Source: an uncultured Candidatus Melainabacteria bacterium (GTDB lineage: Bacteria > Cyanobacteriota > Vampirovibrionia > Gastranaerophilales > Gastranaerophilaceae). From it: a stretch of DNA of 64,000 bases. The notes under the pieces were generated by a model, which worked only from the letters and a program-made list of their open reading frames with translations, was not told the DNA's origin and ran no database searches. Below, piece by piece: positions 1 to 64,000 of this stretch (positions are counted from its first letter, which is position 1; every line of letters begins with the position of its first letter). The stretch spans positions 34,652 through 98,651 of the forward strand of contig CAKVGW010000001.1 of NCBI GenBank assembly GCA_934747325.1, written 5' to 3'. A program made the position numbers and the translations under genes.

Positions 1-376
1 TCTCTGCCCAATGTAAGTTCAAAGATTTAAAGCGTTCAGGGTCTTCTAAAGCAGAAAACAAAATTTCAGAACCATTCGAAAATTTTATCATTTTTTCAAG
101 TTTATTATATGTATAATCTTTATCCTGTATGTAACCAAAATTTTCCAAGTGGTCAAGATAAGAAACAAGTGTAGTCTTTCTAACAAGTTCATATTCTTTT
201 GCTCCGACTAAACCGCGTGAACCGGGATATTTTTTAGCGAGCAGAATTCCTAAAAGCGAACCGCACCAAGTTTTTCCACTTCCATAACCACCTTGATAAA
301 TTGCAACATCTAATGATTCAGAATGAGGAATTTCTATAAACTCTTTTTGTTTATCTAATAGTTTATATTTAACCAT
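1..376 (-). CDS. phage terminase large subunit, N-terminal part (runs off left edge)
   Basis: I translated this by hand from the ATG at 376; an AGGA-type ribosome site lies about 8 bases upstream, inside the end of the neighbouring gene. The product starts with MVKYKLLDKQ and carries a Walker A motif, GGYGSGKT, at residues 29-36, as expected for the ATPase half of a terminase that pumps DNA into the procapsid. It then continues in the terminase pattern (SRGLVGAKEYELVRKTTLVS, ALEDPERFKSLNLHWAE). The reading frame is open to base 1, so the Walker B and nuclease parts lie outside the window. It is the last gene of the minus-strand virion module. The family is clear; the subfamily is not. Confidence 0.85.
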   Translation of the reverse strand, partial: MVKYKLLDKQKEFIEIPHSESLDVAIYQGGYGSGKTWCGSLLGILLAKKYPGSRGLVGAKEYELVRKTTLVSYLDHLENFGYIQDKDYTYNKLEKMIKFSNGSEILFSALEDPERFKSLNLHWAE

Positions 377-378
377 AT

Positions 379-870
379 TCAATTCCTCCATCCGCAAAAT
401 GATTGAAAAATATTTACCGAATGCTTCATCCAAAAACGTTTAAACGCATTAACCTGACTCGCCTCTAACAAAGCATTAAAAACTTTGGTAGAAAATTTTT
501 TATCATTATCTATGTAGTTATGATTTTCACACAATACGTCATGAATTAACGCTGCTACTAAAAAGCGGTTATCGGTATTAGAACCGATAACACGCCAAAA
601 TAGTTTAGGAATGGAAGCCCCGTCATAACAATAGCCTTTGGGAATTTCAAAATTATATGTCTTATATTTTTTATAATCCGCAAGACGCACCTTCAAGGCT
701 TTTTTATTAACAAAGGGGTATTTTTCAATAGATTTTTTATCCTCTTCGCTCATATTAGGAACAAAATACCTTATTCCCACATGCGGCATATCATCAAAAA
801 ATACCCCTACATCTTTGTTTGAATACCATTCTTTCAAATTAAATACCCATAACCTTTCGAGGATAAACAA
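379..870 (-). CDS. DUF1353-family phage protein
   Basis: Up to 163 residues. The signature of DUF1353 is visible: IPKGYCYDGASIPKLFWRVIG followed by LVAALIHDVLCEN, that is, the DGASIP and HD motifs that define this phage-associated family. Its function is not established; members often sit near lysis or tail genes. The longest frame starts at a TTG (870) and overlaps the preceding gene by 32 bases. A TTG at 837, just after that gene's stop, or the ATG at 789 (MPHVGIRYF) are real alternatives and keep the whole domain. The stop is followed within bases by the terminase start, so the two are probably cotranscribed. Confidence 0.75.
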   Translation of the reverse strand: MFILERLWVFNLKEWYSNKDVGVFFDDMPHVGIRYFVPNMSEEDKKSIEKYPFVNKKALKVRLADYKKYKTYNFEIPKGYCYDGASIPKLFWRVIGSNTDNRFLVAALIHDVLCENHNYIDNDKKFSTKVFNALLEASQVNAFKRFWMKHSVNIFQSFCGWRN

Positions 871-1210
871 TAATTAAATTTTTATCCCCATAATTACTAC
901 CTTCGATGATTAAAGTATCTTCTGTTTTAGTTTCTGTATCACAGACTTTTATACCATAAGTATAAATCGCATAGCTTTTACCTTTTGGTACTTTCAACAA
1001 GTCTGTAAAATCAGCCGTTAAAGAAAATACTACAAAATCGCTTTTATTGCTCGCTACTTGCAATTCATTTCCTATAAGATTTTGTTTTTCATCTTGTATT
1101 GCAAAATATACGATATAATTTTTGTTAGTATCCAATCCTGATATTGTAATATTTCCACTATCACCTTGGTATAAAACAATTATACCTTCATTATTTATTT
1201 CTATACTCAT
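839..1210 (-). CDS. phage structural protein of unknown function
   Basis: 123 residues from an ATG with AAGGA six bases upstream. The composition is beta-strand-like (NITISGLDTNKNYIVYFAIQ), suggesting an immunoglobulin-like or baseplate/tail accessory domain, but I recognise no named family. It lies between the long tail fibre gene and the DUF1353 gene in the same direction, with 15 bases to the upstream gene, so it belongs to the tail end of the virion operon. No signal peptide or membrane segment is visible. Confidence 0.6.
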   Translation of the reverse strand: MSIEINNEGIIVLYQGDSGNITISGLDTNKNYIVYFAIQDEKQNLIGNELQVASNKSDFVVFSLTADFTDLLKVPKGKSYAIYTYGIKVCDTETKTEDTLIIEGSNYGDKNLIIVYPRKVMGI

Positions 1211-1225
1211 AAAATTTTCCTTATT

Positions 1226-3079
1226 TTATCCCAGTACTGTTTTACCAACTGCAAAATAATCCCCTGTCGCATTCGCTATAAAAGAGTTCTTTGTCTTACT
1301 ACTGTTTGCCAATGTTATGGCATAATTTGTATCTTTATATGGCAACAAATTCACTGTTTGTCCGCTCGTAGCACTACCCCATTGCTTTAGCGTTAAGTCT
1401 GCTGTTTGCTCGTAGTTCTCACCACTTTCAACCACATCCGAGCCTTTGCAAGTCGCTAAAGTAAAATCAGTATCGCCAAGCGTATAATAATGCGTGTAAC
1501 CGCATTGCTCATACATATCCCACACTCTATCTCTATAACCACCATCAACTATCTTAGAGCCTGTCTTAGACTGTGTGTAAGGAATTTTCAAACAAGGTTG
1601 ATATACAAGGTTGCCGTCAACATAGACTTTGAAAGAGTTGAGGTCAATAGAACCTGTAGTAAAGTAACCGTCAAATGCCGATATGCCTATATTAAGTCCA
1701 TTTGTATTTGAAGGATAAATGGCATTTGTAGAACCTTTGGTATCTGCATAAATTAAACTACCATTTTGATATACTTTGAAGATGTACTGTGTGCCTGTAA
1801 ATTCTAATTCTGCAACAACATCACTACCACTTGTCAATGAAACTGCACTATGACTACTGCTTACAGTTTGGGAACTAAAATCGACAGATGTGTTTCCTAC
1901 TGTTTTAATGTAGATTTTAATATAACCTGACGGATTTATATATAAAGCATTATTAGTGTTGCCTTTTAAAAATTGGTATACACTCATAGTTACATTAGAA
2001 GCAAAATATCTAAACTTTGAAACTACTTTCCAGCGGTTAGCACTTGCAAAGTCTATTGTTGGGGTGGTTAAATAATTATCGTTGCTAAACCCGCTTGCGA
2101 CCCCATCGTCGCTAATAATAGGACTACCTACAACCTCATAATTATCAGCTTTAATAGTATCAATACCGGTTTTATTACCACTAAACACTTCTTTACCGTC
2201 AACGGTGATTGAGAATTGAGAGAGGTCAATAGAACCCAACATTGGGTTATCGGTTTTTCTCACGAAGAGGCGTAAACCTATAAAAACATATCCCGAAGCA
2301 ATCGTAGAAGGACTATTTACGGTTATATCAGTAATATAATTTGCTCCATCTACTGAATAGCTAAGCGTGTATTTATTTCCATTAAATTCTAATTTAAAAT
2401 AATAATCTGTATTGGTTGTAAATATGTTGTTTCCGACTATTGCATTTGCTATATCAGGAGTAGTTGCACCATAATTATTTACCGATGATAGCAACAGTCT
2501 TAGTTTACCTTGTGCATTAAGTGCTATTTGCATTGGGTTATTGTCAGAACTTGCATCATTTTTATATGAAGAGCACCATATTGTTTGTAAAGTAGTCGCA
2601 TTATTAAATTTTACTTTACCTGAATAAATAACCCATGGCTTTGTAGTATCTAATAAATAACCGGTGTTTAAATAATTCCCACTACCAAACCCCCTAGCCA
2701 CACCATTATCCGTAATCGTCGGATTACCTGTGATGGTGAACTTGGATTTGTCAAAGGTTGAACGCTTTTCACGTTCTAGATTATTTAATATAGTATCTTC
2801 ATTGCTTATTTTTAATTCAGGAATATATAAAGAATTTATGACAAATTTTTCTAGGTTAGATGCTGCTACTTCTGCACTCATAGCACTTTTGTTTGCAGAA
2901 TTTGCATATTGTTCAGAAATTTTTGCATAATATTTTGATGAATATTCACCATTTTCTATCGGTTTATCAAGTTTTATTGCCCATTGTTTTGATAAATCCG
3001 CATAAAAAGAACTTGCTTCATGCGAAACTTTTACATTAGAAACTTGATTGGGCTTTTTTATTTTTATTACATCTTTCAT
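1226..3079 (-). CDS. phage tail fibre with two tandem lectin-like repeats
   Basis: 617 residues. Residues about 45-75 (SSKYYAKISEQYANSANKSA) resemble the alanine-rich coiled stalk that joins podovirus fibres to the tail. Two related domains of about 190 residues follow. Each begins with a VxGxPxIxDxGVAxGF pattern (near residues 117 and 315) and ends with GSIDL followed by a VDGxxV pattern, like concanavalin/LamG sheets. The C-terminal part has a YTHYYTLGDTDFTLA stretch as in other phage tip domains. The ATG has GGAG upstream. The likely role is binding of the host surface. The internal duplication is directly visible; the lectin fold is inferred. Confidence 0.7.
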   Translation of the reverse strand: MKDVIKIKKPNQVSNVKVSHEASSFYADLSKQWAIKLDKPIENGEYSSKYYAKISEQYANSANKSAMSAEVAASNLEKFVINSLYIPELKISNEDTILNNLEREKRSTFDKSKFTITGNPTITDNGVARGFGSGNYLNTGYLLDTTKPWVIYSGKVKFNNATTLQTIWCSSYKNDASSDNNPMQIALNAQGKLRLLLSSVNNYGATTPDIANAIVGNNIFTTNTDYYFKLEFNGNKYTLSYSVDGANYITDITVNSPSTIASGYVFIGLRLFVRKTDNPMLGSIDLSQFSITVDGKEVFSGNKTGIDTIKADNYEVVGSPIISDDGVASGFSNDNYLTTPTIDFASANRWKVVSKFRYFASNVTMSVYQFLKGNTNNALYINPSGYIKIYIKTVGNTSVDFSSQTVSSSHSAVSLTSGSDVVAELEFTGTQYIFKVYQNGSLIYADTKGSTNAIYPSNTNGLNIGISAFDGYFTTGSIDLNSFKVYVDGNLVYQPCLKIPYTQSKTGSKIVDGGYRDRVWDMYEQCGYTHYYTLGDTDFTLATCKGSDVVESGENYEQTADLTLKQWGSATSGQTVNLLPYKDTNYAITLANSSKTKNSFIANATGDYFAVGKTVLG

Positions 3080-3081
3080 TA

Positions 3082-3564
3082 TTAAACTCCATTAAAATCA
3101 CTTACAGTTCGCATAAGACACTCTTTAATAAATTCAAGAGTCGCCGGTTTCTTTTCTTGTAAAGTTTGTATATAAGCTTCATTAATTTCTTTCGAAAAAT
3201 CAGGAAGTTTATAAGTTATGATTTCAACATTTTGTCCCAATTCTAAACCGACTTTTATTTGAAGTAGTAAGTCAGATAAAAAATCTTTTTTTGAACCGTC
3301 TTTCATGTTAACCTGTCTTCTTATCCAACCAAGCGAAGTTTGAAAGAATTCTTGATAAAATAAGTTTTCTTTTTGTCTCGCTAATTCTTCTTCGTAATTT
3401 TGATTAATCTCTGGAACATCATTTATCATAATTTCATTTTTTTCTAAAGCATAAAGCGTGCCATCTTCTGTTTCTTCAATCAGCATTCCGCGTTTGTGAT
3501 TGTATTCAACTATGAAATCTGCTTTTTCAAAGTCTGTATAAGGTTGTTCTAATTTGTATGACAT
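3082..3564 (-). CDS. phage tail-associated protein, possibly fibre assembly
   Basis: 160 residues, preceded by a strong AAGGAGG site. The sequence is acidic and partly helical (NYEEELARQKENLFYQEFFQ) with LGWIRRQVNMKDGSKKDFLS in the middle. This layout resembles tail-fibre assembly or DUF4376-like proteins that sit beside fibre genes, but the match is weak. It lies directly between two fibre-type genes, two bases from the next, so a chaperone or attachment role for fibres is a reasonable inference. No membrane segment is seen. Confidence 0.55.
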   Translation of the reverse strand: MSYKLEQPYTDFEKADFIVEYNHKRGMLIEETEDGTLYALEKNEIMINDVPEINQNYEEELARQKENLFYQEFFQTSLGWIRRQVNMKDGSKKDFLSDLLLQIKVGLELGQNVEIITYKLPDFSKEINEAYIQTLQEKKPATLEFIKECLMRTVSDFNGV

Positions 3565-3573
3565 ATTTCCTCC

Positions 3574-4125
3574 TTAAATTCCGCAAGCATACCAACATTC
3601 TGAGTGGTTGACATATCCCGTCCAAGCAGAAGTAAGATTAAGTCCCCAAAAACCTAGCCATCGCTCTGCAACACCTCCGGTTCCACTGCCACCGGAATTT
3701 TTAAAAATAACATAATTTGCATTTTGAAAAGGTTTTAGAAATACAACTTGCCTGTTATAATCACCAGCACCGGTTAAAACTCCACCTTGTTCTATCCAAA
3801 CTCTCTTAGTCTTTTCTTTGTCTGAAAAATATTCTCTATACCAAGAAGAATCGTTTTGATAAAAAGTAATAAATAAACCGTTTTCACCGACAAGTTTATT
3901 TGTAGCTTCTGTTAAATTAGTATTTAAATTTTCAACCGATTTATTCACATTTTCTCCTAATGTTGAAATCGACGTATTTGCGGTTGCAATATTTGCGTTT
4001 ATTGTTGCTACGTTAGAAGCTAAATTTTCTGATACATCGGAAATTTTGTTATCCAAGTATTCAAAATTGTTATTCATAACTTCAGATGATGCAAGCGAAC
4101 CATATTCAATTTCAGTTAACGCCAT
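3574..4125 (-). CDS. short phage tail fibre / collar-type protein
   Basis: 183 residues. The N-terminus MALTEIEYGSLASSEVMNNN is typical of phage fibre attachment ends. Residues about 25-75 form a coiled coil of Ala, Asn and Ser heptads (SENLASNVATINANIATANT). The C-terminus (VWIEQGGVLT, VVFLKPFQNANYVIFKNSGG, WTGYVNHSECWYACGI) resembles the gp53-like fibre tip domain that ends in an aromatic, Gly-rich strand pattern. The ATG has AAAGGAG upstream. It overlaps the preceding small membrane-protein gene by 14 bases. The assignment as a trimeric fibre is inferred from this architecture. Confidence 0.65.
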   Translation of the reverse strand: MALTEIEYGSLASSEVMNNNFEYLDNKISDVSENLASNVATINANIATANTSISTLGENVNKSVENLNTNLTEATNKLVGENGLFITFYQNDSSWYREYFSDKEKTKRVWIEQGGVLTGAGDYNRQVVFLKPFQNANYVIFKNSGGSGTGGVAERWLGFWGLNLTSAWTGYVNHSECWYACGI

Positions 4126-4366
4126 CTTTGCTCCTTTCGTTTATTAAAGTGTCATAAATTTTATCCACTTTTTTGTTAATATCCATAATTTGTTCTTTCA
4201 TATTCCCAAATTCTGATTTTGTTATATACACCTGCGCCACTTCACTCAGGATTTCTCGATGCGTTTGCTCTAATTTTTCGGGAGTTACAAATAAGTTGTA
4301 TTGAAACAACAGTGCAACACAGACTATAAAAGTAGGTGCATATTTATAAATATATTCTTTATCCAA
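4112..4366 (-). CDS. small membrane protein, holin-like candidate
   Basis: 84 residues from a TTG codon with GAGGTGAAAT just upstream. One membrane segment lies at about residues 11-27 (PTFIVCVALLFQYNLFV), followed by a charged coiled coil (MKEQIMDINKKVDKIYDTLI). That arrangement fits an XhlA-type or other accessory holin/spanin protein, but no family motif proves it. A lysozyme-like gene lies elsewhere in the same module (12405-12887). It overlaps the fibre gene downstream, so translation is probably coupled. Confidence 0.5.
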   Translation of the reverse strand: MDKEYIYKYAPTFIVCVALLFQYNLFVTPEKLEQTHREILSEVAQVYITKSEFGNMKEQIMDINKKVDKIYDTLINERSKDGVN

Positions 4367-4378
4367 AATTTCACCTCT

Positions 4379-4990
4379 TTATAATCCTTTGCTTACAAGC
4401 GCAGTAAGAATATTTGATAACTGGTTCATCAAGAATGAATTATCAGAAGTTGTTGATGTGCTTGTATTTGTTGCATTGCCTTTGCTTGTATTTAGTGATG
4501 CATTTTGCATGTCGGAAAGAATATTATAACCTTTTTGATATTGACTCATGAGGTTATTTATTAAATTTCCGGTGTCATTTTGAGAATTTGAAAGTAATGT
4601 ATTCATATAATCTGCAAGCGCGTTAGCATTTGTGTTCGACAAGTTTTTATACAAATCGGTTGCTTGAGAAGAACGAAGCATGTTTCTATTAGAAAGCGGA
4701 TTAATAATGTTGTTTTCTAAATTTGTCCTTGTTTGAGTATTCATATTATTTGCAAACGAATTTAATTTTGCTTGATTTGTCGTTGAACTCAAACTCGGAT
4801 TAAGATACTCATTCAATAACGAGTCGATGTTGTTATTTACAAATTTGTAAATAGAATTCAGAGCAGTACCATTATTAAATGATGAAACTGTGCCTGAATT
4901 TGTAGTAGTTGCGGTTGCATACGGGTTTGAGGTCGTAGTGTTTCCGTATGTAGTCGAACTTGTTTTTGTAGTTTTAGATTTTTTTCCCAT
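4379..4990 (-). CDS. Asn/Ser/Thr-rich phage virion protein
   Basis: The frame is open to 5176, but I start it at the ATG at 4990 because AAGGAG stands seven bases upstream and the first residues (MGKKSKTTKTSSTTYGNTTT) are the usual start of such proteins. 203 residues: a low-complexity Thr/Ser/Asn N-terminus, then a helical region with repeated Asn-Leu patterns. Position between head and tail genes suggests a minor virion or DNA-ejection protein. I do not recognise a family; function is inferred only from place and composition. Confidence 0.6.
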   Translation of the reverse strand: MGKKSKTTKTSSTTYGNTTTSNPYATATTTNSGTVSSFNNGTALNSIYKFVNNNIDSLLNEYLNPSLSSTTNQAKLNSFANNMNTQTRTNLENNIINPLSNRNMLRSSQATDLYKNLSNTNANALADYMNTLLSNSQNDTGNLINNLMSQYQKGYNILSDMQNASLNTSKGNATNTSTSTTSDNSFLMNQLSNILTALVSKGL

Positions 4991-5502
4991 TTTTACTCCT
5001 TTCGTTTTATTTTTTCTTTGGTTTAGCGAGTCTTGGTTATTATCTTGGCAAGGGAGCACTTTAATAAATTGAACGACATTTGTGCCGCGAGCGTGCGTGC
5101 GAACATGGAATGTGACTTTGAGGCAAGCTTGTATAGAGAAAATAAAATTTTGTATTTCACTTATGCTTGCCGACAAAATATTTACGTGCGTAGCACCGAT
5201 AGCGAGCGAGAGAGAGCAAGCTCTGCTTGCTAATCATCCATTTTGTTCAACGCTCTTAAGAGCGTAAGAAGCGTTAGCGTGTTTTCTCTTTCTTTTGGTA
5301 CTTTTCTTTCTCTTTACCTCGCAAATAAAGAGAAAGAAAAGTACATTTAAAAACTTTTTGTATTGCCATTAATAACGTAGGGTGGGAAAAGCGGAAGCGG
5401 TTCCCACCTTTTTAAAACGTTCTCTGCAGAATCATATAAACAAAACCAACTACAGCTATCTACCTTATTGTAAAAAACATTAAAACAAATTATAATATTT
5501 CT
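4991..5502. other. gene-free gap with divergent, more GC-rich repeat sequence
   Basis: No supportable gene. Frames here are short and mutually antisense. The part from about 5080 to 5270 is locally richer in G and C than its surroundings and repetitive (GAGCGTGCGTGCG, GCGAGCGAGAGAGAGC). It contains, on the minus strand at 5183-5196, the unit GTGCTACGCACGTA that recurs at 10924 and 35360. A perfect 19-base inverted repeat ends the stretch. The gap separates the leftward virion operon from the rightward membrane-protein pair. Confidence 0.6.
5298..5344. repeat. perfect 19-bp inverted repeat (hairpin)
   Basis: The left arm 5298-5316 starts GTACTTTTCTTTCTC and the right arm 5326-5344 is its exact reverse complement, with a nine-base loop. 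One arm is polypyrimidine and the other polypurine. It may act as a transcription barrier ahead of the rightward genes. A similar C/T-rich hairpin follows the small gene at 10207-10494. Confidence 0.75.
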
Positions 5503-5898
5503 ATGCAAAATCCAATTAAAATAATATACAACTTCATAAAAAATCTCAAACAATACCACGCAATACATGTCTGCATTTGGCCGACGTTAGTATGTTTTTT
5601 ATTTATATGTTCAATTCGTTTTAATACTCCATCCTTAACTAATAATGATGAAATTCATGCCTATTGCTTTGGCGTAGGTTTGCTTATTTATTTTATATTT
5701 GCAGTTGTGTTCTTTTTTACTGTTTGCGCACTAATAGTAGAAACTCTAATTTTTACAATTCAAACTGTTATTCAAAAAAGAATTGTAATCAAATGGAATT
5801 TCATTATTAATAATCCTTTTTTTAATTTTGTATTTTTTATTGCATTAATTATTTATATTATCGCACTAATAATGCTAATTTATCTTGCTTTTCATTAG
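5503..5898 (+). CDS. hypothetical membrane protein, cargo gene in prophage
   Basis: 131 residues with three or four hydrophobic segments (about 25-40, 55-85, 108-130), so probably an inner-membrane protein. No family is recognised. There is no clear ribosome site: a TATAAT-like box lies about 8 bases before the ATG, so the message could be leaderless, or the start may be wrong. It runs against the virion operon and precedes the CreD-like gene in the same direction, with about 120 bases between. Membrane-spanning AT-rich frames can arise by chance, so confidence is moderate. Confidence 0.45.
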   Translation: MQNPIKIIYNFIKNLKQYHAIHVCIWPTLVCFLFICSIRFNTPSLTNNDEIHAYCFGVGLLIYFIFAVVFFFTVCALIVETLIFTIQTVIQKRIVIKWNFIINNPFFNFVFFIALIIYIIALIMLIYLAFH

Positions 5899-6022
5899 TT
5901 CTTCCAACTCTTTTTGTGTAAATTCCCTACCTAGCTAATTGCCCTATTTACAAATCAGTAATTAAAGTTTTATAATAGGATATTATATTAAATTTATTAT
6001 TAACATTAAGAAAGGAAATATT

Positions 6023-7258
6023 ATGCCACTTAATAGTTCGGAAGGAATTTATACTTGCAAAAACACTAACAGCACTTCAAAAACAAAAAAGTTTTTAACA
6101 ATTATTATTACTGTGCTTTTACTTATGATACCTATAGCTTTTATTTCTGGAATCATTTCTGATAGAGAAGATTATAGAACAAAAGCTATAGAACAAATCT
6201 CTACATCTTGGGCTAATGAACAAAAAATCGACCCTCCAACAATGTATTATACTGACTACACTAAGAATAACGAAAGAGAAAATATTTATTTTTGTAGAAC
6301 AGATTATAATGTTACAGCAAATGTAAATACCGAAATTAGGCAAAAGGGCATTTTTAAAATTCCTGTGTATATTGCAGATATAACAATTACAGGTAATTTT
6401 ACAAACAAAATAGGGGATATTTCTAAAAAAAATACAATTATTGAATTTGGAATATCTGATACAAGAGGCTTTGTTGATGAACCAGTTTTAAAAATTGCGA
6501 ACCAAAAACCTCTAAAATTAAACAGCACAAAAGTTAACATAAAAATTGATTCTACTGAAAAACAAATTCCATTCGAAATTTCATACAAGGTAAAAGGATT
6601 AAATAAATTAGAAATCTTTTTAGGTGGTACAAACAACACAGTTTCAATGCAGTCAAATTGGAAAACTCCAAGCTTTGAGGGAAGTTATTTGCCGACATAT
6701 AGAGAGTTGACAAACAATGGATTTAACGCAAAATGGTCTGTTCCTAATATTGCATTAGAAAACAGTGATGATATTCCTGCATATATTACTGTGTCATATT
6801 TAGTACCAGTCGACAGCTACAAAATGACCGAAAGAGTTTTGAAATATAGCTTTTTGTTGCTTACTTTAACATTTCTTTGTTATTTTATATTTGAAATTAC
6901 ATCTAAACAAGAAAAAAGAATTCATCCTATACAGTATTGTTTATTAGGTGGAGCTATCTTAATTTTCTACTTGTTACTTGTATCAATATCAGAATTTTTA
7001 CCATTTTGCTCATCATATTTAATTGCAACTTTGATGATATTATCAATGGTATTTTTGTATACTCATTATGTAATTACTAAAAAGCAAAATACAAAGTTTT
7101 CATTTTTTGTAACTTTTCTAATGGGCATATTATATTTATTCTTTTATTTACTACTGCAACTTCAAGATATTGCACTCCTTGTTGGAAGCTTTGCACTATT
7201 TGGTATTATAGGTGCTATTATGTACACAACAAGAAATGTTGATTGGTATAAAAATTAA
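6023..7258 (+). CDS. creD: CreD-like inner-membrane protein
   Basis: 411 residues. One membrane helix lies near residues 23-45, then a large outer domain of about 220 residues, then a cluster of helices from about residue 275. The C-terminal part carries the CreD hallmark: FLCYFIFEITSKQEKRIHPI then QYCLLGGAILIFYLLLVSIS. The segment LPTYRELTNNGFNAKWSV also matches the family. CreD is an envelope-stress protein known from the CreBC regulon; its molecular job is unclear. The protein is slightly shorter than the roughly 450-residue E. coli form. AAGGA precedes the ATG. No creB or creC is nearby, and the gene sits between tail genes in the opposite direction, so it looks like cargo. Confidence 0.8.
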   Translation: MPLNSSEGIYTCKNTNSTSKTKKFLTIIITVLLLMIPIAFISGIISDREDYRTKAIEQISTSWANEQKIDPPTMYYTDYTKNNERENIYFCRTDYNVTANVNTEIRQKGIFKIPVYIADITITGNFTNKIGDISKKNTIIEFGISDTRGFVDEPVLKIANQKPLKLNSTKVNIKIDSTEKQIPFEISYKVKGLNKLEIFLGGTNNTVSMQSNWKTPSFEGSYLPTYRELTNNGFNAKWSVPNIALENSDDIPAYITVSYLVPVDSYKMTERVLKYSFLLLTLTFLCYFIFEITSKQEKRIHPIQYCLLGGAILIFYLLLVSISEFLPFCSSYLIATLMILSMVFLYTHYVITKKQNTKFSFFVTFLMGILYLFFYLLLQLQDIALLVGSFALFGIIGAIMYTTRNVDWYKN

Positions 7259-7270
7259 ATAAATTTTGTT

Positions 7271-7312
7271 AAACCTTGGTAGAGTTTTTGTATTAACATT
7301 CTACCGAGGTTT
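7271..7312. terminator. bidirectional terminator between creD-like gene and phage gene
   Basis: Arms AAACCTTGGTAGA (7271-7283) and TCTACCGAGGTTT (7300-7312) pair with one G-U, with T-runs beyond. It lies between two convergent genes and its last bases reach the stop of the leftward one. Confidence 0.7.
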
Positions 7313-8499
7313 TAGTTTTTAAACAAATCCCACAATTCATCTATTGAATATTCAATAGGAATATATAGAATATATGGTTCTAAGTGCTTGCTTTCTTGTT
7401 GCCAATATGCATTGTTGTTTATATGTTCTATCAACACATTGCTATAGTTTCTATTTTCTAGTTTCCAATTATCAAAATCATATACATCTGTAATTATAAA
7501 ATTTTCTTTATAATTGTTATTATTTCTCAAGTCATAAACATCAGCATTGTGTATAACACCAAATAATGTCATTTTATCATTCCAGTTTTTTGAAAAATAA
7601 TCATTTGATTTTGGTTTTTTAAACTCTATGCTATATTTTTGATTTTCGTTGTTTGATTTAACGTGTTGTTTTCTTAAAAATTCTTTCATTTCATCAGAAT
7701 ATTTTATCATTTTTACTAACTCTGAATTTTGTTTTGGCACAATTATAGAAGTATTTTCTGCTTTTTTCTCATACTCATCCTTGCTCATATTTACACTCAT
7801 GTTATTTATCATTTTTTGGTAAATAATATCTTTATTAAAATTTGTAGGTAAATCTTTCACTTTATATACATCATATCTTTCATTAGATGTAACTTTATCT
7901 GGCTTGTCAGCTAAATCCAATGCAATCTTATAGTAATCAAACAATGGATATTTTAAATTTCCTAATACATTTTTAACAATAGCTTTTTGTAAAATCTCTT
8001 GACTTTCCAAGTTTTCATAATTTTTATAAACTTTTGATTTATTGCGTAAAACTTCTTTAGTTTTTTCAATTGAACTATTTTTCTCTACACGTCCTTCCAA
8101 AACATCAAAACCTTCATTTTCTGCAAAATAATCAGGTTCTTCTATTGGTTCTGCTTTTTCAGGTTTACTTTTTCCGTTGTGCGCAGCTCCGCAAGAGCGC
8201 GTATAACCGCTTACTTCTGTTCCGTCTGCTCTTGTATAACCGCTCACAGGATATGTTCCGACACATTCGGTCTTTGTTCCGGATGAAGTTTGTGCAGAGT
8301 TGTCTGCATTATTATTCTTTTCATAATTTGTATGAGATTCAGCAGGCAACATTACTTCCTCTTCTTTCTGTGCTTCTAATATTGAACCAACAAGTATGTA
8401 GCCCAATGTGCATAACGCACCTTCTCTATAGTGCTTTTGTTTTTGGCTCTCCAAATAATACTCAAGCGCATCTTCAAAATCTTTAGAATTTCTAATCAT
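7312..8499 (-). CDS. phage protein with GYTRADG-type repeat, unknown function
   Basis: 395 residues from an ATG with AAGGGA upstream. Residues about 82-106 hold a doubled motif, PVSGYTRADGTEVSGYTRSC, of a kind found in several phage morphogenesis proteins. The region before it is Asn- and Glu-rich and probably disordered. The rest is charged and helical, ending in an alpha/beta section (NVLIEHINNNAYWQQ). No catalytic motif is recognised. It lies directly downstream of the tail beta-propeller gene (15 bases apart), so it is probably a virion or ejected internal protein. Confidence 0.55.
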   Translation of the reverse strand: MIRNSKDFEDALEYYLESQKQKHYREGALCTLGYILVGSILEAQKEEEVMLPAESHTNYEKNNNADNSAQTSSGTKTECVGTYPVSGYTRADGTEVSGYTRSCGAAHNGKSKPEKAEPIEEPDYFAENEGFDVLEGRVEKNSSIEKTKEVLRNKSKVYKNYENLESQEILQKAIVKNVLGNLKYPLFDYYKIALDLADKPDKVTSNERYDVYKVKDLPTNFNKDIIYQKMINNMSVNMSKDEYEKKAENTSIIVPKQNSELVKMIKYSDEMKEFLRKQHVKSNNENQKYSIEFKKPKSNDYFSKNWNDKMTLFGVIHNADVYDLRNNNNYKENFIITDVYDFDNWKLENRNYSNVLIEHINNNAYWQQESKHLEPYILYIPIEYSIDELWDLFKN

Positions 8500-8513
8500 A
8501 ATTATTCCCTTAA

Positions 8514-10055
8514 CTACCCCTTAACCTTAATCTTTCCAAACTCAATATTTCTGATACAAAAATCATCGCCATGTTCTTTTGTCAAAAACGTCATTTGTAA
8601 AGTCTTAAAGAAAGATGTCGGCAATTTTTTTATCGCATTAATATCTTTTATTGCAAAATAAGAGTTGTCCCAATGTCCGATATCAAAATAAAGTGAATTT
8701 TTAAGCGATTTTGCTTTTATATAACGAGTTTTTGCAGTCATTGAATCGTAATTTCTTGTATATTCTACATAAAAGCTGTTGTTATAATACATATCCAACG
8801 AAATTTTTGGAGGATAAGCAAGAATTTTGAACGAATTCTCATAACCCAAATTCAGAGGTGTGCATTTGTAAAACGACTTAATAAACTCACCGTCAAACGT
8901 ATTTGACGAATATTCTTCATAAATCTTTTTACCGCCTGAATATAAAACTCCACCAACTGTTGCAAAACAATTAACCTTTTGAGATTTTCTCTTAACCCAA
9001 GTTTTTCTTAAATAATCATAAATAACTATAGTAGAGTAATTTTCATCTTCGCTCGGAATAAGCATCCAAACTTCGTTCCTATCAGAAGTAACTACAGACA
9101 AAGTGCGAATATTTTTAAGTTGAGAAGTCGGAATATCAAACAATTCTTCTTGAATATCAATAGCAATGTTGTCGCCGAGAGTCTTATCACCATTTATTAC
9201 TTGTTTAAAGCTAAAAATTCCTTTCTTTGTATTATCGTAAAAATATAATTCCGTTCCGTGGAATACAAGCGAATTGTAAGAAGCGCACCCCCCTGGAGAG
9301 TCAAAAGTCTTGTAGAACGTGTGCTTTTCATCGTCAGTTGCAATTAATGATGACGAATTATTATGAAATACAGCTAGTGTTCCAAGGTACGGATAAATCG
9401 CAGTAATGTTTTTTACAAACTCAATATAGCCTGCGGAAGTCGAAATTTCAGCATCTGAGGTAGCAAAATCATAAATATCCTCTTGAACCGAATACCACAA
9501 AACTTGTTGGTTAAACACCCACAAACGCCCTGCAAACACAACAATTCCAAGTCCTTTTACTAAACGTCCGTCTGCGTCCTTTGGGGTCATTTTTACAACT
9601 TCGGCTAACTCACCTGAATCACTGTAATGACCAATTTCTATTGAAAGCATATCTTCCGAATTCGAAAATACCCATAAATCAGACCACCCTTGTGAAACAT
9701 CAGTCGCTGATGAAACTCCCGTAATTTTCAAACCATTGACTTTTTCTGTTAATGTCCCAGCTAACCTTGAATATAAGTAAATTTTGCCTTCGGTTTTGTT
9801 TTCTGTGTGCACAAAGAAATAAGTTTGGCTTTTCTGTACACTTTCAAAAATATTGATGATTTTTTCATCTGCCGGAATTAAATCGCAAACCGCGACATTT
9901 CCTTTCGCCGTTCTAATTCCGACTCCTGAATTAATTTCAGTTGCGAATAATTCGACATTTTGAATATCAGATGCTGTAATTACTGAAGATGAATAAACCG
10001 AAGAACTGCGATTTATTCCTGAAAAATTATTACAAATTAATGCAGTTTTCTGCAT
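8514..10055 (-). CDS. podovirus tail protein, tubular B / stabilisation type
   Basis: 513 residues, strongly beta-rich with repeated blade-like patterns (GRLWVFNQQVLWYS, GGVLYSGGKKIYEEY, ELYFYDNTKKGIFSF). This is the look of the beta-propeller tail hub of short-tailed phages (T7 gp12 or P22 gp10 class). The ATG is preceded by GAAAGGAG. It follows the head-tail adaptor gene in gene order, as it does in T7-like genomes, separated here by a gap holding a small plus-strand gene. The family is inferred from fold pattern and position rather than a single motif. Confidence 0.65.
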   Translation of the reverse strand: MQKTALICNNFSGINRSSSVYSSSVITASDIQNVELFATEINSGVGIRTAKGNVAVCDLIPADEKIINIFESVQKSQTYFFVHTENKTEGKIYLYSRLAGTLTEKVNGLKITGVSSATDVSQGWSDLWVFSNSEDMLSIEIGHYSDSGELAEVVKMTPKDADGRLVKGLGIVVFAGRLWVFNQQVLWYSVQEDIYDFATSDAEISTSAGYIEFVKNITAIYPYLGTLAVFHNNSSSLIATDDEKHTFYKTFDSPGGCASYNSLVFHGTELYFYDNTKKGIFSFKQVINGDKTLGDNIAIDIQEELFDIPTSQLKNIRTLSVVTSDRNEVWMLIPSEDENYSTIVIYDYLRKTWVKRKSQKVNCFATVGGVLYSGGKKIYEEYSSNTFDGEFIKSFYKCTPLNLGYENSFKILAYPPKISLDMYYNNSFYVEYTRNYDSMTAKTRYIKAKSLKNSLYFDIGHWDNSYFAIKDINAIKKLPTSFFKTLQMTFLTKEHGDDFCIRNIEFGKIKVKG

Positions 10056-10164
10056 GATAGCTCCTTTCTTTTTAACAATTATTAAGAAATTCCCATTTTT
10101 TTAAACTTAACTTTACAAAACTTCACAAAACGCGTCAAAAAAGGCAATTTTTAAAAAGTTAAAT

Positions 10165-10181
10165 ACTTTATATATACATAA
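10165..10181 (+). promoter_or_regulatory. shared AT-rich promoter-like box
   Basis: ACTTTATATATACATAA, 26 bases before the ATG at 10207. The identical 17-mer stands at 20703-20719 ahead of another small gene, and a near copy lies at 27654-27670 on the minus strand ahead of the coiled-coil gene. Confidence 0.55.
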
Positions 10182-10206
10182 GAGATAACCAAGGAGAGTA
10201 AACAAG

Positions 10207-10494
10207 ATGTTATTCACAACAGAAACAATTTCAAACAAAGAAATCGAATCTATCAACAACTTCTTCAATGAATTTGAATCTGTTGAAACTGTTTCAGTTG
10301 AAGAAGCAAAACAAGAAACAACTGTTACAAAATACATCAACTCTTTAGTTACTTCTTGCTACCAAAAATCTGTTGACGAAATCGCTAACACAAAAGTTGG
10401 AAACAAAGTTGTTAGAAAAAGAAACCTTCAACAAGTTATGAGAGAATCTTTCTTCTACGGCGCTAACAGATTTGGTAATAACTTCATCGCCTAA
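10207..10494 (+). CDS. small hypothetical protein
   Basis: 95 residues with an AAGGAG ribosome site and a conserved upstream box, so I take it as real. The N-terminal half is acidic (ESINNFFNEFESVETVSVEE) and the C-terminal half basic and helical (GNKVVRKRNLQQVMRESFFY). No family is recognised. The codon choice (AAC, TTC, AAA) looks like that of highly expressed host genes such as rpmH and the phosphorylase homologue, not like the virion genes around it. It runs opposite to them and ends in a hairpin. It may be a host gene carried by the prophage. Confidence 0.65.
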   Translation: MLFTTETISNKEIESINNFFNEFESVETVSVEEAKQETTVTKYINSLVTSCYQKSVDEIANTKVGNKVVRKRNLQQVMRESFFYGANRFGNNFIA

Positions 10495-10521
10495 CTTTTT
10501 CTTTACTAAAAAGAAAAAGTT
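10493..10521 (+). terminator. hairpin after small gene
   Basis: Arms AACTTTTTCTTT (10493-10504) and AAAGAAAAAGTT (10510-10521) around a five-base loop, overlapping the stop codon of the gene. There is no following T-run, so termination is plausible but not certain. Confidence 0.5.
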
Positions 10522-10535
10522 ACAAAAAGAAAAGA

Positions 10536-10683
10536 ACATTTGGTCGGTTGACATAAATAAAACTACAAGATAAATGTAACTTCCAAGTCAACCTCAATAG
10601 TTGGAGCTACAAATCTAACGTGTTCTCTAAAGGCTACGCACGTAGACATTTGGTCGGTTGACATAAGTAAAACTACAAGATAA
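10536..10683 (+). repeat. 38-bp direct repeat, two copies
   Basis: The segment starting ACATTTGGTCGGTTGACATA is present at 10536-10573 and again at 10646-10683 with one mismatch, 110 bases apart. The second copy is preceded by GGCTACGCACGTAG (10632-10645). Degenerate relatives occur at 5145-5196 (minus) and 35360-35395 (plus), where GTGCTACGCACGTA precedes a similar tail. The rest of this gap (10574-11092) holds no gene that I can support. Confidence 0.7.
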
Positions 10684-10900
10684 CCAACTTCTCAACCATT
10701 CAACCATTCCACTTTTCAACTAATTTAAAATTTCTTCTAAACTCCTCAACTTCTAAACTTATAAACTTCCATTCACTCCTCCCTACAAAAACAAAAAATA
10801 ATAAAACTAAAAACACTCTCTTATATAATCTTACATCTTACAAAAAGTTTGGTGGGACAATATAAGCCAATTATATTTACCCCCATCTTACAAAAATTTT

Positions 10901-10924
10901 AGCCCCATTTGGGGCTTTTTTTTT
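10901..10924 (+). terminator. rho-independent terminator
   Basis: AGCCCC-ATTT-GGGGCT followed by nine or more T. It stands alone in a 600-base gap with no adjacent gene end, about 400 bases after the small gene at 10207. GTGCTACGCACGTAGG follows directly, as it does after the T-run at 35352-35358. Confidence 0.7.
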
Positions 10925-10955
10925 GTGCTACGCACGTAGGTATAATAACAAACAG

Positions 10956-10992
10956 GTAGGATGTGGTAAATCAAAGATTTACCACATCCTAC
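10956..10992. repeat. perfect 17-bp inverted repeat
   Basis: GTAGGATGTGGTAAATC (10956-10972) and its exact complement (10976-10992) around AAA. It could be a transcription barrier for the virion operon or a mobile palindrome. No gene is attached to it. Confidence 0.7.
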
Positions 10993-11092
10993 TACTAACA
11001 TTCAAAGACCTGCACCTCCTATTTAGGGCGGTAATACAATGTAAGCAATAGTTGAATCATGGTATTGTGCAACTATGCACGCTAAATCTTAC

Positions 11093-11752
11093 TTACAAAC
11101 AAATCTTCTTTTCGCCATCAACTCCTTTCGCATATTTTACCAATAATCTATATGCGGTTTCAGACTGTTTTTTATAAGCAGAGAAATTTTCATCACTTTC
11201 TGACGCGATAGAATTCAGCATTGCTCTTGAAATAACCGCATTTTTCAATAATTCTTCTAAATGCGCCGGAACTGAAACAACATCATCATCTTCTTTTAGC
11301 GTAAAAATCTCTTCGCCGTCTTTGTTTTCTCCGATACACAATGTAATATAATCAATCGTCACAATTGACTGTTCCTTTGGTGTTGGATAAAAATAGATTT
11401 TATCATTTTTAAAATAAAACCCTTCAGGAATACCCGATTTTTCATCTAATTTTTCAGGAGTTTCAATTTGTTTCAAGAATTTTGTTCCGATTTTGACACA
11501 ATAACCACCTTCTTGATTTTTCTTAATCATACCGCTAGGCAAATCATAAGCATTGATTCGCGGAATAGTAAACAAAATATGCGTTCTATTACGAAAACTA
11601 AATTCATAAGAATAAAGAATTTCCTGTAACGCTTTATTTAAAGCTAATACAAGAGATTTTTCAAATTCATCACCTGAAGCTGCATCGTTGTCATACATTG
11701 ACCATTCTTGCGTTGCAGCCGTGTTATATAAATCTAATAAAGTTAATGACAT
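11093..11752 (-). CDS. phage head-tail adaptor, tubular A type
   Basis: The frame is open to 11803, but the start is the ATG at 11752 (MSLTLLDLYN), which has AAAAGGAG upstream. 219 residues. The pattern of an N-terminal helix pair, the phrase LPSGMIKKNQEGGYCVKIG, then GIPEGFYFKNDKIYFYPTPK and a final long helix matches podovirus adaptor proteins (T7 gp11 class) that seal the portal to the tail. Position in the gene order agrees. I infer this from architecture; sequence identity to T7 would be low. Confidence 0.65.
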   Translation of the reverse strand: MSLTLLDLYNTAATQEWSMYDNDAASGDEFEKSLVLALNKALQEILYSYEFSFRNRTHILFTIPRINAYDLPSGMIKKNQEGGYCVKIGTKFLKQIETPEKLDEKSGIPEGFYFKNDKIYFYPTPKEQSIVTIDYITLCIGENKDGEEIFTLKEDDDVVSVPAHLEELLKNAVISRAMLNSIASESDENFSAYKKQSETAYRLLVKYAKGVDGEKKICL

Positions 11753-11844
11753 ATTTTCTCCTTTTAATAAATAAACACACAATAAAAATATCTTACTTAT
11801 CATAATGAAAGTAAGATATTTTCATACAAAATATTATTATTTTT

Positions 11845-12342
11845 TTATTTTTTCAACATTTTCTTACATTGGGTAACTAAAGCAGCAAGTGTAACTAACG
11901 CTTTTTTGTTTGTTACAACTTCAAAAATCAACGTTTCTATTTCTTTTAATGCCGCTTTTGTTTCAGCCCTAAATAATTTTGGAGCATATCTATTGTATTG
12001 TTTTTTAGCTTCAATAGTATCTTCCAATACTAATCTATCAATTCCTGTTTTTTTTGACATTCTATCAAGTTTGGCATTTAAACGATTTTTCTTTTTCATT
12101 ACCTCTTGATATTCAAATTTATCTTGTGCGGAATAATAACTGCTTAAATTTCTCTTTTGTACATAAGAATCATGTAATGCTCTGCGGTATTCTTTATTAA
12201 CCTCATTATATTGAGTTTCCATTTCTGTTAACTCTATTTTTTGAGGCAAAGTTTCTTTAGAAACAACAGTAATTTTAGGTTCTTTTTTTGCCATAAAAGT
12301 TGGCTTTGTAATTTTATCAAAATTCGTTCTTAAAATATTCAT
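11845..12342 (-). CDS. basic coiled-coil protein of unknown function
   Basis: 165 residues, Lys/Glu-rich and almost wholly helical (MKKKNRLNAKLDRMSKKTGI, RAETKAALKEIETLIFEVVT). No family is recognised. The ATG has no ribosome site, and TATAAT lies directly before it, so translation may be leaderless or may start at the in-frame ATG at 12294 (MAKKEPKITV). It sits between the lysozyme-like gene and the adaptor gene in the virion direction. It could be a minor virion protein or an unrelated insertion. Confidence 0.5.
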   Translation of the reverse strand: MNILRTNFDKITKPTFMAKKEPKITVVSKETLPQKIELTEMETQYNEVNKEYRRALHDSYVQKRNLSSYYSAQDKFEYQEVMKKKNRLNAKLDRMSKKTGIDRLVLEDTIEAKKQYNRYAPKLFRAETKAALKEIETLIFEVVTNKKALVTLAALVTQCKKMLKK

Positions 12343-12404
12343 ATTATAATTAAAACGTTTAAAAATTTTTTTTGCTAATTTCGATAAAAAGTTTTACAAT
12401 AATC

Positions 12405-12887
12405 TTAACAAATCTCATTAACATCGTATCCAGCGAACTTCTTCATGTACGTTTCAATTGATGTTCCAAACGCGTCGCACGCGTTATTCTTTCCATCGGA
12501 TTTCAAATAATTAATTACACACCCTGCGCCCTTCAAGTGCGCACCCGCCAGCAATCCTGATTTTGTTATTGTATAACCGTTTATCACTTTTCCTATATAT
12601 TTATCTGCGCCAACTGCCTTTAAATATCCCCATTGACGCTTTTTAAAAATAATTTGCGCGTTTTCTTGCGCTTGTGGATTATTAAGAAAATCCGTTATTG
12701 AATAAACTCCGTCTTTTCCGGTAAAAATTCCACTCCAATCATTGTTAAAATTCCCTTTTTTGATATAGTAACCTGTATCAATCATCGCCATTTCGCCCAT
12801 TTGATACTTGCCTGCGTAACCATATTTGTTAAAAGCTTTATAATTGTCGCCTGATTCCATTTTTGCTAATGCGTCTAAAAACTTCAT
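12405..12887 (-). CDS. lysozyme-like peptidoglycan hydrolase of the virion
   Basis: 160 residues. The N-terminus MKFLDALAKMESGDNYKAFN then YGYAGKYQMGEMAMIDTGYY matches a family of phage and secretion-system lysozyme-like domains in which E11 of KMESG would be the catalytic acid. The later segments DFLNNPQAQENAQ and LLAGAHLKGAGCV also fit. It has no signal peptide, so it acts either with a holin at lysis or as a virion enzyme that opens the wall during DNA entry. GAAAAGGAG precedes the ATG. It is three bases downstream of the small gene at 12891. Confidence 0.7.
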   Translation of the reverse strand: MKFLDALAKMESGDNYKAFNKYGYAGKYQMGEMAMIDTGYYIKKGNFNNDWSGIFTGKDGVYSITDFLNNPQAQENAQIIFKKRQWGYLKAVGADKYIGKVINGYTITKSGLLAGAHLKGAGCVINYLKSDGKNNACDAFGTSIETYMKKFAGYDVNEIC

Positions 12888-12890
12888 ACA

Positions 12891-13085
12891 CTACTCCTTT
12901 TCAACTACTTTTGAAAAAATAGAGTTTTCATCCTCCTTAATTTTCGGCTTAATTTTATCTTTTACCTTGCGCCCATTTTTTTCTATGATTTGATAGTCAC
13001 TCGGACTTTTTTCTTTGAGTGCCATTGCATCATCTTTAGGTAAAACAAAAACATTTCCTGTTGGTAAATATTTGATTTTGTACAT
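12891..13085 (-). CDS. small phage protein
   Basis: 64 residues from an ATG with AGAGAGGA upstream. Basic and short: MYKIKYLPTGNVFVLPKDDA then a Lys-rich tail. It resembles the small head-associated proteins often found between capsid and hydrolase genes, but no family is recognised. It is transcribed with the downstream hydrolase (three-base gap). Confidence 0.6.
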   Translation of the reverse strand: MYKIKYLPTGNVFVLPKDDAMALKEKSPSDYQIIEKNGRKVKDKIKPKIKEDENSIFSKVVEKE

Positions 13086-13119
13086 GATATCCTCTCTTTT
13101 TTAAGTTAATGGGAATGCA

Positions 13120-13267
13120 AATGGAAAATGGAAAATTGAAAGTGGAAAATTATTTTAAACTTGTTCAAGATTAAACTAGTTTTATAATATATAGTAACAA
13201 AAAACGAACTCATCCACTTATTGACTTTTTTTAACAATTTTCCATTTTCCACTTTCAATTTTCCATT
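13120..13267. repeat. MITE-like AT-rich element with terminal inverted repeats, copy A
   Basis: About 148 bases with no gene. A 24-base core, AATGGAAAATTGAAAGTGGA plus AAAT, at 13127-13150 is exactly repeated in inverse at 13244-13267. The inner part is unrelated AT-rich sequence. Similar ends bound elements at 21636-21766 and 22380-22512, and single ends are seen at 13937-13972, 14917-15009, 15767 and 16929. Confidence 0.7.
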
Positions 13268-13296
13268 AAGAAATGGGGGCTATGCCCCCATTTCAA

Positions 13297-13683
13297 CTAA
13301 ACTGTTCTTACCCCTGCCCACTTTGCGATTGCAAAAATTGTACCGGCAAAACCTTGAGCGAAATCTAAATCAATAGACCCATCAGCTTTTTCAAATCTTG
13401 ATAAATCCTGAATTTGAATTGCTGAAATGCCTTTTGGTAATTCAATTACAATATCACCTAACATGGAGTTCGGATAAGCATCTCCGGCTTTTACTGTTAA
13501 CAAAGAGGAAGCACTTGAAGTTGAGTCAATTACAATAAAAAGTGAATTATTTTTGTTTGAAAACGCATCCGCAATTGTAATTCCATTTGCTTGCACAACA
13601 GTAGTTTTTGTAATTCCGATATTTGCCACTGATTCTGTGTGGTCTAAAGTCGGATATTGAACATTAATTATATCTCTTGTCAT
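13297..13683 (-). CDS. phage head protein, decoration-like
   Basis: 128 residues, beta-rich, no membrane segment: MTRDIINVQYPTLDHTESVA, LLTVKAGDAYPNSMLGDIVI, FAQGFAGTIFAIAKWAGVRT. Small proteins of this shape directly downstream of the major capsid gene usually decorate or cement the capsid. I do not recognise an exact family. GAAAGGA precedes the ATG. The 295-base gap to the capsid gene is filled by repeats rather than genes. Confidence 0.55.
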   Translation of the reverse strand: MTRDIINVQYPTLDHTESVANIGITKTTVVQANGITIADAFSNKNNSLFIVIDSTSSASSLLTVKAGDAYPNSMLGDIVIELPKGISAIQIQDLSRFEKADGSIDLDFAQGFAGTIFAIAKWAGVRTV

Positions 13684-13790
13684 AAAAATCCTTTCTTTTT
13701 GATGTCTTTAAGTTGTTGAATCGTTAAGACATTAAGTTCATATTAAATTTTTCAATTATATTGAAATGATAACGAGTCAGTAAAGCTTTT

Positions 13791-13890
13791 ATGGATTGCT
13801 TCGTCACTCTCGTTCCTCGTAATGACTGTGCGTAATACTCTTAAATGAGCTGTCATTGCGAGAGAACCTTTGGTTCTCGTGGCAATCCAC
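13791..13890. repeat. inverted pair of GTCATTGCGAG-type repeats
   Basis: ATGGATTGCTTCGTCACTCT (from 13791) to AATGAC, and in inverse TGTCATTGCGAGAGAACC (from 13851) to GGCAATCCAC. The same family occurs at 28911-28948 and 59552-59657. It fills the gap between the head protein and major capsid genes. Confidence 0.7.
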
Positions 13891-13978
13891 AAATACTAAA
13901 AGGTTGAACAAAAGGAAAATTAAAAAATTAATTAATAATTTTCCATTTTCTACTTTCCATTTTCAATTGCGTTGAATG

Positions 13979-14869
13979 TTATCCCAACGCTAACTCTGCC
14001 TTAACTTTAACTGTACCTAAATAATCTGCTCTTGGCGCACCAACACCATACAAACCGTAACCTTTATAACAAGTGTTAAAATTCTTTTCAGGTACATAAG
14101 AAGTTGTGTTCAAATCTGAAGAAATACCGCCGGCAAGTGTTTTGCCTTTTACGCCAAATAACGGATAGAAAACGCCGTCTTCCGGTTGAGCAATGTTGTT
14201 TGAAACAAGAATTTCCCAACCGCAAAGAGAGCCGATGTAACCTTTTTTCAATTCGTTTTTACCTGTTTCTGTGTACTTCAAATCTTCCATTTTACCCAAA
14301 TAGAATTGGTACTCAGGCGGAATAACACAAACCATTGAACCATCAATCCAGTTAGTATGACCTTTACCGTCACCGCGTTGGAATTTTGCTTGCATGTATG
14401 CAAAGATATCTTTCGCAACTGCAGGTGTTAAGGTAATTGCTTCACCGCTGTTGTCTAAATAGTGACCGGCTCTTGTGTATAAGTTTGCATAAGCTGTATC
14501 TACGGCAGCTGCAAATTGCTTGATTGCATCACTTGTATAGTCTTTTGCTAATTCTACTTGCTCGTTTGCACTAACGGATGCTTTTAGCATTTTTTCTTCC
14601 ATTTCTGATAATTCAAAATGGAAAGCTTTACCTCTATCAATTTTAACTTTACAAGTAGAAAGTGTTGCCATTTCTGCGTTTGGCAAATCACCACCATCAT
14701 AATCAAATAGTGTTAAAAGTCCCGGCATTGTAACATCAACTTCATCACCTTTGTTAATGTTATTTTTTAATTCAGAATGAGCAAGTTTGCCGATTACAAG
14801 CTCATTGTAAAAATGTTTGTTGAACGCTTTCGTAAAAGCAGTTGCAATTAGTTGTTTTGAATCAGTCAT
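13979..14869 (-). CDS. phage major capsid protein
   Basis: 296 residues. Content is typical of an HK97-fold capsid subunit: an early segment with VIGKLAHSELKNNINKGDEV and VTMPGLLTLFDYDGGDLP, a long central helix (NEQVELAKDYTSDAIKQFAA), then VCVIPPEYQFYLGKMEDLKY and GWEILVSNNIAQ, and a C-terminal strand. It follows the acidic scaffold gene and precedes a small head protein, which is the standard order. GAAAGGAAAA precedes the ATG. The identification rests on this order and layout. Confidence 0.75.
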   Translation of the reverse strand: MTDSKQLIATAFTKAFNKHFYNELVIGKLAHSELKNNINKGDEVDVTMPGLLTLFDYDGGDLPNAEMATLSTCKVKIDRGKAFHFELSEMEEKMLKASVSANEQVELAKDYTSDAIKQFAAAVDTAYANLYTRAGHYLDNSGEAITLTPAVAKDIFAYMQAKFQRGDGKGHTNWIDGSMVCVIPPEYQFYLGKMEDLKYTETGKNELKKGYIGSLCGWEILVSNNIAQPEDGVFYPLFGVKGKTLAGGISSDLNTTSYVPEKNFNTCYKGYGLYGVGAPRADYLGTVKVKAELALG

Positions 14870-14954
14870 GATTTTCCTTTCTTTTGTTCAGGAAGCAGAT
14901 TTGACGCTGTTATTAATTGAAAATGAAAGGTGGAAAATGGAAAATAATTAATAA

Positions 14955-15009
14955 AATTTTCAATTTTCAATTTTCAATTTTCAATTTTCAATTTTCAATT
15001 GTCAATTTT
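14955..15009. repeat. tandem heptanucleotide repeat
   Basis: About six and a half copies of the 7-mer AATTTTC, ending with one variant (GTCAATTTTT). It looks like the expanded end of one of the AT-rich inverted-repeat elements, whose other arm is at 14917-14946 (GAAAATGAAAGGTGGAAAAT). It lies between the scaffold stop and the capsid start. Confidence 0.75.
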
Positions 15010-15021
15010 TGGAAAGACTTT

Positions 15022-15639
15022 TTACAAAAGTCTTTCCAACAGCTCATCCACTTCCTTCTCTGTCATCTCATCCAGCCTTTTTTTAGGCGGAGTTAGTGAA
15101 GAAACCTCATTTTTAGAAAACTTCATTGTATCTATTGCAGAATTGTTCTCTTTTTGCTTCGCTTGAGATTTTTCTTTCGCAAAAATTCGAGAGGTCACAT
15201 AATCTTCAATCAGCTTTACTAATCTGTCGCTATCTAAGTTTTCGCCTAATGCTAAATATGCTTCCTTGTAGATTTCCCTAAAAGACGGATCTTGAAAGTA
15301 TTGCGGCGAATTGTACTTCTGCGCGACTTGCTGTAAACTTTCTTTCGCTTTTTCAATTGTTTGTTGATGTTCCCAAGCCTTGATTAAATCTTCTGATAAC
15401 GTGGCTTTTTGCCTTAATAGACCAAGTTCTTCAGATTGAGTGCCTTGAAATTTTTCAAGCTCTTTGTAAGCTTTTGTCAAATCTTCTACTGATTTGAATT
15501 TTCCTAAAATGAGCTCAGAAGGGGCTTGTAAATCAGTTTTCTCTTCAGAAACTTTTTCTGCTTGTCCTTCTTCTTTTTGAGAACAAGAGTTTTCGGAAAT
15601 TATTTCCGGCTCTTGCACATTTTCTAAAATTTCTTCCAT
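15022..15639 (-). CDS. phage scaffolding protein
   Basis: The frame is open to 15699, but the start is the ATG at 15639 (MEEILENVQE) with GAAAGGA upstream. 205 residues, highly acidic at the N-terminus and Glu/Lys-helical throughout, with a basic, Pro-containing C-terminus (LTPPKKRLDEMTEKEVDELL). This charge layout and its position between portal and capsid genes are characteristic of podovirus scaffolds, which guide capsid assembly and are then lost. The C-terminal helix would contact the coat protein in known members. Confidence 0.7.
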   Translation of the reverse strand: MEEILENVQEPEIISENSCSQKEEGQAEKVSEEKTDLQAPSELILGKFKSVEDLTKAYKELEKFQGTQSEELGLLRQKATLSEDLIKAWEHQQTIEKAKESLQQVAQKYNSPQYFQDPSFREIYKEAYLALGENLDSDRLVKLIEDYVTSRIFAKEKSQAKQKENNSAIDTMKFSKNEVSSLTPPKKRLDEMTEKEVDELLERLL

Positions 15640-15766
15640 AAATTTCCTTTCTTTTTTATAAATTTTCTTCCCTCGCCCCTTGCGAGAGTTGATAGACATA
15701 AATTAGGTTAACGTTAATGGTGCAAAGATTTGCACCCTACCTTTTACAAATTTTTAGTTGATAATT

Positions 15767-15788
15767 GAAAGTGGAAAATTGTTTTAAA
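15767..15788. repeat. left arm of 22-bp inverted repeat flanking the cargo gene
   Basis: Begins GAAAGTGGAAAATTG and ends TTTTAAA. Its exact reverse complement is at 16929-16950. Together they bracket one gene and two GTCGTG hairpins, a unit of about 1.2 kb. The arm sequence matches the ends of the AT-rich elements elsewhere in the prophage. Confidence 0.7.
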
Positions 15789-15893
15789 TATTTTTTAACA
15801 TTCTAAAGCTCAATATTGAACGCATTTTATCTAAAAATGTAGGGTGCAATTTTTTGTACCATTAACTACTTCGAGATTTGCTTTTAAATTATT

Positions 15894-15923
15894 GTCGTGC
15901 TCAATGAAAACGTTGAGCACGAC
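15894..15923. repeat. GTCGTG hairpin (REP-like), copy 1
   Basis: Arms GTCGTGCTCAA and TTGAGCACGAC, loop TGAAAACG. First of at least eight hairpins of one family in the window; the others keep the GTCGTG/CACGAC ends while the inner arm bases co-vary. Confidence 0.75.
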
Positions 15924-16012
15924 CTTGCTTCATATTTTGTTACAAATTGTCAATTTTTAATCAAAAAAAATCTTTTTATATATAAGGGTTAGTTAAATAG
16001 GTAGATATATTT

Positions 16013-16819
16013 ATGATTAATGCTGTAAAAGGTCTAAAGTTAGTTGAAAATACGATTATGACAGCTACTAAACATCCAACGGACATTCCAAATTATGGTC
16101 AAGCACATAGACAACTTACATCAATTTATGACGAGTTGGTGGGCGGTACTAAAATGTTTAATGATTGTCGTAATGGTAAATTAGGTGAAGATGCCGGTTG
16201 GAAATTTTTAGAAAAAATTATGAATTTAACACAATCGAAAACTTGGATTGGTGCTAATATTAAGAAACAAGTTGGAAAACATAAAATTCCGCGTTATTTA
16301 TATCACGTAACAACAAAATCTAATTATGAATCTATGTTAAAAACAGGCACCTTAAGAGTTTCTAATGAGAGTGGGTTAGGTTCTGGTGTTTTTATGCTTG
16401 AATTACAAAATATGATTAAACATTATGGCAATCATAAAGGCTATCGTGGATTAGAAAGATTGTTGGGACAAGGACGTTTTCATCAAGATTCCGAATTGGT
16501 TTTATTAAAGATTCCCACTGCAAAGTTAGATGCAAGCCGACTCTCAATAAGGGATAATGGAATGCCGAGCGTTGCTTGTATTCCAAATTTAACAGTTGCA
16601 TTAGGAGATTCAGCAGTAAGTTCTAAGTTATATAAACAAAGAAAAGTCGGATTAGAATATATTTATCCTCATGATATACCAATCAATGAAATATCTGTTG
16701 TTGGGTCAGCTAAAACAAAAGATTTAGCTGAAACTATGAGCGACACAGAAGCTTTAGAAATATGGAAAACACTAACACAAGGGAATCCTGAACATAGAGC
16801 TTTTGAGGTGCTAGGTTAA
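16013..16819 (+). CDS. possible ADP-ribosyltransferase-fold protein, prophage cargo
   Basis: 268 residues. Residues 95-113 read YLYHVTTKSNYESMLKTGT, the H-x-T then I/L-x-x-G layout that opens ADP-ribosyltransferase-type folds (DarT, KptA and related). GSGVFMLE at 123-130 and EYIYPHDIPINEI at 215-227 could supply the middle aromatic and the final glutamate. The first 90 residues are a helical region of unknown role. No signal peptide. It runs against the virion operon between scaffold and portal, bracketed by two hairpins and a 22-base inverted repeat. A toxin or phage-defence role is possible but unproven. The ribosome site (AGGT) is weak. Confidence 0.6.
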   Translation: MINAVKGLKLVENTIMTATKHPTDIPNYGQAHRQLTSIYDELVGGTKMFNDCRNGKLGEDAGWKFLEKIMNLTQSKTWIGANIKKQVGKHKIPRYLYHVTTKSNYESMLKTGTLRVSNESGLGSGVFMLELQNMIKHYGNHKGYRGLERLLGQGRFHQDSELVLLKIPTAKLDASRLSIRDNGMPSVACIPNLTVALGDSAVSSKLYKQRKVGLEYIYPHDIPINEISVVGSAKTKDLAETMSDTEALEIWKTLTQGNPEHRAFEVLG

Positions 16820-16829
16820 AGCCGTAACC

Positions 16830-16867
16830 GTAAGTCGTGTTCAATGAGAACGTTAAACACGACTTAC
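16830..16867. repeat. GTCGTG hairpin, copy 2
   Basis: GTAAGTCGTGTT and AACACGACTTAC arms around CAATGAGAACGTTA, starting 11 bases after the stop of the ADP-ribosyltransferase-like gene. It could serve as that gene's terminator. Confidence 0.7.
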
Positions 16868-16928
16868 ACCAAACCAAACGCAAACAACTCCCCAAGCCCC
16901 TTAAACAAACCTATTCATATATTAACCT

Positions 16929-16950
16929 TTTAAAACAATTTTCCACTTTC
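16929..16950. repeat. right arm of 22-bp inverted repeat flanking the cargo gene
   Basis: Exact reverse complement of 15767-15788, starting TTTAAAACAATTTTCC. It continues as CATTTTTCAATTTTCC, the right end seen in the AT-rich elements, and ends shortly before the portal stop codon. Confidence 0.7.
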
Positions 16951-16978
16951 CATTTTTCAATTTTCCATTCCTCAAACC

Positions 16979-18703
16979 CTACTGCGCGCCACCTTCATTC
17001 ACCGCGCCTAAAAACCTTTCCGGACTATCCACACCTTTTTGCTCAAAATACCAAATAAATATTTCTTGCAAATTCAAAGGTATCAAGGACGAAAATTTCT
17101 CAATCGCTTGTATCACAATGTCCGCCTGTTCGGATTTTTGCGTTGTCATTGAAGAATCCGCATACAAGTATTTATAATCGCCTTGACGAACAAAATCATC
17201 AATCTCAATCACTTCTTGCTTGTTTTCGTGGTTTACAAAAACGGTTTCGATGCCGGATTTAAAATCCGCACACAATTTTGCAACTTTTTCCACATTAGGA
17301 ATAATCAAATCTTGATTAATAGTATCAACGAGCATTGCAAGACGTATCATCTGACCTTGTGTTTTTGTGTTAATTTCGGTCGCTGTTTTTGTGCCACTTG
17401 TTTCAACAGAGCCAATCATATTAGGGAAAATTCCTGAAACTTCAGCCATTAAATCGTTTAAAAATTCAATATCTTGTAAGAAAATATTTGAATTAAATGT
17501 CAATTGCTGAAAAGCGCCGCTCGGGGTCAAATTGTCACCATATTCGATAATTTTCCCCGGATAAAGATTAATTTCATCCTCATCAAAAAATCCTTCCGGC
17601 GCAAGAAGAGGCGGATTTTCATTAAGCGTTTGCAAGTTACAAGTTCTGTTCATTAATTCCTCTTGCAAATGCGCCAAAGATAAAACAGAGTACAACGGAC
17701 TTATACCGCGCTTGGTTTCGGGATCAGTGATAAACGCACCATAAGAAAACGGGTTAATAATGCTTTCATTTTTACCAAAAAATGCCAAATACTTACGTGC
17801 AACAACCACTGCATGCCAGTTATGTAAAACTACTCCGTCTGGCAATTTTAAATCGCCCCAATGCTCTAAAACTTCTATTGTTGAACCGTTTAAAATATCT
17901 TTTATTTTCGGATTTTGACTTGCGCTTGTCGGAAGCTCTAGAATTTCGGTTTTTTCTTCGTCCGTAAAATTATAATATTTGTTATTAATAATTTCACTTG
18001 CGGTTTTATAAGACCTATAAATTTTTGGACAAGAATCCCAATTATCTTTTTGTGAAGAATCAAAAACTAAGTCGGCAGGATTTACGGCGTAGATGAACGG
18101 ATTATCATAAATTTTACGTGAATCTACCCAATAATTTTTGCCATTTTTTATAGCTTCTAATATTTGCGGAAGCTTGGTAAAATCTTGTGAGAAAAGGTTT
18201 TTAAAGAAATCAATAGGACGTCGATATTCTTCAAACTTCTTTTTCCACGCTGTAAATGAAATCAATTCACCATAAAGTAAAGCGTTATCGATAATTTGGT
18301 CACAGGTCTTTTGGTAACCCATTTTTTCAAGAATGTCCACAAGCATTGCTTTTTGCTTATTTGACGCGTTGTTGGAGTCGTGATTTTCACCTGACACGTC
18401 GAACATAGAATTAACATTTGCATAAGTATTTCTCCAGATAAAAGCTTTTAGGGTTTGATAAAACATGAACGTTTTACACATTTTAATTTTTGCTTTCCAT
18501 TTTTGGTTTTTATCGGTTAGTGATTTAAAATCATTTTTGAAGAAAACCTCGTTGGCAAGATTTGACGCCATTTCTAAATTCTCTGAACGTTCGCTGTTTA
18601 GCGTCACAAATTTAGAAGAAATTTTACTTACTAATTGCTCTTTCTCTTCTTGCGTAAGCTTTTTGATTTTTTCATCTTGATTAATGATGTATTCAAATGA
18701 CAT
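16979..18703 (-). CDS. phage portal protein
   Basis: 574 residues, near the usual length of podovirus head-tail connectors. Seen: an N-terminal helical part, LLYGELISFTAWKKKFEEYR and NPADLVFDSSQKDN in the wing, then MIGSVETSGTKTATEINTKT, the TATE-type segment common in portal proteins, with long stem helices after it. CTCCGGAAAGGA precedes the ATG. The dodecameric portal is the DNA entry and exit channel that the terminase docks on. It is separated from the upstream phage genes (21173 onward) by nearly 2.5 kb of cargo. Confidence 0.75.
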   Translation of the reverse strand: MSFEYIINQDEKIKKLTQEEKEQLVSKISSKFVTLNSERSENLEMASNLANEVFFKNDFKSLTDKNQKWKAKIKMCKTFMFYQTLKAFIWRNTYANVNSMFDVSGENHDSNNASNKQKAMLVDILEKMGYQKTCDQIIDNALLYGELISFTAWKKKFEEYRRPIDFFKNLFSQDFTKLPQILEAIKNGKNYWVDSRKIYDNPFIYAVNPADLVFDSSQKDNWDSCPKIYRSYKTASEIINNKYYNFTDEEKTEILELPTSASQNPKIKDILNGSTIEVLEHWGDLKLPDGVVLHNWHAVVVARKYLAFFGKNESIINPFSYGAFITDPETKRGISPLYSVLSLAHLQEELMNRTCNLQTLNENPPLLAPEGFFDEDEINLYPGKIIEYGDNLTPSGAFQQLTFNSNIFLQDIEFLNDLMAEVSGIFPNMIGSVETSGTKTATEINTKTQGQMIRLAMLVDTINQDLIIPNVEKVAKLCADFKSGIETVFVNHENKQEVIEIDDFVRQGDYKYLYADSSMTTQKSEQADIVIQAIEKFSSLIPLNLQEIFIWYFEQKGVDSPERFLGAVNEGGAQ

Positions 18704-18737
18704 ATTTTTCCTTTCCGGAGTATACTCCTAATAATTT

Positions 18738-18822
18738 GTCGTGTTGGATGAAAATTGTCCAACACGACCTACATATCACCAACCACCGTAGGTCGTGTTC
18801 AACTATTGTCATTGAACACGAC
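18738..18822. repeat. two GTCGTG hairpins upstream of RAYT gene, copies 3 and 4
   Basis: Hairpin 18738-18768 has arms GTCGTGTTGGA and TCCAACACGAC; hairpin 18792-18822 has arms GTCGTGTTCAA and TTGAACACGAC. ACCTAC follows the first and GTAGG precedes the second, so the pair forms a larger inverted arrangement, like two REP sequences in a BIME. They stand 43 bases before the transposase ATG. Confidence 0.8.
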
Positions 18823-18864
18823 AAAAACTTTTCAAAAACAAACATTTTATTATATAATCTAACA

Positions 18865-19404
18865 ATGCAATATAAGAGATTATTTATTGAAAATTCATAC
18901 GTTTTTATTACAATCGTAACCGCAAAACGACGCAAAATATTGCTTAAAAACATTCAAATCTTGCGTGAAGCATTCAAACGCACTATTCAAAGTTTTAATT
19001 ATGAAATTTATGCAATATGTATTTTACCTGAACATATTCACATGATAATAAAACCTTATGATATAAATGATTATCCTAAAATTATTCAACAAATAAAACG
19101 TTATTTTTCTCAAAAAATAGATAAACAAAATATTGATAATTATTCATTAACATCGGGTAATGTAAGACGCAAAGAATGTGATATTTGGCAACATAGATAT
19201 TGGGAACACACAATAAGAGATATTAATGATTTGTATAAACATCTCGATTATATTCATTATAACCCAATTAAACATGATTATACGAATAAAGCTAAGGACT
19301 GGGAGTTTTCAAGTTTCAATAAATTTGTAAAACAACATTTTTATGAATTAGATTGGTGTAATTTTGATAATATCAATAAAATCAATGAATTGAATTATGA
19401 ATAG
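18865..19404 (+). CDS. REP-associated tyrosine transposase (RAYT, Y1 family)
   Basis: The frame opens at 18697, but the ATG at 18865 (MQYKRLFIENSYVFITIVTA) gives the normal RAYT N-terminus, and the upstream part lies within the hairpins. 179 residues. CILPEHIHMI at 52-61 holds the HUH metal-binding pair H57 and H59; WQHRYWEHTIRD (109-120) and HYNPIKH (131-137) are RAYT hallmarks, the latter with the candidate nucleophilic tyrosine. RAYTs are single-domain relatives of IS200 transposases that cut and mobilise REP hairpins as single strands. Hairpins on both sides (18738-18822, 19410-19440) are its likely substrates. No ribosome site is obvious. Confidence 0.88.
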   Translation: MQYKRLFIENSYVFITIVTAKRRKILLKNIQILREAFKRTIQSFNYEIYAICILPEHIHMIIKPYDINDYPKIIQQIKRYFSQKIDKQNIDNYSLTSGNVRRKECDIWQHRYWEHTIRDINDLYKHLDYIHYNPIKHDYTNKAKDWEFSSFNKFVKQHFYELDWCNFDNINKINELNYE

Positions 19405-19409
19405 TAGTT

Positions 19410-19440
19410 GTCGTGTTCAATGAAAATAGTTGAATACGAC
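19410..19440. repeat. GTCGTG hairpin, copy 5, after RAYT stop
   Basis: Arms GTCGTGTTCAA and TTGAATACGAC (one mismatch), loop TGAAAATAG, starting 6 bases after the transposase stop codon. Confidence 0.75.
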
Positions 19441-19663
19441 CTACAAGCTATAAGCTACGACCTTTTTACCAATATTATCTTAATAAATAATTAAATGTAA
19501 CAAAATGTTAAAACAAATTTAACAAGCCTCAAATCAAGTTATAGTACCCTTTATGTCCTATATGATATAATGTGGCGGTATGTGGTGGGGCAATTATAAT
19601 ACGCATAATATCTTTAATTATATATAACACAAGATTATACACTAATAACTAAAGGAGGATATA

Positions 19664-20149
19664 ATGCCTGTAAATGGAAAAGGTCAAAAAGTTATTGTAA
19701 TGGGAGCTGCTTATGATGTTAAAAAGAATTTTTGTTCCCAAAATAAGACTTATACTGTTGATGATTATAATAAAGATGGGAAAATTGATAGAATTAATAT
19801 AACATCAAAGGATAAAAATTATAAAAAGACTTATGTTGATAGAGATTATAATAGGCATACAGATACAGTAGAAGAAACTTTTTATTCAAATAACGGACAA
19901 AAGCCTGTTGTTACAAGAAAAAAATATTTAGATAAAGATAAAACAATATTTAATTTTTATGATAATAATGGTAATCTAAGAGCAACTCATTCATATACAT
20001 CTAAAGGTAATGTCTTTTCGGGTGCAGATGCAAACGGAGTTAAATATAATGTTTCATCTTTTGGTGGTGAGACTGCAAAGACACAATCTGAAAATTTTAT
20101 GATAGCATATCCTGATTTAGAGTTATCAGAAAAATATTTTGGAAAATAG
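19664..20149 (+). CDS. hypothetical protein with EF-hand-like loops
   Basis: 161 residues with a strong AAAGGAGG site. DYNKDGKIDRIN fits an EF-hand or dockerin-type calcium loop (D1, N3, D5, G6, D9), and about 30 residues later DRDYNRHTDTVE fits a second loop with E at position 12. The rest is strand-rich and polar (GNLRATHSYTSKGNVFSGAD). No signal peptide or membrane segment. It lies between hairpin copies 5 and 6. Function unknown; calcium binding is inferred from the spacing of acidic residues only. Confidence 0.6.
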   Translation: MPVNGKGQKVIVMGAAYDVKKNFCSQNKTYTVDDYNKDGKIDRINITSKDKNYKKTYVDRDYNRHTDTVEETFYSNNGQKPVVTRKKYLDKDKTIFNFYDNNGNLRATHSYTSKGNVFSGADANGVKYNVSSFGGETAKTQSENFMIAYPDLELSEKYFGK

Positions 20150-20160
20150 TTAGTTTGTAG

Positions 20161-20191
20161 GTCGTGTTCAACAATTTTCATTGAACACGAC
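20161..20191. repeat. GTCGTG hairpin, copy 6
   Basis: Arms GTCGTGTTCAA and TTGAACACGAC, loop CAATTTTCA, 12 bases after the stop of the EF-hand-like gene and just beyond the stop of the convergent regulator gene, so it could terminate both. Confidence 0.75.
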
Positions 20192-20197
20192 TTTTAC

Positions 20198-20524
20198 CTA
20201 TTCCTTCATCAACCCTTTTGTCACATTGTATAAAATATCAAGCTTTGTAGAATTGTTGGCTATAAAATGCACATTTTTGATAATTTCATTAACAAGCTCT
20301 TCGTTGCTTTTCAAATGATTTGTTGCAAAAAGTTCTTCGGTTGTGGTGTTCAAAGCTTTTATAATTTTATCTAATGTTTCGGCAGTAACAAAATTTTCGC
20401 CAATTTCAATTCCGCTCAATGTTCTTTGTGAAACATCGACGGCTTCTGCTAATTGCTCTTGCGTTAATCCTCGATTTAGACGCATACGTTTAATTTTTTT
20501 GCCTAATTCTTCTTTGACACCCAT
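20198..20524 (-). CDS. XRE-family helix-turn-helix regulator
   Basis: 108 residues. Residues 8-66 form a Cro/cI-type domain: LGKKIKRMRLNRGLTQEQLA, the recognition helix region VSQRTLSGIEIGENFVTAET, then LDKIIKALNTTTEELF. The C-terminal 40 residues are helical and may dimerise. It may be the prophage repressor, but it lies among cargo genes and lacks a visible early operon, so a cargo or host regulator is also possible. The upstream gap (20525-20785) is AT-rich and holds the promoter box of the divergent small gene; any operator would lie there. Confidence 0.8.
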   Translation of the reverse strand: MGVKEELGKKIKRMRLNRGLTQEQLAEAVDVSQRTLSGIEIGENFVTAETLDKIIKALNTTTEELFATNHLKSNEELVNEIIKNVHFIANNSTKLDILYNVTKGLMKE

Positions 20525-20702
20525 AAAATACCTTTTATAACATATTAGCTTTTTATACGTTAGATTTCATAAAAATGATAAAATATGTCTTTAAATGTAT
20601 TTTATATTAAGTTTTGTAAACCTGTAATGTGGCTTTATTTCTATATTATAGCATTTTAGAAATTTAATTTCATAAATTTAAGCAATTTTTGAAAACAAAA
20701 AG

Positions 20703-20719
20703 ACTTTATATATACATAA
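20703..20719 (+). promoter_or_regulatory. shared AT-rich promoter-like box
   Basis: Exact 17-base match (ACTTTATATATACATAA) to 10165-10181, here 67 bases before the ATG at 20786. Confidence 0.55.
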
Positions 20720-20785
20720 CACACGAGGATTTGCAAAACCTAGTATAACACAAGATATTACAGAAAAATTTAAGGAGAAAGAATT

Positions 20786-21106
20786 ATGACAACACCTATC
20801 AGCAAAACACAAGTTAAAACACAAACAGCAAAAAAAGTACAAGTTAAACCAAAAGAGCAACAAAAAATTAATAGTACATTTGAAAAGAATGAACCTAGCA
20901 CTGCGAAATTAGCGGTGAATAGAACTGGGGCTGTTGTTATGGCACCGTTAGCAGCAACAGCTGGCGTATTAACATTAGTTGGAGGTTTTTTAAATGGCGT
21001 TCTCAACCCTAACACAACAGTAGATCATTCAATGAATGAAAGTATAAAGGCTGCCGGTCAAGGTGCTGATATGCTTGAAAAAATGTGGGAAGGACGATAT
21101 TTTTAA
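20786..21106 (+). CDS. small hypothetical membrane-associated protein
   Basis: 106 residues with an AAGGAGAAAG ribosome site. The first 50 residues are Lys/Gln/Thr-rich and probably disordered (TPISKTQVKTQTAKKVQVKP). Residues about 52-75 are hydrophobic and Gly/Ala-rich (GAVVMAPLAATAGVLTLVGG), long enough for one membrane segment. The style resembles the lineage-specific pair at 35541-36684. No family is recognised. It is divergent from the XRE gene and may be under its control. Confidence 0.6.
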   Translation: MTTPISKTQVKTQTAKKVQVKPKEQQKINSTFEKNEPSTAKLAVNRTGAVVMAPLAATAGVLTLVGGFLNGVLNPNTTVDHSMNESIKAAGQGADMLEKMWEGRYF

Positions 21107-21135
21107 TAAGTAATTAAATCTCACAAAAACTATCT

Positions 21136-21163
21136 GTCGTGTTGGTAATTTTACCAACACGAC
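21136..21163. repeat. GTCGTG hairpin, copy 7
   Basis: Arms GTCGTGTTGGTA and TACCAACACGAC with a four-base loop, followed by TTTT, 30 bases after the stop of the small membrane-associated gene and 10 bases from the stop of the convergent phage gene. Confidence 0.75.
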
Positions 21164-21172
21164 TTTTAAATT

Positions 21173-21556
21173 TTACCCCCTATACACAAACTCTTTCCCA
21201 CCAACCAACTCAAATCCACACCTTCTCAAACACAACTCCGACATACAATTTTGAGCAACAGCATGAATATCACCTTTGAACCACTTTAAAGACATTTTCA
21301 AACATTCAATATTCAAAAGGTGCATTTTTCGTTTTGCAAAACCGTTCAGGTACAATTTGTTATTCTCATCCACAAAATAATAAATCACCCCAATCAATTT
21401 TTTATCGTTTAAAAACAGGTAAAAGAATGTATTATTGACTATGAATTCAAACGAGTTTGTGTCACAAATCCACCCTTGCACTTTTTCATACAAACTCTTG
21501 CACTCATCTTTATATTCCCAAAACTCATTATCTTTCGGTATCAAAACTCTAATCAT
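21173..21556 (-). CDS. GNAT-like acetyltransferase-fold phage protein
   Basis: Started at the ATG at 21556 (MIRVLIPKDNEFWEYKDECK), which has GTGAGG upstream; the longer frame to 21586 has no support. 127 residues. The order strand, helix, YLFLNDKKLIGVIYYFVDE, then a helix and DIHAVAQNCMSELCLRRCGF resembles the GNAT fold found in small internal or regulatory phage proteins, with the typical final F-E-L step. No acetyl-CoA P-loop is clearly visible, so catalysis is doubtful. It is separated from the portal gene by cargo. Confidence 0.55.
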   Translation of the reverse strand: MIRVLIPKDNEFWEYKDECKSLYEKVQGWICDTNSFEFIVNNTFFYLFLNDKKLIGVIYYFVDENNKLYLNGFAKRKMHLLNIECLKMSLKWFKGDIHAVAQNCMSELCLRRCGFELVGGKEFVYRG

Positions 21557-21635
21557 TATTATAACCTCACAAGTTAGGGAGGTCACAGCTGTTGGCGAGT
21601 GTAAGCGAGCCTTACAGATGCGGGTGGGTAGTTTC

Positions 21636-21766
21636 GAGTTGACAGTTGAAAGTGGAAAGTTGTATAAAATTTTGCCTTAAACTAATATTAGTTCAATATA
21701 GAAGTAAGTTTATTTTTAATAATATCTAAAATTAATTTTCAACTTTCCATTTTCAACTTTCAACTC
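21636..21766. repeat. MITE-like AT-rich element, copy B
   Basis: The 27-base left end (21636-21662, GAGTTGACAGTTGAAAGTGG and on) matches the inverse of the right end (21740-21766) with two mismatches. About 77 bases of AT-rich filler lie between. No gene inside. Confidence 0.7.
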
Positions 21767-21798
21767 ATACCTCCGCCAAAACCTCAACGCTACATTTA

Positions 21799-22098
21799 TC
21801 AAATCTTCCCCTCACACAACCCCTCCACTACATTAATCTTCGGCTCTTCATTCACAACGACATCATCATCCAAACCTAACGCCAAACGCTGTCCTTTTTG
21901 AACCTTGCCGATTGCTGATATCAAAAAATCAATCATGATAAGCGAATTTTTTGGCGCGTCTATAAATTCAAATTCTGCATATTTAATTTCTCTAGCGTAT
22001 TCGTCAAGCATAAATTCTAAAACACTAAGAGTTTTGTCATAAAACTCTATATGTTTCTGATTAACTTTCTGCTTAATATCTTCAACCTTTTTTGACAT
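21799..22098 (-). CDS. small phage protein
   Basis: Start set at the ATG at 22098 (MSKKVEDIKQKVNQKHIEFY) with AAAGG upstream; the longer frame to 22155 would begin inside a repeat. 99 residues, helical, acidic C-terminus (GLDDDVVVNEEPKINVVEGL). It could be a small terminase or packaging accessory by position, but nothing in the sequence proves that. Flanked by two AT-rich elements. Confidence 0.5.
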   Translation of the reverse strand: MSKKVEDIKQKVNQKHIEFYDKTLSVLEFMLDEYAREIKYAEFEFIDAPKNSLIMIDFLISAIGKVQKGQRLALGLDDDVVVNEEPKINVVEGLCEGKI

Positions 22099-22548
22099 AA
22101 TAAACCTTTCTATCCCTCTTTTTGGAAGAGGGTAAAATTTCAAGTTGAGAGCCAACCTTTTTTATGGCTCAAAACTTAGAAATTTGGATGAGGGTTCAAG
22201 CCGTAAACAATATTTTCACCTCTTATTCCCCTTTTACCTTATTCACTTTAAAAAAATACTGAGGGCAAGGGCAACGTATATGTACACAAGGAGTGTGTCA
22301 CGAGAGAGAAAGGTGAAACAATAGCCCTCAGTAAGATAAAACTTTTTTAGCGAGGCTGTGGTGAGCCTTGCAACTTTATAAATGGAGAATTGAAAATGAA
22401 AAGTGGAAAATTGTATTAAAAATAACTGAATATATAATTTGCTTAATATAAACGTATAGACTTAAGAAAAATTTAAAACCATTTTCCATTTTCAACTTTC
22501 CATTTCCCATTCAAACAATCGCTCACACAACCTTTCCTAAGCAAAAAA
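22099..22548. other. gene-free gap containing MITE-like element copy C
   Basis: No gene. The segment from about 22380 to 22512 is a third AT-rich element: left end AATGGAGAATTGAAAATGAA, right end ending CATTTTCAACTTTCCATTTC, inverse to each other with several mismatches. The part 22256-22330 has a degenerate direct or inverted GAGGGCAAGGGC / AGCCCTCAG pair. Confidence 0.6.
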
Positions 22549-22920
22549 CTAAACTTCCTTAACCAACTCCCTATTCCCATAAAAATCGCAAGCATACTGC
22601 TTGATAACTTCTTTTTTACCGGATTTAACACATTTATTTAATCCAAACTTCCAACCAAACGGCTTGGATTTAAATTTTGCATAATTAAACTCACGCATAG
22701 AATAAACTATTTCATTTTTATGCTTAATAACTAAATCATTAGCTTCAATTCCTGCAACTTTTGTAACATTGCAAATTCCGTCAAATCGCCATTCCGAAAG
22801 TTCGCTTACAGGCTTTCCGCAAATAGGACAAAAACCTATTGATAATTTTCTTGATGTAAATAACTCATTGTCCTTTAGATAATAAACGTCATCAGGACGA
22901 AATTGATTGCAATGTCGCAC
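22549..22920 (-). CDS. phage-associated zinc-ribbon protein
   Basis: 123 residues from a GTG codon with a strong GGAGG site seven bases upstream. One CxxC knuckle is clear (FCPICGKPVSELSEWRFDGI); a second pair could come from the C near residue 6, C51, C98 or C110, so the zinc site is partly guessed. It is the rightmost gene in the virion direction, and no phage gene is seen to its right, so the prophage border probably lies between 22,920 and 23,137. Confidence 0.6.
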   Translation of the reverse strand: MRHCNQFRPDDVYYLKDNELFTSRKLSIGFCPICGKPVSELSEWRFDGICNVTKVAGIEANDLVIKHKNEIVYSMREFNYAKFKSKPFGWKFGLNKCVKSGKKEVIKQYACDFYGNRELVKEV

Positions 22921-23137
22921 AATAATCCTCCGCTATTCTACTATTAATGGGCATAACTCGCCCTGTACTTTTGTGAAGATTTGTCCTACGCAGCGTTTTA
23001 GCTTTGTTTCAAAATCAAGTACAAGAATATACTACACTATTTTCAAAATTGACATAAGGATTGTAAAGACTTTTTTACATCTAAACCCAGAATTCAATGT
23101 TTGTGATATTTTGGTATAGAATAAGGAGGCTGAAAGC

Positions 23138-24103
23138 ATGAAGGCTATTGTATTTGATAACAACTTAAAATTAGATAAAAATTATCCGAAACCAATCCCT
23201 AAAAAAGGCGAAGCCTTAATAAAAGTAACTCTTGCGGGGATTTGTAATACTGATTACGAAATTACGAAAGGCTATATGGGCTACGTTGGTATTTTAGGAC
23301 ACGAATTCGTTGGAGTTGTTGAAGAAGTTAACGACGAAGACCAATCTTTGGTTGGAAAACGCGTTGTTGCAGAAATCAGTTACGGATGCAATGACCCTGA
23401 ATGTGAATGGTGCGCTAAGAAAAATTATCGCCACTGCCCAAACCGCCATACTTTGGGGATTTGGCATAAAGACGGGTGTTTTGCAGAATATATGACAATG
23501 CCGATAAATGTATTGTTTGAAGTCTCTGATAATGTATCTGATGAACAAGCGGTTTTTGTTGAACCACTTGCGGCTGCGTGTGAAATTACCGAACAACTCC
23601 ATATCGCCCCTATGCAGAAGATTGTTGTGCTTGGTGACGGCAAGTTAGGCTTGACTACAGCACTTACTTTGAATGCACAAAATTTTGATGTATTACTTGT
23701 TGGTAAACACCAAAACAAATTGGATATTGCTTCTGCGCAAGGCGTTCAAACAAAGCTTTTAAGCGAATTTAAAATAGAAAAGAAATATGATGTTGTAGTG
23801 GAGGCCACTGGTTCCGCGTCAGGTTTTGAAACATCAATGGCATTAACAAAACCAAGAGGCGTGCTTGTTTTAAAAAGCACGGTTGCATCAGGTAAAGAGC
23901 TTAACCTTGCGCCTATTGTAATAGACGAAATCACTGTTTTAGGCTCACGTTGCGGACAATTTCCTCCTGCTTTAAGGCTTTTAAAAAATAATAAAATCGA
24001 TTTTTCATCATTCATAAGCGGTGTTTATTCAATTGACGATGCCTTGGAAGCTTTTGAAGCAAACAAATCAAAAGACAATCTAAAAATTTTGATAAAAATG
24101 TAA
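23138..24103 (+). CDS. zinc-dependent alcohol/polyol dehydrogenase (MDR family)
   Basis: 321 residues. N-terminal GroES-like domain with the catalytic zinc ligands C36 (AGICNTDYEI) and H-E in ILGHEFVGVV, and a structural-zinc loop with CNDPECEWCAKKNYRHCPNR. A Rossmann domain follows with VVLGDGKLGLTTA. This is the medium-chain dehydrogenase layout (threonine or sorbitol dehydrogenase-like); the substrate cannot be told. AAGGAGG precedes the ATG. It stands alone, first chromosomal gene right of the prophage, and is followed by a CCCTCCC-type repeat at 24138-24180. Confidence 0.88.
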   Translation: MKAIVFDNNLKLDKNYPKPIPKKGEALIKVTLAGICNTDYEITKGYMGYVGILGHEFVGVVEEVNDEDQSLVGKRVVAEISYGCNDPECEWCAKKNYRHCPNRHTLGIWHKDGCFAEYMTMPINVLFEVSDNVSDEQAVFVEPLAAACEITEQLHIAPMQKIVVLGDGKLGLTTALTLNAQNFDVLLVGKHQNKLDIASAQGVQTKLLSEFKIEKKYDVVVEATGSASGFETSMALTKPRGVLVLKSTVASGKELNLAPIVIDEITVLGSRCGQFPPALRLLKNNKIDFSSFISGVYSIDDALEAFEANKSKDNLKILIKM

Positions 24104-24330
24104 TAAAACGACATAATAAAAAACAAACAAATCTTGGTTATTCCCTCCCTTTGGGGGAGGGCTAGGGAGAGGGTTTTATAAAACTAATTAAAACAAGTCT
24201 AGAAGAAATTTGTAAAGCAACTGATGATATAACTTCTTAACATTACTTAACCTCGCATGTTGACTACCTACCTTGTTTATGGTTTCATAAGAACATAATA
24301 TGTAAAATTAGCTGAAAAGGAAATAGAAAA

Positions 24331-24483
24331 ATGAGACGTACATTAGAAGGAACAAAGATTAAAAGACAACACGTAAGTGGTTTCAGAGCTAGAATGTCAA
24401 CTCCTGGCGGTCAAGAAGTTTTAAACAGAAGACGTGCTAAAGGAAGACACCAAATCGCAATTTCTGGCAGCAAACGTGCTTAA
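24331..24483 (+). CDS. rpmH: 50S ribosomal protein L34
   Basis: Translated by hand: 50 residues, MRRTLEGTKIKRQHVSGFRA and on, with the L34 signature GFRARM followed by VLNRRRAKGRHQ. L34 is a basic protein of the large subunit. AAAAGG lies upstream. The gene is usually followed by rnpA, yidC and others; here it ends in a strong terminator and the next gene is the phosphorylase homologue, so the normal cluster is broken. Upstream, TTGACT and TATGTAAAAT-like sequences may be its promoter. Confidence 0.93.
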   Translation: MRRTLEGTKIKRQHVSGFRARMSTPGGQEVLNRRRAKGRHQIAISGSKRA

Positions 24484-24506
24484 GATTTAAAAAAGATTTA
24501 TTGCTA

Positions 24507-24535
24507 AAAGGGCGACCGCAGGTCGCCCTTTTATT
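24507..24535 (+). terminator. rho-independent terminator of rpmH
   Basis: AAAGGGCGACC-GCA-GGTCGCCCTTT followed by a short T-run. Confidence 0.88.
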
Positions 24536-24727
24536 TGCTATTTAATAATACGCTTTCCCAATCAATAAAAATCACCCGTATAAATATATATTAAATGTAC
24601 AAACTACACTATATAACTAATCCTTTAGAACTATTTATTTACAAATCTTAATGTTTTAAATTTTCAAGCTATTACTTGCTTTTACGAATTAAATTAATCT
24701 TTGAGAATTACTTTTAAAACAAAAAGA

Positions 24728-24779
24728 TTGAAAAATTTTTATGTTGTTGGTATATAATTTTATTGGACGTTTAGTCCAA
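24728..24779 (+). promoter_or_regulatory. putative promoter and leader palindrome of the GT35 gene
   Basis: TTGAAA (24728) and TATAAT (24753-24758) are spaced 19 bases, slightly long. Just after the -10 box is TTGGAC-GTTTA-GTCCAA (24763-24779), a possible operator near the start point. The rest of the 330-base gap is AT-rich with no gene. Confidence 0.45.
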
Positions 24780-24812
24780 AAGTAGTACACAAAAGAAAAG
24801 GTTTAAAAAATT

Positions 24813-26504
24813 ATGACATTACCAAACGTAGCTTATTTCTCTATGGAAATAGCAATGGATCAATCGCTAAAGACTTATTCAGGCGGTTTAGGATTTTTAG
24901 CTGGTTCTCACATGTTATCAGCTGGTTACTTACAAATGCCTATGGTAGGTGTAACTATGTTATGGTCTTATGGCTATTATGACCAAAGAATCGACCATTC
25001 CGGCAACGTTGAAGTAGCATATATCAGAAAATATTATGATTACTTAGTTGATACTGGTATCACAGTTGAAGTTGATACTTTCGGTGAAAAAGTTAAAGTT
25101 AAAGCATTCAGAGTAGATCCTGAATTATTCGGAACTTGCCCTGTTTACTTGTTAACAACTGATGTTGAAGGTAACAGCGACTGGGCTAAGAGCATTTCTC
25201 ATAAACTTTATGACGGAAATGAAAGAATCAGAATCGCTCAAGAAACTATCTTGGGTATCGCAGGTATTAGAGTACTTCAAGCAGCCGGTTACAACTTTGA
25301 TGTAATCCACATGAACGAAGGCCATGCTCTTCCTGCTGCATTCGAATTATTAAGACAATACAATGGTAACCTTGAAGAAGTTCAAAAGAAAACTGTATTC
25401 ACAACTCACACACCTGTTGCTGCAGGTAACGAAGTTCACTGGGTTGATACATTGTTAGAAGGCGGTTTCTTCGCAGGCGCTTCAAGAGATAGAGCTATTC
25501 AATTGGGTGGCGAAAACTTCTCATTAACAGTTGCAGCTTTAAGAATGTCAAGAATTGCAAACGCAGTTTCTCAACTTCACGGCTTAGTTGCTAACAAAAT
25601 GTGGGAATGGGTTGATGGCAGATGCCCAATCAGAGCTATCACCAACGCCGTAAACCTTCATTACTGGCAAGATAAGAGAATGAATGGTGACAAATCATTC
25701 GACGAATTACTTGCTGCAAAACGTGAAATGAAAGAAGAATTATTCAAATACGTTGCAAACGTAGCTGGTAAGAGATTTAATCCTGATGTATTAACAATCA
25801 CTTGGGCAAGAAGATTTGCAGATTACAAACGTGCTTGGTTAATCTTGATGGATAAAGATAGAATCAATAAATTGTTAGATGAAAACAAAATCCAAATCAT
25901 CTTCGCTGGTAAATTCCACCCTGATGATGTTATGGGTAAAGAAATGTTCAACAAATTATTGAACAGATCTCACACATTGAAGAATGTTGTTGTTCTTCCT
26001 GGTTATGAATTACAACTTTCAGGTATGCTAAAACGTGGTACTGATGTATGGTTGAACACTCCATTAAGACCATTTGAAGCATCAGGTACTTCAGGTATGT
26101 CAGCTAACGCAAACGGCGCACTTCACTTGTCTACATTCGATGGTTGGACAGTTGAAGGTACATTCCCTGGTATCAATGGTTACACTGTTGAATACCCTGA
26201 AATCGACGATGATATGCCTTGGGAAGAAAGACATTGGGCTGATCACAGATGCATGATGGATATCATTGAAAATCAAATCATCCCAACATACTACAACAAC
26301 AAACAAGAATGGGCTAGAATGATGCGTCAAGCAATCAGAACAGCAGAAGCTTACTTCAATTCTGATAGAATGGTTATTGAATACTATAACAGATTGTATA
26401 AGCCAATCGCTCACGATGATTGCTCAGCAGGAGAAAAGAAGAAAGAATTAAACATTTCTGAAACTCCTACATTTGATGCTTGGACTTATTCAAATATCAA
26501 GTAG
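24813..26504 (+). CDS. glycogen/alpha-glucan phosphorylase homologue (GT35) lacking the PLP lysine
   Basis: 563 residues, the short form of the family. N-terminal hallmark VAYFSMEIAMDQSLKTYSGG; the phosphate-binding segment WARRFADYKRA is intact; PFEASGTSGM then S430, where family members have the lysine that carries pyridoxal phosphate (GTSGMK). Codon 26100-26102 is TCA. Glycogen phosphorylases release glucose 1-phosphate and need this cofactor, so the activity is uncertain: it may use another mechanism, bind glucan without catalysis, or be a changed transferase. Codon use suggests high expression. It ends in a strong terminator. Confidence 0.85.
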   Translation: MTLPNVAYFSMEIAMDQSLKTYSGGLGFLAGSHMLSAGYLQMPMVGVTMLWSYGYYDQRIDHSGNVEVAYIRKYYDYLVDTGITVEVDTFGEKVKVKAFRVDPELFGTCPVYLLTTDVEGNSDWAKSISHKLYDGNERIRIAQETILGIAGIRVLQAAGYNFDVIHMNEGHALPAAFELLRQYNGNLEEVQKKTVFTTHTPVAAGNEVHWVDTLLEGGFFAGASRDRAIQLGGENFSLTVAALRMSRIANAVSQLHGLVANKMWEWVDGRCPIRAITNAVNLHYWQDKRMNGDKSFDELLAAKREMKEELFKYVANVAGKRFNPDVLTITWARRFADYKRAWLILMDKDRINKLLDENKIQIIFAGKFHPDDVMGKEMFNKLLNRSHTLKNVVVLPGYELQLSGMLKRGTDVWLNTPLRPFEASGTSGMSANANGALHLSTFDGWTVEGTFPGINGYTVEYPEIDDDMPWEERHWADHRCMMDIIENQIIPTYYNNKQEWARMMRQAIRTAEAYFNSDRMVIEYYNRLYKPIAHDDCSAGEKKKELNISETPTFDAWTYSNIK

Positions 26505-26514
26505 TTTGGTAAAA

Positions 26515-26560
26515 TAAAAAAACGAGGCGATGTTCATCTTGAATATCGCCTCGTTTTTTT
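26515..26560 (+). terminator. rho-independent terminator
   Basis: AACGAGGCGATGTTC (26521-26535) and GAATATCGCCTCGTT (26541-26555), one mismatch, with A-run before and T-run after, so it may work both ways. Confidence 0.85.
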
Positions 26561-26574
26561 ATATCAAACATTTT

Positions 26575-26630
26575 CGGTTATTCCCTCTCCTTACAGGAGA
26601 GGGCTAGTGTGAGGTGAATTCCCGTAAGGG
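26575..26630. repeat. CCCTCTCC-type repeat
   Basis: TTCCCTCTCCTTACAGGAGA then GGGCTAGTGTGAGGTG. The same unit in inverse order is at 32220-32267 and 54991-55043, an interrupted copy at 44094-44235, and partial copies at 24138, 58158, 59690 and 63568. Confidence 0.75.
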
Positions 26631-26660
26631 TAAAATCACATTATATCAAAACAACTTATC

Positions 26661-27629
26661 TTATGCTTTATTTTTATGTTCATTAATATATCTTTGAGCA
26701 ACTTTTGCAGCTTTTTGCAAAGATTCTGTCCAATCTGGGCAATTCTCAAACATTTCTACAAGATTTTTCGCTGCCTGCATTTTTTTATCATCATCTACAG
26801 CTTGCATAAATCTATCAACAGCTGTTTTAACATCTGCTTTACTGTAGCGTTGATTTTTCATTGCGTTTCCATCATTATCAAGCAATTTTTCATATTCTTT
26901 ATCAGATGTTCTAGATAATTTAGTTCCATTTGCTGCATCTAAATCATAGCTATCAACTTCTTTTTGAAGTTTTTCTTTTTCAGCTTTTAGGTCATTAATT
27001 TTATTTTTAATATCTTCTTCTATTTCTGTTTTTAAATTACTTTTTGCGGTATTAAGTGCTGTTTCAGCTGTTGTTTTTGCCTCTTCTAGTTCTGGTTTAT
27101 CAGCAACTTTTTTTTCATAATTTTTAATAAGCTTCTCTTCATCGTTTGTGAGTTCTTTACCATCTTTAGCTTTAGCTGCATCATAAGCAGATTTGTTATT
27201 ATTAATATAATCTACGGCATTTTGTAAGTTAGAACTTGCAGTATTAAATGCCGTTTGTTTACTTTTTACCTCAGAGTCGGTTTTGCTTCTTGTTTCAACT
27301 TCTTCTGCAATATCTGTTTTATTCAAATCACTTATTTCTTTTTCAATTTGTTCTAATCTAGCTTGGTTATTTGTATACTCTTGTTTTTCAGCTTGTTTTT
27401 CTGCTCTAGAACTGGAAATTGCTTGACCGGTAACGCCTAATACTGCATTAGCAACTGCCATACCTGCCATAGCATCATAGTTTACGTTGTAATTAAACAA
27501 ACTTCCGTTCATGCTCATAGGATTAAAAGAGCCAGATGTACCAAAAGTATTATTTATACCTAACATGCCAAGACCTTGTTGGAATAAGGTCTCCCAGTAA
27601 TTATTTCTAATATTGTAGTTAATGCACAT
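26661..27629 (-). CDS. coiled-coil protein with Gly/Asn-rich N-terminus
   Basis: 322 residues. Residues 1-50 are Asn/Gly/Phe-rich, 52-75 weakly hydrophobic (DAMAGMAVANAVLGVTGQAI), and 75-235 a long Lys/Glu coiled coil (KIEKEISDLNKT-like heptads, AEKEKLQKEVDSYDLDAANG). The C-terminal 60 residues are helical with a TESLQKAAKVAQRYI end. No enzyme motif. A structural or effector-like role, perhaps restricted to this lineage, is possible. The promoter-like box at 27654-27670 matches those of two prophage small genes. Confidence 0.65.
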   Translation of the reverse strand: MCINYNIRNNYWETLFQQGLGMLGINNTFGTSGSFNPMSMNGSLFNYNVNYDAMAGMAVANAVLGVTGQAISSSRAEKQAEKQEYTNNQARLEQIEKEISDLNKTDIAEEVETRSKTDSEVKSKQTAFNTASSNLQNAVDYINNNKSAYDAAKAKDGKELTNDEEKLIKNYEKKVADKPELEEAKTTAETALNTAKSNLKTEIEEDIKNKINDLKAEKEKLQKEVDSYDLDAANGTKLSRTSDKEYEKLLDNDGNAMKNQRYSKADVKTAVDRFMQAVDDDKKMQAAKNLVEMFENCPDWTESLQKAAKVAQRYINEHKNKA

Positions 27630-27653
27630 AATTTACTTCTTTCCATCTTAGTC

Positions 27654-27670
27654 TTACATATATATAAAGT
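27654..27670 (-). promoter_or_regulatory. shared AT-rich promoter-like box
   Basis: Reads ACTTTATATATATGTAA on the minus strand, 25 bases before the ATG at 27629; differs from the prophage boxes at two bases. Confidence 0.5.
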
Positions 27671-27752
27671 ATGTAAAAAATAACGAATTTCAATCATTGT
27701 AAAATTCGTTACAAAACTTTATAAAAATGCTATGCGAGAAAAGAGGCGGTTT

Positions 27753-28442
27753 TTAATTAAATACAGCTCTTACATAATAATTTTCGTCAAACTTTAATTT
27801 TTCTGTTAACTCTTGGAAATCGCCGGATAACTTCACCACTTGAGCTACTTTTTCGCGAATTGTATATTCATTTTGTTCTGCACCTTTACTCAAAATAGTT
27901 TCAAGCGTTGATTTTTCAACATCCATATAAAAATTCTGCAAAGTTTCTAAACACCAATAGAGTTTAAAAAGTTGTTTATTAATAACATATTTTTTATCTC
28001 TAAAAATAAATCTATCTAACTCATCAAACGCATCTTGAGTAAATTCTAAAATTCTTTGCACGTAAATATGTGTGAAATCAGATTCTTTTTTAAGAAGTTT
28101 TGCACTATCAACAACAAGTCTACAAATATTTGCATTTATATCAATTGTTGCATCTGCAAAAACAAGCGGGAAATTAAAATAACTTCGACATTCGGGTTCA
28201 GTTGCTACAAGTTGATTTATTCTTAAAGCGACAGCTTCTCTGATTTTACCATCACAACCTGTTAAATTATTCATTAAAGCAAGGGCGTCAATCTCGCTTT
28301 CAACCTTGTCAAATTTTAAGGCTGCAATTTGACGTTCTGCGATATTTCCATTGTTTAACATTTCTAATAATTCTTCGTGAGTAAATTCTTTTTCTGAAAG
28401 TTCACAGGCAAAATCAAAATTTTCATCTAAACTTATATTCAA
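27753..28442 (-). CDS. HEAT-repeat-like helical protein
   Basis: 229 residues from a TTG codon with AGGGAT nine bases upstream. All-helical with two or three HEAT-like units (AERQIAALKFDKVESEIDAL, KIREAVALRINQLVATEP, TIREKVAQVVKLSGDFQELT) and a final YYVRAVFN, the phrase that often ends such repeats. HEAT proteins are scaffolds for protein binding. No catalytic motif. Divergent from the small gene at 28570, sharing the promoter gap. Confidence 0.6.
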   Translation of the reverse strand: MNISLDENFDFACELSEKEFTHEELLEMLNNGNIAERQIAALKFDKVESEIDALALMNNLTGCDGKIREAVALRINQLVATEPECRSYFNFPLVFADATIDINANICRLVVDSAKLLKKESDFTHIYVQRILEFTQDAFDELDRFIFRDKKYVINKQLFKLYWCLETLQNFYMDVEKSTLETILSKGAEQNEYTIREKVAQVVKLSGDFQELTEKLKFDENYYVRAVFN

Positions 28443-28569
28443 ATTCTTATCCCTATTATTGTATAGTTACATCATATCATAAGGAGTAATGAATTTGGAG
28501 TAAAAAATAGTTTTAATGTATGATAAGAATTTAAAAACTTAGTGTATAATAATTCTTAAGGAGACTATC

Positions 28570-28734
28570 ATGAGTATATTTGAAACAATAATGCATAAAA
28601 TATTAATATTTGAAAAAGAACCACAAAAAATCGGCTTATCACAATTAAAAGATACTCCTGTTGTTAAGCAAAACGAACCATCAATCAAGAACAAAAACGT
28701 TAAACTTTCAGATTTAATGCGTAGAGCAAGCTAG
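28570..28734 (+). CDS. small hypothetical protein, 54 residues
   Basis: Too short for the usual cut-off but well supported: AAGGAG stands seven bases before the ATG. The product begins MSIFETIMHKILIFEKEPQK and ends VKLSDLMRRAS. A TATAAT-like box (GTATAATAA) lies about 15 bases further up. Function unknown. A hairpin of the GTCGTG family follows about 110 bases after the stop. Confidence 0.65.
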   Translation: MSIFETIMHKILIFEKEPQKIGLSQLKDTPVVKQNEPSIKNKNVKLSDLMRRAS

Positions 28735-28845
28735 ATAATTAAATATATTTTGCAAAATATATTTAATCTTAAACGCATGAAAATTTTTAAAATATATGGT
28801 GTAAATTTTTGCACCGAAAACAGATAGGAACCGCTTATTAAAAAA

Positions 28846-28948
28846 GTCGTGTTCAATGAAAAACGTTGAACACGCCCTACAGGCTTGGCGGTCAGACTAC
28901 CGGCTTGACGTCATTGCGAGAAAATCTTTGATTTTCGAGGCAATCCAT
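28846..28948. repeat. GTCGTG hairpin copy 8 with adjoining GTCATTGCGAG repeat
   Basis: Hairpin 28846-28876 has arms GTCGTGTTCAA and TTGAACACGCC (one mismatch), loop TGAAAAACG. It is followed by TTGGCGGTCAGAC (also in the 44 kb repeat) and by TCATTGCGAG...CAATCCAT (28911-28948), a copy of the family at 13791 and 59552. Confidence 0.75.
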
Positions 28949-28989
28949 AATAAAAAACCTCTTTTGCGGAGAGGGTAGTATTTCAATTA

Positions 28990-29514
28990 TTATCTTACAA
29001 ACACCAACAACACACCTATAACCGCCGAAATCAAAATATAATACAACGGGTCGCGTTTCGACTTCCAACTCAACAAAAGTAAAACTCCCAGCAAAATCAT
29101 TGCTTTTATATCTCTGATTTCAGGTTTTAATAAACCAATCGCAACAGAGCTCAGAAGTGCGCAACTGACAGGTTTTAGCGTTTCTATCGTTGATTTAACA
29201 TAAAAATTATCGCTGAATTTTTTAAGAAGCTTAGATACAATAATTACCAAGAATAGTGATGGCAACATTTCGGCTGTTGTTGCTAAAGCTGAACCTAAAA
29301 CGCCTGCGCTTTTTAATCCTGCATAAGTCGCAACATTAATCCCGACAGGCCCCGGAGTAATGGAAGCTACTGCCACCATTTGAGTTAATTCATCAAGCGA
29401 ATACCAATTGTAAACCTGTGAAATATGGTACAAAAAAGGAATCGTTGCATATCCGCCGCCAAACGAGAACAAACCGATTTTAAAGAATTCTAAAAAAAGT
29501 TGAAGATAAATCAT
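28990..29514 (-). CDS. chrA: chromate transporter family half-protein
   Basis: 174 residues, one half-unit of the CHR family, with the signature FFKIGLFSFGGGYATIPFLY near the start and TPGPVGINVATYAG at about 53-66. About five membrane segments follow. Half-size CHR proteins normally work as pairs, and the partner is directly upstream with a four-base ATGA overlap. AAAAAGGAGG precedes the ATG. The name comes from chromate export; the natural substrate in an anaerobe is unknown. Confidence 0.85.
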   Translation of the reverse strand: MIYLQLFLEFFKIGLFSFGGGYATIPFLYHISQVYNWYSLDELTQMVAVASITPGPVGINVATYAGLKSAGVLGSALATTAEMLPSLFLVIIVSKLLKKFSDNFYVKSTIETLKPVSCALLSSVAIGLLKPEIRDIKAMILLGVLLLLSWKSKRDPLYYILISAVIGVLLVFVR

Positions 29515-30059
29515 TTAATCTCCTCCTTTTTTAGAGTTAAACGTTTATAAGCAACTCCAATTAAAGTAAAAATTATGATACTTTGAATAGGAGTGATTTT
29601 TAATATCAAAAGAGCAAGCAAGGTTAAAATAAAAATTGTGTAAAAAAACGCATTTTTATTTGATTTCTGCCACATTTCACGCACAGTTAAAACGATTAAA
29701 GCAATTACTGCAACTCCAACTCCCCAAAGCGCGCCTTGCATGTATGAATTATTAACCAAAGTGCCTAAAATTGAAGCCAACAAAACAATACTCCAAAACG
29801 GAATAAATGTAACGCCTATCATAGCTGCAATTGCGCCCCATTTACCGCGTAATTTGTAGCCGATAAACATAGACATATTAGCTGCAATAATTCCGGGAAG
29901 TGATTGTGCAAGCGCAAAATAGTCAATAATATCATCATGACTTACAAGATTTCTTTTATCAACAAATTCATTTGTCATTATCGGCAAAATTACATATCCG
30001 CCACCAAGGAGAATCGCACCGATTTTTACAAAAATTAAGAACAAACTAAAGAGCGACAT
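29511..30059 (-). CDS. chrA: chromate transporter family half-protein
   Basis: 182 residues, the second CHR half-unit: FVKIGAILLGGGYVILPIMT and LAQSLPGIIAANMSMFIGYK carry the family motifs in the same order as its partner. Five or so membrane segments. It overlaps the end of bioB by 25 bases and the next half-protein by four, so the three genes form one operon. The ribosome site is weak, which suggests translation coupled to bioB. Confidence 0.85.
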   Translation of the reverse strand: MSLFSLFLIFVKIGAILLGGGYVILPIMTNEFVDKRNLVSHDDIIDYFALAQSLPGIIAANMSMFIGYKLRGKWGAIAAMIGVTFIPFWSIVLLASILGTLVNNSYMQGALWGVGVAVIALIVLTVREMWQKSNKNAFFYTIFILTLLALLILKITPIQSIIIFTLIGVAYKRLTLKKEEIK

Positions 30060-30961
30060 CTTTTTCTGCCTATTTTTGCTATTAATTTTTCATCATCTTC
30101 TGGTGTAAAACCCGTTGTTGTCAAATAGTTGCCGACAATTGTTGAATCTACGCAATATCTGAATGCTTTTTCAATAGTTTCTTCCGAAAGTCTGGCTTTC
30201 TTTCCGCCTGCAATTCTGATTGAAGCATTTGGACAAGCTATTTTAAATATTGCCAAAGTTCTTAAAACATTTTCTTCGTCGATTTTATCGCCATAATTTT
30301 CAAACGGAGTGTTTTTAATTGGCGTCAAAATATTAACAGGAATACTGTCAGGATTAATTTCCGCAAGTTCCATAGCCATTTCAACTCTCTGTTCTACGCT
30401 TTCGCCCATACCTAAAATTACACCGCAACAAAGTTCCATACCGTATTTTTTTACAAGCTTTGTTGTATTTAATCTGTCTTCATAAGTATGAGTTGTGCAA
30501 ATTTGAGGGTGATAAGATTTGCAAGTATTTATATTGTGGTGAAAACGAACAAGCCCTGCTTCTGCAAGCTTTTGAGCCTGCTCTTCGTTTAGAATTCCAA
30601 TACTTGCACAGCTTTTAATGCCTTCTTTGTTTAATGCTTTAATCATATCAAGCATTGTATCAAAATCGCTTTCATCGGGAGTTTTGCCTGAAGTTACGAT
30701 TGCAACTCTATTAGCACCATTATTTACGCTATCGTGTGCAGCTTTTACAACTGTTTCAACATCAATCAACGGGAATGATTCGATATCAGTATTGTAGTGT
30801 GAACTTTGTGCGCAATATCGACAGTTTTGCGAACATTTGCCCGAACGAGCATTTATAATTGAGCAAAATTCAACTTCATCTTTTAAATATTTTTTTGATT
30901 CATTTAAAAGAACATCTAAATCCATATTATATAAATCTAATAATTCTTGTTTTGATAACAT
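30035..30961 (-). CDS. bioB: biotin synthase
   Basis: 308 residues. The radical-SAM cluster motif C-x3-C-x2-C is in SGKCSQNCRYCAQSSHY (about 41-57). HHNINTCKSYHPQICTTHTY and the late arginine in NASIRIAGGKK, which in BioB lies by the second iron-sulfur cluster, are present. It inserts sulfur into dethiobiotin. AAAGGA precedes the ATG. No other bio gene is in the window, and it is joined to a CHR transporter pair. A small inverted repeat (GTCATATTT/AAATATGAC, 30980-31006) lies upstream. Confidence 0.92.
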   Translation of the reverse strand: MLSKQELLDLYNMDLDVLLNESKKYLKDEVEFCSIINARSGKCSQNCRYCAQSSHYNTDIESFPLIDVETVVKAAHDSVNNGANRVAIVTSGKTPDESDFDTMLDMIKALNKEGIKSCASIGILNEEQAQKLAEAGLVRFHHNINTCKSYHPQICTTHTYEDRLNTTKLVKKYGMELCCGVILGMGESVEQRVEMAMELAEINPDSIPVNILTPIKNTPFENYGDKIDEENVLRTLAIFKIACPNASIRIAGGKKARLSEETIEKAFRYCVDSTIVGNYLTTTGFTPEDDEKLIAKIGRKRCRSLVCS

Positions 30962-31119
30962 AACTATCCTTTCTAAGGTTTGTCATATTTTATAAAATGT
31001 CAAATATGACCTACAACTAAGATTTTAAGACAAAAACAACTATTATTAAATAAATCTTTTGTAAATATTTATTGCATTATCATGCAAATCTATATCAATA
31101 TGATATATAATATAGGTAT

Positions 31120-31338
31120 ATGTATATCGTCAAAAACTTGAAGGACTATAATTTGTCCCACAAGCAGCGTATTTTTGCTGGCTACTTGAAGGACAATGTT
31201 GATTCGTATGTTTGTTATGAAAAGATAACAAACCGCTCTGCAATGCGTAAATATTTTGCACCGGATAATGAATTTATTGAATATTCTACTGCAATAGCCG
31301 AACCGGCAGAACTTTTGGCAAGAGCTTTTGTAAGTTAA
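31120..31338 (+). CDS. small hypothetical protein upstream of fliP
   Basis: 72 residues: MYIVKNLKDYNLSHKQRIFA, then a polar middle and AIAEPAELLARAFVS. No family is recognised. There is no good ribosome site; a TATAAT box lies about 10 bases before the ATG, so a leaderless message is possible. It runs in the same direction as fliP, about 100 bases before it. Could be chance. Confidence 0.45.
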   Translation: MYIVKNLKDYNLSHKQRIFAGYLKDNVDSYVCYEKITNRSAMRKYFAPDNEFIEYSTAIAEPAELLARAFVS

Positions 31339-31436
31339 TTTTTTGAAATTTTGCAATAAAACTTAATGATTTGCCATGACTTACTTCAATTTGTTAGCAT
31401 ATTATTGAGGTATAGTCGATTTTTAAAGGAAATATA

Positions 31437-32195
31437 ATGAAGTTATCAGATATAAAGAAGTGGGGAGGGGCATTTGGGCTGTTTTTGTTTTCAATTATGC
31501 CGTCAAATGCTGCGATGACATTTCCGAATATAAATATTGGATTAGGTACTGCAAATACTCCGCAAGATTTTACAAATGGTTTACAAATTCTTATTTGGTT
31601 AACAATTTTGACACTTGCGCCAAGTATTTTGATTATGACAACGAGCTTTATAAGACTTGTTGTAGTTTTGTCGCTTACAAGGCAAGCTATCGGGGCGGGC
31701 AACCTTCCTCCTAACCAAGTTATTACAAGTTTGGCGTTAATTTTAACGTTCTTTATAATGGCGCCGACTTTTAATGAAATTAATGAAAAAGCGCTGCAAC
31801 CTTATATGAATAATCAAATTACTCAACAAGTTGCGCTTGATAGAGGGATTGAGCCTGTTCGTAAATTTATGTTTAAACAGACGCATGAAAAAGAATTGGC
31901 GTTGTTCGTAAGAATGGCAAAAATAGAAAAACCCAAAAACAAGGATGATGTGCCGACTTATGTTCTCTTACCGTCATTTATTTTGAGTGAACTTAAAACT
32001 GCTTTTACAATAGGTTTTGTCGTTTATCTTCCGTTTCTTGTTATAGATATTGTAGTTTCATCGGTACTGGTATCAATGGGTATGATGTTCTTGCCACCAA
32101 CAATGATTGCTCTGCCATTTAAACTTATTATGTTTGTAATGGTTGACGGATGGTATTTGGTTGTCAAATCGCTTGTAGAAAGTTTTGTGACATAG
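31437..32195 (+). CDS. fliP: flagellar export gate protein FliP
   Basis: 252 residues. An N-terminal cleavable signal (FGLFLFSIMPSNAA), then the FliP blocks: LAPSILIMTTSFIRLVVVLS, AIGAGNLPPNQVITSLALIL, ending with PTMIALPFKLIMFVMVDGWY. FliP forms the core of the export gate with FliQ and FliR. AAAGGAAA precedes the ATG. The next gene is fliQ, about 105 bases on, with a CCCTCTCC repeat in the gap. Homologous proteins in injectisomes (SctR) are similar, but the signal peptide and the neighbours favour the flagellar type. Confidence 0.93.
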   Translation: MKLSDIKKWGGAFGLFLFSIMPSNAAMTFPNINIGLGTANTPQDFTNGLQILIWLTILTLAPSILIMTTSFIRLVVVLSLTRQAIGAGNLPPNQVITSLALILTFFIMAPTFNEINEKALQPYMNNQITQQVALDRGIEPVRKFMFKQTHEKELALFVRMAKIEKPKNKDDVPTYVLLPSFILSELKTAFTIGFVVYLPFLVIDIVVSSVLVSMGMMFLPPTMIALPFKLIMFVMVDGWYLVVKSLVESFVT

Positions 32196-32219
32196 TATTA
32201 AATTGTGAGGCTTGTGTAG

Positions 32220-32267
32220 ACACCTCACCCTAGCCCTCTCCTGTAAGGAGAGGGAATGACCAACTCT
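32220..32267. repeat. CCCTCTCC-type repeat between fliP and fliQ
   Basis: ACACCTCACCCTAGCCCTCT then CCTGTAAGGAGAGGGAATGA. It is a close copy of 54991-55043 and the inverse of 26575-26630. The inner GCCCTCTCC-TGTA-GGAGAGGG forms a hairpin. Confidence 0.75.
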
Positions 32268-32300
32268 TGTTAGTCAAAAGAATAAGTAGAAAGTAAAACA

Positions 32301-32576
32301 ATGAATCAAGATATAGTAATAACACTTTTACAGAAAATGTTCATATTAACTTTGGAAATCTCAGTTCCAATTCTGCTCGTTGGTGTAGTTTTGGGTCTTT
32401 TGGTAAGTATTTTCCAAACCGTAACACAAATTCAAGAATCAACATTAACGTTTGTTCCAAAGATTGTTGGCTGCGTAATTTTATTGATATTCTTGATGCC
32501 TTGGATGATGAGTATTTTCATAACGACATTTAATGAATTTATGGATATGATTCCTCAATTGATAGGTGTTATATAA
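32301..32576 (+). CDS. fliQ: flagellar export gate protein FliQ
   Basis: 91 residues, the normal size, with two membrane helices: VPILLVGVVLGLLVSIFQTV, the family core TQIQESTLTFVPKI, then LILIFLMPWMMSIFITT-like residues. It is part of the FliPQR helical export gate. Its stop shares a base with the fliR start (TAATG), so the two are translationally coupled. The ATG has no strong ribosome site (AGAAAG about 10 upstream). Confidence 0.93.
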   Translation: MNQDIVITLLQKMFILTLEISVPILLVGVVLGLLVSIFQTVTQIQESTLTFVPKIVGCVILLIFLMPWMMSIFITTFNEFMDMIPQLIGVI

Positions 32577-33355
32577 TGTTTAATTTGGATGTGTTGTTTT
32601 CGGTTAGCAATATAATTCTTTTTATGGCAATCTTTACAAGATTGTCAGGTTTGTTTGCCTCAGCACCGCTTTTTTCAACATATCCAATCCCAATGCAAGT
32701 GAAAATTTGGCTTGCTGCTTGTATTGCATTTATTTTATTCCCAATAGTTCAATATAATACAAGCTTTGTTGTACCAAATTCTGTGCCTGCTTTAACTTTA
32801 ATTCTTTTTAAAGAATTTATAATTGGTTTTGCAATGGGATTTTGCGCAAATATTTTGTTTGTGGGAATTGAAATGGGTGTAAATACGTTTGCCATTCAAA
32901 TGGGATTATCTGCTGACCAAGCATTAAACCCAACTTCCGGCGGACAATCCCCTGTTATTACACAAGCTTATACCTATTTGGCATCTATGTTGTTTATAGG
33001 CTTAGGTGCGCATCAATGGTTGTTTTCTGCAATTTATAACAGCTTTAAATCAATGCCTGTCGGCTATGTATTTACATTTTCCCCTGAACTTGTCGGACAA
33101 ATTGTGCAAATGAGCGGACAAATATTCGGAATTGGTTTAAGCATAGCACTTCCTGTATTTGGTATATTGTTTATTACAGATGTCTTGTTAGGTTTTACCT
33201 CAAAAATGATGCCGCAAATGAACATTTTCATGGTTTCAATGCCGTTAAAAATTTATTTGGGCTTACTTCTATCTCTAATGTTTATGCGCCCAATGGCAGA
33301 ATACATGGGCGTGCTGATTGAACGTTTTATGACACAAATCTCCGGCATGTTTTAA
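32576..33355 (+). CDS. fliR: flagellar export gate protein FliR
   Basis: 259 residues with about six membrane helices. FARLSGLFASAPLFS-type N-terminus (FTRLSGLFASAPLFSTYPIP), then GFCANILFVGIEMGVNTFAI and GLSADQALNPTSGGQSPVIT, with the family's FKSMPVGYVF in the middle. Completes the fliPQR set. No flhB or flhA follows; the next gene is convergent queH, whose stop is three bases away. Confidence 0.93.
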   Translation: MFNLDVLFSVSNIILFMAIFTRLSGLFASAPLFSTYPIPMQVKIWLAACIAFILFPIVQYNTSFVVPNSVPALTLILFKEFIIGFAMGFCANILFVGIEMGVNTFAIQMGLSADQALNPTSGGQSPVITQAYTYLASMLFIGLGAHQWLFSAIYNSFKSMPVGYVFTFSPELVGQIVQMSGQIFGIGLSIALPVFGILFITDVLLGFTSKMMPQMNIFMVSMPLKIYLGLLLSLMFMRPMAEYMGVLIERFMTQISGMF

Positions 33356-33358
33356 ATT

Positions 33359-33910
33359 TTATTTTAAATGAGATTTTGCAAATTCACATCCGCAATAATT
33401 TTGTCGATAAATTCCCAATTCTTTAGATAGTTTATTTGTTTTTAAAAATCCGTCTTTTTTCTTGAAATCAATCGCAACAAATTCTAAATCACCTGCAAGC
33501 TCATTGCCAATTTTAGAAATCATTTCAAAATTTTTATGCGGGCTTATAACAAGTGATGTTGTGAATTTATTAATGCCAAGTTCCCTTGCTTTATTAACAG
33601 TTTGTTGCAAGCGCAAACGGATACATTCAATACAGCGTTTGCCTCTTTCTGGTTCTTTTTCTAAACCATTTACTACATTCAAATAATCTTCATGTTTGTA
33701 TTTTTCAACTATAAGGTCCACCCAATGATACATACAAACAATTTTTTGAGCTTCTAGGCGTTTGTTAAATTCCTCTTCTGTATCAATGTTAGGATTACAG
33801 AAATAAACAACAGGTAAATATCCCATCTCTTTTAGTAAAGCGATAGGATAACCTGAACATATTCCACAGCAAGCGTGGATTAATATTTTATTTTCTAGGT
33901 TTTGCTCCAT
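33359..33910 (-). CDS. queH: epoxyqueuosine reductase QueH
   Basis: Started at the ATG at 33910; the frame opens with a TTG two codons earlier. 183 residues. Motifs of QueH (former DUF208): ILIHACCGICSGYPIALLKE with adjacent cysteines, VVYFCNPNID, RCIECIRLRLQ, and NYCGCEFAKS at the end; these cysteines hold an iron-sulfur cluster and a second metal site. It carries out the last step of queuosine tRNA modification, in place of QueG. It overlaps the end of the upstream VKOR-DsbA gene by 23 bases. Confidence 0.9.
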   Translation of the reverse strand: MEQNLENKILIHACCGICSGYPIALLKEMGYLPVVYFCNPNIDTEEEFNKRLEAQKIVCMYHWVDLIVEKYKHEDYLNVVNGLEKEPERGKRCIECIRLRLQQTVNKARELGINKFTTSLVISPHKNFEMISKIGNELAGDLEFVAIDFKKKDGFLKTNKLSKELGIYRQNYCGCEFAKSHLK

Positions 33911-35078
33911 GTTCAATTAACAAATCCTTCAACTCATAATAAGGTTTTATACCAATAATTTGGTCGCCGTTAATATAGATGGTTGGTGTGCTATCAAGTC
34001 CAAGATTGTTTGCTTTTACCAATTCATTTTCAATTTCTTTGGCAACGGTATCTGATTCCATATCTTTAACAAATTTATCTTTATCAAAACCTAACTGTTC
34101 TGCTAATTTAAGCATATCTTCCATTTTCGTCGGCTGATTTTCGTATAAAAGCGAACTCATTTCCCAATAATTACCCTGTTTACCTGCTGCTATTGCACCT
34201 CTTGCCATAAAGCAGGCATTTGGATGCATATTAGCTGAAACATACGGATTGCATTCTTTATCAAAAGGTAAATTGTGGTGAATTATTTTTATGTTAGAGA
34301 AATCTTTAACCGCTTCATGCAACATTATATTTTCCATGTAGCAAATCGGGCAAACATAATCAGAATAAAGTTCTATTGTAACATCAGCATTTTCAGTACC
34401 TAACAAGTTCCCTTTAACTCTATAAGGATTGAATTTCATATCACGATATTTTAATATAGCTTTCTGTCTTTTGATATGAGGCACAAAATAATATGTTGTT
34501 CCACTGTATACTAAAAATGAAGTTGCAAGTATTACTAATACAATGAATGTTTTAGTATACTGTTTTGCACCGGCAATAAAATCAACAAATGTTGTTTTAA
34601 AAGCTGCAACAATTTCTTTAAACATACCGGAACAAGCAACAAGAGCTATTAATAAATCAATAAAATAAGTTATAAAGCATAAAATACAAAGCTTGTGTAT
34701 TTTAAAAATACTTAGCCCTGCCAAAGTCATAGAACATATAAAGGCTATTGTTCCAAGTGTACCAATGTAAGAAATTGGGTTTTTGAAAACTTCCAAAAAT
34801 TTAAGCAATTTGAATTTTTTGAAGTAATCAACAACAGTCATGAATAGAACAGTTAAATAAAAGAAAATTCCCCAATACGCAAGTGGAATTCCCCAAAATT
34901 GAGAAACTGTTGATCTTGCTGCGCCGTCACAATCAATAAAATCATTTATTGAACAAAAACTTGATAGTGCATACTTTTCATAGTTTGCAACATAATATAT
35001 GCACGCTAATTTAATGGAAAGCAGTAATCCTATAAAAGCAAGGATTTGTATTGCAAGTTTCTTTTTATCAATTTTCAT
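33888..35078 (-). CDS. VKOR-DsbA fusion, disulfide-bond formation protein
   Basis: Start at the ATG at 35078 (MKIDKKKLAI); an earlier in-frame TTG is less likely. 396 residues. Residues 1-150: a vitamin K epoxide reductase domain with four or five helices, loop cysteines C42 and C50, and the active pair CILC at 131-134. Residues about 175-197: another membrane helix. Residues 230-396: a DsbA-like thioredoxin domain with VCPIC at 242-246 and the cis-proline loop DSTPTIYINGD. VKOR reoxidises the thioredoxin domain using quinone, so one protein both makes and passes on disulfides in the periplasm. Such fusions are typical of cyanobacteria and relatives. Confidence 0.92.
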   Translation of the reverse strand: MKIDKKKLAIQILAFIGLLLSIKLACIYYVANYEKYALSSFCSINDFIDCDGAARSTVSQFWGIPLAYWGIFFYLTVLFMTVVDYFKKFKLLKFLEVFKNPISYIGTLGTIAFICSMTLAGLSIFKIHKLCILCFITYFIDLLIALVACSGMFKEIVAAFKTTFVDFIAGAKQYTKTFIVLVILATSFLVYSGTTYYFVPHIKRQKAILKYRDMKFNPYRVKGNLLGTENADVTIELYSDYVCPICYMENIMLHEAVKDFSNIKIIHHNLPFDKECNPYVSANMHPNACFMARGAIAAGKQGNYWEMSSLLYENQPTKMEDMLKLAEQLGFDKDKFVKDMESDTVAKEIENELVKANNLGLDSTPTIYINGDQIIGIKPYYELKDLLIEHGAKPRK

Positions 35079-35540
35079 AAAACCCAACTCCCGTCTAGTC
35101 TACTTATCTAATTCTAATATATAATAATCTTTTTTCAATGATACTAATACCCAATGAGTCTAATCAAAAGGTTTTAGCCGACTTAGACTATATTAATCGA
35201 TACTAAGATTTTTGTTAAGATTTGTTACGAAAATCATACGTTTTGATGATTTTATTTTAAAAAACTACTGCTAATATATATCTATACTCCTTAAAAAACG
35301 ACGATACACATATCCCTAATCAACAGCTATGCACGATAAAAAGTTCATAGCTTTTTTTTGTGCTACGCACGTAGGCATTAGGACGGATGACATGAATTTT
35401 TTCTTCTTGCTTTTTCAAAGAAGAAAAAAGTAAGAATTCTTTAGAAATAAAAAAAATAAAATGTAAATTTTTTGTAACAATTCATTAATAAAAGTCAATT
35501 TTAAACCTTTACCTGTTTTATACTTGTAGGAAGAAGTGTT
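35079..35540. other. gap with terminator-like hairpin and GTGCTACGCAC repeat
   Basis: No gene. The left part is an AT-rich promoter region for the leftward VKOR-DsbA gene. AGCTATG (35325-35331) and CATAGCT (35346-35352) pair ahead of eight T, a terminator-like hairpin. GTGCTACGCACGTAGG (35360-35375) follows, then GCATTAGGACGGATGACATG, matching the prophage unit at 10632-10683. A second hairpin, TTTTTTCTTCTT / AAGAAGAAAAAA, spans about 35397-35429. Confidence 0.6.
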
Positions 35541-36131
35541 ATGAATATACAGCCGATACAATATAATAGTGTTTCCATGCAAGGGAAAAAGGATAATTCG
35601 TGGAATCGTATAAAGCGTCGTATTGCTCAAAAAGTACTTGACACGCTACCTTCGCATACCCAAAAAGAATCTGCGAGAAGTCGTGACGAGTGGAATAAAA
35701 TTGATAATTGGATATCTAAGCCGGCTCAAAATAGAGCTTTGATGGGTGTGGCGGCTATTATTACTCAACCGGCGATAGATTATCATAATCATAAAGTTGA
35801 TGAAGAAACTCGAAGAATTTCAAGAAATAGAACGATTGCGAAGATTATCGCCGGCACTTGTGTAGGTATTTTAGTAAGAGGATCTGCCTATAAAGCTGTC
35901 GAGTCAATGACAAATATCGGTGGCAAGTCAAAATCCAGCAAGGCGTTATTGCCTAAAAAATTTCTTGGTGAAATTAGTAAAAATGAAAAATTCTTAAAAA
36001 ATTATAGAAACGCACTATCCAGTTCTTTGGCAATTCTAGCAATGTGCGTAACTAACTTTGTTCTAGACGCTCCGCTAACGGTATTTTTAACAAATAAATT
36101 AAACGAAAAAAAGGAGGATGGTCATGAATAG
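35541..36131 (+). CDS. hypothetical protein, first of a lineage-specific pair
   Basis: 196 residues with AGGAAG upstream of the ATG. N-terminus MNIQPIQYNSVSMQGKKDNS, a basic amphipathic stretch, then two hydrophobic segments at about 110-125 (IAKIIAGTCVGILVRGSAY) and 160-180 (LSSSLAILAMCVTNFVLDAP). No family is recognised. It overlaps the next gene by eight bases, and both share the layout soluble-basic plus Ala/Gly-rich helices, so they probably form a complex at the membrane. Confidence 0.6.
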   Translation: MNIQPIQYNSVSMQGKKDNSWNRIKRRIAQKVLDTLPSHTQKESARSRDEWNKIDNWISKPAQNRALMGVAAIITQPAIDYHNHKVDEETRRISRNRTIAKIIAGTCVGILVRGSAYKAVESMTNIGGKSKSSKALLPKKFLGEISKNEKFLKNYRNALSSSLAILAMCVTNFVLDAPLTVFLTNKLNEKKEDGHE

Positions 36132-36684
36132 TTCTCCTTTACAAAAAGGACTCGAATGGGTTTATAACAGTTTTAAAAAGAACACAGCAACAATGCTTGT
36201 AGTAACAGGCACTATCGGTTGGGGTTTGTCATCATTGGCACAAATCGGTGCAGTTATGATAAATCCGAAAATTCCTAAAGAACAAAAAAGTTTTCTTGTG
36301 CCTCAAGAATTTTTAGATGCGGTCGTTAATATCGGTTCTTTCTTTATGGTAACTCAGGCAACAAAAAAAATTGTTTCAAAAATGGCTTCAACAGGTAAAA
36401 TTGCACCAACAAAGGTTCGTGAATTCCTTAGTAAAAATAAAGTCTACGAAAAACAAGTTGGTAAATTATCTCTTGATTTAGATGAAGTTCTTAAAACTGA
36501 AAATAAATTTCCAAAAGAGTCATATTATGCTTATAAAAATTTTGCAACTACTCTTGGAACAGTTGGTGCAAGTATCGTATCTTCAAATATAATTACTCCT
36601 GTTTTAAGAAATTCAATGGCTTCTAATATTCAAAAGAAGTATTTGGATAATCGTCCTCAACACTCAGGCAATATGCGAGTTTAA
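36124..36684 (+). CDS. hypothetical protein, second of a lineage-specific pair
   Basis: Started at the ATG at 36124 because AAGGAGG is seven bases upstream; the ATG at 36118 is too close to that site. 186 residues. Hydrophobic segments at about 20-45 (TATMLVVTGTIGWGLSSLAQ), 68-85 and 150-170 (TLGTVGASIVSSNIITPVLR). No known family. Both members of the pair carry a conserved-looking closing segment (FVLDAPLTVFLTNKL here paralleled by SNIITPVLRNSM). Terminator follows. Confidence 0.6.
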   Translation: MNSSPLQKGLEWVYNSFKKNTATMLVVTGTIGWGLSSLAQIGAVMINPKIPKEQKSFLVPQEFLDAVVNIGSFFMVTQATKKIVSKMASTGKIAPTKVREFLSKNKVYEKQVGKLSLDLDEVLKTENKFPKESYYAYKNFATTLGTVGASIVSSNIITPVLRNSMASNIQKKYLDNRPQHSGNMRV

Positions 36685-36700
36685 TTAAAACTGCTTTTTT

Positions 36701-36740
36701 ATAAAGAACAAGCTGTTATTTACATCTTGTTCTTTATTTG
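36701..36740 (+). terminator. hairpin terminator after hypothetical pair
   Basis: ATAAAGAACAAG (36701-36712) and CTTGTTCTTTAT (36726-36737), T-rich tail. Confidence 0.7.
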
Positions 36741-36764
36741 TTACTATTTAGTGGGGGATTTTTT

Positions 36765-38288
36765 ATGAAAAAGAAAGTTTCTTTACTGGCTTTAGCATTA
36801 TTAATGTTTTCAACTTCTACTTATGCAGGTGAAAATAACGACTTACGAACTTTATTTACAAATAACAAAGCAAATATTTGCGGTATAAATCTCAGAACTT
36901 TTAACGCTCAAGATTTAAATGGCAATGAAATAATTGATGAAGATGAAGTCAGCGGAAATTTTCTTAATGTGATTGACAGATTAGATGAAATAAAAAATCT
37001 TGGCATAAATACGCTTCACGTTCTACCTATAACTCCTGTTGGAAGACTTAAAGCACTTGGAACGGCAGGATCAGTGTACGCTGCGGAAAATTTTTGGGAT
37101 ATAAACCCTCAGTTGGTTGATAAAACTTCAAAACTTACGGATATTGAACAGGCAAAAAAATTTGTTGAAGAATGTCATAAACGAGGAATTAGAGTTATAA
37201 TTGACCTTCCAAGCTGTGGCGCTTATGACTTATTTTTAACTCATCCCGAATTATTTATAAAAGATGATAAACAGTGTTCAATTGTTCCTACAGATTGGAC
37301 GGATGTAAGATTGCTTAAAACAGGCAATAACAAAAAACTAAATCAAGATGTAATAGATGCTCATAAAAAGTTTGTTGATTTGGTTTTATCAATCGGTGCA
37401 GACGGAATCAGAGCGGACGTTGCGACAATTAAACCTTCCGCTTTTTGGGAAGAAATTATTAGCTACACTAGAAGTAAAGACCCCGAATTTATGTTTTTAG
37501 CTGAAGCGTCTGATTCTTGGAGAGAACCACCAAGCCAATATGCAGAATTTACACCTTACGATAAATTGCTTCAAGCTGGATTTGATGGTTATTACGGAAG
37601 CTTTTTTAACTTAAAAGAGTGGAACGCAGAACAGTTTATGGAACATATAAAATTTAATTTAAAATTGCTTGATTCATATAAAGCACCAAAAAGTGTAATC
37701 ATGAGTTTTACGACTCATGATGAAGTCAGTCCTGTTGTTTTGCATGGCGAAAACTTTTCAATCATGATTTCTTGGTTGGAAGCGACTTTACCGTTTAATC
37801 CTTATTGTATTGACGGTTTCTTTACAGGTGATGAGTATTTGTATTCTTGGGCAAACACTAAGGCTCAAAAATCCGAAACCGATGATGATACTTATTTTGT
37901 ACACCGTGGCAAATTAGATATATTTAATTTTTCCAGAAAGCCAGATGGTAAAAATGAAAGAATTTTGAATAACTTTAAAGAAGCTTTGGCTTTTAGAAAT
38001 GACAATTTGGATTTAGTAACAAAAGGTGATTTTACAGAACTAAAAACCGGCAATGACAAAGTTTTTGCTTTTACAAGAAAATTGAATAAAGAACAAATAA
38101 TTGTTGTCGGTAATTTGGATTTCAAAAATCCGCAAAATAAAATTACAATAAAAGATAAAAGTATTAATAAAAAGAATGTGTTGGATGTTATAACAGGTAA
38201 CGACAACATAAAAGCGGGTCATAAACGTTTATTTACGGATTTAGATGCCGGAGAAATTAAAGTTTTGATGATTAAAGAAAGGAAATAA
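36765..38288 (+). CDS. secreted GH13 alpha-amylase-family protein
   Basis: Start at 36765 after GGGGGA; the longer frame to 36738 lacks a site. 507 residues. Signal peptide at 1-21 ending STYAG. A calcium-loop-like D50LNGNEIIDEDE precedes the barrel. GH13 blocks: GIRADVA with nucleophile D218, FLAEAS with acid E247, FTTHDE with D319. Block I reads IIDLPSCGAYD where DxxxNH is usual. A C-terminal beta domain starts near 430. It acts on alpha-glucans, as hydrolase or transferase, outside the inner membrane. Four bases before trpS. Confidence 0.85.
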   Translation: MKKKVSLLALALLMFSTSTYAGENNDLRTLFTNNKANICGINLRTFNAQDLNGNEIIDEDEVSGNFLNVIDRLDEIKNLGINTLHVLPITPVGRLKALGTAGSVYAAENFWDINPQLVDKTSKLTDIEQAKKFVEECHKRGIRVIIDLPSCGAYDLFLTHPELFIKDDKQCSIVPTDWTDVRLLKTGNNKKLNQDVIDAHKKFVDLVLSIGADGIRADVATIKPSAFWEEIISYTRSKDPEFMFLAEASDSWREPPSQYAEFTPYDKLLQAGFDGYYGSFFNLKEWNAEQFMEHIKFNLKLLDSYKAPKSVIMSFTTHDEVSPVVLHGENFSIMISWLEATLPFNPYCIDGFFTGDEYLYSWANTKAQKSETDDDTYFVHRGKLDIFNFSRKPDGKNERILNNFKEALAFRNDNLDLVTKGDFTELKTGNDKVFAFTRKLNKEQIIVVGNLDFKNPQNKITIKDKSINKKNVLDVITGNDNIKAGHKRLFTDLDAGEIKVLMIKERK

Positions 38289-38291
38289 TAT

Positions 38292-39296
38292 ATGCAGGAT
38301 AAAATTGTAGTAACAGGCATGCGCCCAACAGGCAAACTTCATTTGGGACATTATTTAGGTGTAATAGAAAACATGTTAAAACTCCAAGATGAATACAGAT
38401 GTTTTTATTTTATTGCAGACTGGCATGCATTGACTACAAAATATGATAAAACAGAATCTTTAAGACAAGATGTGATTGATGTTGCGATTGATTGGCTTGC
38501 AAGCGGAATTAATCCTGAAAAATCAACAATCTATGTACAATCTTTGATTCCTGAGATTGCAGAACTTCATATATATTTAAGCATGATTACTCCTCAAAAC
38601 TGGGTAGAAAGAGATCCAAATTTAAAAGATATGGCAAAAATTTTGCACTCAAAAGAAGGCTTCGCATCTCAAATTAATTATGGCTTGATGGGTTATCCTG
38701 TTCTTATGACGGCCGATATTTTGGCGTTTAATACAGATTTTGTTCCTGTTGGAATTGATCAAGTAGCGCACGTTGAATTAACAAGAGATATTGCACGAAG
38801 ATTTAATAATATTTATAAAACTGATTTCTTTAAAGAAACAAAACCTTTGTTGAACAATTGTTCTTTGATTTGTGGTTTAGACGGTAATAAAATGGGCAAA
38901 TCTTTCAATAATGATATTAAAATTGCTGATACTGAAGAAGTAACTGCGAAAAAGATTATGTCTGCAATTACTGATAGAAGCAGAATGAGAAAAGACGACC
39001 CGGGTCATCCTGATGATTGTGAAGTAGCTTTCAAGTATTGGAAGATTTTCGGAAGTGAAGAAGAAGTTAATACAATCAGATGTGAATGCGAAAAAGGTCA
39101 ACGCGGATGTGCAGATTGCAAACGTCAATTGGGTGCAAAAGTTAATGAGAAATTTAAAGAAGTTAGAGAAAATAGAAGATATTATGAAGCTCATCCGGAA
39201 ATCGTTGAAAAGATTTTGAACGATGGCTCAGCTAGAGCAAGGGAAGAAGCTCAAAAAGTTCTAAAAGAAGTTAGAAAATTTGTAAGAATGTATTAA
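38292..39296 (+). CDS. trpS: tryptophanyl-tRNA synthetase
   Basis: 334 residues, the usual bacterial length. Class I signatures: TGKLHLGHYLG (the HIGH region) at about 13-23 and NKMGKSFNNDI (the KMSKS loop). NWVERDPNLKD and VPVGIDQVAHVELTRDIARR are typical TrpS blocks. Charges tRNA-Trp. GAAAGGAAA precedes the ATG and the gap from the GH13 gene is four bases, so they are cotranscribed. A Cys-rich segment near residue 255-275 (CECEKGQRGCADCKRQ) could bind a metal, as in some TrpS of this type. Confidence 0.95.
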   Translation: MQDKIVVTGMRPTGKLHLGHYLGVIENMLKLQDEYRCFYFIADWHALTTKYDKTESLRQDVIDVAIDWLASGINPEKSTIYVQSLIPEIAELHIYLSMITPQNWVERDPNLKDMAKILHSKEGFASQINYGLMGYPVLMTADILAFNTDFVPVGIDQVAHVELTRDIARRFNNIYKTDFFKETKPLLNNCSLICGLDGNKMGKSFNNDIKIADTEEVTAKKIMSAITDRSRMRKDDPGHPDDCEVAFKYWKIFGSEEEVNTIRCECEKGQRGCADCKRQLGAKVNEKFKEVRENRRYYEAHPEIVEKILNDGSARAREEAQKVLKEVRKFVRMY

Positions 39297-39302
39297 TAAT
39301 CA

Positions 39303-39333
39303 AAAGCGTCAATAAAAAGATTGGCGCTTTTTT
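39303..39333 (+). terminator. terminator of trpS
   Basis: AAAGCGTCAAT and ATTGGCGCTTT with one G-U pair, then TTT. Confidence 0.8.
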
Positions 39334-39439
39334 ATTATTCTAAAATAATATTAAGATAAAGATTATATAAATATTTCAAGAAACTTTTATTTTTTATATT
39401 ATACTTTTTCTTGTAGATAAAATTTATTGGAGAAAGAGA

Positions 39440-40264
39440 ATGACAGTTTTAGAAAAATCATTAATTCATCCTTCAGCGGTAATTCACCCATCGGCTGAAA
39501 TTGCAGAAGGAGTTACAATTGGCCCTAACGTAGTTATCGGTGAAGGTGTAAAAATCGGAAAAGGTACAAGAGTTATTGCGAATGCTTATATTGAATTTGC
39601 AGAAATTGGTGAAAACTGTACAATTTCTCCATTTGCAACAATTGGTTCTGAACCTCAAGACTTGGGTTATAAAGGTGAAGCTACTAAAGTTGTAATCGGC
39701 AACGAAACAATTATTAAAGAAAACGTAACAATTCATAGAGGCGCAGCTTGTGGTGATTTTACAACAAGAATCGGTAATAAATGCTTGTTAATGGTTGGTT
39801 CTCACATTGCACACAACTGCGTATTAGCAGATCAAGTTATTTTGGCAAACCTTGTTACATTGGGTGGTCACGTTCATGTAGGATTTGGTGCATTTGTTGG
39901 CGGTATGAGTGTATTCCACCAAAATATCAGAATTGGAGATATGGCAATAATTAGTGGTTTCTCTGCTTCAAGACAAGATATCTTACCTTATTCAAAAGGC
40001 GAAGGCAGACCTCCTGTTCCACGTGGTTTAAATGTTATTGCTATGAAACGTAGAGGAGTTTCTCAAGAAATTAGAACTGCTACAAATGAAGCGTTCAAAT
40101 TGTTGATTTCAGAAGAATATAATACATCTCAAGCAATTGAAAAAATCAAAGCTGAAATTCCTATGAATGAATATATAGAAAAAATGATTGATTTTATTCA
40201 AACTTCAAAACGCGGTGTGCTTCTTAAATCACACAAATCTGGTTATCAATCTTTAGATGATTAA
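39440..40264 (+). CDS. lpxA: UDP-N-acetylglucosamine acyltransferase
   Basis: 274 residues. Left-handed beta-helix hexapeptide repeats fill residues 5-190 (IHPSAVIHPSAEIAEGVTIG). The catalytic histidine lies in GSHIAHNC, and the C-terminal helical part has GLNVIAMKRRGVS as in LpxA. It performs the first step of lipid A synthesis, so the cell should have an outer membrane. TTGGAGAAAG precedes the ATG. It is alone here, without fabZ or lpxB, and ends in a terminator. About ten residues longer than E. coli LpxA. Confidence 0.92.
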   Translation: MTVLEKSLIHPSAVIHPSAEIAEGVTIGPNVVIGEGVKIGKGTRVIANAYIEFAEIGENCTISPFATIGSEPQDLGYKGEATKVVIGNETIIKENVTIHRGAACGDFTTRIGNKCLLMVGSHIAHNCVLADQVILANLVTLGGHVHVGFGAFVGGMSVFHQNIRIGDMAIISGFSASRQDILPYSKGEGRPPVPRGLNVIAMKRRGVSQEIRTATNEAFKLLISEEYNTSQAIEKIKAEIPMNEYIEKMIDFIQTSKRGVLLKSHKSGYQSLDD

Positions 40265-40280
40265 TAGTTTAATAAATAAT

Positions 40281-40317
40281 AAAAGTGGCTGATATTTTTT
40301 ATCAGCCACTTTTTGTA
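40281..40317 (+). terminator. terminator of lpxA
   Basis: AAAAGTGGCTGAT (40281-40293) and ATCAGCCACTTTT (40301-40313) with T-run. Confidence 0.87.
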
Positions 40318-40418
40318 TTTAATAAAGTAAATTTTAGTTAACATTCTATTGTTCTTATATTTAATTTTGACTAGAATAACATTAAAGGGTAAAACTATCA
40401 CATTTTTTAGGAGAAGGA

Positions 40419-40640
40419 ATGAGCGAACAATCAAGACGAAACCCTTACATGGACTATCGAAATGTAGTTCCGTTTATGGATTTATCAGGTTTTGTAGTTA
40501 GACAACCCCACGCTTTAGAAGAAAAACCTGCAATGTCTTTGCAGGAAGAATTAATGAAAAAGAAATTTTCTAATATGATTAATCTAAGGCGATTAAAGTA
40601 TTGTAAATTGTGTGAGGCGTATAGAAATGGAAGAAAATAA
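40419..40640 (+). CDS. small hypothetical protein before proA
   Basis: 73 residues with TAGGAGAAGG before the ATG. MSEQSRRNPYMDYRNVVPFM, then ALEEKPAMSLQEELMKKKFS and a basic tail with two cysteines (LKYCKLCEAYRNGRK), which could be half of a zinc site. No family recognised. Overlaps the proA start by 14 bases, so it is the first gene of a small gene-proA-tyrA operon. Confidence 0.65.
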   Translation: MSEQSRRNPYMDYRNVVPFMDLSGFVVRQPHALEEKPAMSLQEELMKKKFSNMINLRRLKYCKLCEAYRNGRK

Positions 40641-41883
40641 TTTTCTGGAAATTGCAATTAAAGCTAAAAATGCATCAAAAAAAGTTGCAACTTTGTCAAC
40701 TGAAATAAAAAATAAGGCACTTTTAAATATTGCAAATAATTTAAAAGCTAATCAAGACAAGATTTTTGAAGCTAATAAAATGGATTTAGAATTGGCAAAA
40801 CCTTTTGTTGAAAATGGTGAGTTGTCACAATCAGTTTTTAATCGTCTTAAATTAGACGAAAACAAAATGCGTGACATGATTCAAGGTATTATTGATATCT
40901 CAAACCTAGAAGACCCTATTGGTAAAACGCTTCTTAAACGTCAACTTGATGATGGTTTAATTTTGACAAAAATTTCCTGCCCTATTGGTGTTCTTGGAAT
41001 TATTTTTGAAGCAAGACCTGATGTTATTTCTCAAATTTCATCACTTGCGATAAAATCTTCAAACGCGGTTATATTAAAAGGCGGAAAAGAATCTATAAAT
41101 ACAAATAAAGCTATTATGAATGTTATTAAAGAAGCTTTAGCAAAAACCGAAGGCTTTCCTGAAAATGTTTTGACACAAGTTTTCACAAGAGATGATGTAA
41201 AAAATATGCTTTCTATGGATAAGTACATTGATTTGATTATTCCTCGTGGTGGAAATAACTTGGTTAAGTTTATAAAAGGAAATACAAAAATTCCTGTACT
41301 AGGTCATGCTGACGGTATTTGTCATATATTCGTAGACGCTTCTGCTGATTTAGAAAAATCAAAACGAGTTATAATTGATGCTAAAACTCAATATCCTAGT
41401 GCATGTAATTCTGTTGAAACAATTTTAATTCACAAAGATTTTAAATATGAAACGGAATTATTAAAAGCTTTAGAGGATGCGGATATAGAGCTTATAGCTA
41501 CTCCTGAAAGTTGGCATAAAGAATATTCAGATAAAGTTTTATCTTACAAATTTGTTTCAAGTCTTGAAGAAGCAATTGAACATATTAATGAATTTTCTTC
41601 AGGTCATACGGAATCAATTTTGACAGAAGATAAAAATAACGCAAAAATCTTTATGAATGCAGTTGATTCCGCCGGAGTTTATCATAACGTATCAACCAGA
41701 TTTGCAGACGGTTTTAGATATGGTTTCGGCGCAGAAGTCGGAATTTCTACAAACAAAACCCATGCCAGAGGGCCTGTCGGTCTGGAAGGTCTTACTATTT
41801 ATAAATACAATTTGGAAGGCAATGGCGATATTGTTAAAGATTATGTTGAAGGTGTGAAGAAGTTTAATCATAAGGATATTTAG
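40627..41883 (+). CDS. proA: gamma-glutamyl phosphate reductase
   Basis: Start at the ATG at 40627; a GTG at 40612 is in frame but less likely. 418 residues. Aldehyde-dehydrogenase fold with the ProA blocks CPIGVLGIIFEARPDVISQI, the catalytic cysteine in QYPSACNSVETILIH, and GFGAEVGISTNKTHARGPVG near the end. It is the second step of proline synthesis. No proB is in the window. The tyrA start follows its TAG directly. Confidence 0.93.
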   Translation: MEENNFLEIAIKAKNASKKVATLSTEIKNKALLNIANNLKANQDKIFEANKMDLELAKPFVENGELSQSVFNRLKLDENKMRDMIQGIIDISNLEDPIGKTLLKRQLDDGLILTKISCPIGVLGIIFEARPDVISQISSLAIKSSNAVILKGGKESINTNKAIMNVIKEALAKTEGFPENVLTQVFTRDDVKNMLSMDKYIDLIIPRGGNNLVKFIKGNTKIPVLGHADGICHIFVDASADLEKSKRVIIDAKTQYPSACNSVETILIHKDFKYETELLKALEDADIELIATPESWHKEYSDKVLSYKFVSSLEEAIEHINEFSSGHTESILTEDKNNAKIFMNAVDSAGVYHNVSTRFADGFRYGFGAEVGISTNKTHARGPVGLEGLTIYKYNLEGNGDIVKDYVEGVKKFNHKDI

Positions 41884-42660
41884 ATGAAAATTGGAGTTAT
41901 TGGTTTAGGTTTAATTGGCGGTTCTATTTTTAAACGCGGAAAAGAAAAACATGAAATGATAGGTGTTTCACGCTCGGTTAATGAAGAAGGTGTGAGTAAA
42001 GATTACGCGTCATTAAAAGGTTGTGATTTAGTTTTTGTTTGTACTCCAATGAACAAAACGCTTGAGATTTTAGATAAATTGGAAAATTTCTTAGATGAAA
42101 ACACAATTGTTACAGATGTTTGCAGTTTAAAAGAATTTGTTTCAAAAAAGAACTATAAATTTAAATTTATTCCTTCACATCCGATGGCCGGGACTGAACA
42201 TAGCGGTTGGGAACATTCTTTTTCTGAACTTTTTGAAGGTGCTACTTGGGCTGTAACTTTAAAAGATGATACTGCTTTAGAGGATTTTGAAAAATTAAAA
42301 TCAGTTATCAAAGATTTTGGCGCAAATACGGTTATGACTACCCCTCAAGAACATGATAAAGCTGTTGCTCTTATTTCTCATGCACCTATGCTAGTTGCTC
42401 AAGCTTTGTGCAAAAATATCGAAAGTAACGAACTTGCTCAAAAACTAGCTTCAAGCGGTTTTCGTGATACTACGAGACTGGCGCTTTCTAATACAGAAAT
42501 GGCAAATGATATGATTTTGATGAATGGTGAAAATATAAAAGATGTTGTTACTCTTTTAGACAAAAATATTGACGCAATTTTGGAAAGCGATTATAAAAAA
42601 CAAGCTGAGCATATAAAAGAATTTAGACAAAATCTTTATGCAGCAAAAGTTTGTTTGTAA
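41884..42660 (+). CDS. tyrA: prephenate dehydrogenase
   Basis: 258 residues. Rossmann start GVIGLGLIGGSIFKRG; IPSHPMAGTEHSGWEHS holds the substrate-site histidine of the TyrA family; MVAQALCK-like helices close the dimer domain. It converts prephenate to hydroxyphenylpyruvate for tyrosine. Slightly short for the family (usual about 280-370) and without an ACT domain. Directly joined to proA. Confidence 0.9.
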   Translation: MKIGVIGLGLIGGSIFKRGKEKHEMIGVSRSVNEEGVSKDYASLKGCDLVFVCTPMNKTLEILDKLENFLDENTIVTDVCSLKEFVSKKNYKFKFIPSHPMAGTEHSGWEHSFSELFEGATWAVTLKDDTALEDFEKLKSVIKDFGANTVMTTPQEHDKAVALISHAPMLVAQALCKNIESNELAQKLASSGFRDTTRLALSNTEMANDMILMNGENIKDVVTLLDKNIDAILESDYKKQAEHIKEFRQNLYAAKVCL

Positions 42661-42689
42661 CAAAAGAAAAAATATGCTAGAATAAGCTT

Positions 42690-44036
42690 ATGGAAGGCGT
42701 TAATCAAGAGTATTTAGATGAACTTAAACAAAAGGTTCATGCGAAAGTCGAGAATGTTGATTTATACCAGTATAAAGGCAGTGTATCTAAACTGCTCGGC
42801 TTGACGGTAGAAGTCAAACTTCCCGGACTTAAAATCGGTGATTTGTGCTATATTGAAGCTGCTAATGGCGAAAAAAAACCGGCGGAAGTTGTTGCTTTTA
42901 AAGGTGACGCCGCGCAATTGCTTTTACTTTATGACGGAGCAGGAATCGGTCAAGGTAGCCTTGTTACTACAACAGGCGGGCCAATTATCATCCCTGTCGG
43001 CGATTTTTTACTTGGCAGATTGATTAACCCGATGGGAGAGCCTATTGACGGCAAACCTCTAGATATAGAAGGTGCAACTTGGCGTCCTTCAGACGGGCCG
43101 CCTCCGGGACCTTTTGAACGTCCTATTATTACAGAAATGTTTTCAACAGGCGTAAGAGCGATAGATTCTTGCTTGACATTCGGTTGCGGGCAACGTATGG
43201 GCTTATTCGCAGGTTCAGGTGTTGGTAAGAGTACGCTTCTCGGTATGATTGCAAGAAATTCGGATGCTGATGTTAACGTTGTTGCACTAATTGGCGAACG
43301 TGGAAGAGAAGTTAAAGAATTTGTAGAAGATGCGCTTGGACCGGAAGGTATGAAAAAGTCTGTTCTTGTTTGTTCTACAGGTGATCAACCACCTTTAATC
43401 AGACAAAAATGCCTTTTGACTGCAACTGCTGTTTGCGAATATTTTAGAGATCAAGGCAAAAAAGTTTTCTTGATGACAGATACAGTTACTCGTTGTGCTA
43501 TGGCAGGACGTGAAGTAGGTTTGTCAATCGGCGAACCTCCAACAATGAAAGGGTACCCTCCATCAATTTTCTCATGGTTGCAAAAAGTTTTAGAAAGAGC
43601 AGGTAATAGTCCAAAAGGTTCTATTACAGCCTTTTATACTGTATTGATGGAAGGTGATGATATTAATGACCCTATCGTAGATACAGTGCGTGGTATTACT
43701 GATGGTCACATTTTCTTGTCAAGAAAAGTTGCCGAGGCAAACCATTATCCGGCAATTGATGTTTTAGGAAGTATTTCCAGACTTATGTCTGCAATCGCTT
43801 CTAAGGAACATAAAGAAGCTGCCGGAAAATTGCGTAAAATTATGGCTATGTATCGTGAAAATAAAGACTTGATTGACGTAGGTATGTATCAACCCGGCTC
43901 TAATCCGAAATTGGATATAGCAATTGAGATGATGCCTAAGATTAATGCATTTTTACAACAAAGAACTACTGATAGCGTTAATATGCAAAATACAATTAAT
44001 ACTTTGATTGAGATGATGTCAGGTGTAGATGTTTAG
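42690..44036 (+). CDS. fliI: flagellum-specific ATPase FliI
   Basis: 448 residues. F1-beta-like ATPase with Walker A GLFAGSGVGKSTLL (about 170-183), GERGREVKEFVEDALG, the Walker B region VFLMTDTVTRCAMAGREVGL and SIGEPPTMKGYPPSIFSWLQ, all strongly FliI/SctN-like. The ATPase delivers export substrates to the FliPQR gate encoded 9 kb away. No fliH or fliJ is adjacent; the upstream neighbour is tyrA, with a 29-base gap. No clear ribosome site. Confidence 0.92.
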   Translation: MEGVNQEYLDELKQKVHAKVENVDLYQYKGSVSKLLGLTVEVKLPGLKIGDLCYIEAANGEKKPAEVVAFKGDAAQLLLLYDGAGIGQGSLVTTTGGPIIIPVGDFLLGRLINPMGEPIDGKPLDIEGATWRPSDGPPPGPFERPIITEMFSTGVRAIDSCLTFGCGQRMGLFAGSGVGKSTLLGMIARNSDADVNVVALIGERGREVKEFVEDALGPEGMKKSVLVCSTGDQPPLIRQKCLLTATAVCEYFRDQGKKVFLMTDTVTRCAMAGREVGLSIGEPPTMKGYPPSIFSWLQKVLERAGNSPKGSITAFYTVLMEGDDINDPIVDTVRGITDGHIFLSRKVAEANHYPAIDVLGSISRLMSAIASKEHKEAAGKLRKIMAMYRENKDLIDVGMYQPGSNPKLDIAIEMMPKINAFLQQRTTDSVNMQNTINTLIEMMSGVDV

Positions 44037-44093
44037 TTATTTATGAAACTTTTGAAAAAGTGGTGTAGGAAACTATGGCATTATTAACAAATC

Positions 44094-44235
44094 TTGGTCA
44101 TTCCCTCTCCTTGCAGGAGAGCGGATTTTCGGTAGGGCGTAAGCCCGTAAGGTGTGGCGGTCAGACGTTACTCTGCCGCCACCCCGAATAATCCAAGACA
44201 GGTTTAGGGTGAGGTGTTGACCCGCAAGGGAAAAT
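44094..44235. repeat. composite repeat: CCCTCTCC unit split by another palindrome
   Basis: TTCCCTCTCCTTGCAGGAGA begins as in 26575-26600, but the expected continuation GGGTGAGGTG appears only about 85 bases later (44207-44216). The inserted part holds GTGGCGG and CCGCCAC (about 44154-44181) as hairpin arms and GGCGGTCAGAC, also seen at 28887. Confidence 0.65.
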
Positions 44236-44266
44236 GTGTTGTATCATAATACTTTATGCTGTAAAA

Positions 44267-44302
44267 AAAACCACTCGGTGTGTGTTTCGAGTGGGTTTGT
44301 TT
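44267..44302 (+). terminator. terminator-like hairpin
   Basis: AAACCACTCG and CGAGTGGGTTT arms around TGTGTGTTT-like loop, A-run before and T-rich after; probably ends the operon with fliI. Confidence 0.65.
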
Positions 44303-44679
44303 TCTGCATCCTAATGGTCTTTTTTAGTGTTTATTATCTAGGAGTTTATATGATTTTTGGGGTTTTATATATTTTCTATTCTTTTGCTATTTAGTGTTTC
44401 GGCTACACTTAAAGTGTGTACTAATATTATTGCACATAAGAACTTAAAGTCAAGCGTGAGTCTTTATTTATTTTATTAAATTTTTATAAAGGGGCAAAAA
44501 TCAGTGATAATGCAAAATTGCACCGTTTACAATTCTTAACAAATTAACAAGATTTTATCTTAAAAATAATAATTGTATTTTTTACGCTTGTTGTAGAAAA
44601 AGTTCTTTATAACTTTTACTTGATAATTTTTTATATTGTTGATATAGTAGACATGTTGAAATTATTTTCAATGAATTTT

Positions 44680-44753
<74 letters not shown>

Positions 44754-44763
44754 ATTTAATTTA

Positions 44764-44790
44764 AAACTCTCTTAGTGAGAGTTTTTTTGT
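44764..44790 (+). terminator. terminator of tRNA-Arg
   Basis: AAACTCTC (44764-44771) and GAGAGTTT (44777-44784) then a T-run. Confidence 0.85.
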
Positions 44791-44818
44791 ATCAAAGTTT
44801 AGTCATTGGGAGTTTTAT

Positions 44819-45802
44819 ATGAAAGAGTATGATCACAAATCAAAAGTGAGTTTTTGGCAAGATTTAAAAAGTCATTTATCTTTTTTGTTTTCATATCAAG
44901 ATATAGACGAACATTTTGTTATAAAATTTTTTGGAATAAAATTCTGTAAAAAACATAAACTTGATTATAAATTTATTCCTGTAACGGAATACGGATTAAC
45001 AAAAGAAAAAAGAACACCAAAGCTTATTGTGTCTTTGACAACTTTTCCCGCTAGAATTAACGTGGTGCATAAAACAATTTCTACGCTTTTGGAACAAACT
45101 CTAAAGCCTGACATTGTCGTTTTGTGGCTTGCAGAAAGTCAATTCCCGAACAAAGAACTTCCTAAATCTCTAACGGATTTAGAGCAATTTGGCTTAACGA
45201 TTAAGTGGTGTGAAGATATTAAATCATTTAAAAAACTTATTCCAAGTCTTATTGAATATCCAAATGACATAATTATAACTGTAGACGATGACAATTATTA
45301 CGATAAAAATTTAATTGAAAGATTGTATGAAGAATATTTAAATCGCCCAAATTGCATCCACGCAAGACAAGCGTTTGTCTTAAAGTTGGACAAAAAAAAT
45401 AATGAACTGTTTATGCAAGCAAGAAATTACACTTATAACTCAACTTATCTTCCGAGTTTTTGGAATGAGCCTGTTGGTTGTGGTGGAGTTCTTTATCCGC
45501 CACACAGTTTGCATGAAAATGTTTTGAATAAAGAACAATTTATAAAAGAAATTCCTACACATGATGATTTATGGTTTTGGGGACATGCAATTAGGAATAA
45601 TACAAAGATTAATGTAATAAAAGATAATTATAAGCTTAAAAATTTGGTAATTGACGGTTCGCAAGAAGATTCTTTGTGGCAAAAGAATATGATTAATTCA
45701 ACTTCTACTGTCGGTATGACAGGTCGTCAAGCTTTAAATAAAGTTTGTAGCCTATTTCCTGAAATCAGAGAAAAATTAGAAGGAGAAAAACGTGGCTGTT
45801 AA
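44819..45802 (+). CDS. glycosyltransferase-like protein
   Basis: 327 residues. From residue 64: PKLIVSLTTFPARINVVHKT, then DIVVLWLAESQFP, and IIITVDDDNYYDKNLIERLY with a DDD nucleotide-sugar/metal motif. This is a GT-A-like fold seen in polysaccharide loci; the LIVSLTTFPARI type often sits beside GT2 genes. The first 60 residues are basic and specific to it. GGGAG precedes the ATG. It overlaps the next glycosyltransferase by 11 bases. Confidence 0.75.
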   Translation: MKEYDHKSKVSFWQDLKSHLSFLFSYQDIDEHFVIKFFGIKFCKKHKLDYKFIPVTEYGLTKEKRTPKLIVSLTTFPARINVVHKTISTLLEQTLKPDIVVLWLAESQFPNKELPKSLTDLEQFGLTIKWCEDIKSFKKLIPSLIEYPNDIIITVDDDNYYDKNLIERLYEEYLNRPNCIHARQAFVLKLDKKNNELFMQARNYTYNSTYLPSFWNEPVGCGGVLYPPHSLHENVLNKEQFIKEIPTHDDLWFWGHAIRNNTKINVIKDNYKLKNLVIDGSQEDSLWQKNMINSTSTVGMTGRQALNKVCSLFPEIREKLEGEKRGC

Positions 45803-46715
45803 GGTTTCTATAATAGTGCCTGTTTACAATGTGGAAAAATATTTGAGAAAATGTTTGGATTCTTTAGTTAATCAAACGCTCAAAGATATTGAGATTATTT
45901 GCATTAATGACGGTTCAACAGACGATTCTTTAAATATTTTGCAAGAATATGCCAGTGAACATCTTAACGTAATTGTTATCGACCAAGAGAATCAAGGAGT
46001 AAGCATTGCCAGAAATAATGGAATAAATAAAGCACAAGGTGATTATATCGGTTTTGTTGATCCGGATGATTGGGTAGAGCCGAATATGTTTAAAATTCTT
46101 TATGAAAAAGCTGTTAAAACAGGCGTTGATATTGTAGAATGTGACTATAGAATGGTATTTGAAAATTCTACTAAAATTAAAAATAGAACTCTTTTTGGTT
46201 CTTTGCATACTTGGAAAAAATTTCCGATTGCTTGTGGCAAAATTTTTGATTGGAAATATGTAAAAACTCAAGTTTTCAATGGTCTGCGTTGTATGGTTTG
46301 GAATCGATTATACAAAAGAAGTTTGATATTTGACAATAATTTAACATTTCCTGATGGAAAGTGTGAAGATTATCCATTTTCTCTAGACGCAGTTTTATCT
46401 GCAAAAAGTATAGTGTATTGCCCTAAAACTTTATACAATTATCTGATTCGTTTTGGAAGCCTGTCTATTAGGGAAGATACTGTACAAGAAGATAAAACGA
46501 AGGAAGATAGAATTTATAGAGCAAGAGTGTTAAGGATACTTAAAAAACATAATTTAACAAAAGAACTTTTGGGTTTATATAATAAAACGTTAAGTAGTTA
46601 TGGTAAAAATTCTTTTTTTGAAAATATTTTTTCTTGTAAAACAAGTATTCTAAACGGTAAAAACTTAAAACGTATTACAATTTTAGGAATAACTTTCCAT
46701 ATAGGGAGAAAGTAA
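45792..46715 (+). CDS. family 2 glycosyltransferase
   Basis: 307 residues from a GTG codon with AAGGAG upstream. Classic GT2 start: VSIIVPVYNVEKYLRKCLDS, IICINDGSTDDSLNIL, AQGDYIGFVDPDDWVEPNMF with the D-D catalytic-site pair, then a W-N-R-L-Y-K-R segment. The C-terminus ends GKNLKRITILGITFHIGRK, a common tail in this group. It adds one sugar to a surface glycan; the substrate is unknown. Next are rfbC, rfbB and rfbA in the same direction. Confidence 0.87.
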   Translation: MAVKVSIIVPVYNVEKYLRKCLDSLVNQTLKDIEIICINDGSTDDSLNILQEYASEHLNVIVIDQENQGVSIARNNGINKAQGDYIGFVDPDDWVEPNMFKILYEKAVKTGVDIVECDYRMVFENSTKIKNRTLFGSLHTWKKFPIACGKIFDWKYVKTQVFNGLRCMVWNRLYKRSLIFDNNLTFPDGKCEDYPFSLDAVLSAKSIVYCPKTLYNYLIRFGSLSIREDTVQEDKTKEDRIYRARVLRILKKHNLTKELLGLYNKTLSSYGKNSFFENIFSCKTSILNGKNLKRITILGITFHIGRK

Positions 46716-46724
46716 GGAGTTAAT

Positions 46725-47273
46725 ATGCCATTTGAATTTGAACCACAAAAAATTAAAGATGTAATATTAGTAAAACCAAAAGTTTTTGGTGACAACCGCG
46801 GATTTTTTATGGAAACTTACAAAAAATCTGATTTTGTAGCAAACGGAATTGATGTAGAATTCAATCAAGACAATCATTCAAAATCATCTGCACATGTATT
46901 GAGAGGCTTACACTTCCAAAAAGCACCTTATGCTCAGGCAAAACTTGTACGTTGTGCACGTGGCAGAATTTACGATGTAGCAGTCGATATAAGAAAAGAT
47001 TCTCCGACTTGCGGACAGTATGTAAAAGTAGAATTATCAGAAGATAATAAGCACATGTTATTTATTCCGGAAGGTTTTGCACATGGTTTTGTTGTTTTGT
47101 CAGATGAAGCAGAATTAATTTATAAGGCAAGTGGAGAATATGCACCTAATGCTGATTGTGGTATAATTTGGAATGATAAAGATATAAATATTGACTGGAA
47201 TATTGATTTTGAGCCAATTTTGTCTGAAAAAGATATGACGCAAAAAACATTTAAAGAAATTGTAGGAGTTTAA
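46725..47273 (+). CDS. rfbC: dTDP-4-dehydrorhamnose 3,5-epimerase
   Basis: 182 residues, the normal length, with AAGGAG before the ATG. Cupin fold with VFGDNRGFFMETYKKSDF, FNQDNHSKSSAHVLRGLHFQ (catalytic histidine in RGLHFQ), GRIYDVAVDIRKDSPTCGQY and IPEGFAHGFVVLSDEAELIY. Third enzyme of dTDP-rhamnose synthesis. Followed three bases later by rfbB. Confidence 0.95.
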   Translation: MPFEFEPQKIKDVILVKPKVFGDNRGFFMETYKKSDFVANGIDVEFNQDNHSKSSAHVLRGLHFQKAPYAQAKLVRCARGRIYDVAVDIRKDSPTCGQYVKVELSEDNKHMLFIPEGFAHGFVVLSDEAELIYKASGEYAPNADCGIIWNDKDINIDWNIDFEPILSEKDMTQKTFKEIVGV

Positions 47274-47276
47274 GAT

Positions 47277-48260
47277 ATGACAACTGTTTTAGTTACTGGT
47301 GGTGCAGGATTTATAGGAAGCTGTTTTGTGCGTCATGAGTTAAAAAAGCATCCGGATTATAAAATTATCAACCTTGATGCATTAACTTATTGTGGTAATT
47401 TAGAAAATCTTAAAGATGTAGAAAATAATCCTAATTATAAATTCGTACATGGAAATATTTGTGATAGAAACCTTGTTAGAGATTTAGTTAAAGAAGCTGA
47501 TTTGGTTGTAAATTTTGCCGCAGAATCTCACGTTGATAATTCTATTAAACATCCTGAAATATTTGTTGAAACAAACGTACAAGGGACTTTAAACTTGCTT
47601 CAGGCATCAAAAGAACTTGGTGTTGAAAGATATTTACAAGTTTCAACAGATGAAGTTTATGGCACATTGGGTAAAACAGGATATTTTTATGAAACAACAC
47701 CGCTTGCACCAAACAGCCCATATTCAGCAAGTAAAGCAAGTGCTGATATGCTTGTAAGAGCGTATAGAGAAACTTACGGTTTACCAACTCTAAATACACG
47801 TTGTTCAAACAACTATGGGCCTTATCAATATCCTGAAAAACTTATACCGTTCTTTATTTCGCAATTGTTAAAAGGTGAAAAAGTTCCTGTGTACGGCGAT
47901 GGTCTGAATGTTCGTGATTGGTTATATGTTTATGATCACTGTGAAGCTATTGATGTTGTCTTACATAAAGGTAAAGTTGGTGAAGTTTATAATATTGGCG
48001 GACATAACGAAAAAACAAATATGGAAATTACTCGCCTGATTTTAGATGCAATGGGAAAAGACGAAAGTTCAATAAAATATGTAGAAGATAGACTCGGTCA
48101 TGATAGAAGATACGCGATTTCTAACGACAAAATTACATCTGAACTTGGTTGGAGACCGTCTTTAACGTTTGAAGAAGGTATAAAAATCACTATTGACTGG
48201 TACTTAAACAACCAAGATTGGATGAAAAGTATAGAAAATAAGAAAGCGAGTTTGGTGTAA
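47277..48260 (+). CDS. rfbB: dTDP-glucose 4,6-dehydratase
   Basis: 327 residues. Extended-SDR signatures: [20 protein letters not shown] at the NAD site, [11 protein letters not shown], the catalytic STDEVYG triad part, YSASKASAD with the Y-x3-K pair, and [17 protein letters not shown]. Second enzyme of the dTDP-rhamnose path. Its stop overlaps the rfbA start (TAATG). Confidence 0.95.
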
Positions 48261-49132
48261 TGAAAGGAATTATTTTAGCCGGAGGAAGCGGTACAAGACT
48301 TTATCCTAGTACAATGACAGTTTCTAAACAGTTGTTGCCGGTTTATGATAAACCGATGATTTATTATCCGATTTCAGTCTTAATGTTAGCAGGAATTCGT
48401 GAAATACTTATTATCTCGACTCCGCACGATTTACCAAACTTTAAAACGCTTTTGGGAGACGGTTCTCAGTTTGGCGTGACATTTTCTTATAAAGAACAAC
48501 CAAGTCCTGACGGATTGGCACAGGCTTTTATTTTGGGAGAAGAATTTGTTGGGAACGACAATGTCGCTTTAATTTTGGGCGATAATATCTTTTATGGTGC
48601 AGGATTCTCTGCTCAGTTAAAAAATGCAGTTAAAAATGCAAAAGATAAAAAAGAAGCAACTGTTTTCGGGTACTTGGTAAAAGACCCCGAAAGATTTGGT
48701 GTTGTTGAGTTTGACAAAAACGGAAAAGCTGTTTCTATCGAAGAAAAGCCAACAGAACCTAAATCAAATTATGCTGTAACAGGCTTATATTTTTATGATA
48801 ACAGTGTTATAGAAAAAGCAAAATCCTTAAAACCTTCTAAACGCGGAGAGTTAGAAATTACCGATTTAAATAAAATTTATCTTGAGGAAGATAGATTGAA
48901 TGTTGAGTTATTTGGGCGTGGATTTGCGTGGTTAGATACAGGAACTCACAATTCTTTATTAAAAGCTGGTCAATATGTTCAAACTATAGAAGAAAACCAA
49001 GGAATTAAAATTGCCTGCTTAGAAGAAATTGCAATAAGAATGGGATATTTGAGTAAAGATGAAATCTTACAAAATATTTTAACGTATAAGAATAATGAAT
49101 ATTATAATTATATTAAACAATTGCAAGTGTAA
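48260..49132 (+). CDS. rfbA: glucose-1-phosphate thymidylyltransferase
   Basis: 290 residues. Nucleotidyltransferase start [52 protein letters not shown], and [20 protein letters not shown]. First enzyme of the dTDP-rhamnose path. The order rfbC-rfbB-rfbA leaves rfbD (the final reductase) missing; the next gene is an unrelated helicase, so rfbD must be elsewhere, or the product is used as the keto sugar. Confidence 0.95.
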
Positions 49133-49177
49133 ATTATTTTTTTGTTGCATGAAAAATAATTCTATGTCATAATTAAA

Positions 49178-49233
49178 TCAAGGTTGGGAGCCTTGAGGTC
49201 GGGAACCTCGTAGTGAATTTGTAGAATTTACTA
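49178..49233 (+). promoter_or_regulatory. triple-hairpin leader upstream of the helicase gene
   Basis: Three adjacent stems: TCAAGG-TTGGGAG-CCTTGA (49178-49196), GAGGT-CGGGA-ACCTC (49195-49209), and TAGTGAATT / AATTTACTA (49211-49233). The first two have GGGA in the loop. Stem pairing is seen directly; a regulatory role is a guess. Confidence 0.5.
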
Positions 49234-49275
49234 TTTTAACATTTTAAACCCGAAAAGGATGAGTACCTCACATTA

Positions 49276-52200
49276 ATGAGTGATTTTATGTTCGATTATA
49301 AATTTTTGAAGAAAAATGCAACGCCCGGAAGCTGGAGGCGTGGTTATGAGTATTACCAAAAAGACATGATTCTTGAAGCTTACCCTGAAAAGAACTTTTT
49401 TAAAGGAAAAGTAAAAGGTAACTATCAAGATTTTTATGTTACCGATTTAATTTTTAAGAAAAATAAGGTGGAAGCAAGATGCAACTGTCCTTTGAAAGAG
49501 GAGTGGTGTAAACACGCTGTTGCAATCGGCCTAAAAGCAATCGAAACACGCGCGTATGATAATTGGATGTATGAAAAATATTGCGTTGAACCTGATTTAT
49601 CAGATGTTGATACAACATTGAAGGAATCGCCAAAAGGCAGTTATATATTTCATTTTAATCCTAAAAGACGTCAAAACTTTTTCTCAATCTTAGTTCGTGA
49701 TAGAGCGACTAATAAGATTGTACGTTCTTTAGAAAATATTTTAAGAGCATTAATTGATGTTCAAAAAAATGACCCGACATTTGAACTTAATGATGCCCAA
49801 AAAGCTGAATTAGCTTTATTTCAAACGCTTTTAAAAATTGCAAAACAAGATAAAAAAGCAGGCTGGTATGATATTCCTATTACGAAATTTGCACCGGTAT
49901 TTCCTTTAATGGCAGAATTAGAAGAAGTTTTGGATGAAAAAACAAAGGATAGAATACAGTTTACCGATAAAGTTTGGGATTTAAATTTAGATGTTTCAAC
50001 GACAAGTCTAAATGGCGGAACAAACATTGTATTGGAACTTTTTTGGACTCGTCCTGATAAAGATGCAATTTATCCGTTTGAAGAAGTTAAGTATTTTTCA
50101 CGTCAAATCAAATGGGGAAGATATGAAAATATTATTTTCCCGATTAATATTGCGATGAATGAACTTCCACAAAGCATAATTAAATCAACTTTCACTGACT
50201 TAAAAGAAGCTGATGGCGGAAAATTTGTTTATGAAGAACTTCCACATCTTCAAGAAATTATGAACGTAACAATTGCAGAAAATATTTCTAAATTGTTACT
50301 TGAGCATAAACCACCTGTAAATATTGTGACTCTTGGGATTGATTATGACCAATCTTTGAAAGCATCACTGGAATTTGATTATTCGGGTGTAAGAGTTCCT
50401 TATTCAAAGAGCAAAGACAAATCACCTTATCTTTCAGTAAAAAGTAAAGAGGAAGAAGGGCTTGTTTATTGGATTAAGCGTGATTACGAACATGAACAAA
50501 TGGCTTATAATATGTTGCTAGCGTGTAAATTTGTTCCAATGCAAACGAATAACTTGGCTTTAGAAAAAGAAACTGCAATTGATTTTTATAACTATTATAA
50601 ACAACAAGCCGGCGAAGGTTGGATTTTTGAAGAACGTGACGATATGAGCTTCTTTAAATTGTTGGAAGAACCTTTCAAAATGTGTGCAAAAATCGACTTT
50701 TCTGAAGATTCTGCAGATAGCATGGAAATTCAATTGTATGGTCAAGTTGGTGAAGAAGTAATCAATTTTGACGATATATACGAAACAATTCAAAGTGGTG
50801 AAAAATACGCACGTGTTCGCAGTTTAGGATTTGTAGAATATCCGGCACAAAATATTTATCAAATTATGCGCTCGTTTAACTCGTTTGATGCATATAGAAA
50901 CAGTGATAATACGTTTTTGGTTAAAACTTATCGTGTAGGTTTGATTACAGAACTTCAAAACCAAGGATTTGAGCTTGTTATGAGTGACAAATTTAAAGGT
51001 TTTTGGGAACAAATTTCAACATTCTCTACAACATCTGACGGAATTGAAATTCCTAAAGGAGTTAATGCAGAGTTTCGTGAATATCAGGTTAAAGGTTTCC
51101 ATTGGCTATGGTTCTTATATCAATATGGCTTGAACGGTATTCTTGCTGATGATATGGGGTTAGGTAAAACGCTTCAAGCTTTAAGTTTATTGCAAAAAGC
51201 AAAAGAAGTTGACGGTCCTCAACCGACACTTGTTATTGCGCCTACGACTGTAGTATTTAACTGGGAAGCTGAAATTCAAAAATTTACGCCTGATTTAACT
51301 TGTTTAAAACTTTCAGGGCCAGAACGAAAAACTTTATTTAAACACATACCTGAATACGATATTGTAATTACAAGTTATGCGCTTGTAAGGCGTGACATTG
51401 CAAAATTAAAGAAATATAATTTTAGATATATTATTTTGGATGAATCTCAAAATATTAAGAATGCTATATCTCAGACCGCTCAAGCGGTTAAAGAATTGCA
51501 ATCTGACCATAAACTTGCTTTATCAGGTACACCAATTGAAAACAAATTGGAAGAACTTTGGTCTGTATTCGATTTCTTAATGCCGGGATTCTTGTTTAAC
51601 GTTGCAGAATTCAATTACCGCTATGTTACACCGATTATGGAAAGACAAGATAAGACTGTTGAAAAACGTCTTAAACTTCAAATTTTCCCATTCATCTTGC
51701 GCCGTATGAAACGAGATGTTGCGAAAGACTTGCCTGATAAAGTAGAAAACATGGCTTATTGCGAACTTACGGACGAACAACGCGACTTTTACTTGGATGT
51801 ACTTGACAGTACAAAAGAAGAATTGTTCAAGAGTATTGAACTTAACGGACTTGAAAAGAGTCGTATGTCAATTTTCTCTGCGTTGCTTAGATTGCGTCAA
51901 ATTTGTTGTCACCCTAAACTCTATGATAAAGAGCATGTTAAAGGTGTAATGAAATCAGGTAAGTTTGAATACTTGAAGAGCATGCTGGAACAAATTATTC
52001 AAGAAAAACACAGAGTCCTTTTATTCAGTCAATTTGTTGATATGCTTGATATTATTAAAGGGTGGCTTGAACGTTCAGGAATTCCTTATGAATACTTGAC
52101 TGGTAAGACAAAAGACCGTCAAGCTGCAGTAGAAAACTTCAACAATAATCCGAATATACCAATATTCTTAATCAGTTTGAAAGCCGGTGGTACAGGTTTG

Positions 52201-52467
52201 AACTTAACAGGTGCGGATTATGTAATCCACTATGACCCTTGGTGGAACCCTGCTGTTGAAGATCAAGCTACTGACCGTGCATATCGTATCGGACAAACGA
52301 AGAAAGTATTTGTATACAGACTTATTACAAAAAATACGGTTGAAGAAAAGATTCAAAAAATCAAAGGTAGAAAACGTGACCTTGTTGACAGCGTAGTTTC
52401 AATTGATAGAAATATTACAAAATCACTTACAATGGATGATATTAAAGAAATCTTCTCTGTTGATTAG
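49276..52467 (+). CDS. SWIM zinc-finger SNF2/Swi2 helicase
   Basis: 1,063 residues. Residues about 60-85 form a SWIM finger, ARCNCPLKEEWCKHAVAIGL (C-x-C-x7-C-x-H). A long middle region follows. The SNF2 ATPase begins near 600: FREYQVKGFHWLWFLYQYGL, Walker A DDMGLGKT at about 624-631, DESQ box (LDESQNIKNA), SGTPIENKLEELWSVFDFL. The second RecA lobe has FSQFVDMLDIIKGW and DPWWNPAVEDQATDRAYRIG. These ATPases remodel protein-DNA or polymerase complexes. The start is uncertain: ATG 49276 lacks a good site and ATG 49288 is possible. Confidence 0.92.
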   Translation: MSDFMFDYKFLKKNATPGSWRRGYEYYQKDMILEAYPEKNFFKGKVKGNYQDFYVTDLIFKKNKVEARCNCPLKEEWCKHAVAIGLKAIETRAYDNWMYEKYCVEPDLSDVDTTLKESPKGSYIFHFNPKRRQNFFSILVRDRATNKIVRSLENILRALIDVQKNDPTFELNDAQKAELALFQTLLKIAKQDKKAGWYDIPITKFAPVFPLMAELEEVLDEKTKDRIQFTDKVWDLNLDVSTTSLNGGTNIVLELFWTRPDKDAIYPFEEVKYFSRQIKWGRYENIIFPINIAMNELPQSIIKSTFTDLKEADGGKFVYEELPHLQEIMNVTIAENISKLLLEHKPPVNIVTLGIDYDQSLKASLEFDYSGVRVPYSKSKDKSPYLSVKSKEEEGLVYWIKRDYEHEQMAYNMLLACKFVPMQTNNLALEKETAIDFYNYYKQQAGEGWIFEERDDMSFFKLLEEPFKMCAKIDFSEDSADSMEIQLYGQVGEEVINFDDIYETIQSGEKYARVRSLGFVEYPAQNIYQIMRSFNSFDAYRNSDNTFLVKTYRVGLITELQNQGFELVMSDKFKGFWEQISTFSTTSDGIEIPKGVNAEFREYQVKGFHWLWFLYQYGLNGILADDMGLGKTLQALSLLQKAKEVDGPQPTLVIAPTTVVFNWEAEIQKFTPDLTCLKLSGPERKTLFKHIPEYDIVITSYALVRRDIAKLKKYNFRYIILDESQNIKNAISQTAQAVKELQSDHKLALSGTPIENKLEELWSVFDFLMPGFLFNVAEFNYRYVTPIMERQDKTVEKRLKLQIFPFILRRMKRDVAKDLPDKVENMAYCELTDEQRDFYLDVLDSTKEELFKSIELNGLEKSRMSIFSALLRLRQICCHPKLYDKEHVKGVMKSGKFEYLKSMLEQIIQEKHRVLLFSQFVDMLDIIKGWLERSGIPYEYLTGKTKDRQAAVENFNNNPNIPIFLISLKAGGTGLNLTGADYVIHYDPWWNPAVEDQATDRAYRIGQTKKVFVYRLITKNTVEEKIQKIKGRKRDLVDSVVSIDRNITKSLTMDDIKEIFSVD

Positions 52468-52480
52468 TTTATTAATTATA

Positions 52481-52508
52481 AAAAGAAGTACCATTTGGTA
52501 CTTCTTTT
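52481..52508. terminator. bidirectional terminator
   Basis: AAAAGAAGTACCA and TGGTACTTCTTTT around TT, between the convergent helicase and phosphatase-like genes. Confidence 0.87.
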
Positions 52509-52517
52509 TAATAATAT

Positions 52518-53279
52518 TTATTTTGCCCTATTCATTAATCGCAATTTCAAAACCCTTGCATCAAAAATGTCGGAGAAACAATCTGGCATTTTTAAAAATT
52601 CTCTATCTTTTGGTGTTAGATTTTTTAACATATTTTTGACTTTGCCAATATATTTGTTCGTAAGATTTGTTTCTTGTGGGAAAAACATGTGTGACAACGT
52701 TGGAGGTGTAGTTGGTTCTTTAGGGTTTAATAAGTAGTTCATGGTTACTGCTAAATCTGTTCTATGAAGTCCTAAAAGACAAGCCATATAATTTTTTCCA
52801 TTGTCCAAAAGCTTGAAAAAATCTCCAAGCTGATTAACAAACTTTTCTATAGATGCCCTTCTTTCTTCAGCTGTCATTTTTCCAGAAAATGGTGCATTAA
52901 AGATTGGAATATTATCTCTAATTTTTAAGTTAAAATAATCTAAGCCATTTTTCTTGCAATTTTGAGCGTACTTAGAATCCTCACTACCTTCTGGTCTTAA
53001 ATCAATAATTGTATTAATTCCACATTCTTTTAATTCCGTAAGCAAAGTCGGAGCTTGATTAGCGAGCGTTACTCCTCTAACAGAATTAGAATCTATAAGA
53101 CGAAAATGAGAAATTCCAAGGTTTTTAAGTCTGGCAATGTCAAGACTTCCTGTACTTCTTACAAATTCATCGTGTGCAGGAATTTCATTGTAATTGTTCG
53201 GAGCAGCTTGTCTGAAAGTAGTTCCCTTAACTGCGGCAACATTTTTTGAATTAGAAAAAGTTAAAGATAATATATTCAT
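52518..53279 (-). CDS. Cys-phosphatase-like protein (PTP/DSP type)
   Basis: 253 residues. NTIIDLRPEGSEDSKYA at about 89-104 is the strand-loop found before the active site of dual-specificity phosphatases, and YMACLLGLHRTD holds C167-x5-R173, the P-loop signature, with Ala where His usually precedes the Cys. The last 60 residues are helical. The first 30 are polar with a TFRQAAPNN motif and no clear signal. A phosphatase acting on protein or phosphoinositide is possible; the fold is inferred from the spacing. No ribosome site is visible. Confidence 0.6.
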   Translation of the reverse strand: MNILSLTFSNSKNVAAVKGTTFRQAAPNNYNEIPAHDEFVRSTGSLDIARLKNLGISHFRLIDSNSVRGVTLANQAPTLLTELKECGINTIIDLRPEGSEDSKYAQNCKKNGLDYFNLKIRDNIPIFNAPFSGKMTAEERRASIEKFVNQLGDFFKLLDNGKNYMACLLGLHRTDLAVTMNYLLNPKEPTTPPTLSHMFFPQETNLTNKYIGKVKNMLKNLTPKDREFLKMPDCFSDIFDARVLKLRLMNRAK

Positions 53280-53314
53280 AGTATTTTTTATAAAACACGT
53301 AAAAATAAAATTTG

Positions 53315-53785
53315 CTATCTAATAGAACGAGAATGACAAATTGCTATTGCGATTGCGTCAACAGTATCATCAAGCTTTGGAAGATTGTCACGTTCAAGTG
53401 CTATTTTTACCATTTGTTCAACTTCTTTTTTCTCCGCTCTACCATAGCCGGTTAAAACTTGTTTTACAACCATAGGAGTATATCCAAAAGTTGGGATATT
53501 AAATTTCTCGAGCACTGTTAAAATAACTCCACGTGCTTCTGCTACAGGGATAACTGTTTTTTGGTTTTTGAAGAAAAATAGTTCTTCAACTGATGCACAA
53601 TCCGGTTGATATTTTTCGACAACAGTTGTTAAATCGTTAAAGATTTCTAGCAGTCTTTTTGAATCTGGCAAATTTTTGTCTGTCTGAATAGAACCGGAAG
53701 TTAATAGTTCTATATTCTCGCCATCAATTTCAATTAACCCGTATCCGACGATTGCCATTCCCGGGTCTATTCCTAATATCTTCAT
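53315..53785 (-). CDS. ruvC: Holliday junction resolvase RuvC
   Basis: Start at the ATG at 53785 (MKILGIDPGMAIVGYGLIEI), which gives the normal N-terminus; the open frame continues to 53896 without support. 156 residues. Catalytic acidic residues: D7 in GIDPG, E68-region in ASVEELFFFKNQKT, and the final DDTVDAIAIAICH pair. Resolves four-way junctions with RuvAB. No ruvA or ruvB adjacent. Divergent from the DUF2229 gene. Confidence 0.92.
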   Translation of the reverse strand: MKILGIDPGMAIVGYGLIEIDGENIELLTSGSIQTDKNLPDSKRLLEIFNDLTTVVEKYQPDCASVEELFFFKNQKTVIPVAEARGVILTVLEKFNIPTFGYTPMVVKQVLTGYGRAEKKEVEQMVKIALERDNLPKLDDTVDAIAIAICHSRSIR

Positions 53786-53894
53786 AAGTATAATTATATC
53801 ACAATATAGCTTAACATTTGCACACATTTTGTGACACAATAAAGAATTTGCGATAAGATAAAACAGTACGTATGTTAAAAGAAAAGGTTTTTTC

Positions 53895-54971
53895 ATGGAA
53901 AAAGAAATGGTTATCGGTATTCCGAGAGGAATGTCATTTTACAACAATTATCCGTTTTGGTACGGTTTTTTTACAAGTTTAGGGATTAAAATCGTGTTAT
54001 CTGATCCGACTACAAAGCAAACTATGTCTGATGGCTCAGCGTTAGTAGTTACTGAAACTTGTTTACCTATAAAAATTTATTTGGGACATATTTTGAATTT
54101 GATGTCAAAAGGTGTTAAAAACATTTTTGTTCCATCACTTCAATCTATTGCACCTAAAATTTATAATTGCTCTAAAATCAGAGGATTACCTGATTTGGTT
54201 AGAAACGTTATCAAAGGTGATATTAATATTATTGAACCAACATTGGATAAATCTGCAAAAAACCAAGGTCTTTACACATTCTTGGAAGAAGCGGTTAAAC
54301 CTTTCGGTATTACAAATGTTGATGAAATTAAAAAAGCTTCTAAACAAGGTTGGAAGGTTTATAATAACTTTTTGGTTATGATGCGTTCAGGCATGAGTTA
54401 CAAAAAAGCAATGAACTATGCACTACAAGGAAAAGTGTTCATTGAAAACCCTTCTAACTCTGCGCCAATTAATGTTGCGCTCGTATCTCACGGCTACAAC
54501 ATTTATGACGAAAGAGCTTGTATGAAGATTTTTGAAAAGCTTGAAAAAATGGACGTTAAAGTGTTCACATCGCTTCAATTAACTGATGAACAAATGGAAG
54601 AAGGCATTGCCTCTCTCGGTCAAAAACGTTATTGGGCTAATGAATACGAAATGACAGGTACAGCAGGTCATTATCTTAAAGATAACAAAATTGATGGTAT
54701 CGTAACTTTAAACGCATTTGGTTGCGGCCCTGATTCGTTGATGATTGAAAGAATTACAAGAAAGGCAAAAGAAGCAGGAAAACCGATTCTTTCACTTACT
54801 ATTGATGAACACACTGGCGAAGCTGGATTTATTACTCGTTTGGAAGCGTTTATTGATATGCTTTACCGTAAAAAACGTTCTAAGATTATTAATAAAATTT
54901 CTATGGACGGTGAATATGATTATGTTCCACAAACAAATATTTGTGATTCATTGTTTGTAGAAAAGAAGTAG
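53895..54971 (+). CDS. DUF2229 / acyl-CoA dehydratase activase-like protein
   Basis: 358 residues. IGIPRGMSFYNNYPFWYGFF and TETCLPIKIYLGHILNLMSK match the DUF2229 / HgdB-like domain of 2-hydroxyacyl-CoA dehydratase activase systems; NCSKIRG and LNAFGCGPDSLMIERITRKA hold further cysteines that may bind an iron-sulfur cluster, and SLTIDEHTGEAGFITRLEAF is typical. It stands without the large activase (ASKHA) domain that is usually fused or adjacent. AAAAGG precedes the ATG. Substrate unknown. Confidence 0.8.
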   Translation: MEKEMVIGIPRGMSFYNNYPFWYGFFTSLGIKIVLSDPTTKQTMSDGSALVVTETCLPIKIYLGHILNLMSKGVKNIFVPSLQSIAPKIYNCSKIRGLPDLVRNVIKGDINIIEPTLDKSAKNQGLYTFLEEAVKPFGITNVDEIKKASKQGWKVYNNFLVMMRSGMSYKKAMNYALQGKVFIENPSNSAPINVALVSHGYNIYDERACMKIFEKLEKMDVKVFTSLQLTDEQMEEGIASLGQKRYWANEYEMTGTAGHYLKDNKIDGIVTLNAFGCGPDSLMIERITRKAKEAGKPILSLTIDEHTGEAGFITRLEAFIDMLYRKKRSKIINKISMDGEYDYVPQTNICDSLFVEKK

Positions 54972-54990
54972 TTATTGATAGGTATAAGGT

Positions 54991-55043
54991 TGACACCTCA
55001 CCCTAGCCCTCTCCTGTAAGGAGAGGGAATAACCACAATTTGT
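54991..55043. repeat. CCCTCTCC-type repeat
   Basis: ACACCTCACCCTAGCCCTCT, CCTGTAAGGAGAGGGAATAA: nearly identical to 32220-32267, here between the DUF2229 and permease genes. Confidence 0.75.
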
Positions 55044-55123
55044 TAATTCAAAACGAAGGTGAGGTTTTTATAGAATGTAGGTTGGGATTTCAGCCCAACA
55101 ATAACTAACAACAAGAGAGAATC

Positions 55124-56353
55124 ATGCTAGATTTCAAATCCACTTTAAGAATGGCTATAAATTCACTCAGAGTAAACATGTTACGCTCTGCACTTACGAG
55201 TTTAGGCGTGATTATTGGCGTCAGTGCAGTAATTATTATGTTAGCAGTAGGTTCAGGGGCAAGTAAAAAAGTTACTCAGAATATGGAATCTATGGGTACA
55301 AATCTATTGACCATTCGTTCTGCATCAGCAAAATCAGGCGGTGTTCACATGGGAATAGGAACAAAACCGACTTTGACATCAAAAGATGCTTTAGCAATCG
55401 AAAAAAATGCAAGAAACGTTTTGGCAATCTCTACTTTATCTTCTGAAAGCAAACAATTAACTTATGGAAACCAAAACTGGTCGACAACAGTCTATGGCAT
55501 TCAGCCGGCTTATTTATATATCAAAAACTATGAAGTAGGTTCAGGCAGAGGATTTGTTCAAGAAGATTTACAAAACAGCGCAAAAGTTGCTTTAATGGGC
55601 GCTACGGTCGCAACTGAACTTTTTGGAGATGTTGACCCTGTTGGGAAAGTAATCAGAGTTGGCAATATTCCATTTAAAGTAATCGGACTTTTGGAAGAAA
55701 AAGGACAATCAGGTCCGTTTGACCAAGATGATTTAATTTTTATTCCAATAACAACTGCTCAGAAGAAAGTTTTTGGAACGGATTTCCCGGGAACAGTAGG
55801 GCAAATTGTTGTTAAAGGTCAAGATGCTGATATGCTTGATGCTACAGTGGAAGATATTAATGAAATATTAACTAACAGGCATAATATCGGAAAAAATCAA
55901 GACAAAGATTTTGAAATCAGAAACTCTGCAGAATTCCAAGAAAAAATGAAATCTACAGTGCAAACTTTTGCAATTCTACTAGCCTCTATCGCGTCTGTTT
56001 CTTTATTAGTAGGTGGTATAGGTATTATGAATATCATGCTTGTATCGGTTACAGAAAGAACAAAAGAAATAGGTATAAGAATGGCAATTGGCGCAAGAGT
56101 AAGCGATATAAGATGGCAATTCTTGGTTGAATCATTTTTACTTTCAATGATTGGAGGACTTATTGGAGTTGTAATAGGAGTCCTAGGCTCTTATTTAATA
56201 ACAGTGTTTGCACCATCAATGACAATTTCAATTTCTTTATTCTCAATAGTATTGGCGCTTGGTTTTTCAGGCATTGTTGGAGTAGGATTTGGATATTATC
56301 CTGCCTACAAAGCATCATTGTTGAACCCAATTGATGCTTTGAGGTACGAATAA
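55124..56353 (+). CDS. MacB/FtsX-type ABC transporter permease
   Basis: 409 residues. N-terminal helix with SALTSLGVIIGVSAVIIMLA, the MacB signature, then a periplasmic domain of about 230 residues (MacB-PCD type) and three helices at the C-terminus with GGIGIMNIMLVSVTERTKEI and GIRMAIGARVSDI, ending PIDALRYE. The ATP-binding subunit and the membrane-fusion protein are not adjacent, so it needs partners from elsewhere. Such systems move peptides, lipoproteins or toxins across the envelope. AAGAGAG precedes the ATG. Confidence 0.88.
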   Translation: MLDFKSTLRMAINSLRVNMLRSALTSLGVIIGVSAVIIMLAVGSGASKKVTQNMESMGTNLLTIRSASAKSGGVHMGIGTKPTLTSKDALAIEKNARNVLAISTLSSESKQLTYGNQNWSTTVYGIQPAYLYIKNYEVGSGRGFVQEDLQNSAKVALMGATVATELFGDVDPVGKVIRVGNIPFKVIGLLEEKGQSGPFDQDDLIFIPITTAQKKVFGTDFPGTVGQIVVKGQDADMLDATVEDINEILTNRHNIGKNQDKDFEIRNSAEFQEKMKSTVQTFAILLASIASVSLLVGGIGIMNIMLVSVTERTKEIGIRMAIGARVSDIRWQFLVESFLLSMIGGLIGVVIGVLGSYLITVFAPSMTISISLFSIVLALGFSGIVGVGFGYYPAYKASLLNPIDALRYE

Positions 56354-56401
56354 TATAATTCCACAATAATAGTGTAGCTTAAAGCTATTTATCGTGCGTC
56401 T

Positions 56402-56441
56402 TCGTTTCGGTGCTAATAGCACAAAAACGAAACTGTTTTTT
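56402..56441. terminator. hairpin between permease and mtnA
   Basis: GTTTCG and CGAAAC enclose an inner GTGCT-AAT-AGCAC stem with an A5 bulge, followed by T6; lies between convergent genes. Confidence 0.65.
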
Positions 56442-56449
56442 ACAATTAA

Positions 56450-57505
56450 CTACTTCAAAAACGCTTCTGCAATAGACTTATTATAATCAGGTCTTAAAAT
56501 ACCTTTTTCTGTAATGATACCGGCTATTAATTCGTGCGGAGTTACGTCAAAACCTGGGTTAATTACATTAATACCTTCTGCGCAAATTCGTTTGCCATTG
56601 ATATGAGTAACTTCTTCGTGCGAACGTTCTTCGATTGGAATTTCCGCACCTGTTTTAATAGATGTATCAATTGTTGAAAGAGGAGCTGCTATATAGAATG
56701 GAACATTGTGATATTTTGCAGCAATCGCTACCGTGTAAGTTCCAATTTTGTTTGCAGTGTCACCGTTTGCGGCAATTCTATCTGCACCTACTACAACCAT
56801 ATCAATCATGCCTTTGCTCATAAAATATGAACACATTCCGTCTGTAATCAATGTTACTGGAATTCCGTCCATCGCAAGTTCAAAAGTGGTAATTCTTGCA
56901 CCTTGTTGACGCGGACGAGTTTCATCTGCAAAAACTTGAATTGTATTATCTTTAGCGAAAGCCGAACGAACAACGCCGAGAGCCGTACCGTATCCTACCG
57001 TTGCCAAAGCACCCGCATTACAGTGAGTTAGGATTGTTGCACCTTTTGGAACAACTTCAGCACCGTAATCGCCAATTTTTTTATTAATTTCGATATCTTC
57101 GTTTTCTAATTTAATTGCATTTGTTTTTAATTCAGCAATAATTCCATTTATATCAGATTTAGAATTTCTGATAACTTCTTCTTGTTTTTCAACCGCCCAC
57201 ATCAAATTAACGGCAGTAGGACGTGAAGTTTTCATGTATTCCGCTTTTTCAAGCAACCAATTTACAAATTCTTCTCTTGATGTGATTTCTTTTGCGCCTT
57301 CTTGAGCAAACAAAATTACGCCGTGTGCGCCTGCAATTCCGATAGCAGGTGCGCCGCGAACTATCATGTTGCGGATTGCATTAAACATATCTTCGCCCGT
57401 TGTAATATTTACGAACTTGTATTCATAAGGTACAACTGTTTGATCTACCATTTTTGAATACGTATCAACCCATTCGATTGTTTTTATTTTAGATTTAAAT
57501 TCCAT
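56450..57505 (-). CDS. mtnA: S-methyl-5-thioribose-1-phosphate isomerase
   Basis: 351 residues. Motifs of the family: IRNMIVRGAPAIGIAGAHGV, LTHCNAGALATVGYGTALGV with the catalytic cysteine, FADETRPRQQGARITTFELA, and VGADRIAANGDTANKIGTYT with the catalytic aspartate. Part of methionine salvage; no other mtn gene is nearby, so it may act in a truncated salvage route, or on ribose 1-phosphate-like sugars. GGAG precedes the ATG. Confidence 0.93.
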   Translation of the reverse strand: MEFKSKIKTIEWVDTYSKMVDQTVVPYEYKFVNITTGEDMFNAIRNMIVRGAPAIGIAGAHGVILFAQEGAKEITSREEFVNWLLEKAEYMKTSRPTAVNLMWAVEKQEEVIRNSKSDINGIIAELKTNAIKLENEDIEINKKIGDYGAEVVPKGATILTHCNAGALATVGYGTALGVVRSAFAKDNTIQVFADETRPRQQGARITTFELAMDGIPVTLITDGMCSYFMSKGMIDMVVVGADRIAANGDTANKIGTYTVAIAAKYHNVPFYIAAPLSTIDTSIKTGAEIPIEERSHEEVTHINGKRICAEGINVINPGFDVTPHELIAGIITEKGILRPDYNKSIAEAFLK

Positions 57506-57604
57506 TATTTTCTCCTGTTATTTTATTTGCCCCTTTTATTTCAATCTCCCGCAAGGAGCGAGGGCTATCCATAATGTAGGGTGCAATTCATTGCACCAAT
57601 AACT

Positions 57605-58090
57605 TTACTTGATTTCAAAATCCACACTGGTATTTTGATTATTTTCTTTTTTTATACCTGTAATAAGCTCGTAAACATAAGCTGTTACCAAACCTGCAAA
57701 TCCATTAAATAACGCACTTATACCTGCCATAAGAATCATAAGAAGCAACATTACGATAAAAGAACCAAAACTTCCCATAAAAAATCTTAAAAAACCTTGT
57801 GTATATGATGGAATCAGCCATCCTAAAAGCATACTTATCGGCGCATAAACTACTGAAAACGCTATAAATGATACAAATCCGATTACAGCTCCAAAAATAC
57901 AGCCTTCTCTTACGCTAATAATTCCGATTAATTCGTTTTGCTTAAGATACGCAAGTACAAATGCTGATAAACACAATATCAAAACCATAAAGCTTAAAAA
58001 GCTTACGTAAGGTACGATTGTTATGAGTCCTAAAATAACGCCTGCAAATGCGCTTAGGATTGATAATTGTTTTAAAAGTAGTAAGTTCAT
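57605..58090 (-). CDS. hypothetical membrane protein
   Basis: 161 residues with four membrane segments (about 8-30, 33-50, 62-88, 105-135) and a polar tail. Gly- and Phe-rich helices such as GCIFGAVIGFVSFIAFSV resemble small DUF-type membrane proteins, but no family can be named. AAAAAAGGA precedes the ATG. It lies between leuC and mtnA in the same direction with 95-100 base gaps. Confidence 0.65.
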   Translation of the reverse strand: MNLLLLKQLSILSAFAGVILGLITIVPYVSFLSFMVLILCLSAFVLAYLKQNELIGIISVREGCIFGAVIGFVSFIAFSVVYAPISMLLGWLIPSYTQGFLRFFMGSFGSFIVMLLLMILMAGISALFNGFAGLVTAYVYELITGIKKENNQNTSVDFEIK

Positions 58091-58192
58091 AGTTTTTCCT
58101 TTTTTATCAAGCCCCCACCCGAATTTCTAAGTTTCCAACCTTACGGCTGTCAACAAGAAATTATACCCTCCCCCTAGGAGAGGGGATTTGCT

Positions 58193-59434
58193 TTATTCTG
58201 CTGAAATATAACCTCTTAATGCAGTATACGCTGCTACATAAGGAGAAGCCAAATAGATAAATCCTTTTGTATTTCCCATTCTGCCTTGGAAATTTCTATT
58301 TTGAGTAGCCAAACAAACTTCTCCATCACCTAAAATTCCGGCATGAACACCAACACAAGGCCCGCATCCCGGAGCTAAGATAGCTGCGTTAGCTTCTACG
58401 AAAATATCAATCAAACCTTCTTTTAAAGCCTGTTTAAACACATCTTTTGAAGCAGGAGAAATTAACATTCTAACATCAGGATGAACGGTTTTACCTTTCA
58501 AAATATTGGCAACAACTCTCAAATCCTCAATTCTGCCATTTGTACAAGTCCCAACATAAACTTGATTAACTTTAACATCTTTTAATTCTTCTACGCGTTT
58601 TGTGTTGTCAACTGTGTGAGGGCAAGAAACCGTATGCGGTACATCTTCTGCGTTAATATTAATAACTCGTTCGTAAACAGCGTCTGAATCAGGTAATATT
58701 TGTCTGAATTTATCTTCACGTCCGCGTTCCTTCAAAAATGCTTTTGTTTTATCGTCTGCAATGAACAAACCGCATTTTGCACCTGCTTCTACTGCCATAT
58801 TCGCAAGCGTAAATCTTTCTGACATTGTCATGTTGTCAATCGTGTCACCTGTGAATTCCAATGCCTTATAAGTTGCCCCGTCTGCGCCAATCATTCCGAT
58901 AAGATGAAGCATCAAATCTTTTGAACAGATACCTTCTTTGAATTTTCCTGTTACAACGATTTTAAATGTAGCAGGAACTTTCAACCAAGTTTTGCCAAGA
59001 GCCATCGCGACTGCAATATCGGTAGAACCCATGCCTGTCGCAAACGCGCCTAAAGCACCTGACGTGCAAGTGTGAGAATCCGCACCAACTAGGACTTCAC
59101 CGGGGTTAACAAATGTTTCAATTAATCTTTGGTGACAAACCCCTGCGCCAACGTCTGAAAGTACAGCGCCATATTCCTTATGGAATTCTCTAAGCACCAT
59201 GTGTGTGTTAGAAAGCTCTTTTCTCGGACTTGGAGCAGCGTGGTCGATGAATAATATAGTTCTCTCGGGATTATTTAGTTTAGATTTACCAAGTTTTTTA
59301 AATTCTTGAACCGTTAAAGGCCCGGTTCCGTCTTGAACAGCAGAAACATCTACTTTAGAAATAACAAGCTCACCTGCATGCACTTGCTTACCTGCGTGTT
59401 CTGAAATAATCTTTTCTACTAATGTTAATCCCAT
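58193..59434 (-). CDS. leuC: 3-isopropylmalate dehydratase large subunit (HacA-type)
   Basis: 413 residues, the short archaeal/HacA-type form. The three cluster cysteines are in VGTCTNGRIEDL and LAPGCGPCVGVH; SHTCTSGALGAFATGMGST and the RAPSPRK-like segment HAAPSPRKE fit. With LeuD it isomerises isopropylmalate for leucine, or a homologue in the homocitrate path. leuD is not in the window. TTTAGGAGA precedes the ATG. Confidence 0.92.
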   Translation of the reverse strand: MGLTLVEKIISEHAGKQVHAGELVISKVDVSAVQDGTGPLTVQEFKKLGKSKLNNPERTILFIDHAAPSPRKELSNTHMVLREFHKEYGAVLSDVGAGVCHQRLIETFVNPGEVLVGADSHTCTSGALGAFATGMGSTDIAVAMALGKTWLKVPATFKIVVTGKFKEGICSKDLMLHLIGMIGADGATYKALEFTGDTIDNMTMSERFTLANMAVEAGAKCGLFIADDKTKAFLKERGREDKFRQILPDSDAVYERVININAEDVPHTVSCPHTVDNTKRVEELKDVKVNQVYVGTCTNGRIEDLRVVANILKGKTVHPDVRMLISPASKDVFKQALKEGLIDIFVEANAAILAPGCGPCVGVHAGILGDGEVCLATQNRNFQGRMGNTKGFIYLASPYVAAYTALRGYISAE

Positions 59435-59801
59435 ACTCTAATCTCCTAAACTCGTTAATTATTTTAGCATAAAAAGAGGTAATTAAAAATATGTAGGTGT
59501 ATTTATGTTAAAATAATTGAAGTATAAATGGGTAAAAATAACCTGCTTAAAATGGATTGCCACGGGCAAAACGCCCTCGCAATGACAGTACACTTGAAGG
59601 TCTGACGCCAAGTCATTGCGAGGAGCAACATCTAAAATTAGCGACGAAGCAATCCACAAAATCAGCTTTAATCGAGCATAGTAAGCGCATTCCCTCTCCA
59701 CGGGGGAGGTATAGATAGAATTAAAACTTAATTCTCGCCCACAATATCCATTTAGTGGGAGAGATGTCACGATAGTGACAGAGAGGGAATGGTAGGGTAA
59801 A
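59435..59801. other. gap filled by repeats
   Basis: Holds two copies of the GTCATTGCGAG family in opposite orientation (59552-59586 and 59611-59657, the second with GCGACGAAGCAATCCAC) and a CCCTCTCC fragment (59690-59710) repeated in inverse as GAGAGGGAATGG (59781-59792), enclosing GTCACGATAGTGAC (59767-59780). No gene is supported. Confidence 0.65.
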
Positions 59802-61316
59802 ATGAAACAAAAAAAGACAATATTATTATTTACAACAATTTTTCTAATCTGCTTAATCCTTTCCTGCCTTACCACAAACTATGATTATGACTTTTTCGCT
59901 CGCATAATCGTTGGCGAACGTTTTATCGAACAAGGCATTTTGCCGTTCAAAGATTTTTTATCTTACACACCGACTCATCCTTGGTATGACCATGAATGGG
60001 GTTCTGGCGTCGTATTTTATTTATTACTAAAATATTTTGGCGCATTCGGAACAATTCTTCTTCAAACAATTTTAATGTTTGGAACTGCGCTTTTTGTAAT
60101 CAAAACTCAAAAACTCCAAAAACACACTTATCCGACTTCATTACTTTTCATTTCAGCTTTTCTTTTGATGTTTTATCACCTTAATTCATCAGGAGTTCGT
60201 TGTCAGCTTTTTAGCTTTTTCTTTTTTAGCTTGTTTTTATACCTAATGGAAAAGCTAAGAAAAAATTATTCAACAAAACTTATTTGGTTCATTCCCCCTA
60301 TCGTAATCTTATGGAACAACCTTCATGGCGGAGTTGTTTCGGGCTTAGGTTTAATTTTTATGTATCTAGCGGGAGAATTTTTGAGCAAACGCCCTTGGAA
60401 AAAATACTTTGCTTTGCTTGCAATTTCAACTCCACTATTAATCATTAACCCTTATGGCTTAAAGTATTTAGACTTTTTATTCAGTGCAACAACGATGAAT
60501 CGTAAATACGTTGTTGAATGGTGGAGCTTTTTAGCAAAAAGACATTTTTTGCATTATTTGCCGATTAGTTTATTTTGTATGTTTGGAACAGTAACAAACT
60601 TTATTTCTAAAAAGAAATTAGACCTAACAAAAACAATTGTACTTGTAGTAACCTTATATTCAGGTTTAGCGCATGTGAAATTGCTTTCTCTATCTTTAAT
60701 TACTGTTTGCGCATTATGTTATAACGACATCTTAAGATTATTTAATCGTTTTCACAAAATATTCAAAACTATTGAAAAAACTCTTTATCCTGCAGTTATT
60801 GTACTTGCTTTGTTTGTAATTCCACTTTCATCACCTGCTTATCCGAGATGTGACGCAAAAAAATACCCTTTAATGGAAACAGAATTCTTAAAAATAAATG
60901 ATATTAAAGGTAATGTAGTTGTACCATTCGGTTTAGGGAGTTATTTTTCATACAAACTTTATCCAAACAATCTGATTTATATGGATGGCCGTTATGAAGA
61001 AGTTTATAACGATAAAGAGTTTTTGACTCTTCGTGATTATGAACTTGCAGAAAATAATTGGCGCGATATTATTAAAAATTATCAGACAGAGATTTTAATG
61101 CCACTTAAGTCAATTGAAGTTTACAATGTTTTACAACAAGATTCTGATTGGGTACAAATTTATGAAGGAAATGTTTGTGGTATCTTTGTAAAGAAAGGTT
61201 GTGAAAAAACTTCATATATTGAACCAAATCACGATATTAATTATTATAAAAGAACAATGTTTGATAGTGTAACATTTGGTAAGAAACTAAAATTTATGGT
61301 GAAAAATAATGACTAA
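59802..61316 (+). CDS. polytopic membrane protein, GT-C glycosyltransferase-like
   Basis: 504 residues with about ten membrane helices. After the first helix comes NYDYDFFARIIVGERFIEQG and YTPTHPWYDHEWGSGVVFYL: an early D-x-D-like acidic loop plus HEWG, as in GT-C type transferases that use lipid-linked sugars. The C-terminal 130 residues form a soluble outer domain (YMDGRYEEVYNDKEFLT). AGGG precedes the ATG. It overlaps the patatin gene by eight bases. The family is inferred from layout only. Confidence 0.6.
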   Translation: MKQKKTILLFTTIFLICLILSCLTTNYDYDFFARIIVGERFIEQGILPFKDFLSYTPTHPWYDHEWGSGVVFYLLLKYFGAFGTILLQTILMFGTALFVIKTQKLQKHTYPTSLLFISAFLLMFYHLNSSGVRCQLFSFFFFSLFLYLMEKLRKNYSTKLIWFIPPIVILWNNLHGGVVSGLGLIFMYLAGEFLSKRPWKKYFALLAISTPLLIINPYGLKYLDFLFSATTMNRKYVVEWWSFLAKRHFLHYLPISLFCMFGTVTNFISKKKLDLTKTIVLVVTLYSGLAHVKLLSLSLITVCALCYNDILRLFNRFHKIFKTIEKTLYPAVIVLALFVIPLSSPAYPRCDAKKYPLMETEFLKINDIKGNVVVPFGLGSYFSYKLYPNNLIYMDGRYEEVYNDKEFLTLRDYELAENNWRDIIKNYQTEILMPLKSIEVYNVLQQDSDWVQIYEGNVCGIFVKKGCEKTSYIEPNHDINYYKRTMFDSVTFGKKLKFMVKNND

Positions 61317-62487
61317 TCCATTGAAATATACTTGTTTGTTTGGCGGTGGTGCTATTCGAGGAATGGCTTATATTGGAACAATTCGAGCTTTAGAAGAGTT
61401 AGGTATTGAATATGATATAATCGGCGGTTCTTCAGTTGGCTCCGTTATAGCATCTCTTGTTGCTTGCGGTTATAAATCTTATGAATTAGAAAATATTTTT
61501 ATGAAGGTTAATTTTGACTTGTTTAAAGATATTCACTTGGGTTTTGGTAAAGCTTTTGCGCTATCAAAAGGTGAAATTTTCCAAGATTGGTTAAATGAAC
61601 TTTTGTCAAAAAAAGTTGAAAATGTTAAAGGACGTAATATTGATTTTGAAGACTTAGAAAAAAATCTTGTAATAATAACAACAAATTTAACGAAGTTTTC
61701 TTCTCAAGAATTTTCAAAAAATGTTACACCAAAATTCGAAATCGCGCAGGCAATTAAGATTTCTTCAAGCATGCCGGGGCTTATGGCACCATATAAATAT
61801 GACGATTCTTTTTTAGTTGATGGAGATTTACAAAAGGCTTCTCCTATGTGGAAATTATCAGAAAATTTAGACAGCTCTGAAAGCCGAATTTTGGAGTTTC
61901 GTTTAGAAGGTGATTACAGCAAAGATGAATCTAATCCGATTTCGTTTATTAATACTATTTATAGTTGTGTAACTGATGTTGCGACTGATTTTGTAACTGA
62001 AATGTTCGGTTTAAATGACCGTTATGATTGCGTAAGGATTGATACTGGTGATGTATTTTTTGCAGATTTTAATTTAAATAAAGACGCTAGACGCAATTTG
62101 ATAAATGTTGGTTACGAGCAAACAATGAATTATTTTAAAAATGTTTTGCCGAAGAAAAAAGAAAAGCTTTTAGAAGTTTATACTCCGATTTCAACATATC
62201 TAAAAAAAGCATTAAAGGGATTAAAAGCCAATAATGTTGAAGAAGTTCAATGGTGGTTTGGGGATATTTTTACTGTTTTATGCGAAAATAAAGAAATTGT
62301 TGATCCACAAATTTACAATAAAATTAAGGAATTAAAAAATGATTTAGTCAAAGCAACTTCAACAATTTTGTTTTTCCATACTTGCTTTAAAGGTGCAAAA
62401 CGACTTGAGGCTCAAATGAAAGATGTCATAATGACTGTTGACACAAGAATTACAGACTTAAAATTGTATTTGCAAAATGCTGCTTAA
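61309..62487 (+). CDS. patatin-like phospholipase
   Basis: 392 residues. Oxyanion loop GGGAIRGMAY at 12-21, nucleophile elbow GSSVG at 40-44 (S42), and the dyad aspartate in LVDGDLQKASP near residue 171. No signal peptide, so it is cytoplasmic or delivered by a secretion system. The C-terminal 120 residues are helical and outside the patatin core. It likely hydrolyses phospholipid acyl esters. Coupled to the preceding membrane protein by an eight-base overlap. Confidence 0.88.
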   Translation: MTNPLKYTCLFGGGAIRGMAYIGTIRALEELGIEYDIIGGSSVGSVIASLVACGYKSYELENIFMKVNFDLFKDIHLGFGKAFALSKGEIFQDWLNELLSKKVENVKGRNIDFEDLEKNLVIITTNLTKFSSQEFSKNVTPKFEIAQAIKISSSMPGLMAPYKYDDSFLVDGDLQKASPMWKLSENLDSSESRILEFRLEGDYSKDESNPISFINTIYSCVTDVATDFVTEMFGLNDRYDCVRIDTGDVFFADFNLNKDARRNLINVGYEQTMNYFKNVLPKKKEKLLEVYTPISTYLKKALKGLKANNVEEVQWWFGDIFTVLCENKEIVDPQIYNKIKELKNDLVKATSTILFFHTCFKGAKRLEAQMKDVIMTVDTRITDLKLYLQNAA

Positions 62488-62560
62488 TTGTTAAGTTTTG
62501 TAAAAATATCTTAAAAAAACGGCGTTTTGTGTAATATTTCTTAACAAATGTATTGAGAAA

Positions 62561-62590
62561 TATATACTTATGATATATCATAAGTATATA
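62561..62590. promoter_or_regulatory. perfect 30-bp palindrome upstream of sigma factor gene
   Basis: The half-site TATATACTTATGATA is followed at once by its exact complement. It ends 88 bases before the sigma-factor ATG, within the expected promoter region. A TTTT-rich leader and the sigma ribosome site follow. Most likely an operator for a dimeric regulator, or a strong cruciform. Confidence 0.65.
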
Positions 62591-62678
62591 AGAAAACGTT
62601 GTTATGTGTTTATCTTAATTCGTGTATCGTTTCCCCGTTAAAAAATTATTCCCCCATTTACCCATAGGAGCTTATAGT

Positions 62679-63557
62679 ATGAAAGAACAATTTATCTCAA
62701 TGAAAACAACATCAAACCCTGCAAAATTCGTTTCAGGCTGTGAAGAAATCAGTGCTTATTCAAGAAAAGCAAACTCATTCAAATCTTTGAGTGCAGATGA
62801 AGAAAAAGAAATTGCAACAAAAGCAAAAGCCGGTGACAAAGTCGCAAAAAAAGTTTTGGTTCAATCAAATTTAAAATTAGTTTTGACAATTGCAAGGAAA
62901 GTTATCCATGTTGCCAAATTACCTATGATTGATTTGATTCAAGAAGGAAATTTAGGTTTGATGGTTGCTGTAGAAAAATTTAACCCTGAATTGGGTTACA
63001 GATTTTCTACTTATGCAAGCTGGTGGATTAAACAAGCTATGTTTAAGGCAATTTCAGAACAATCATACTGTATGAAAATCCCTGTATATATCCAAGAAAC
63101 TTTATCAAAATTTTCAAAAGTAAAAGCTGAAATGGAAAGAGCTTACAATTGCCAAGTAACAAATAAAGATGTTGCAGAAAAAATGAACTTAGAACCTGAA
63201 AAAATTGATACATATTTATCTGCTTATTCGACAACAGTTTCAATTGAAGGTAATTTTGACGGCAAAAATGGCAGTGAATTAAATGTTGCTGATATTTTGG
63301 AAGATGAAAACACTAACGTTGAAGAAGATATTGAATATGAACAGTTGAAAAATGATTTGAGCAATGTTGTTTCAACTTTGAAGGATAGAGAACAAACTGT
63401 TATTAAAATGCGTTTTGGCTTGGGTGATTTTGCAAAAACAACATTGGAAGAAATCGGCAAAATGTATGGTGTGACCAAAGAATGTATTCGTCAAACTGAA
63501 GCTAGAGCTTTGAATAAATTAAGAAACAATTTGGTTTTGGCTTGTTATGCGGATTAA
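62679..63557 (+). CDS. RNA polymerase sigma-70 family factor
   Basis: Start at the ATG at 62679 with TAGGAG upstream; the longer frame has no site. 292 residues. Region 2 is plain: LIQEGNLGLMVAVEKFNPEL and RFSTYASWWIKQAM; region 3 follows (SKFSKVKAEMERAYNCQ); region 4 has DREQTVIKMRFGLGD and a helix-turn-helix TLEEIGKMYGVTKECIRQTE. No region 1.1. It is group 2 or RpoH-like in size; the short N-terminus argues against the main RpoD. The palindrome upstream suggests regulated expression. Confidence 0.9.
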   Translation: MKEQFISMKTTSNPAKFVSGCEEISAYSRKANSFKSLSADEEKEIATKAKAGDKVAKKVLVQSNLKLVLTIARKVIHVAKLPMIDLIQEGNLGLMVAVEKFNPELGYRFSTYASWWIKQAMFKAISEQSYCMKIPVYIQETLSKFSKVKAEMERAYNCQVTNKDVAEKMNLEPEKIDTYLSAYSTTVSIEGNFDGKNGSELNVADILEDENTNVEEDIEYEQLKNDLSNVVSTLKDREQTVIKMRFGLGDFAKTTLEEIGKMYGVTKECIRQTEARALNKLRNNLVLACYAD

Positions 63558-63598
63558 TTTGTTCTTAATGAGAGGGCTAGGGTGAGGTGAAAATCTAT

Positions 63599-63639
63599 AA
63601 CAACAAAAAATGCGCTTTATGAGCGCATTTTTTGTTGTT
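63599..63639. terminator. bidirectional terminator between sigma factor and argS
   Basis: 18-base perfect arms (63599-63616, 63622-63639) centred on ATGCGCT...AGCGCAT with A-run and T-run. Confidence 0.9.
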
Positions 63640-63658
63640 ATATTATATATAATTATTT

Positions 63659-64000
63659 TTACATTTTTTCAGGTGCTGAAACTGCTAAAATATCAAGCGC
63701 ATTTTTTAATGTTGTCTTGATTGCAACCATCAATGCTAATCTTGATTTCATCAACTCCGTATCATCACAAATAACTCTATTTGAGTTATAGAATGAATGG
63801 AATTCAGCAGCAAGTTCTTGAACATATCTGCAAATTGTATAAACAGTTCTATTTTGAGCAGAAAGCACGATTACTGATTTAAACTCTTCCAACTTCAAAA
63901 TCAATGATTTTGCACTGTCAGCAGTTTTTAAAATAATATCTTTATCAAAATTATTAATCAAATCATCCAATTCTGCTTGAGTCATAGGTGCCGGTGTTTT
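63659..64000 (-). CDS. argS: arginyl-tRNA synthetase, C-terminal part (runs off right edge)
   Basis: The last 113 or so codons of a leftward gene that stays open to 64000. RYVQELAAEFHSFYNSNRVI, then a pattern ending in LKNALDILAVSAPEKM is the DALR anticodon-binding C-terminus of ArgS, which ends in VSAPERM in most bacteria. The catalytic domain lies outside the window. A start at the internal ATG (63985) is not needed. Charges tRNA-Arg, of which one gene is present at 44680. Confidence 0.9.
   Translation of the reverse strand, partial: KTPAPMTQAELDDLINNFDKDIILKTADSAKSLILKLEEFKSVIVLSAQNRTVYTICRYVQELAAEFHSFYNSNRVICDDTELMKSRLALMVAIKTTLKNALDILAVSAPEKM

Follow-up and report, generated by a model that had tools for sequence, protein, structure and literature searches.

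Glycogen phosphorylase, an enzyme of fold type V, differs from the PLP enzymes of fold types I-IV in that the phosphate of its cofactor performs proton transfer (PMC9081730). The same PLP-phosphate chemistry is described in PMC11046441, together with the proposal that, when PLP entered the family GT35, it substituted for a nucleoside monophosphate. The main catalytic residues of the protein analysed here map onto Escherichia coli MalP (GT35), which differs by its PLP bound to the lysine K646 (PMC11046441) and by its classical architecture of 797 aa. The first-pass annotation of the present locus had considered that a phosphorylase deprived of this lysine cannot work by the known mechanism, a view that is not supported, given the role of the PLP phosphate in both sources (PMC9081730, PMC11046441). 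Since the proton is transferred by the phosphate, the imine represents an anchor and not the chemistry, and by the known mechanism the loss of the lysine alone does not forbid catalysis.

A phosphorylase reduced with borohydride reportedly stays active. To our knowledge, no described GT35 enzyme works without the lysine. The glycogen phosphorylase of Segatella copri (PDB 9l6i, 20yr) possesses it in the sequence EASGTSGEK, and this protein of 852 aa carries about 100 residues ahead of the part that matches ours. A natural loss of the PLP lysine is represented by sugar enzymes with an aminotransferase fold, such as ColD, where a His replaces the lysine and the B6 cofactor is held without covalent bond; these enzymes constitute a precedent, although their fold and chemistry are unrelated to those of the phosphorylases.

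The stretch of DNA that was analysed (64,000 nucleotides, hereafter the window) encodes a short-form phosphorylase whose N-terminus lies near the block VAYFSMEIAMD. The gene had been placed at 25000..26504; its end was correct, whereas the open reading frame begins at 24813, so that position 25000 falls inside the gene. The protein scores 471.3 bits with the profile TIGR02094 (cut-off 191.7) and 81.6 bits with PF00343 (cut-off 27), but only 29.4 bits with the GT5 synthase profile TIGR02095, far below the cut-off of 328.45. The AlphaFold2 model (mean pLDDT 89.3) displays the GT-B phosphorylase fold and its best matches are glycogen and maltodextrin phosphorylases. The closest named relatives, 95-97% identical, come mostly from Gastranaerophilales MAGs, which makes this order the most likely origin of the window. 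The features needed first are the following:

24813..26504, + strand: coding sequence of an alpha-glucan family phosphorylase without the anchor lysine (563 aa, GT35, TIGR02094 short form), from the open reading frame, TIGR02094, PF00343 and the AlphaFold2 model
26076..26102, + strand: block EASGTSGMS (E422-S430), covering the loop of the cofactor phosphate and the beginning of the anchor helix; E422, S424, G425 and T426 are found in 395 of 395 lysine-less proteins
26100..26102, + strand: codon 430, TCA, encoding Ser where E. coli MalP has K646, the lysine that anchors PLP, from the codon and the alignment

Residue 430 occupies the column of the lysine that forms the Schiff base to PLP, K646 in MalP and also K in GlgP. 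The reading EASGTSGMS with S430 encoded by TCA, already given by the first-pass annotation, is confirmed by the open reading frame and by the alignment with these two proteins. An assembly error at 26100-26102 had been named as the observation that could overturn it. A Ser is found at this column in all the 120 homologues listed (the top 120 among about 8000 that were scored) and in the 80 loci examined among 311 confirmed in the genome collection. Across the loci analysed it is encoded by TCA, TCT, TCC, TCG and once by AGC; S430 is thus no assembly or sequencing error.

The alignment of 439 proteins was sorted according to this column: 44 sequences contain the lysine and 395 do not, the latter with S (387 sequences), G (3), A (3) or T (2). 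At the level of the class, 348 of the 382 genomes searched contained a match, residue 430 being read in part of them; counted by eye, the match was strong (E value of 1e-130 or better) in 287 genomes and only weaker in 61. One locus was taken from each of 30 genomes of the class, mostly picked for weaker matches. The 21 loci at 50-72% identity (L141-L161) are all devoid of the lysine (18 S, 2 G and 1 T) and the nine loci at 36-40% identity (L162-L170) all have K. Protein searches from divergent members added the Caenarcaniphilales sequence P0129, with Ala at the 430 column, the Vampirovibrionales sequences P0187 and P0198, and P0251 from Vampirovibrio chlorellavorus. The lysine-less side includes members of the Gastranaerophilales, Vampirovibrionales and Caenarcaniphilales, the most distant being about 48% identical to the window protein. 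No lysine-less member was seen outside the class, in protein searches that each covered the top 120 among about 8000 scored sequences and with lysine-bearing sequences from one phylum.

Over residues 5-530, the sequences comprise 381 distinct lysine-less cores and 44 distinct lysine-bearing cores (425 in total). In a quick tree of these 425 cores, unrooted, the 381 lysine-less cores were grouped without any lysine-bearing sequence (support 1.0). By maximum likelihood on 59 chosen sequences, the 37 lysine-less ones formed one side of a branch with a support of 100/100 in a tree that is likewise unrooted and where long branches meet. A clade with Ser at the lysine position, whose existence the first-pass annotation had proposed to check, thus exists and is deep, so that the substitution is real. 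The idea of an oddity of one species was rejected, with 395 sequences on a single branch of the tree. The lysine was probably lost rather than never gained, and lost once, a polarity to be read with the trees unrooted, the long branches meeting and the 44 lysine-bearing sequences all coming from genomes of one phylum. These last, TIGR02094 phosphorylases of the cyanobacterial phylum, share the phylum and the core with the lysine-less proteins but keep the lysine and reach at most 44% core identity with any of them; L162 and L163, with 571 and 555 aa, are short as well. The lysine-bearing phosphorylases L164-L168, from other genomes of the class, have open frames of about 1260 aa with an extra N-terminal part. 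In L164 this part displays weak similarity to the BshA and corynebacterial GlgA models, and it is followed by a TIGR02094 phosphorylase with EACGTSGMK. L172 (genome G225) and L174 (G237) represent a second lysine-less paralogue in their genome, 51-53% identical to the window protein, each preceded by a gene of one cluster, whose member at L172 is an erythromycin-esterase family protein.

The comparison of the active sites involves the following additional features:

25437..25439, + strand: H209, diagnostic of the clade; H in 395/395 lysine-less proteins, F in 44/44 lysine-bearing proteins, W in MalP and GlgP
25803..25805, + strand: W331, diagnostic of the clade, two residues before R333; W in 395/395 lysine-less and F in 44/44 lysine-bearing proteins
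25809..25832, + strand: RRFADYKR (R333-R340), phosphate-site block; R333, R334 and K339 correspond to K534, R535 and K540 of MalP
25911..25913, + strand: K367, corresponding to K574 of MalP; K in 393/395 lysine-less and 44/44 lysine-bearing proteins, without counterpart in five GT5 synthases
26031..26033, + strand: K407, candidate relocated or compensating lysine; K in 395/395 lysine-less and 0/44 lysine-bearing proteins, I in E. coli MalP and GlgP
26124..26126, + strand: H438, diagnostic of the clade; H in 395/395 lysine-less proteins, N (42) or S (2) in the lysine-bearing ones

The window protein contains the conserved phosphate-site and catalytic residues of the PLP-dependent GT35 phosphorylases. 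H199, N278, W285, R333, R334, K339, E422, S424, G425 and T426 are invariant in the 395 lysine-less sequences, in agreement with the conservation of RRFADYKR and the neighbouring blocks noted earlier, and Y398 is conserved in 393. We take Y398, W285 and the loop residues to be positions that flank PLP in the known enzymes. Among 52 positions common to MalP, GlgP and at least 21 of 22 lysine-bearing sequences, 43 persist in 90% or more of the 37 lysine-less sequences and nine are changed (64, 66, 228, 238, 241, 279, 368, 379 and 430); the counts at columns 64, 66 and 80 are unsure because the alignments place these columns differently. The residues fixed in the 395 lysine-less sequences and absent from the 44 others include F106, H209, A241, K303, W331, K407 and H438, and the concerted changes of the clade comprise H209, A228, A241, A279, W331, F/P368, K407 and H438. 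In the AlphaFold2 model, K407 is located in the last turn of the helix 400-409, nine residues past Y398, and E399, S403 and K407 follow each other at intervals of four residues along this helix. E399 is present in 380 and S403 in all of the 395 lysine-less sequences, against 0 and 11, respectively, of the 44 lysine-bearing ones. According to PMC11046441, MalP has a third phosphate lysine, K554; in the alignment with MalP and GlgP, the columns near K554 show no conserved lysine.

The GT5 glycogen synthases have a related GT-B fold and share His, Asn, Arg, Lys and Glu columns with these proteins. For the comparison, GlgA of E. coli was taken together with four GlgA-like proteins from the class. 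The columns H199, N278, R334, K339, W285 and Y398 are mostly common to these synthases as well, and R334 and K339 taken alone are not discriminating because the GT5 synthases carry both. These enzymes differ by their own motifs KTGGL/KAGGL and EPCGL and by the lack of a counterpart of K367 or R333, the column of the latter being occupied by S in the five sequences. In place of the KxGGL lysine and of the EPCGL block, the window protein has YSGGL and EASGT, and the lysine-less proteins retain the GT35 residues at R333, K367 and ASGT and do not possess the lysine of KTGGL. The motifs of the five GT5 proteins argue against a GT5-like reversion.

A search with PF00343 in 22 genomes with a lysine-less protein detected it as the only GT35 type in 20 of them, the two others (G209 and G213) also carrying a classical phosphorylase. 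MalQ (GH77) occurs in 20 of these genomes, GlgA over the cut-off in 16 and GlgC over the cut-off in 15, single absences meaning little since the completeness of the genomes is not given. No neighbour gene is common to the whole group formed by the window and 80 loci, although sets of close relatives share some. Among 20 wider loci inspected around divergent members, MalQ lies directly upstream in two, L183 (by Pfam) and L181 (by cluster and by the place of GH77 in G199); they hold the members L158 and L160, which branch together below the Gastranaerophilales and Vampirovibrio groups. A gene of the MalQ cluster, assigned by cluster and not by Pfam, is found four genes downstream in L178. Divergent genes for a solute-binding protein and a permease occur in two of the 20 loci, L175 (by Pfam) and L177 (by cluster). 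In L051, L054, L055, L060, L069, L070 and L079 the contig stops about 150-400 bases past the gene, as if a repeat were located downstream.

As the site of the cofactor phosphate is kept, the simplest reading is that PLP or PMP is bound without covalent bond. We estimate at about 0.45 the probability that the protein is a working alpha-glucan phosphorylase that holds PLP, or another phosphorylated ligand, non-covalently. The active site would still be shaped for a phosphate-bearing cofactor beside the substrate phosphate; PLP, or a different B6 vitamer (PMP, for example), would most likely sit there non-covalently, its 5'-phosphate would carry out the usual proton transfer, and glucose 1-phosphate would be produced from maltodextrin or glycogen. 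Several observations weigh against non-covalent PLP. The residues kept suit any phosphate-bearing ligand and not PLP specifically, and the concerted changes exceed the needs of a lost covalent bond. The loss of the anchor with the cofactor kept is unexplained, the group lacks a common neighbour gene beyond those shared by close relatives, and by Z score the GT5 synthases match the predicted model about as well as MalP does.

The small residue at 430, the face formed by E399, S403 and K407, and H438 may leave room for a different ligand or for a relocated lysine. PLP might have been given up and its site filled by some other ligand that carries a phosphate, whether a nucleotide, a phosphosugar or a second inorganic phosphate; we consider such a change of cofactor in a phosphorylase unlikely. 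It would reverse the proposed replacement of a nucleoside monophosphate by PLP in GT35 (PMC11046441), and it fits with phosphate-site residues kept while position 430 accepts only small residues, as if room were needed, and with the clade-specific residues on the helix 400-409; but Y398, W285 and the loop residues presumed to flank PLP are also kept, and the sequence names no ligand. Somewhat less probable is a displacement of the anchor, K407 or another lysine of the clade forming the Schiff base or holding PLP in an otherwise ordinary phosphorylase. A second lysine at the site was the other observation by which the first-pass annotation would have been overturned, and K407 is a candidate for it. 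K407 is invariant in the lysine-less sequences and absent from the 44 others, and the small residue 430 of all 395 sequences would let another side chain through. However, a residue in the last turn of this helix should, in a Rossmann fold, lie at least some 10 A away from the aldehyde of the cofactor, and K303 shows the same 395/0 pattern while being K in MalP and GlgP, so that little can be concluded from this pattern alone.

The first-pass annotation had suggested a cofactor-free glycosyltransferase or a sensor; the conservation of phosphorylase-specific residues and the status of only GT35 type in 20 of 22 genomes speak against both. For a catalytically dead sensor of glucan or phosphate, it can be said that the lost residue is present in the 44 lysine-bearing sequences, in MalP and in GlgP, but the catalytic residues persist in all 395 sequences, down to about 48% identity with the window protein, which makes this explanation highly improbable. 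We give the lowest credit to a nucleotide-sugar-dependent alpha-glucan synthase or other retaining glycosyltransferase: the hallmark residues of GT5 are absent and those of the GT35 type kept, GlgA over the cut-off already occurs in 16 of the 22 genomes, and the six genomes without it are also without GlgC over the cut-off.

The family, the fold and the catalytic set of the window protein are known; what is new is that the anchor is missing throughout a clade, together with concerted changes. We found no report of lysine-less phosphorylases in the open-licence PMC literature, a scope outside which most subscription papers lie. Phosphorylases are regarded as always having the lysine, and a large natural clade without it exists in many non-photosynthetic relatives of cyanobacteria; its members are scored by the NCBIfam model as ordinary ones despite the missing defining residue. 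This clade makes it testable, on one hand, whether the Schiff base of glycogen phosphorylase does more than anchor the cofactor and, on the other hand, whether GT35 catalysis is possible with a different phosphate at the position of PLP. That a class-wide GT35 lineage has dispensed with lysine-bound PLP, in favour of a different phosphate ligand or of a free B6 vitamer, appears to us rather doubtful; in its boldest form it would represent a living reversal of the proposed step from a nucleotide-using ancestor to glycogen phosphorylase. The enzyme bears on the use of glycogen by Melainabacteria, which occur in animal guts, and the named species V. chlorellavorus, which carries lysine-less members, offers a defined source of the gene.

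A hairpin is found in the leader of the gene:

24763..24791, + strand: leader hairpin TTGGAC-gttta-GTCCAA, followed by AGTAGTACACA, read in the sequence and compared with relatives

The arms of this hairpin vary among relatives, with the pairing still kept in several (GGAC/GTCC, GGGC/GCCC and GAAC/GTTC). Among 81 leaders read (L001-L080 and the window), 63 have the downstream motif and 47 of these some hairpin, as counted with a permissive script and without shuffle control. A strict promoter scan of the leader gave no site; a TATAAT hexamer is located at 24753-24758, just before the hairpin. Downstream of the stop codon, the segment 26519-26559 went without match in the terminator scan, its loop being longer than the scan allows; it comprises a stem of 13 pairs, a loop of 13 bases and a T run, and is apparently an intrinsic terminator.
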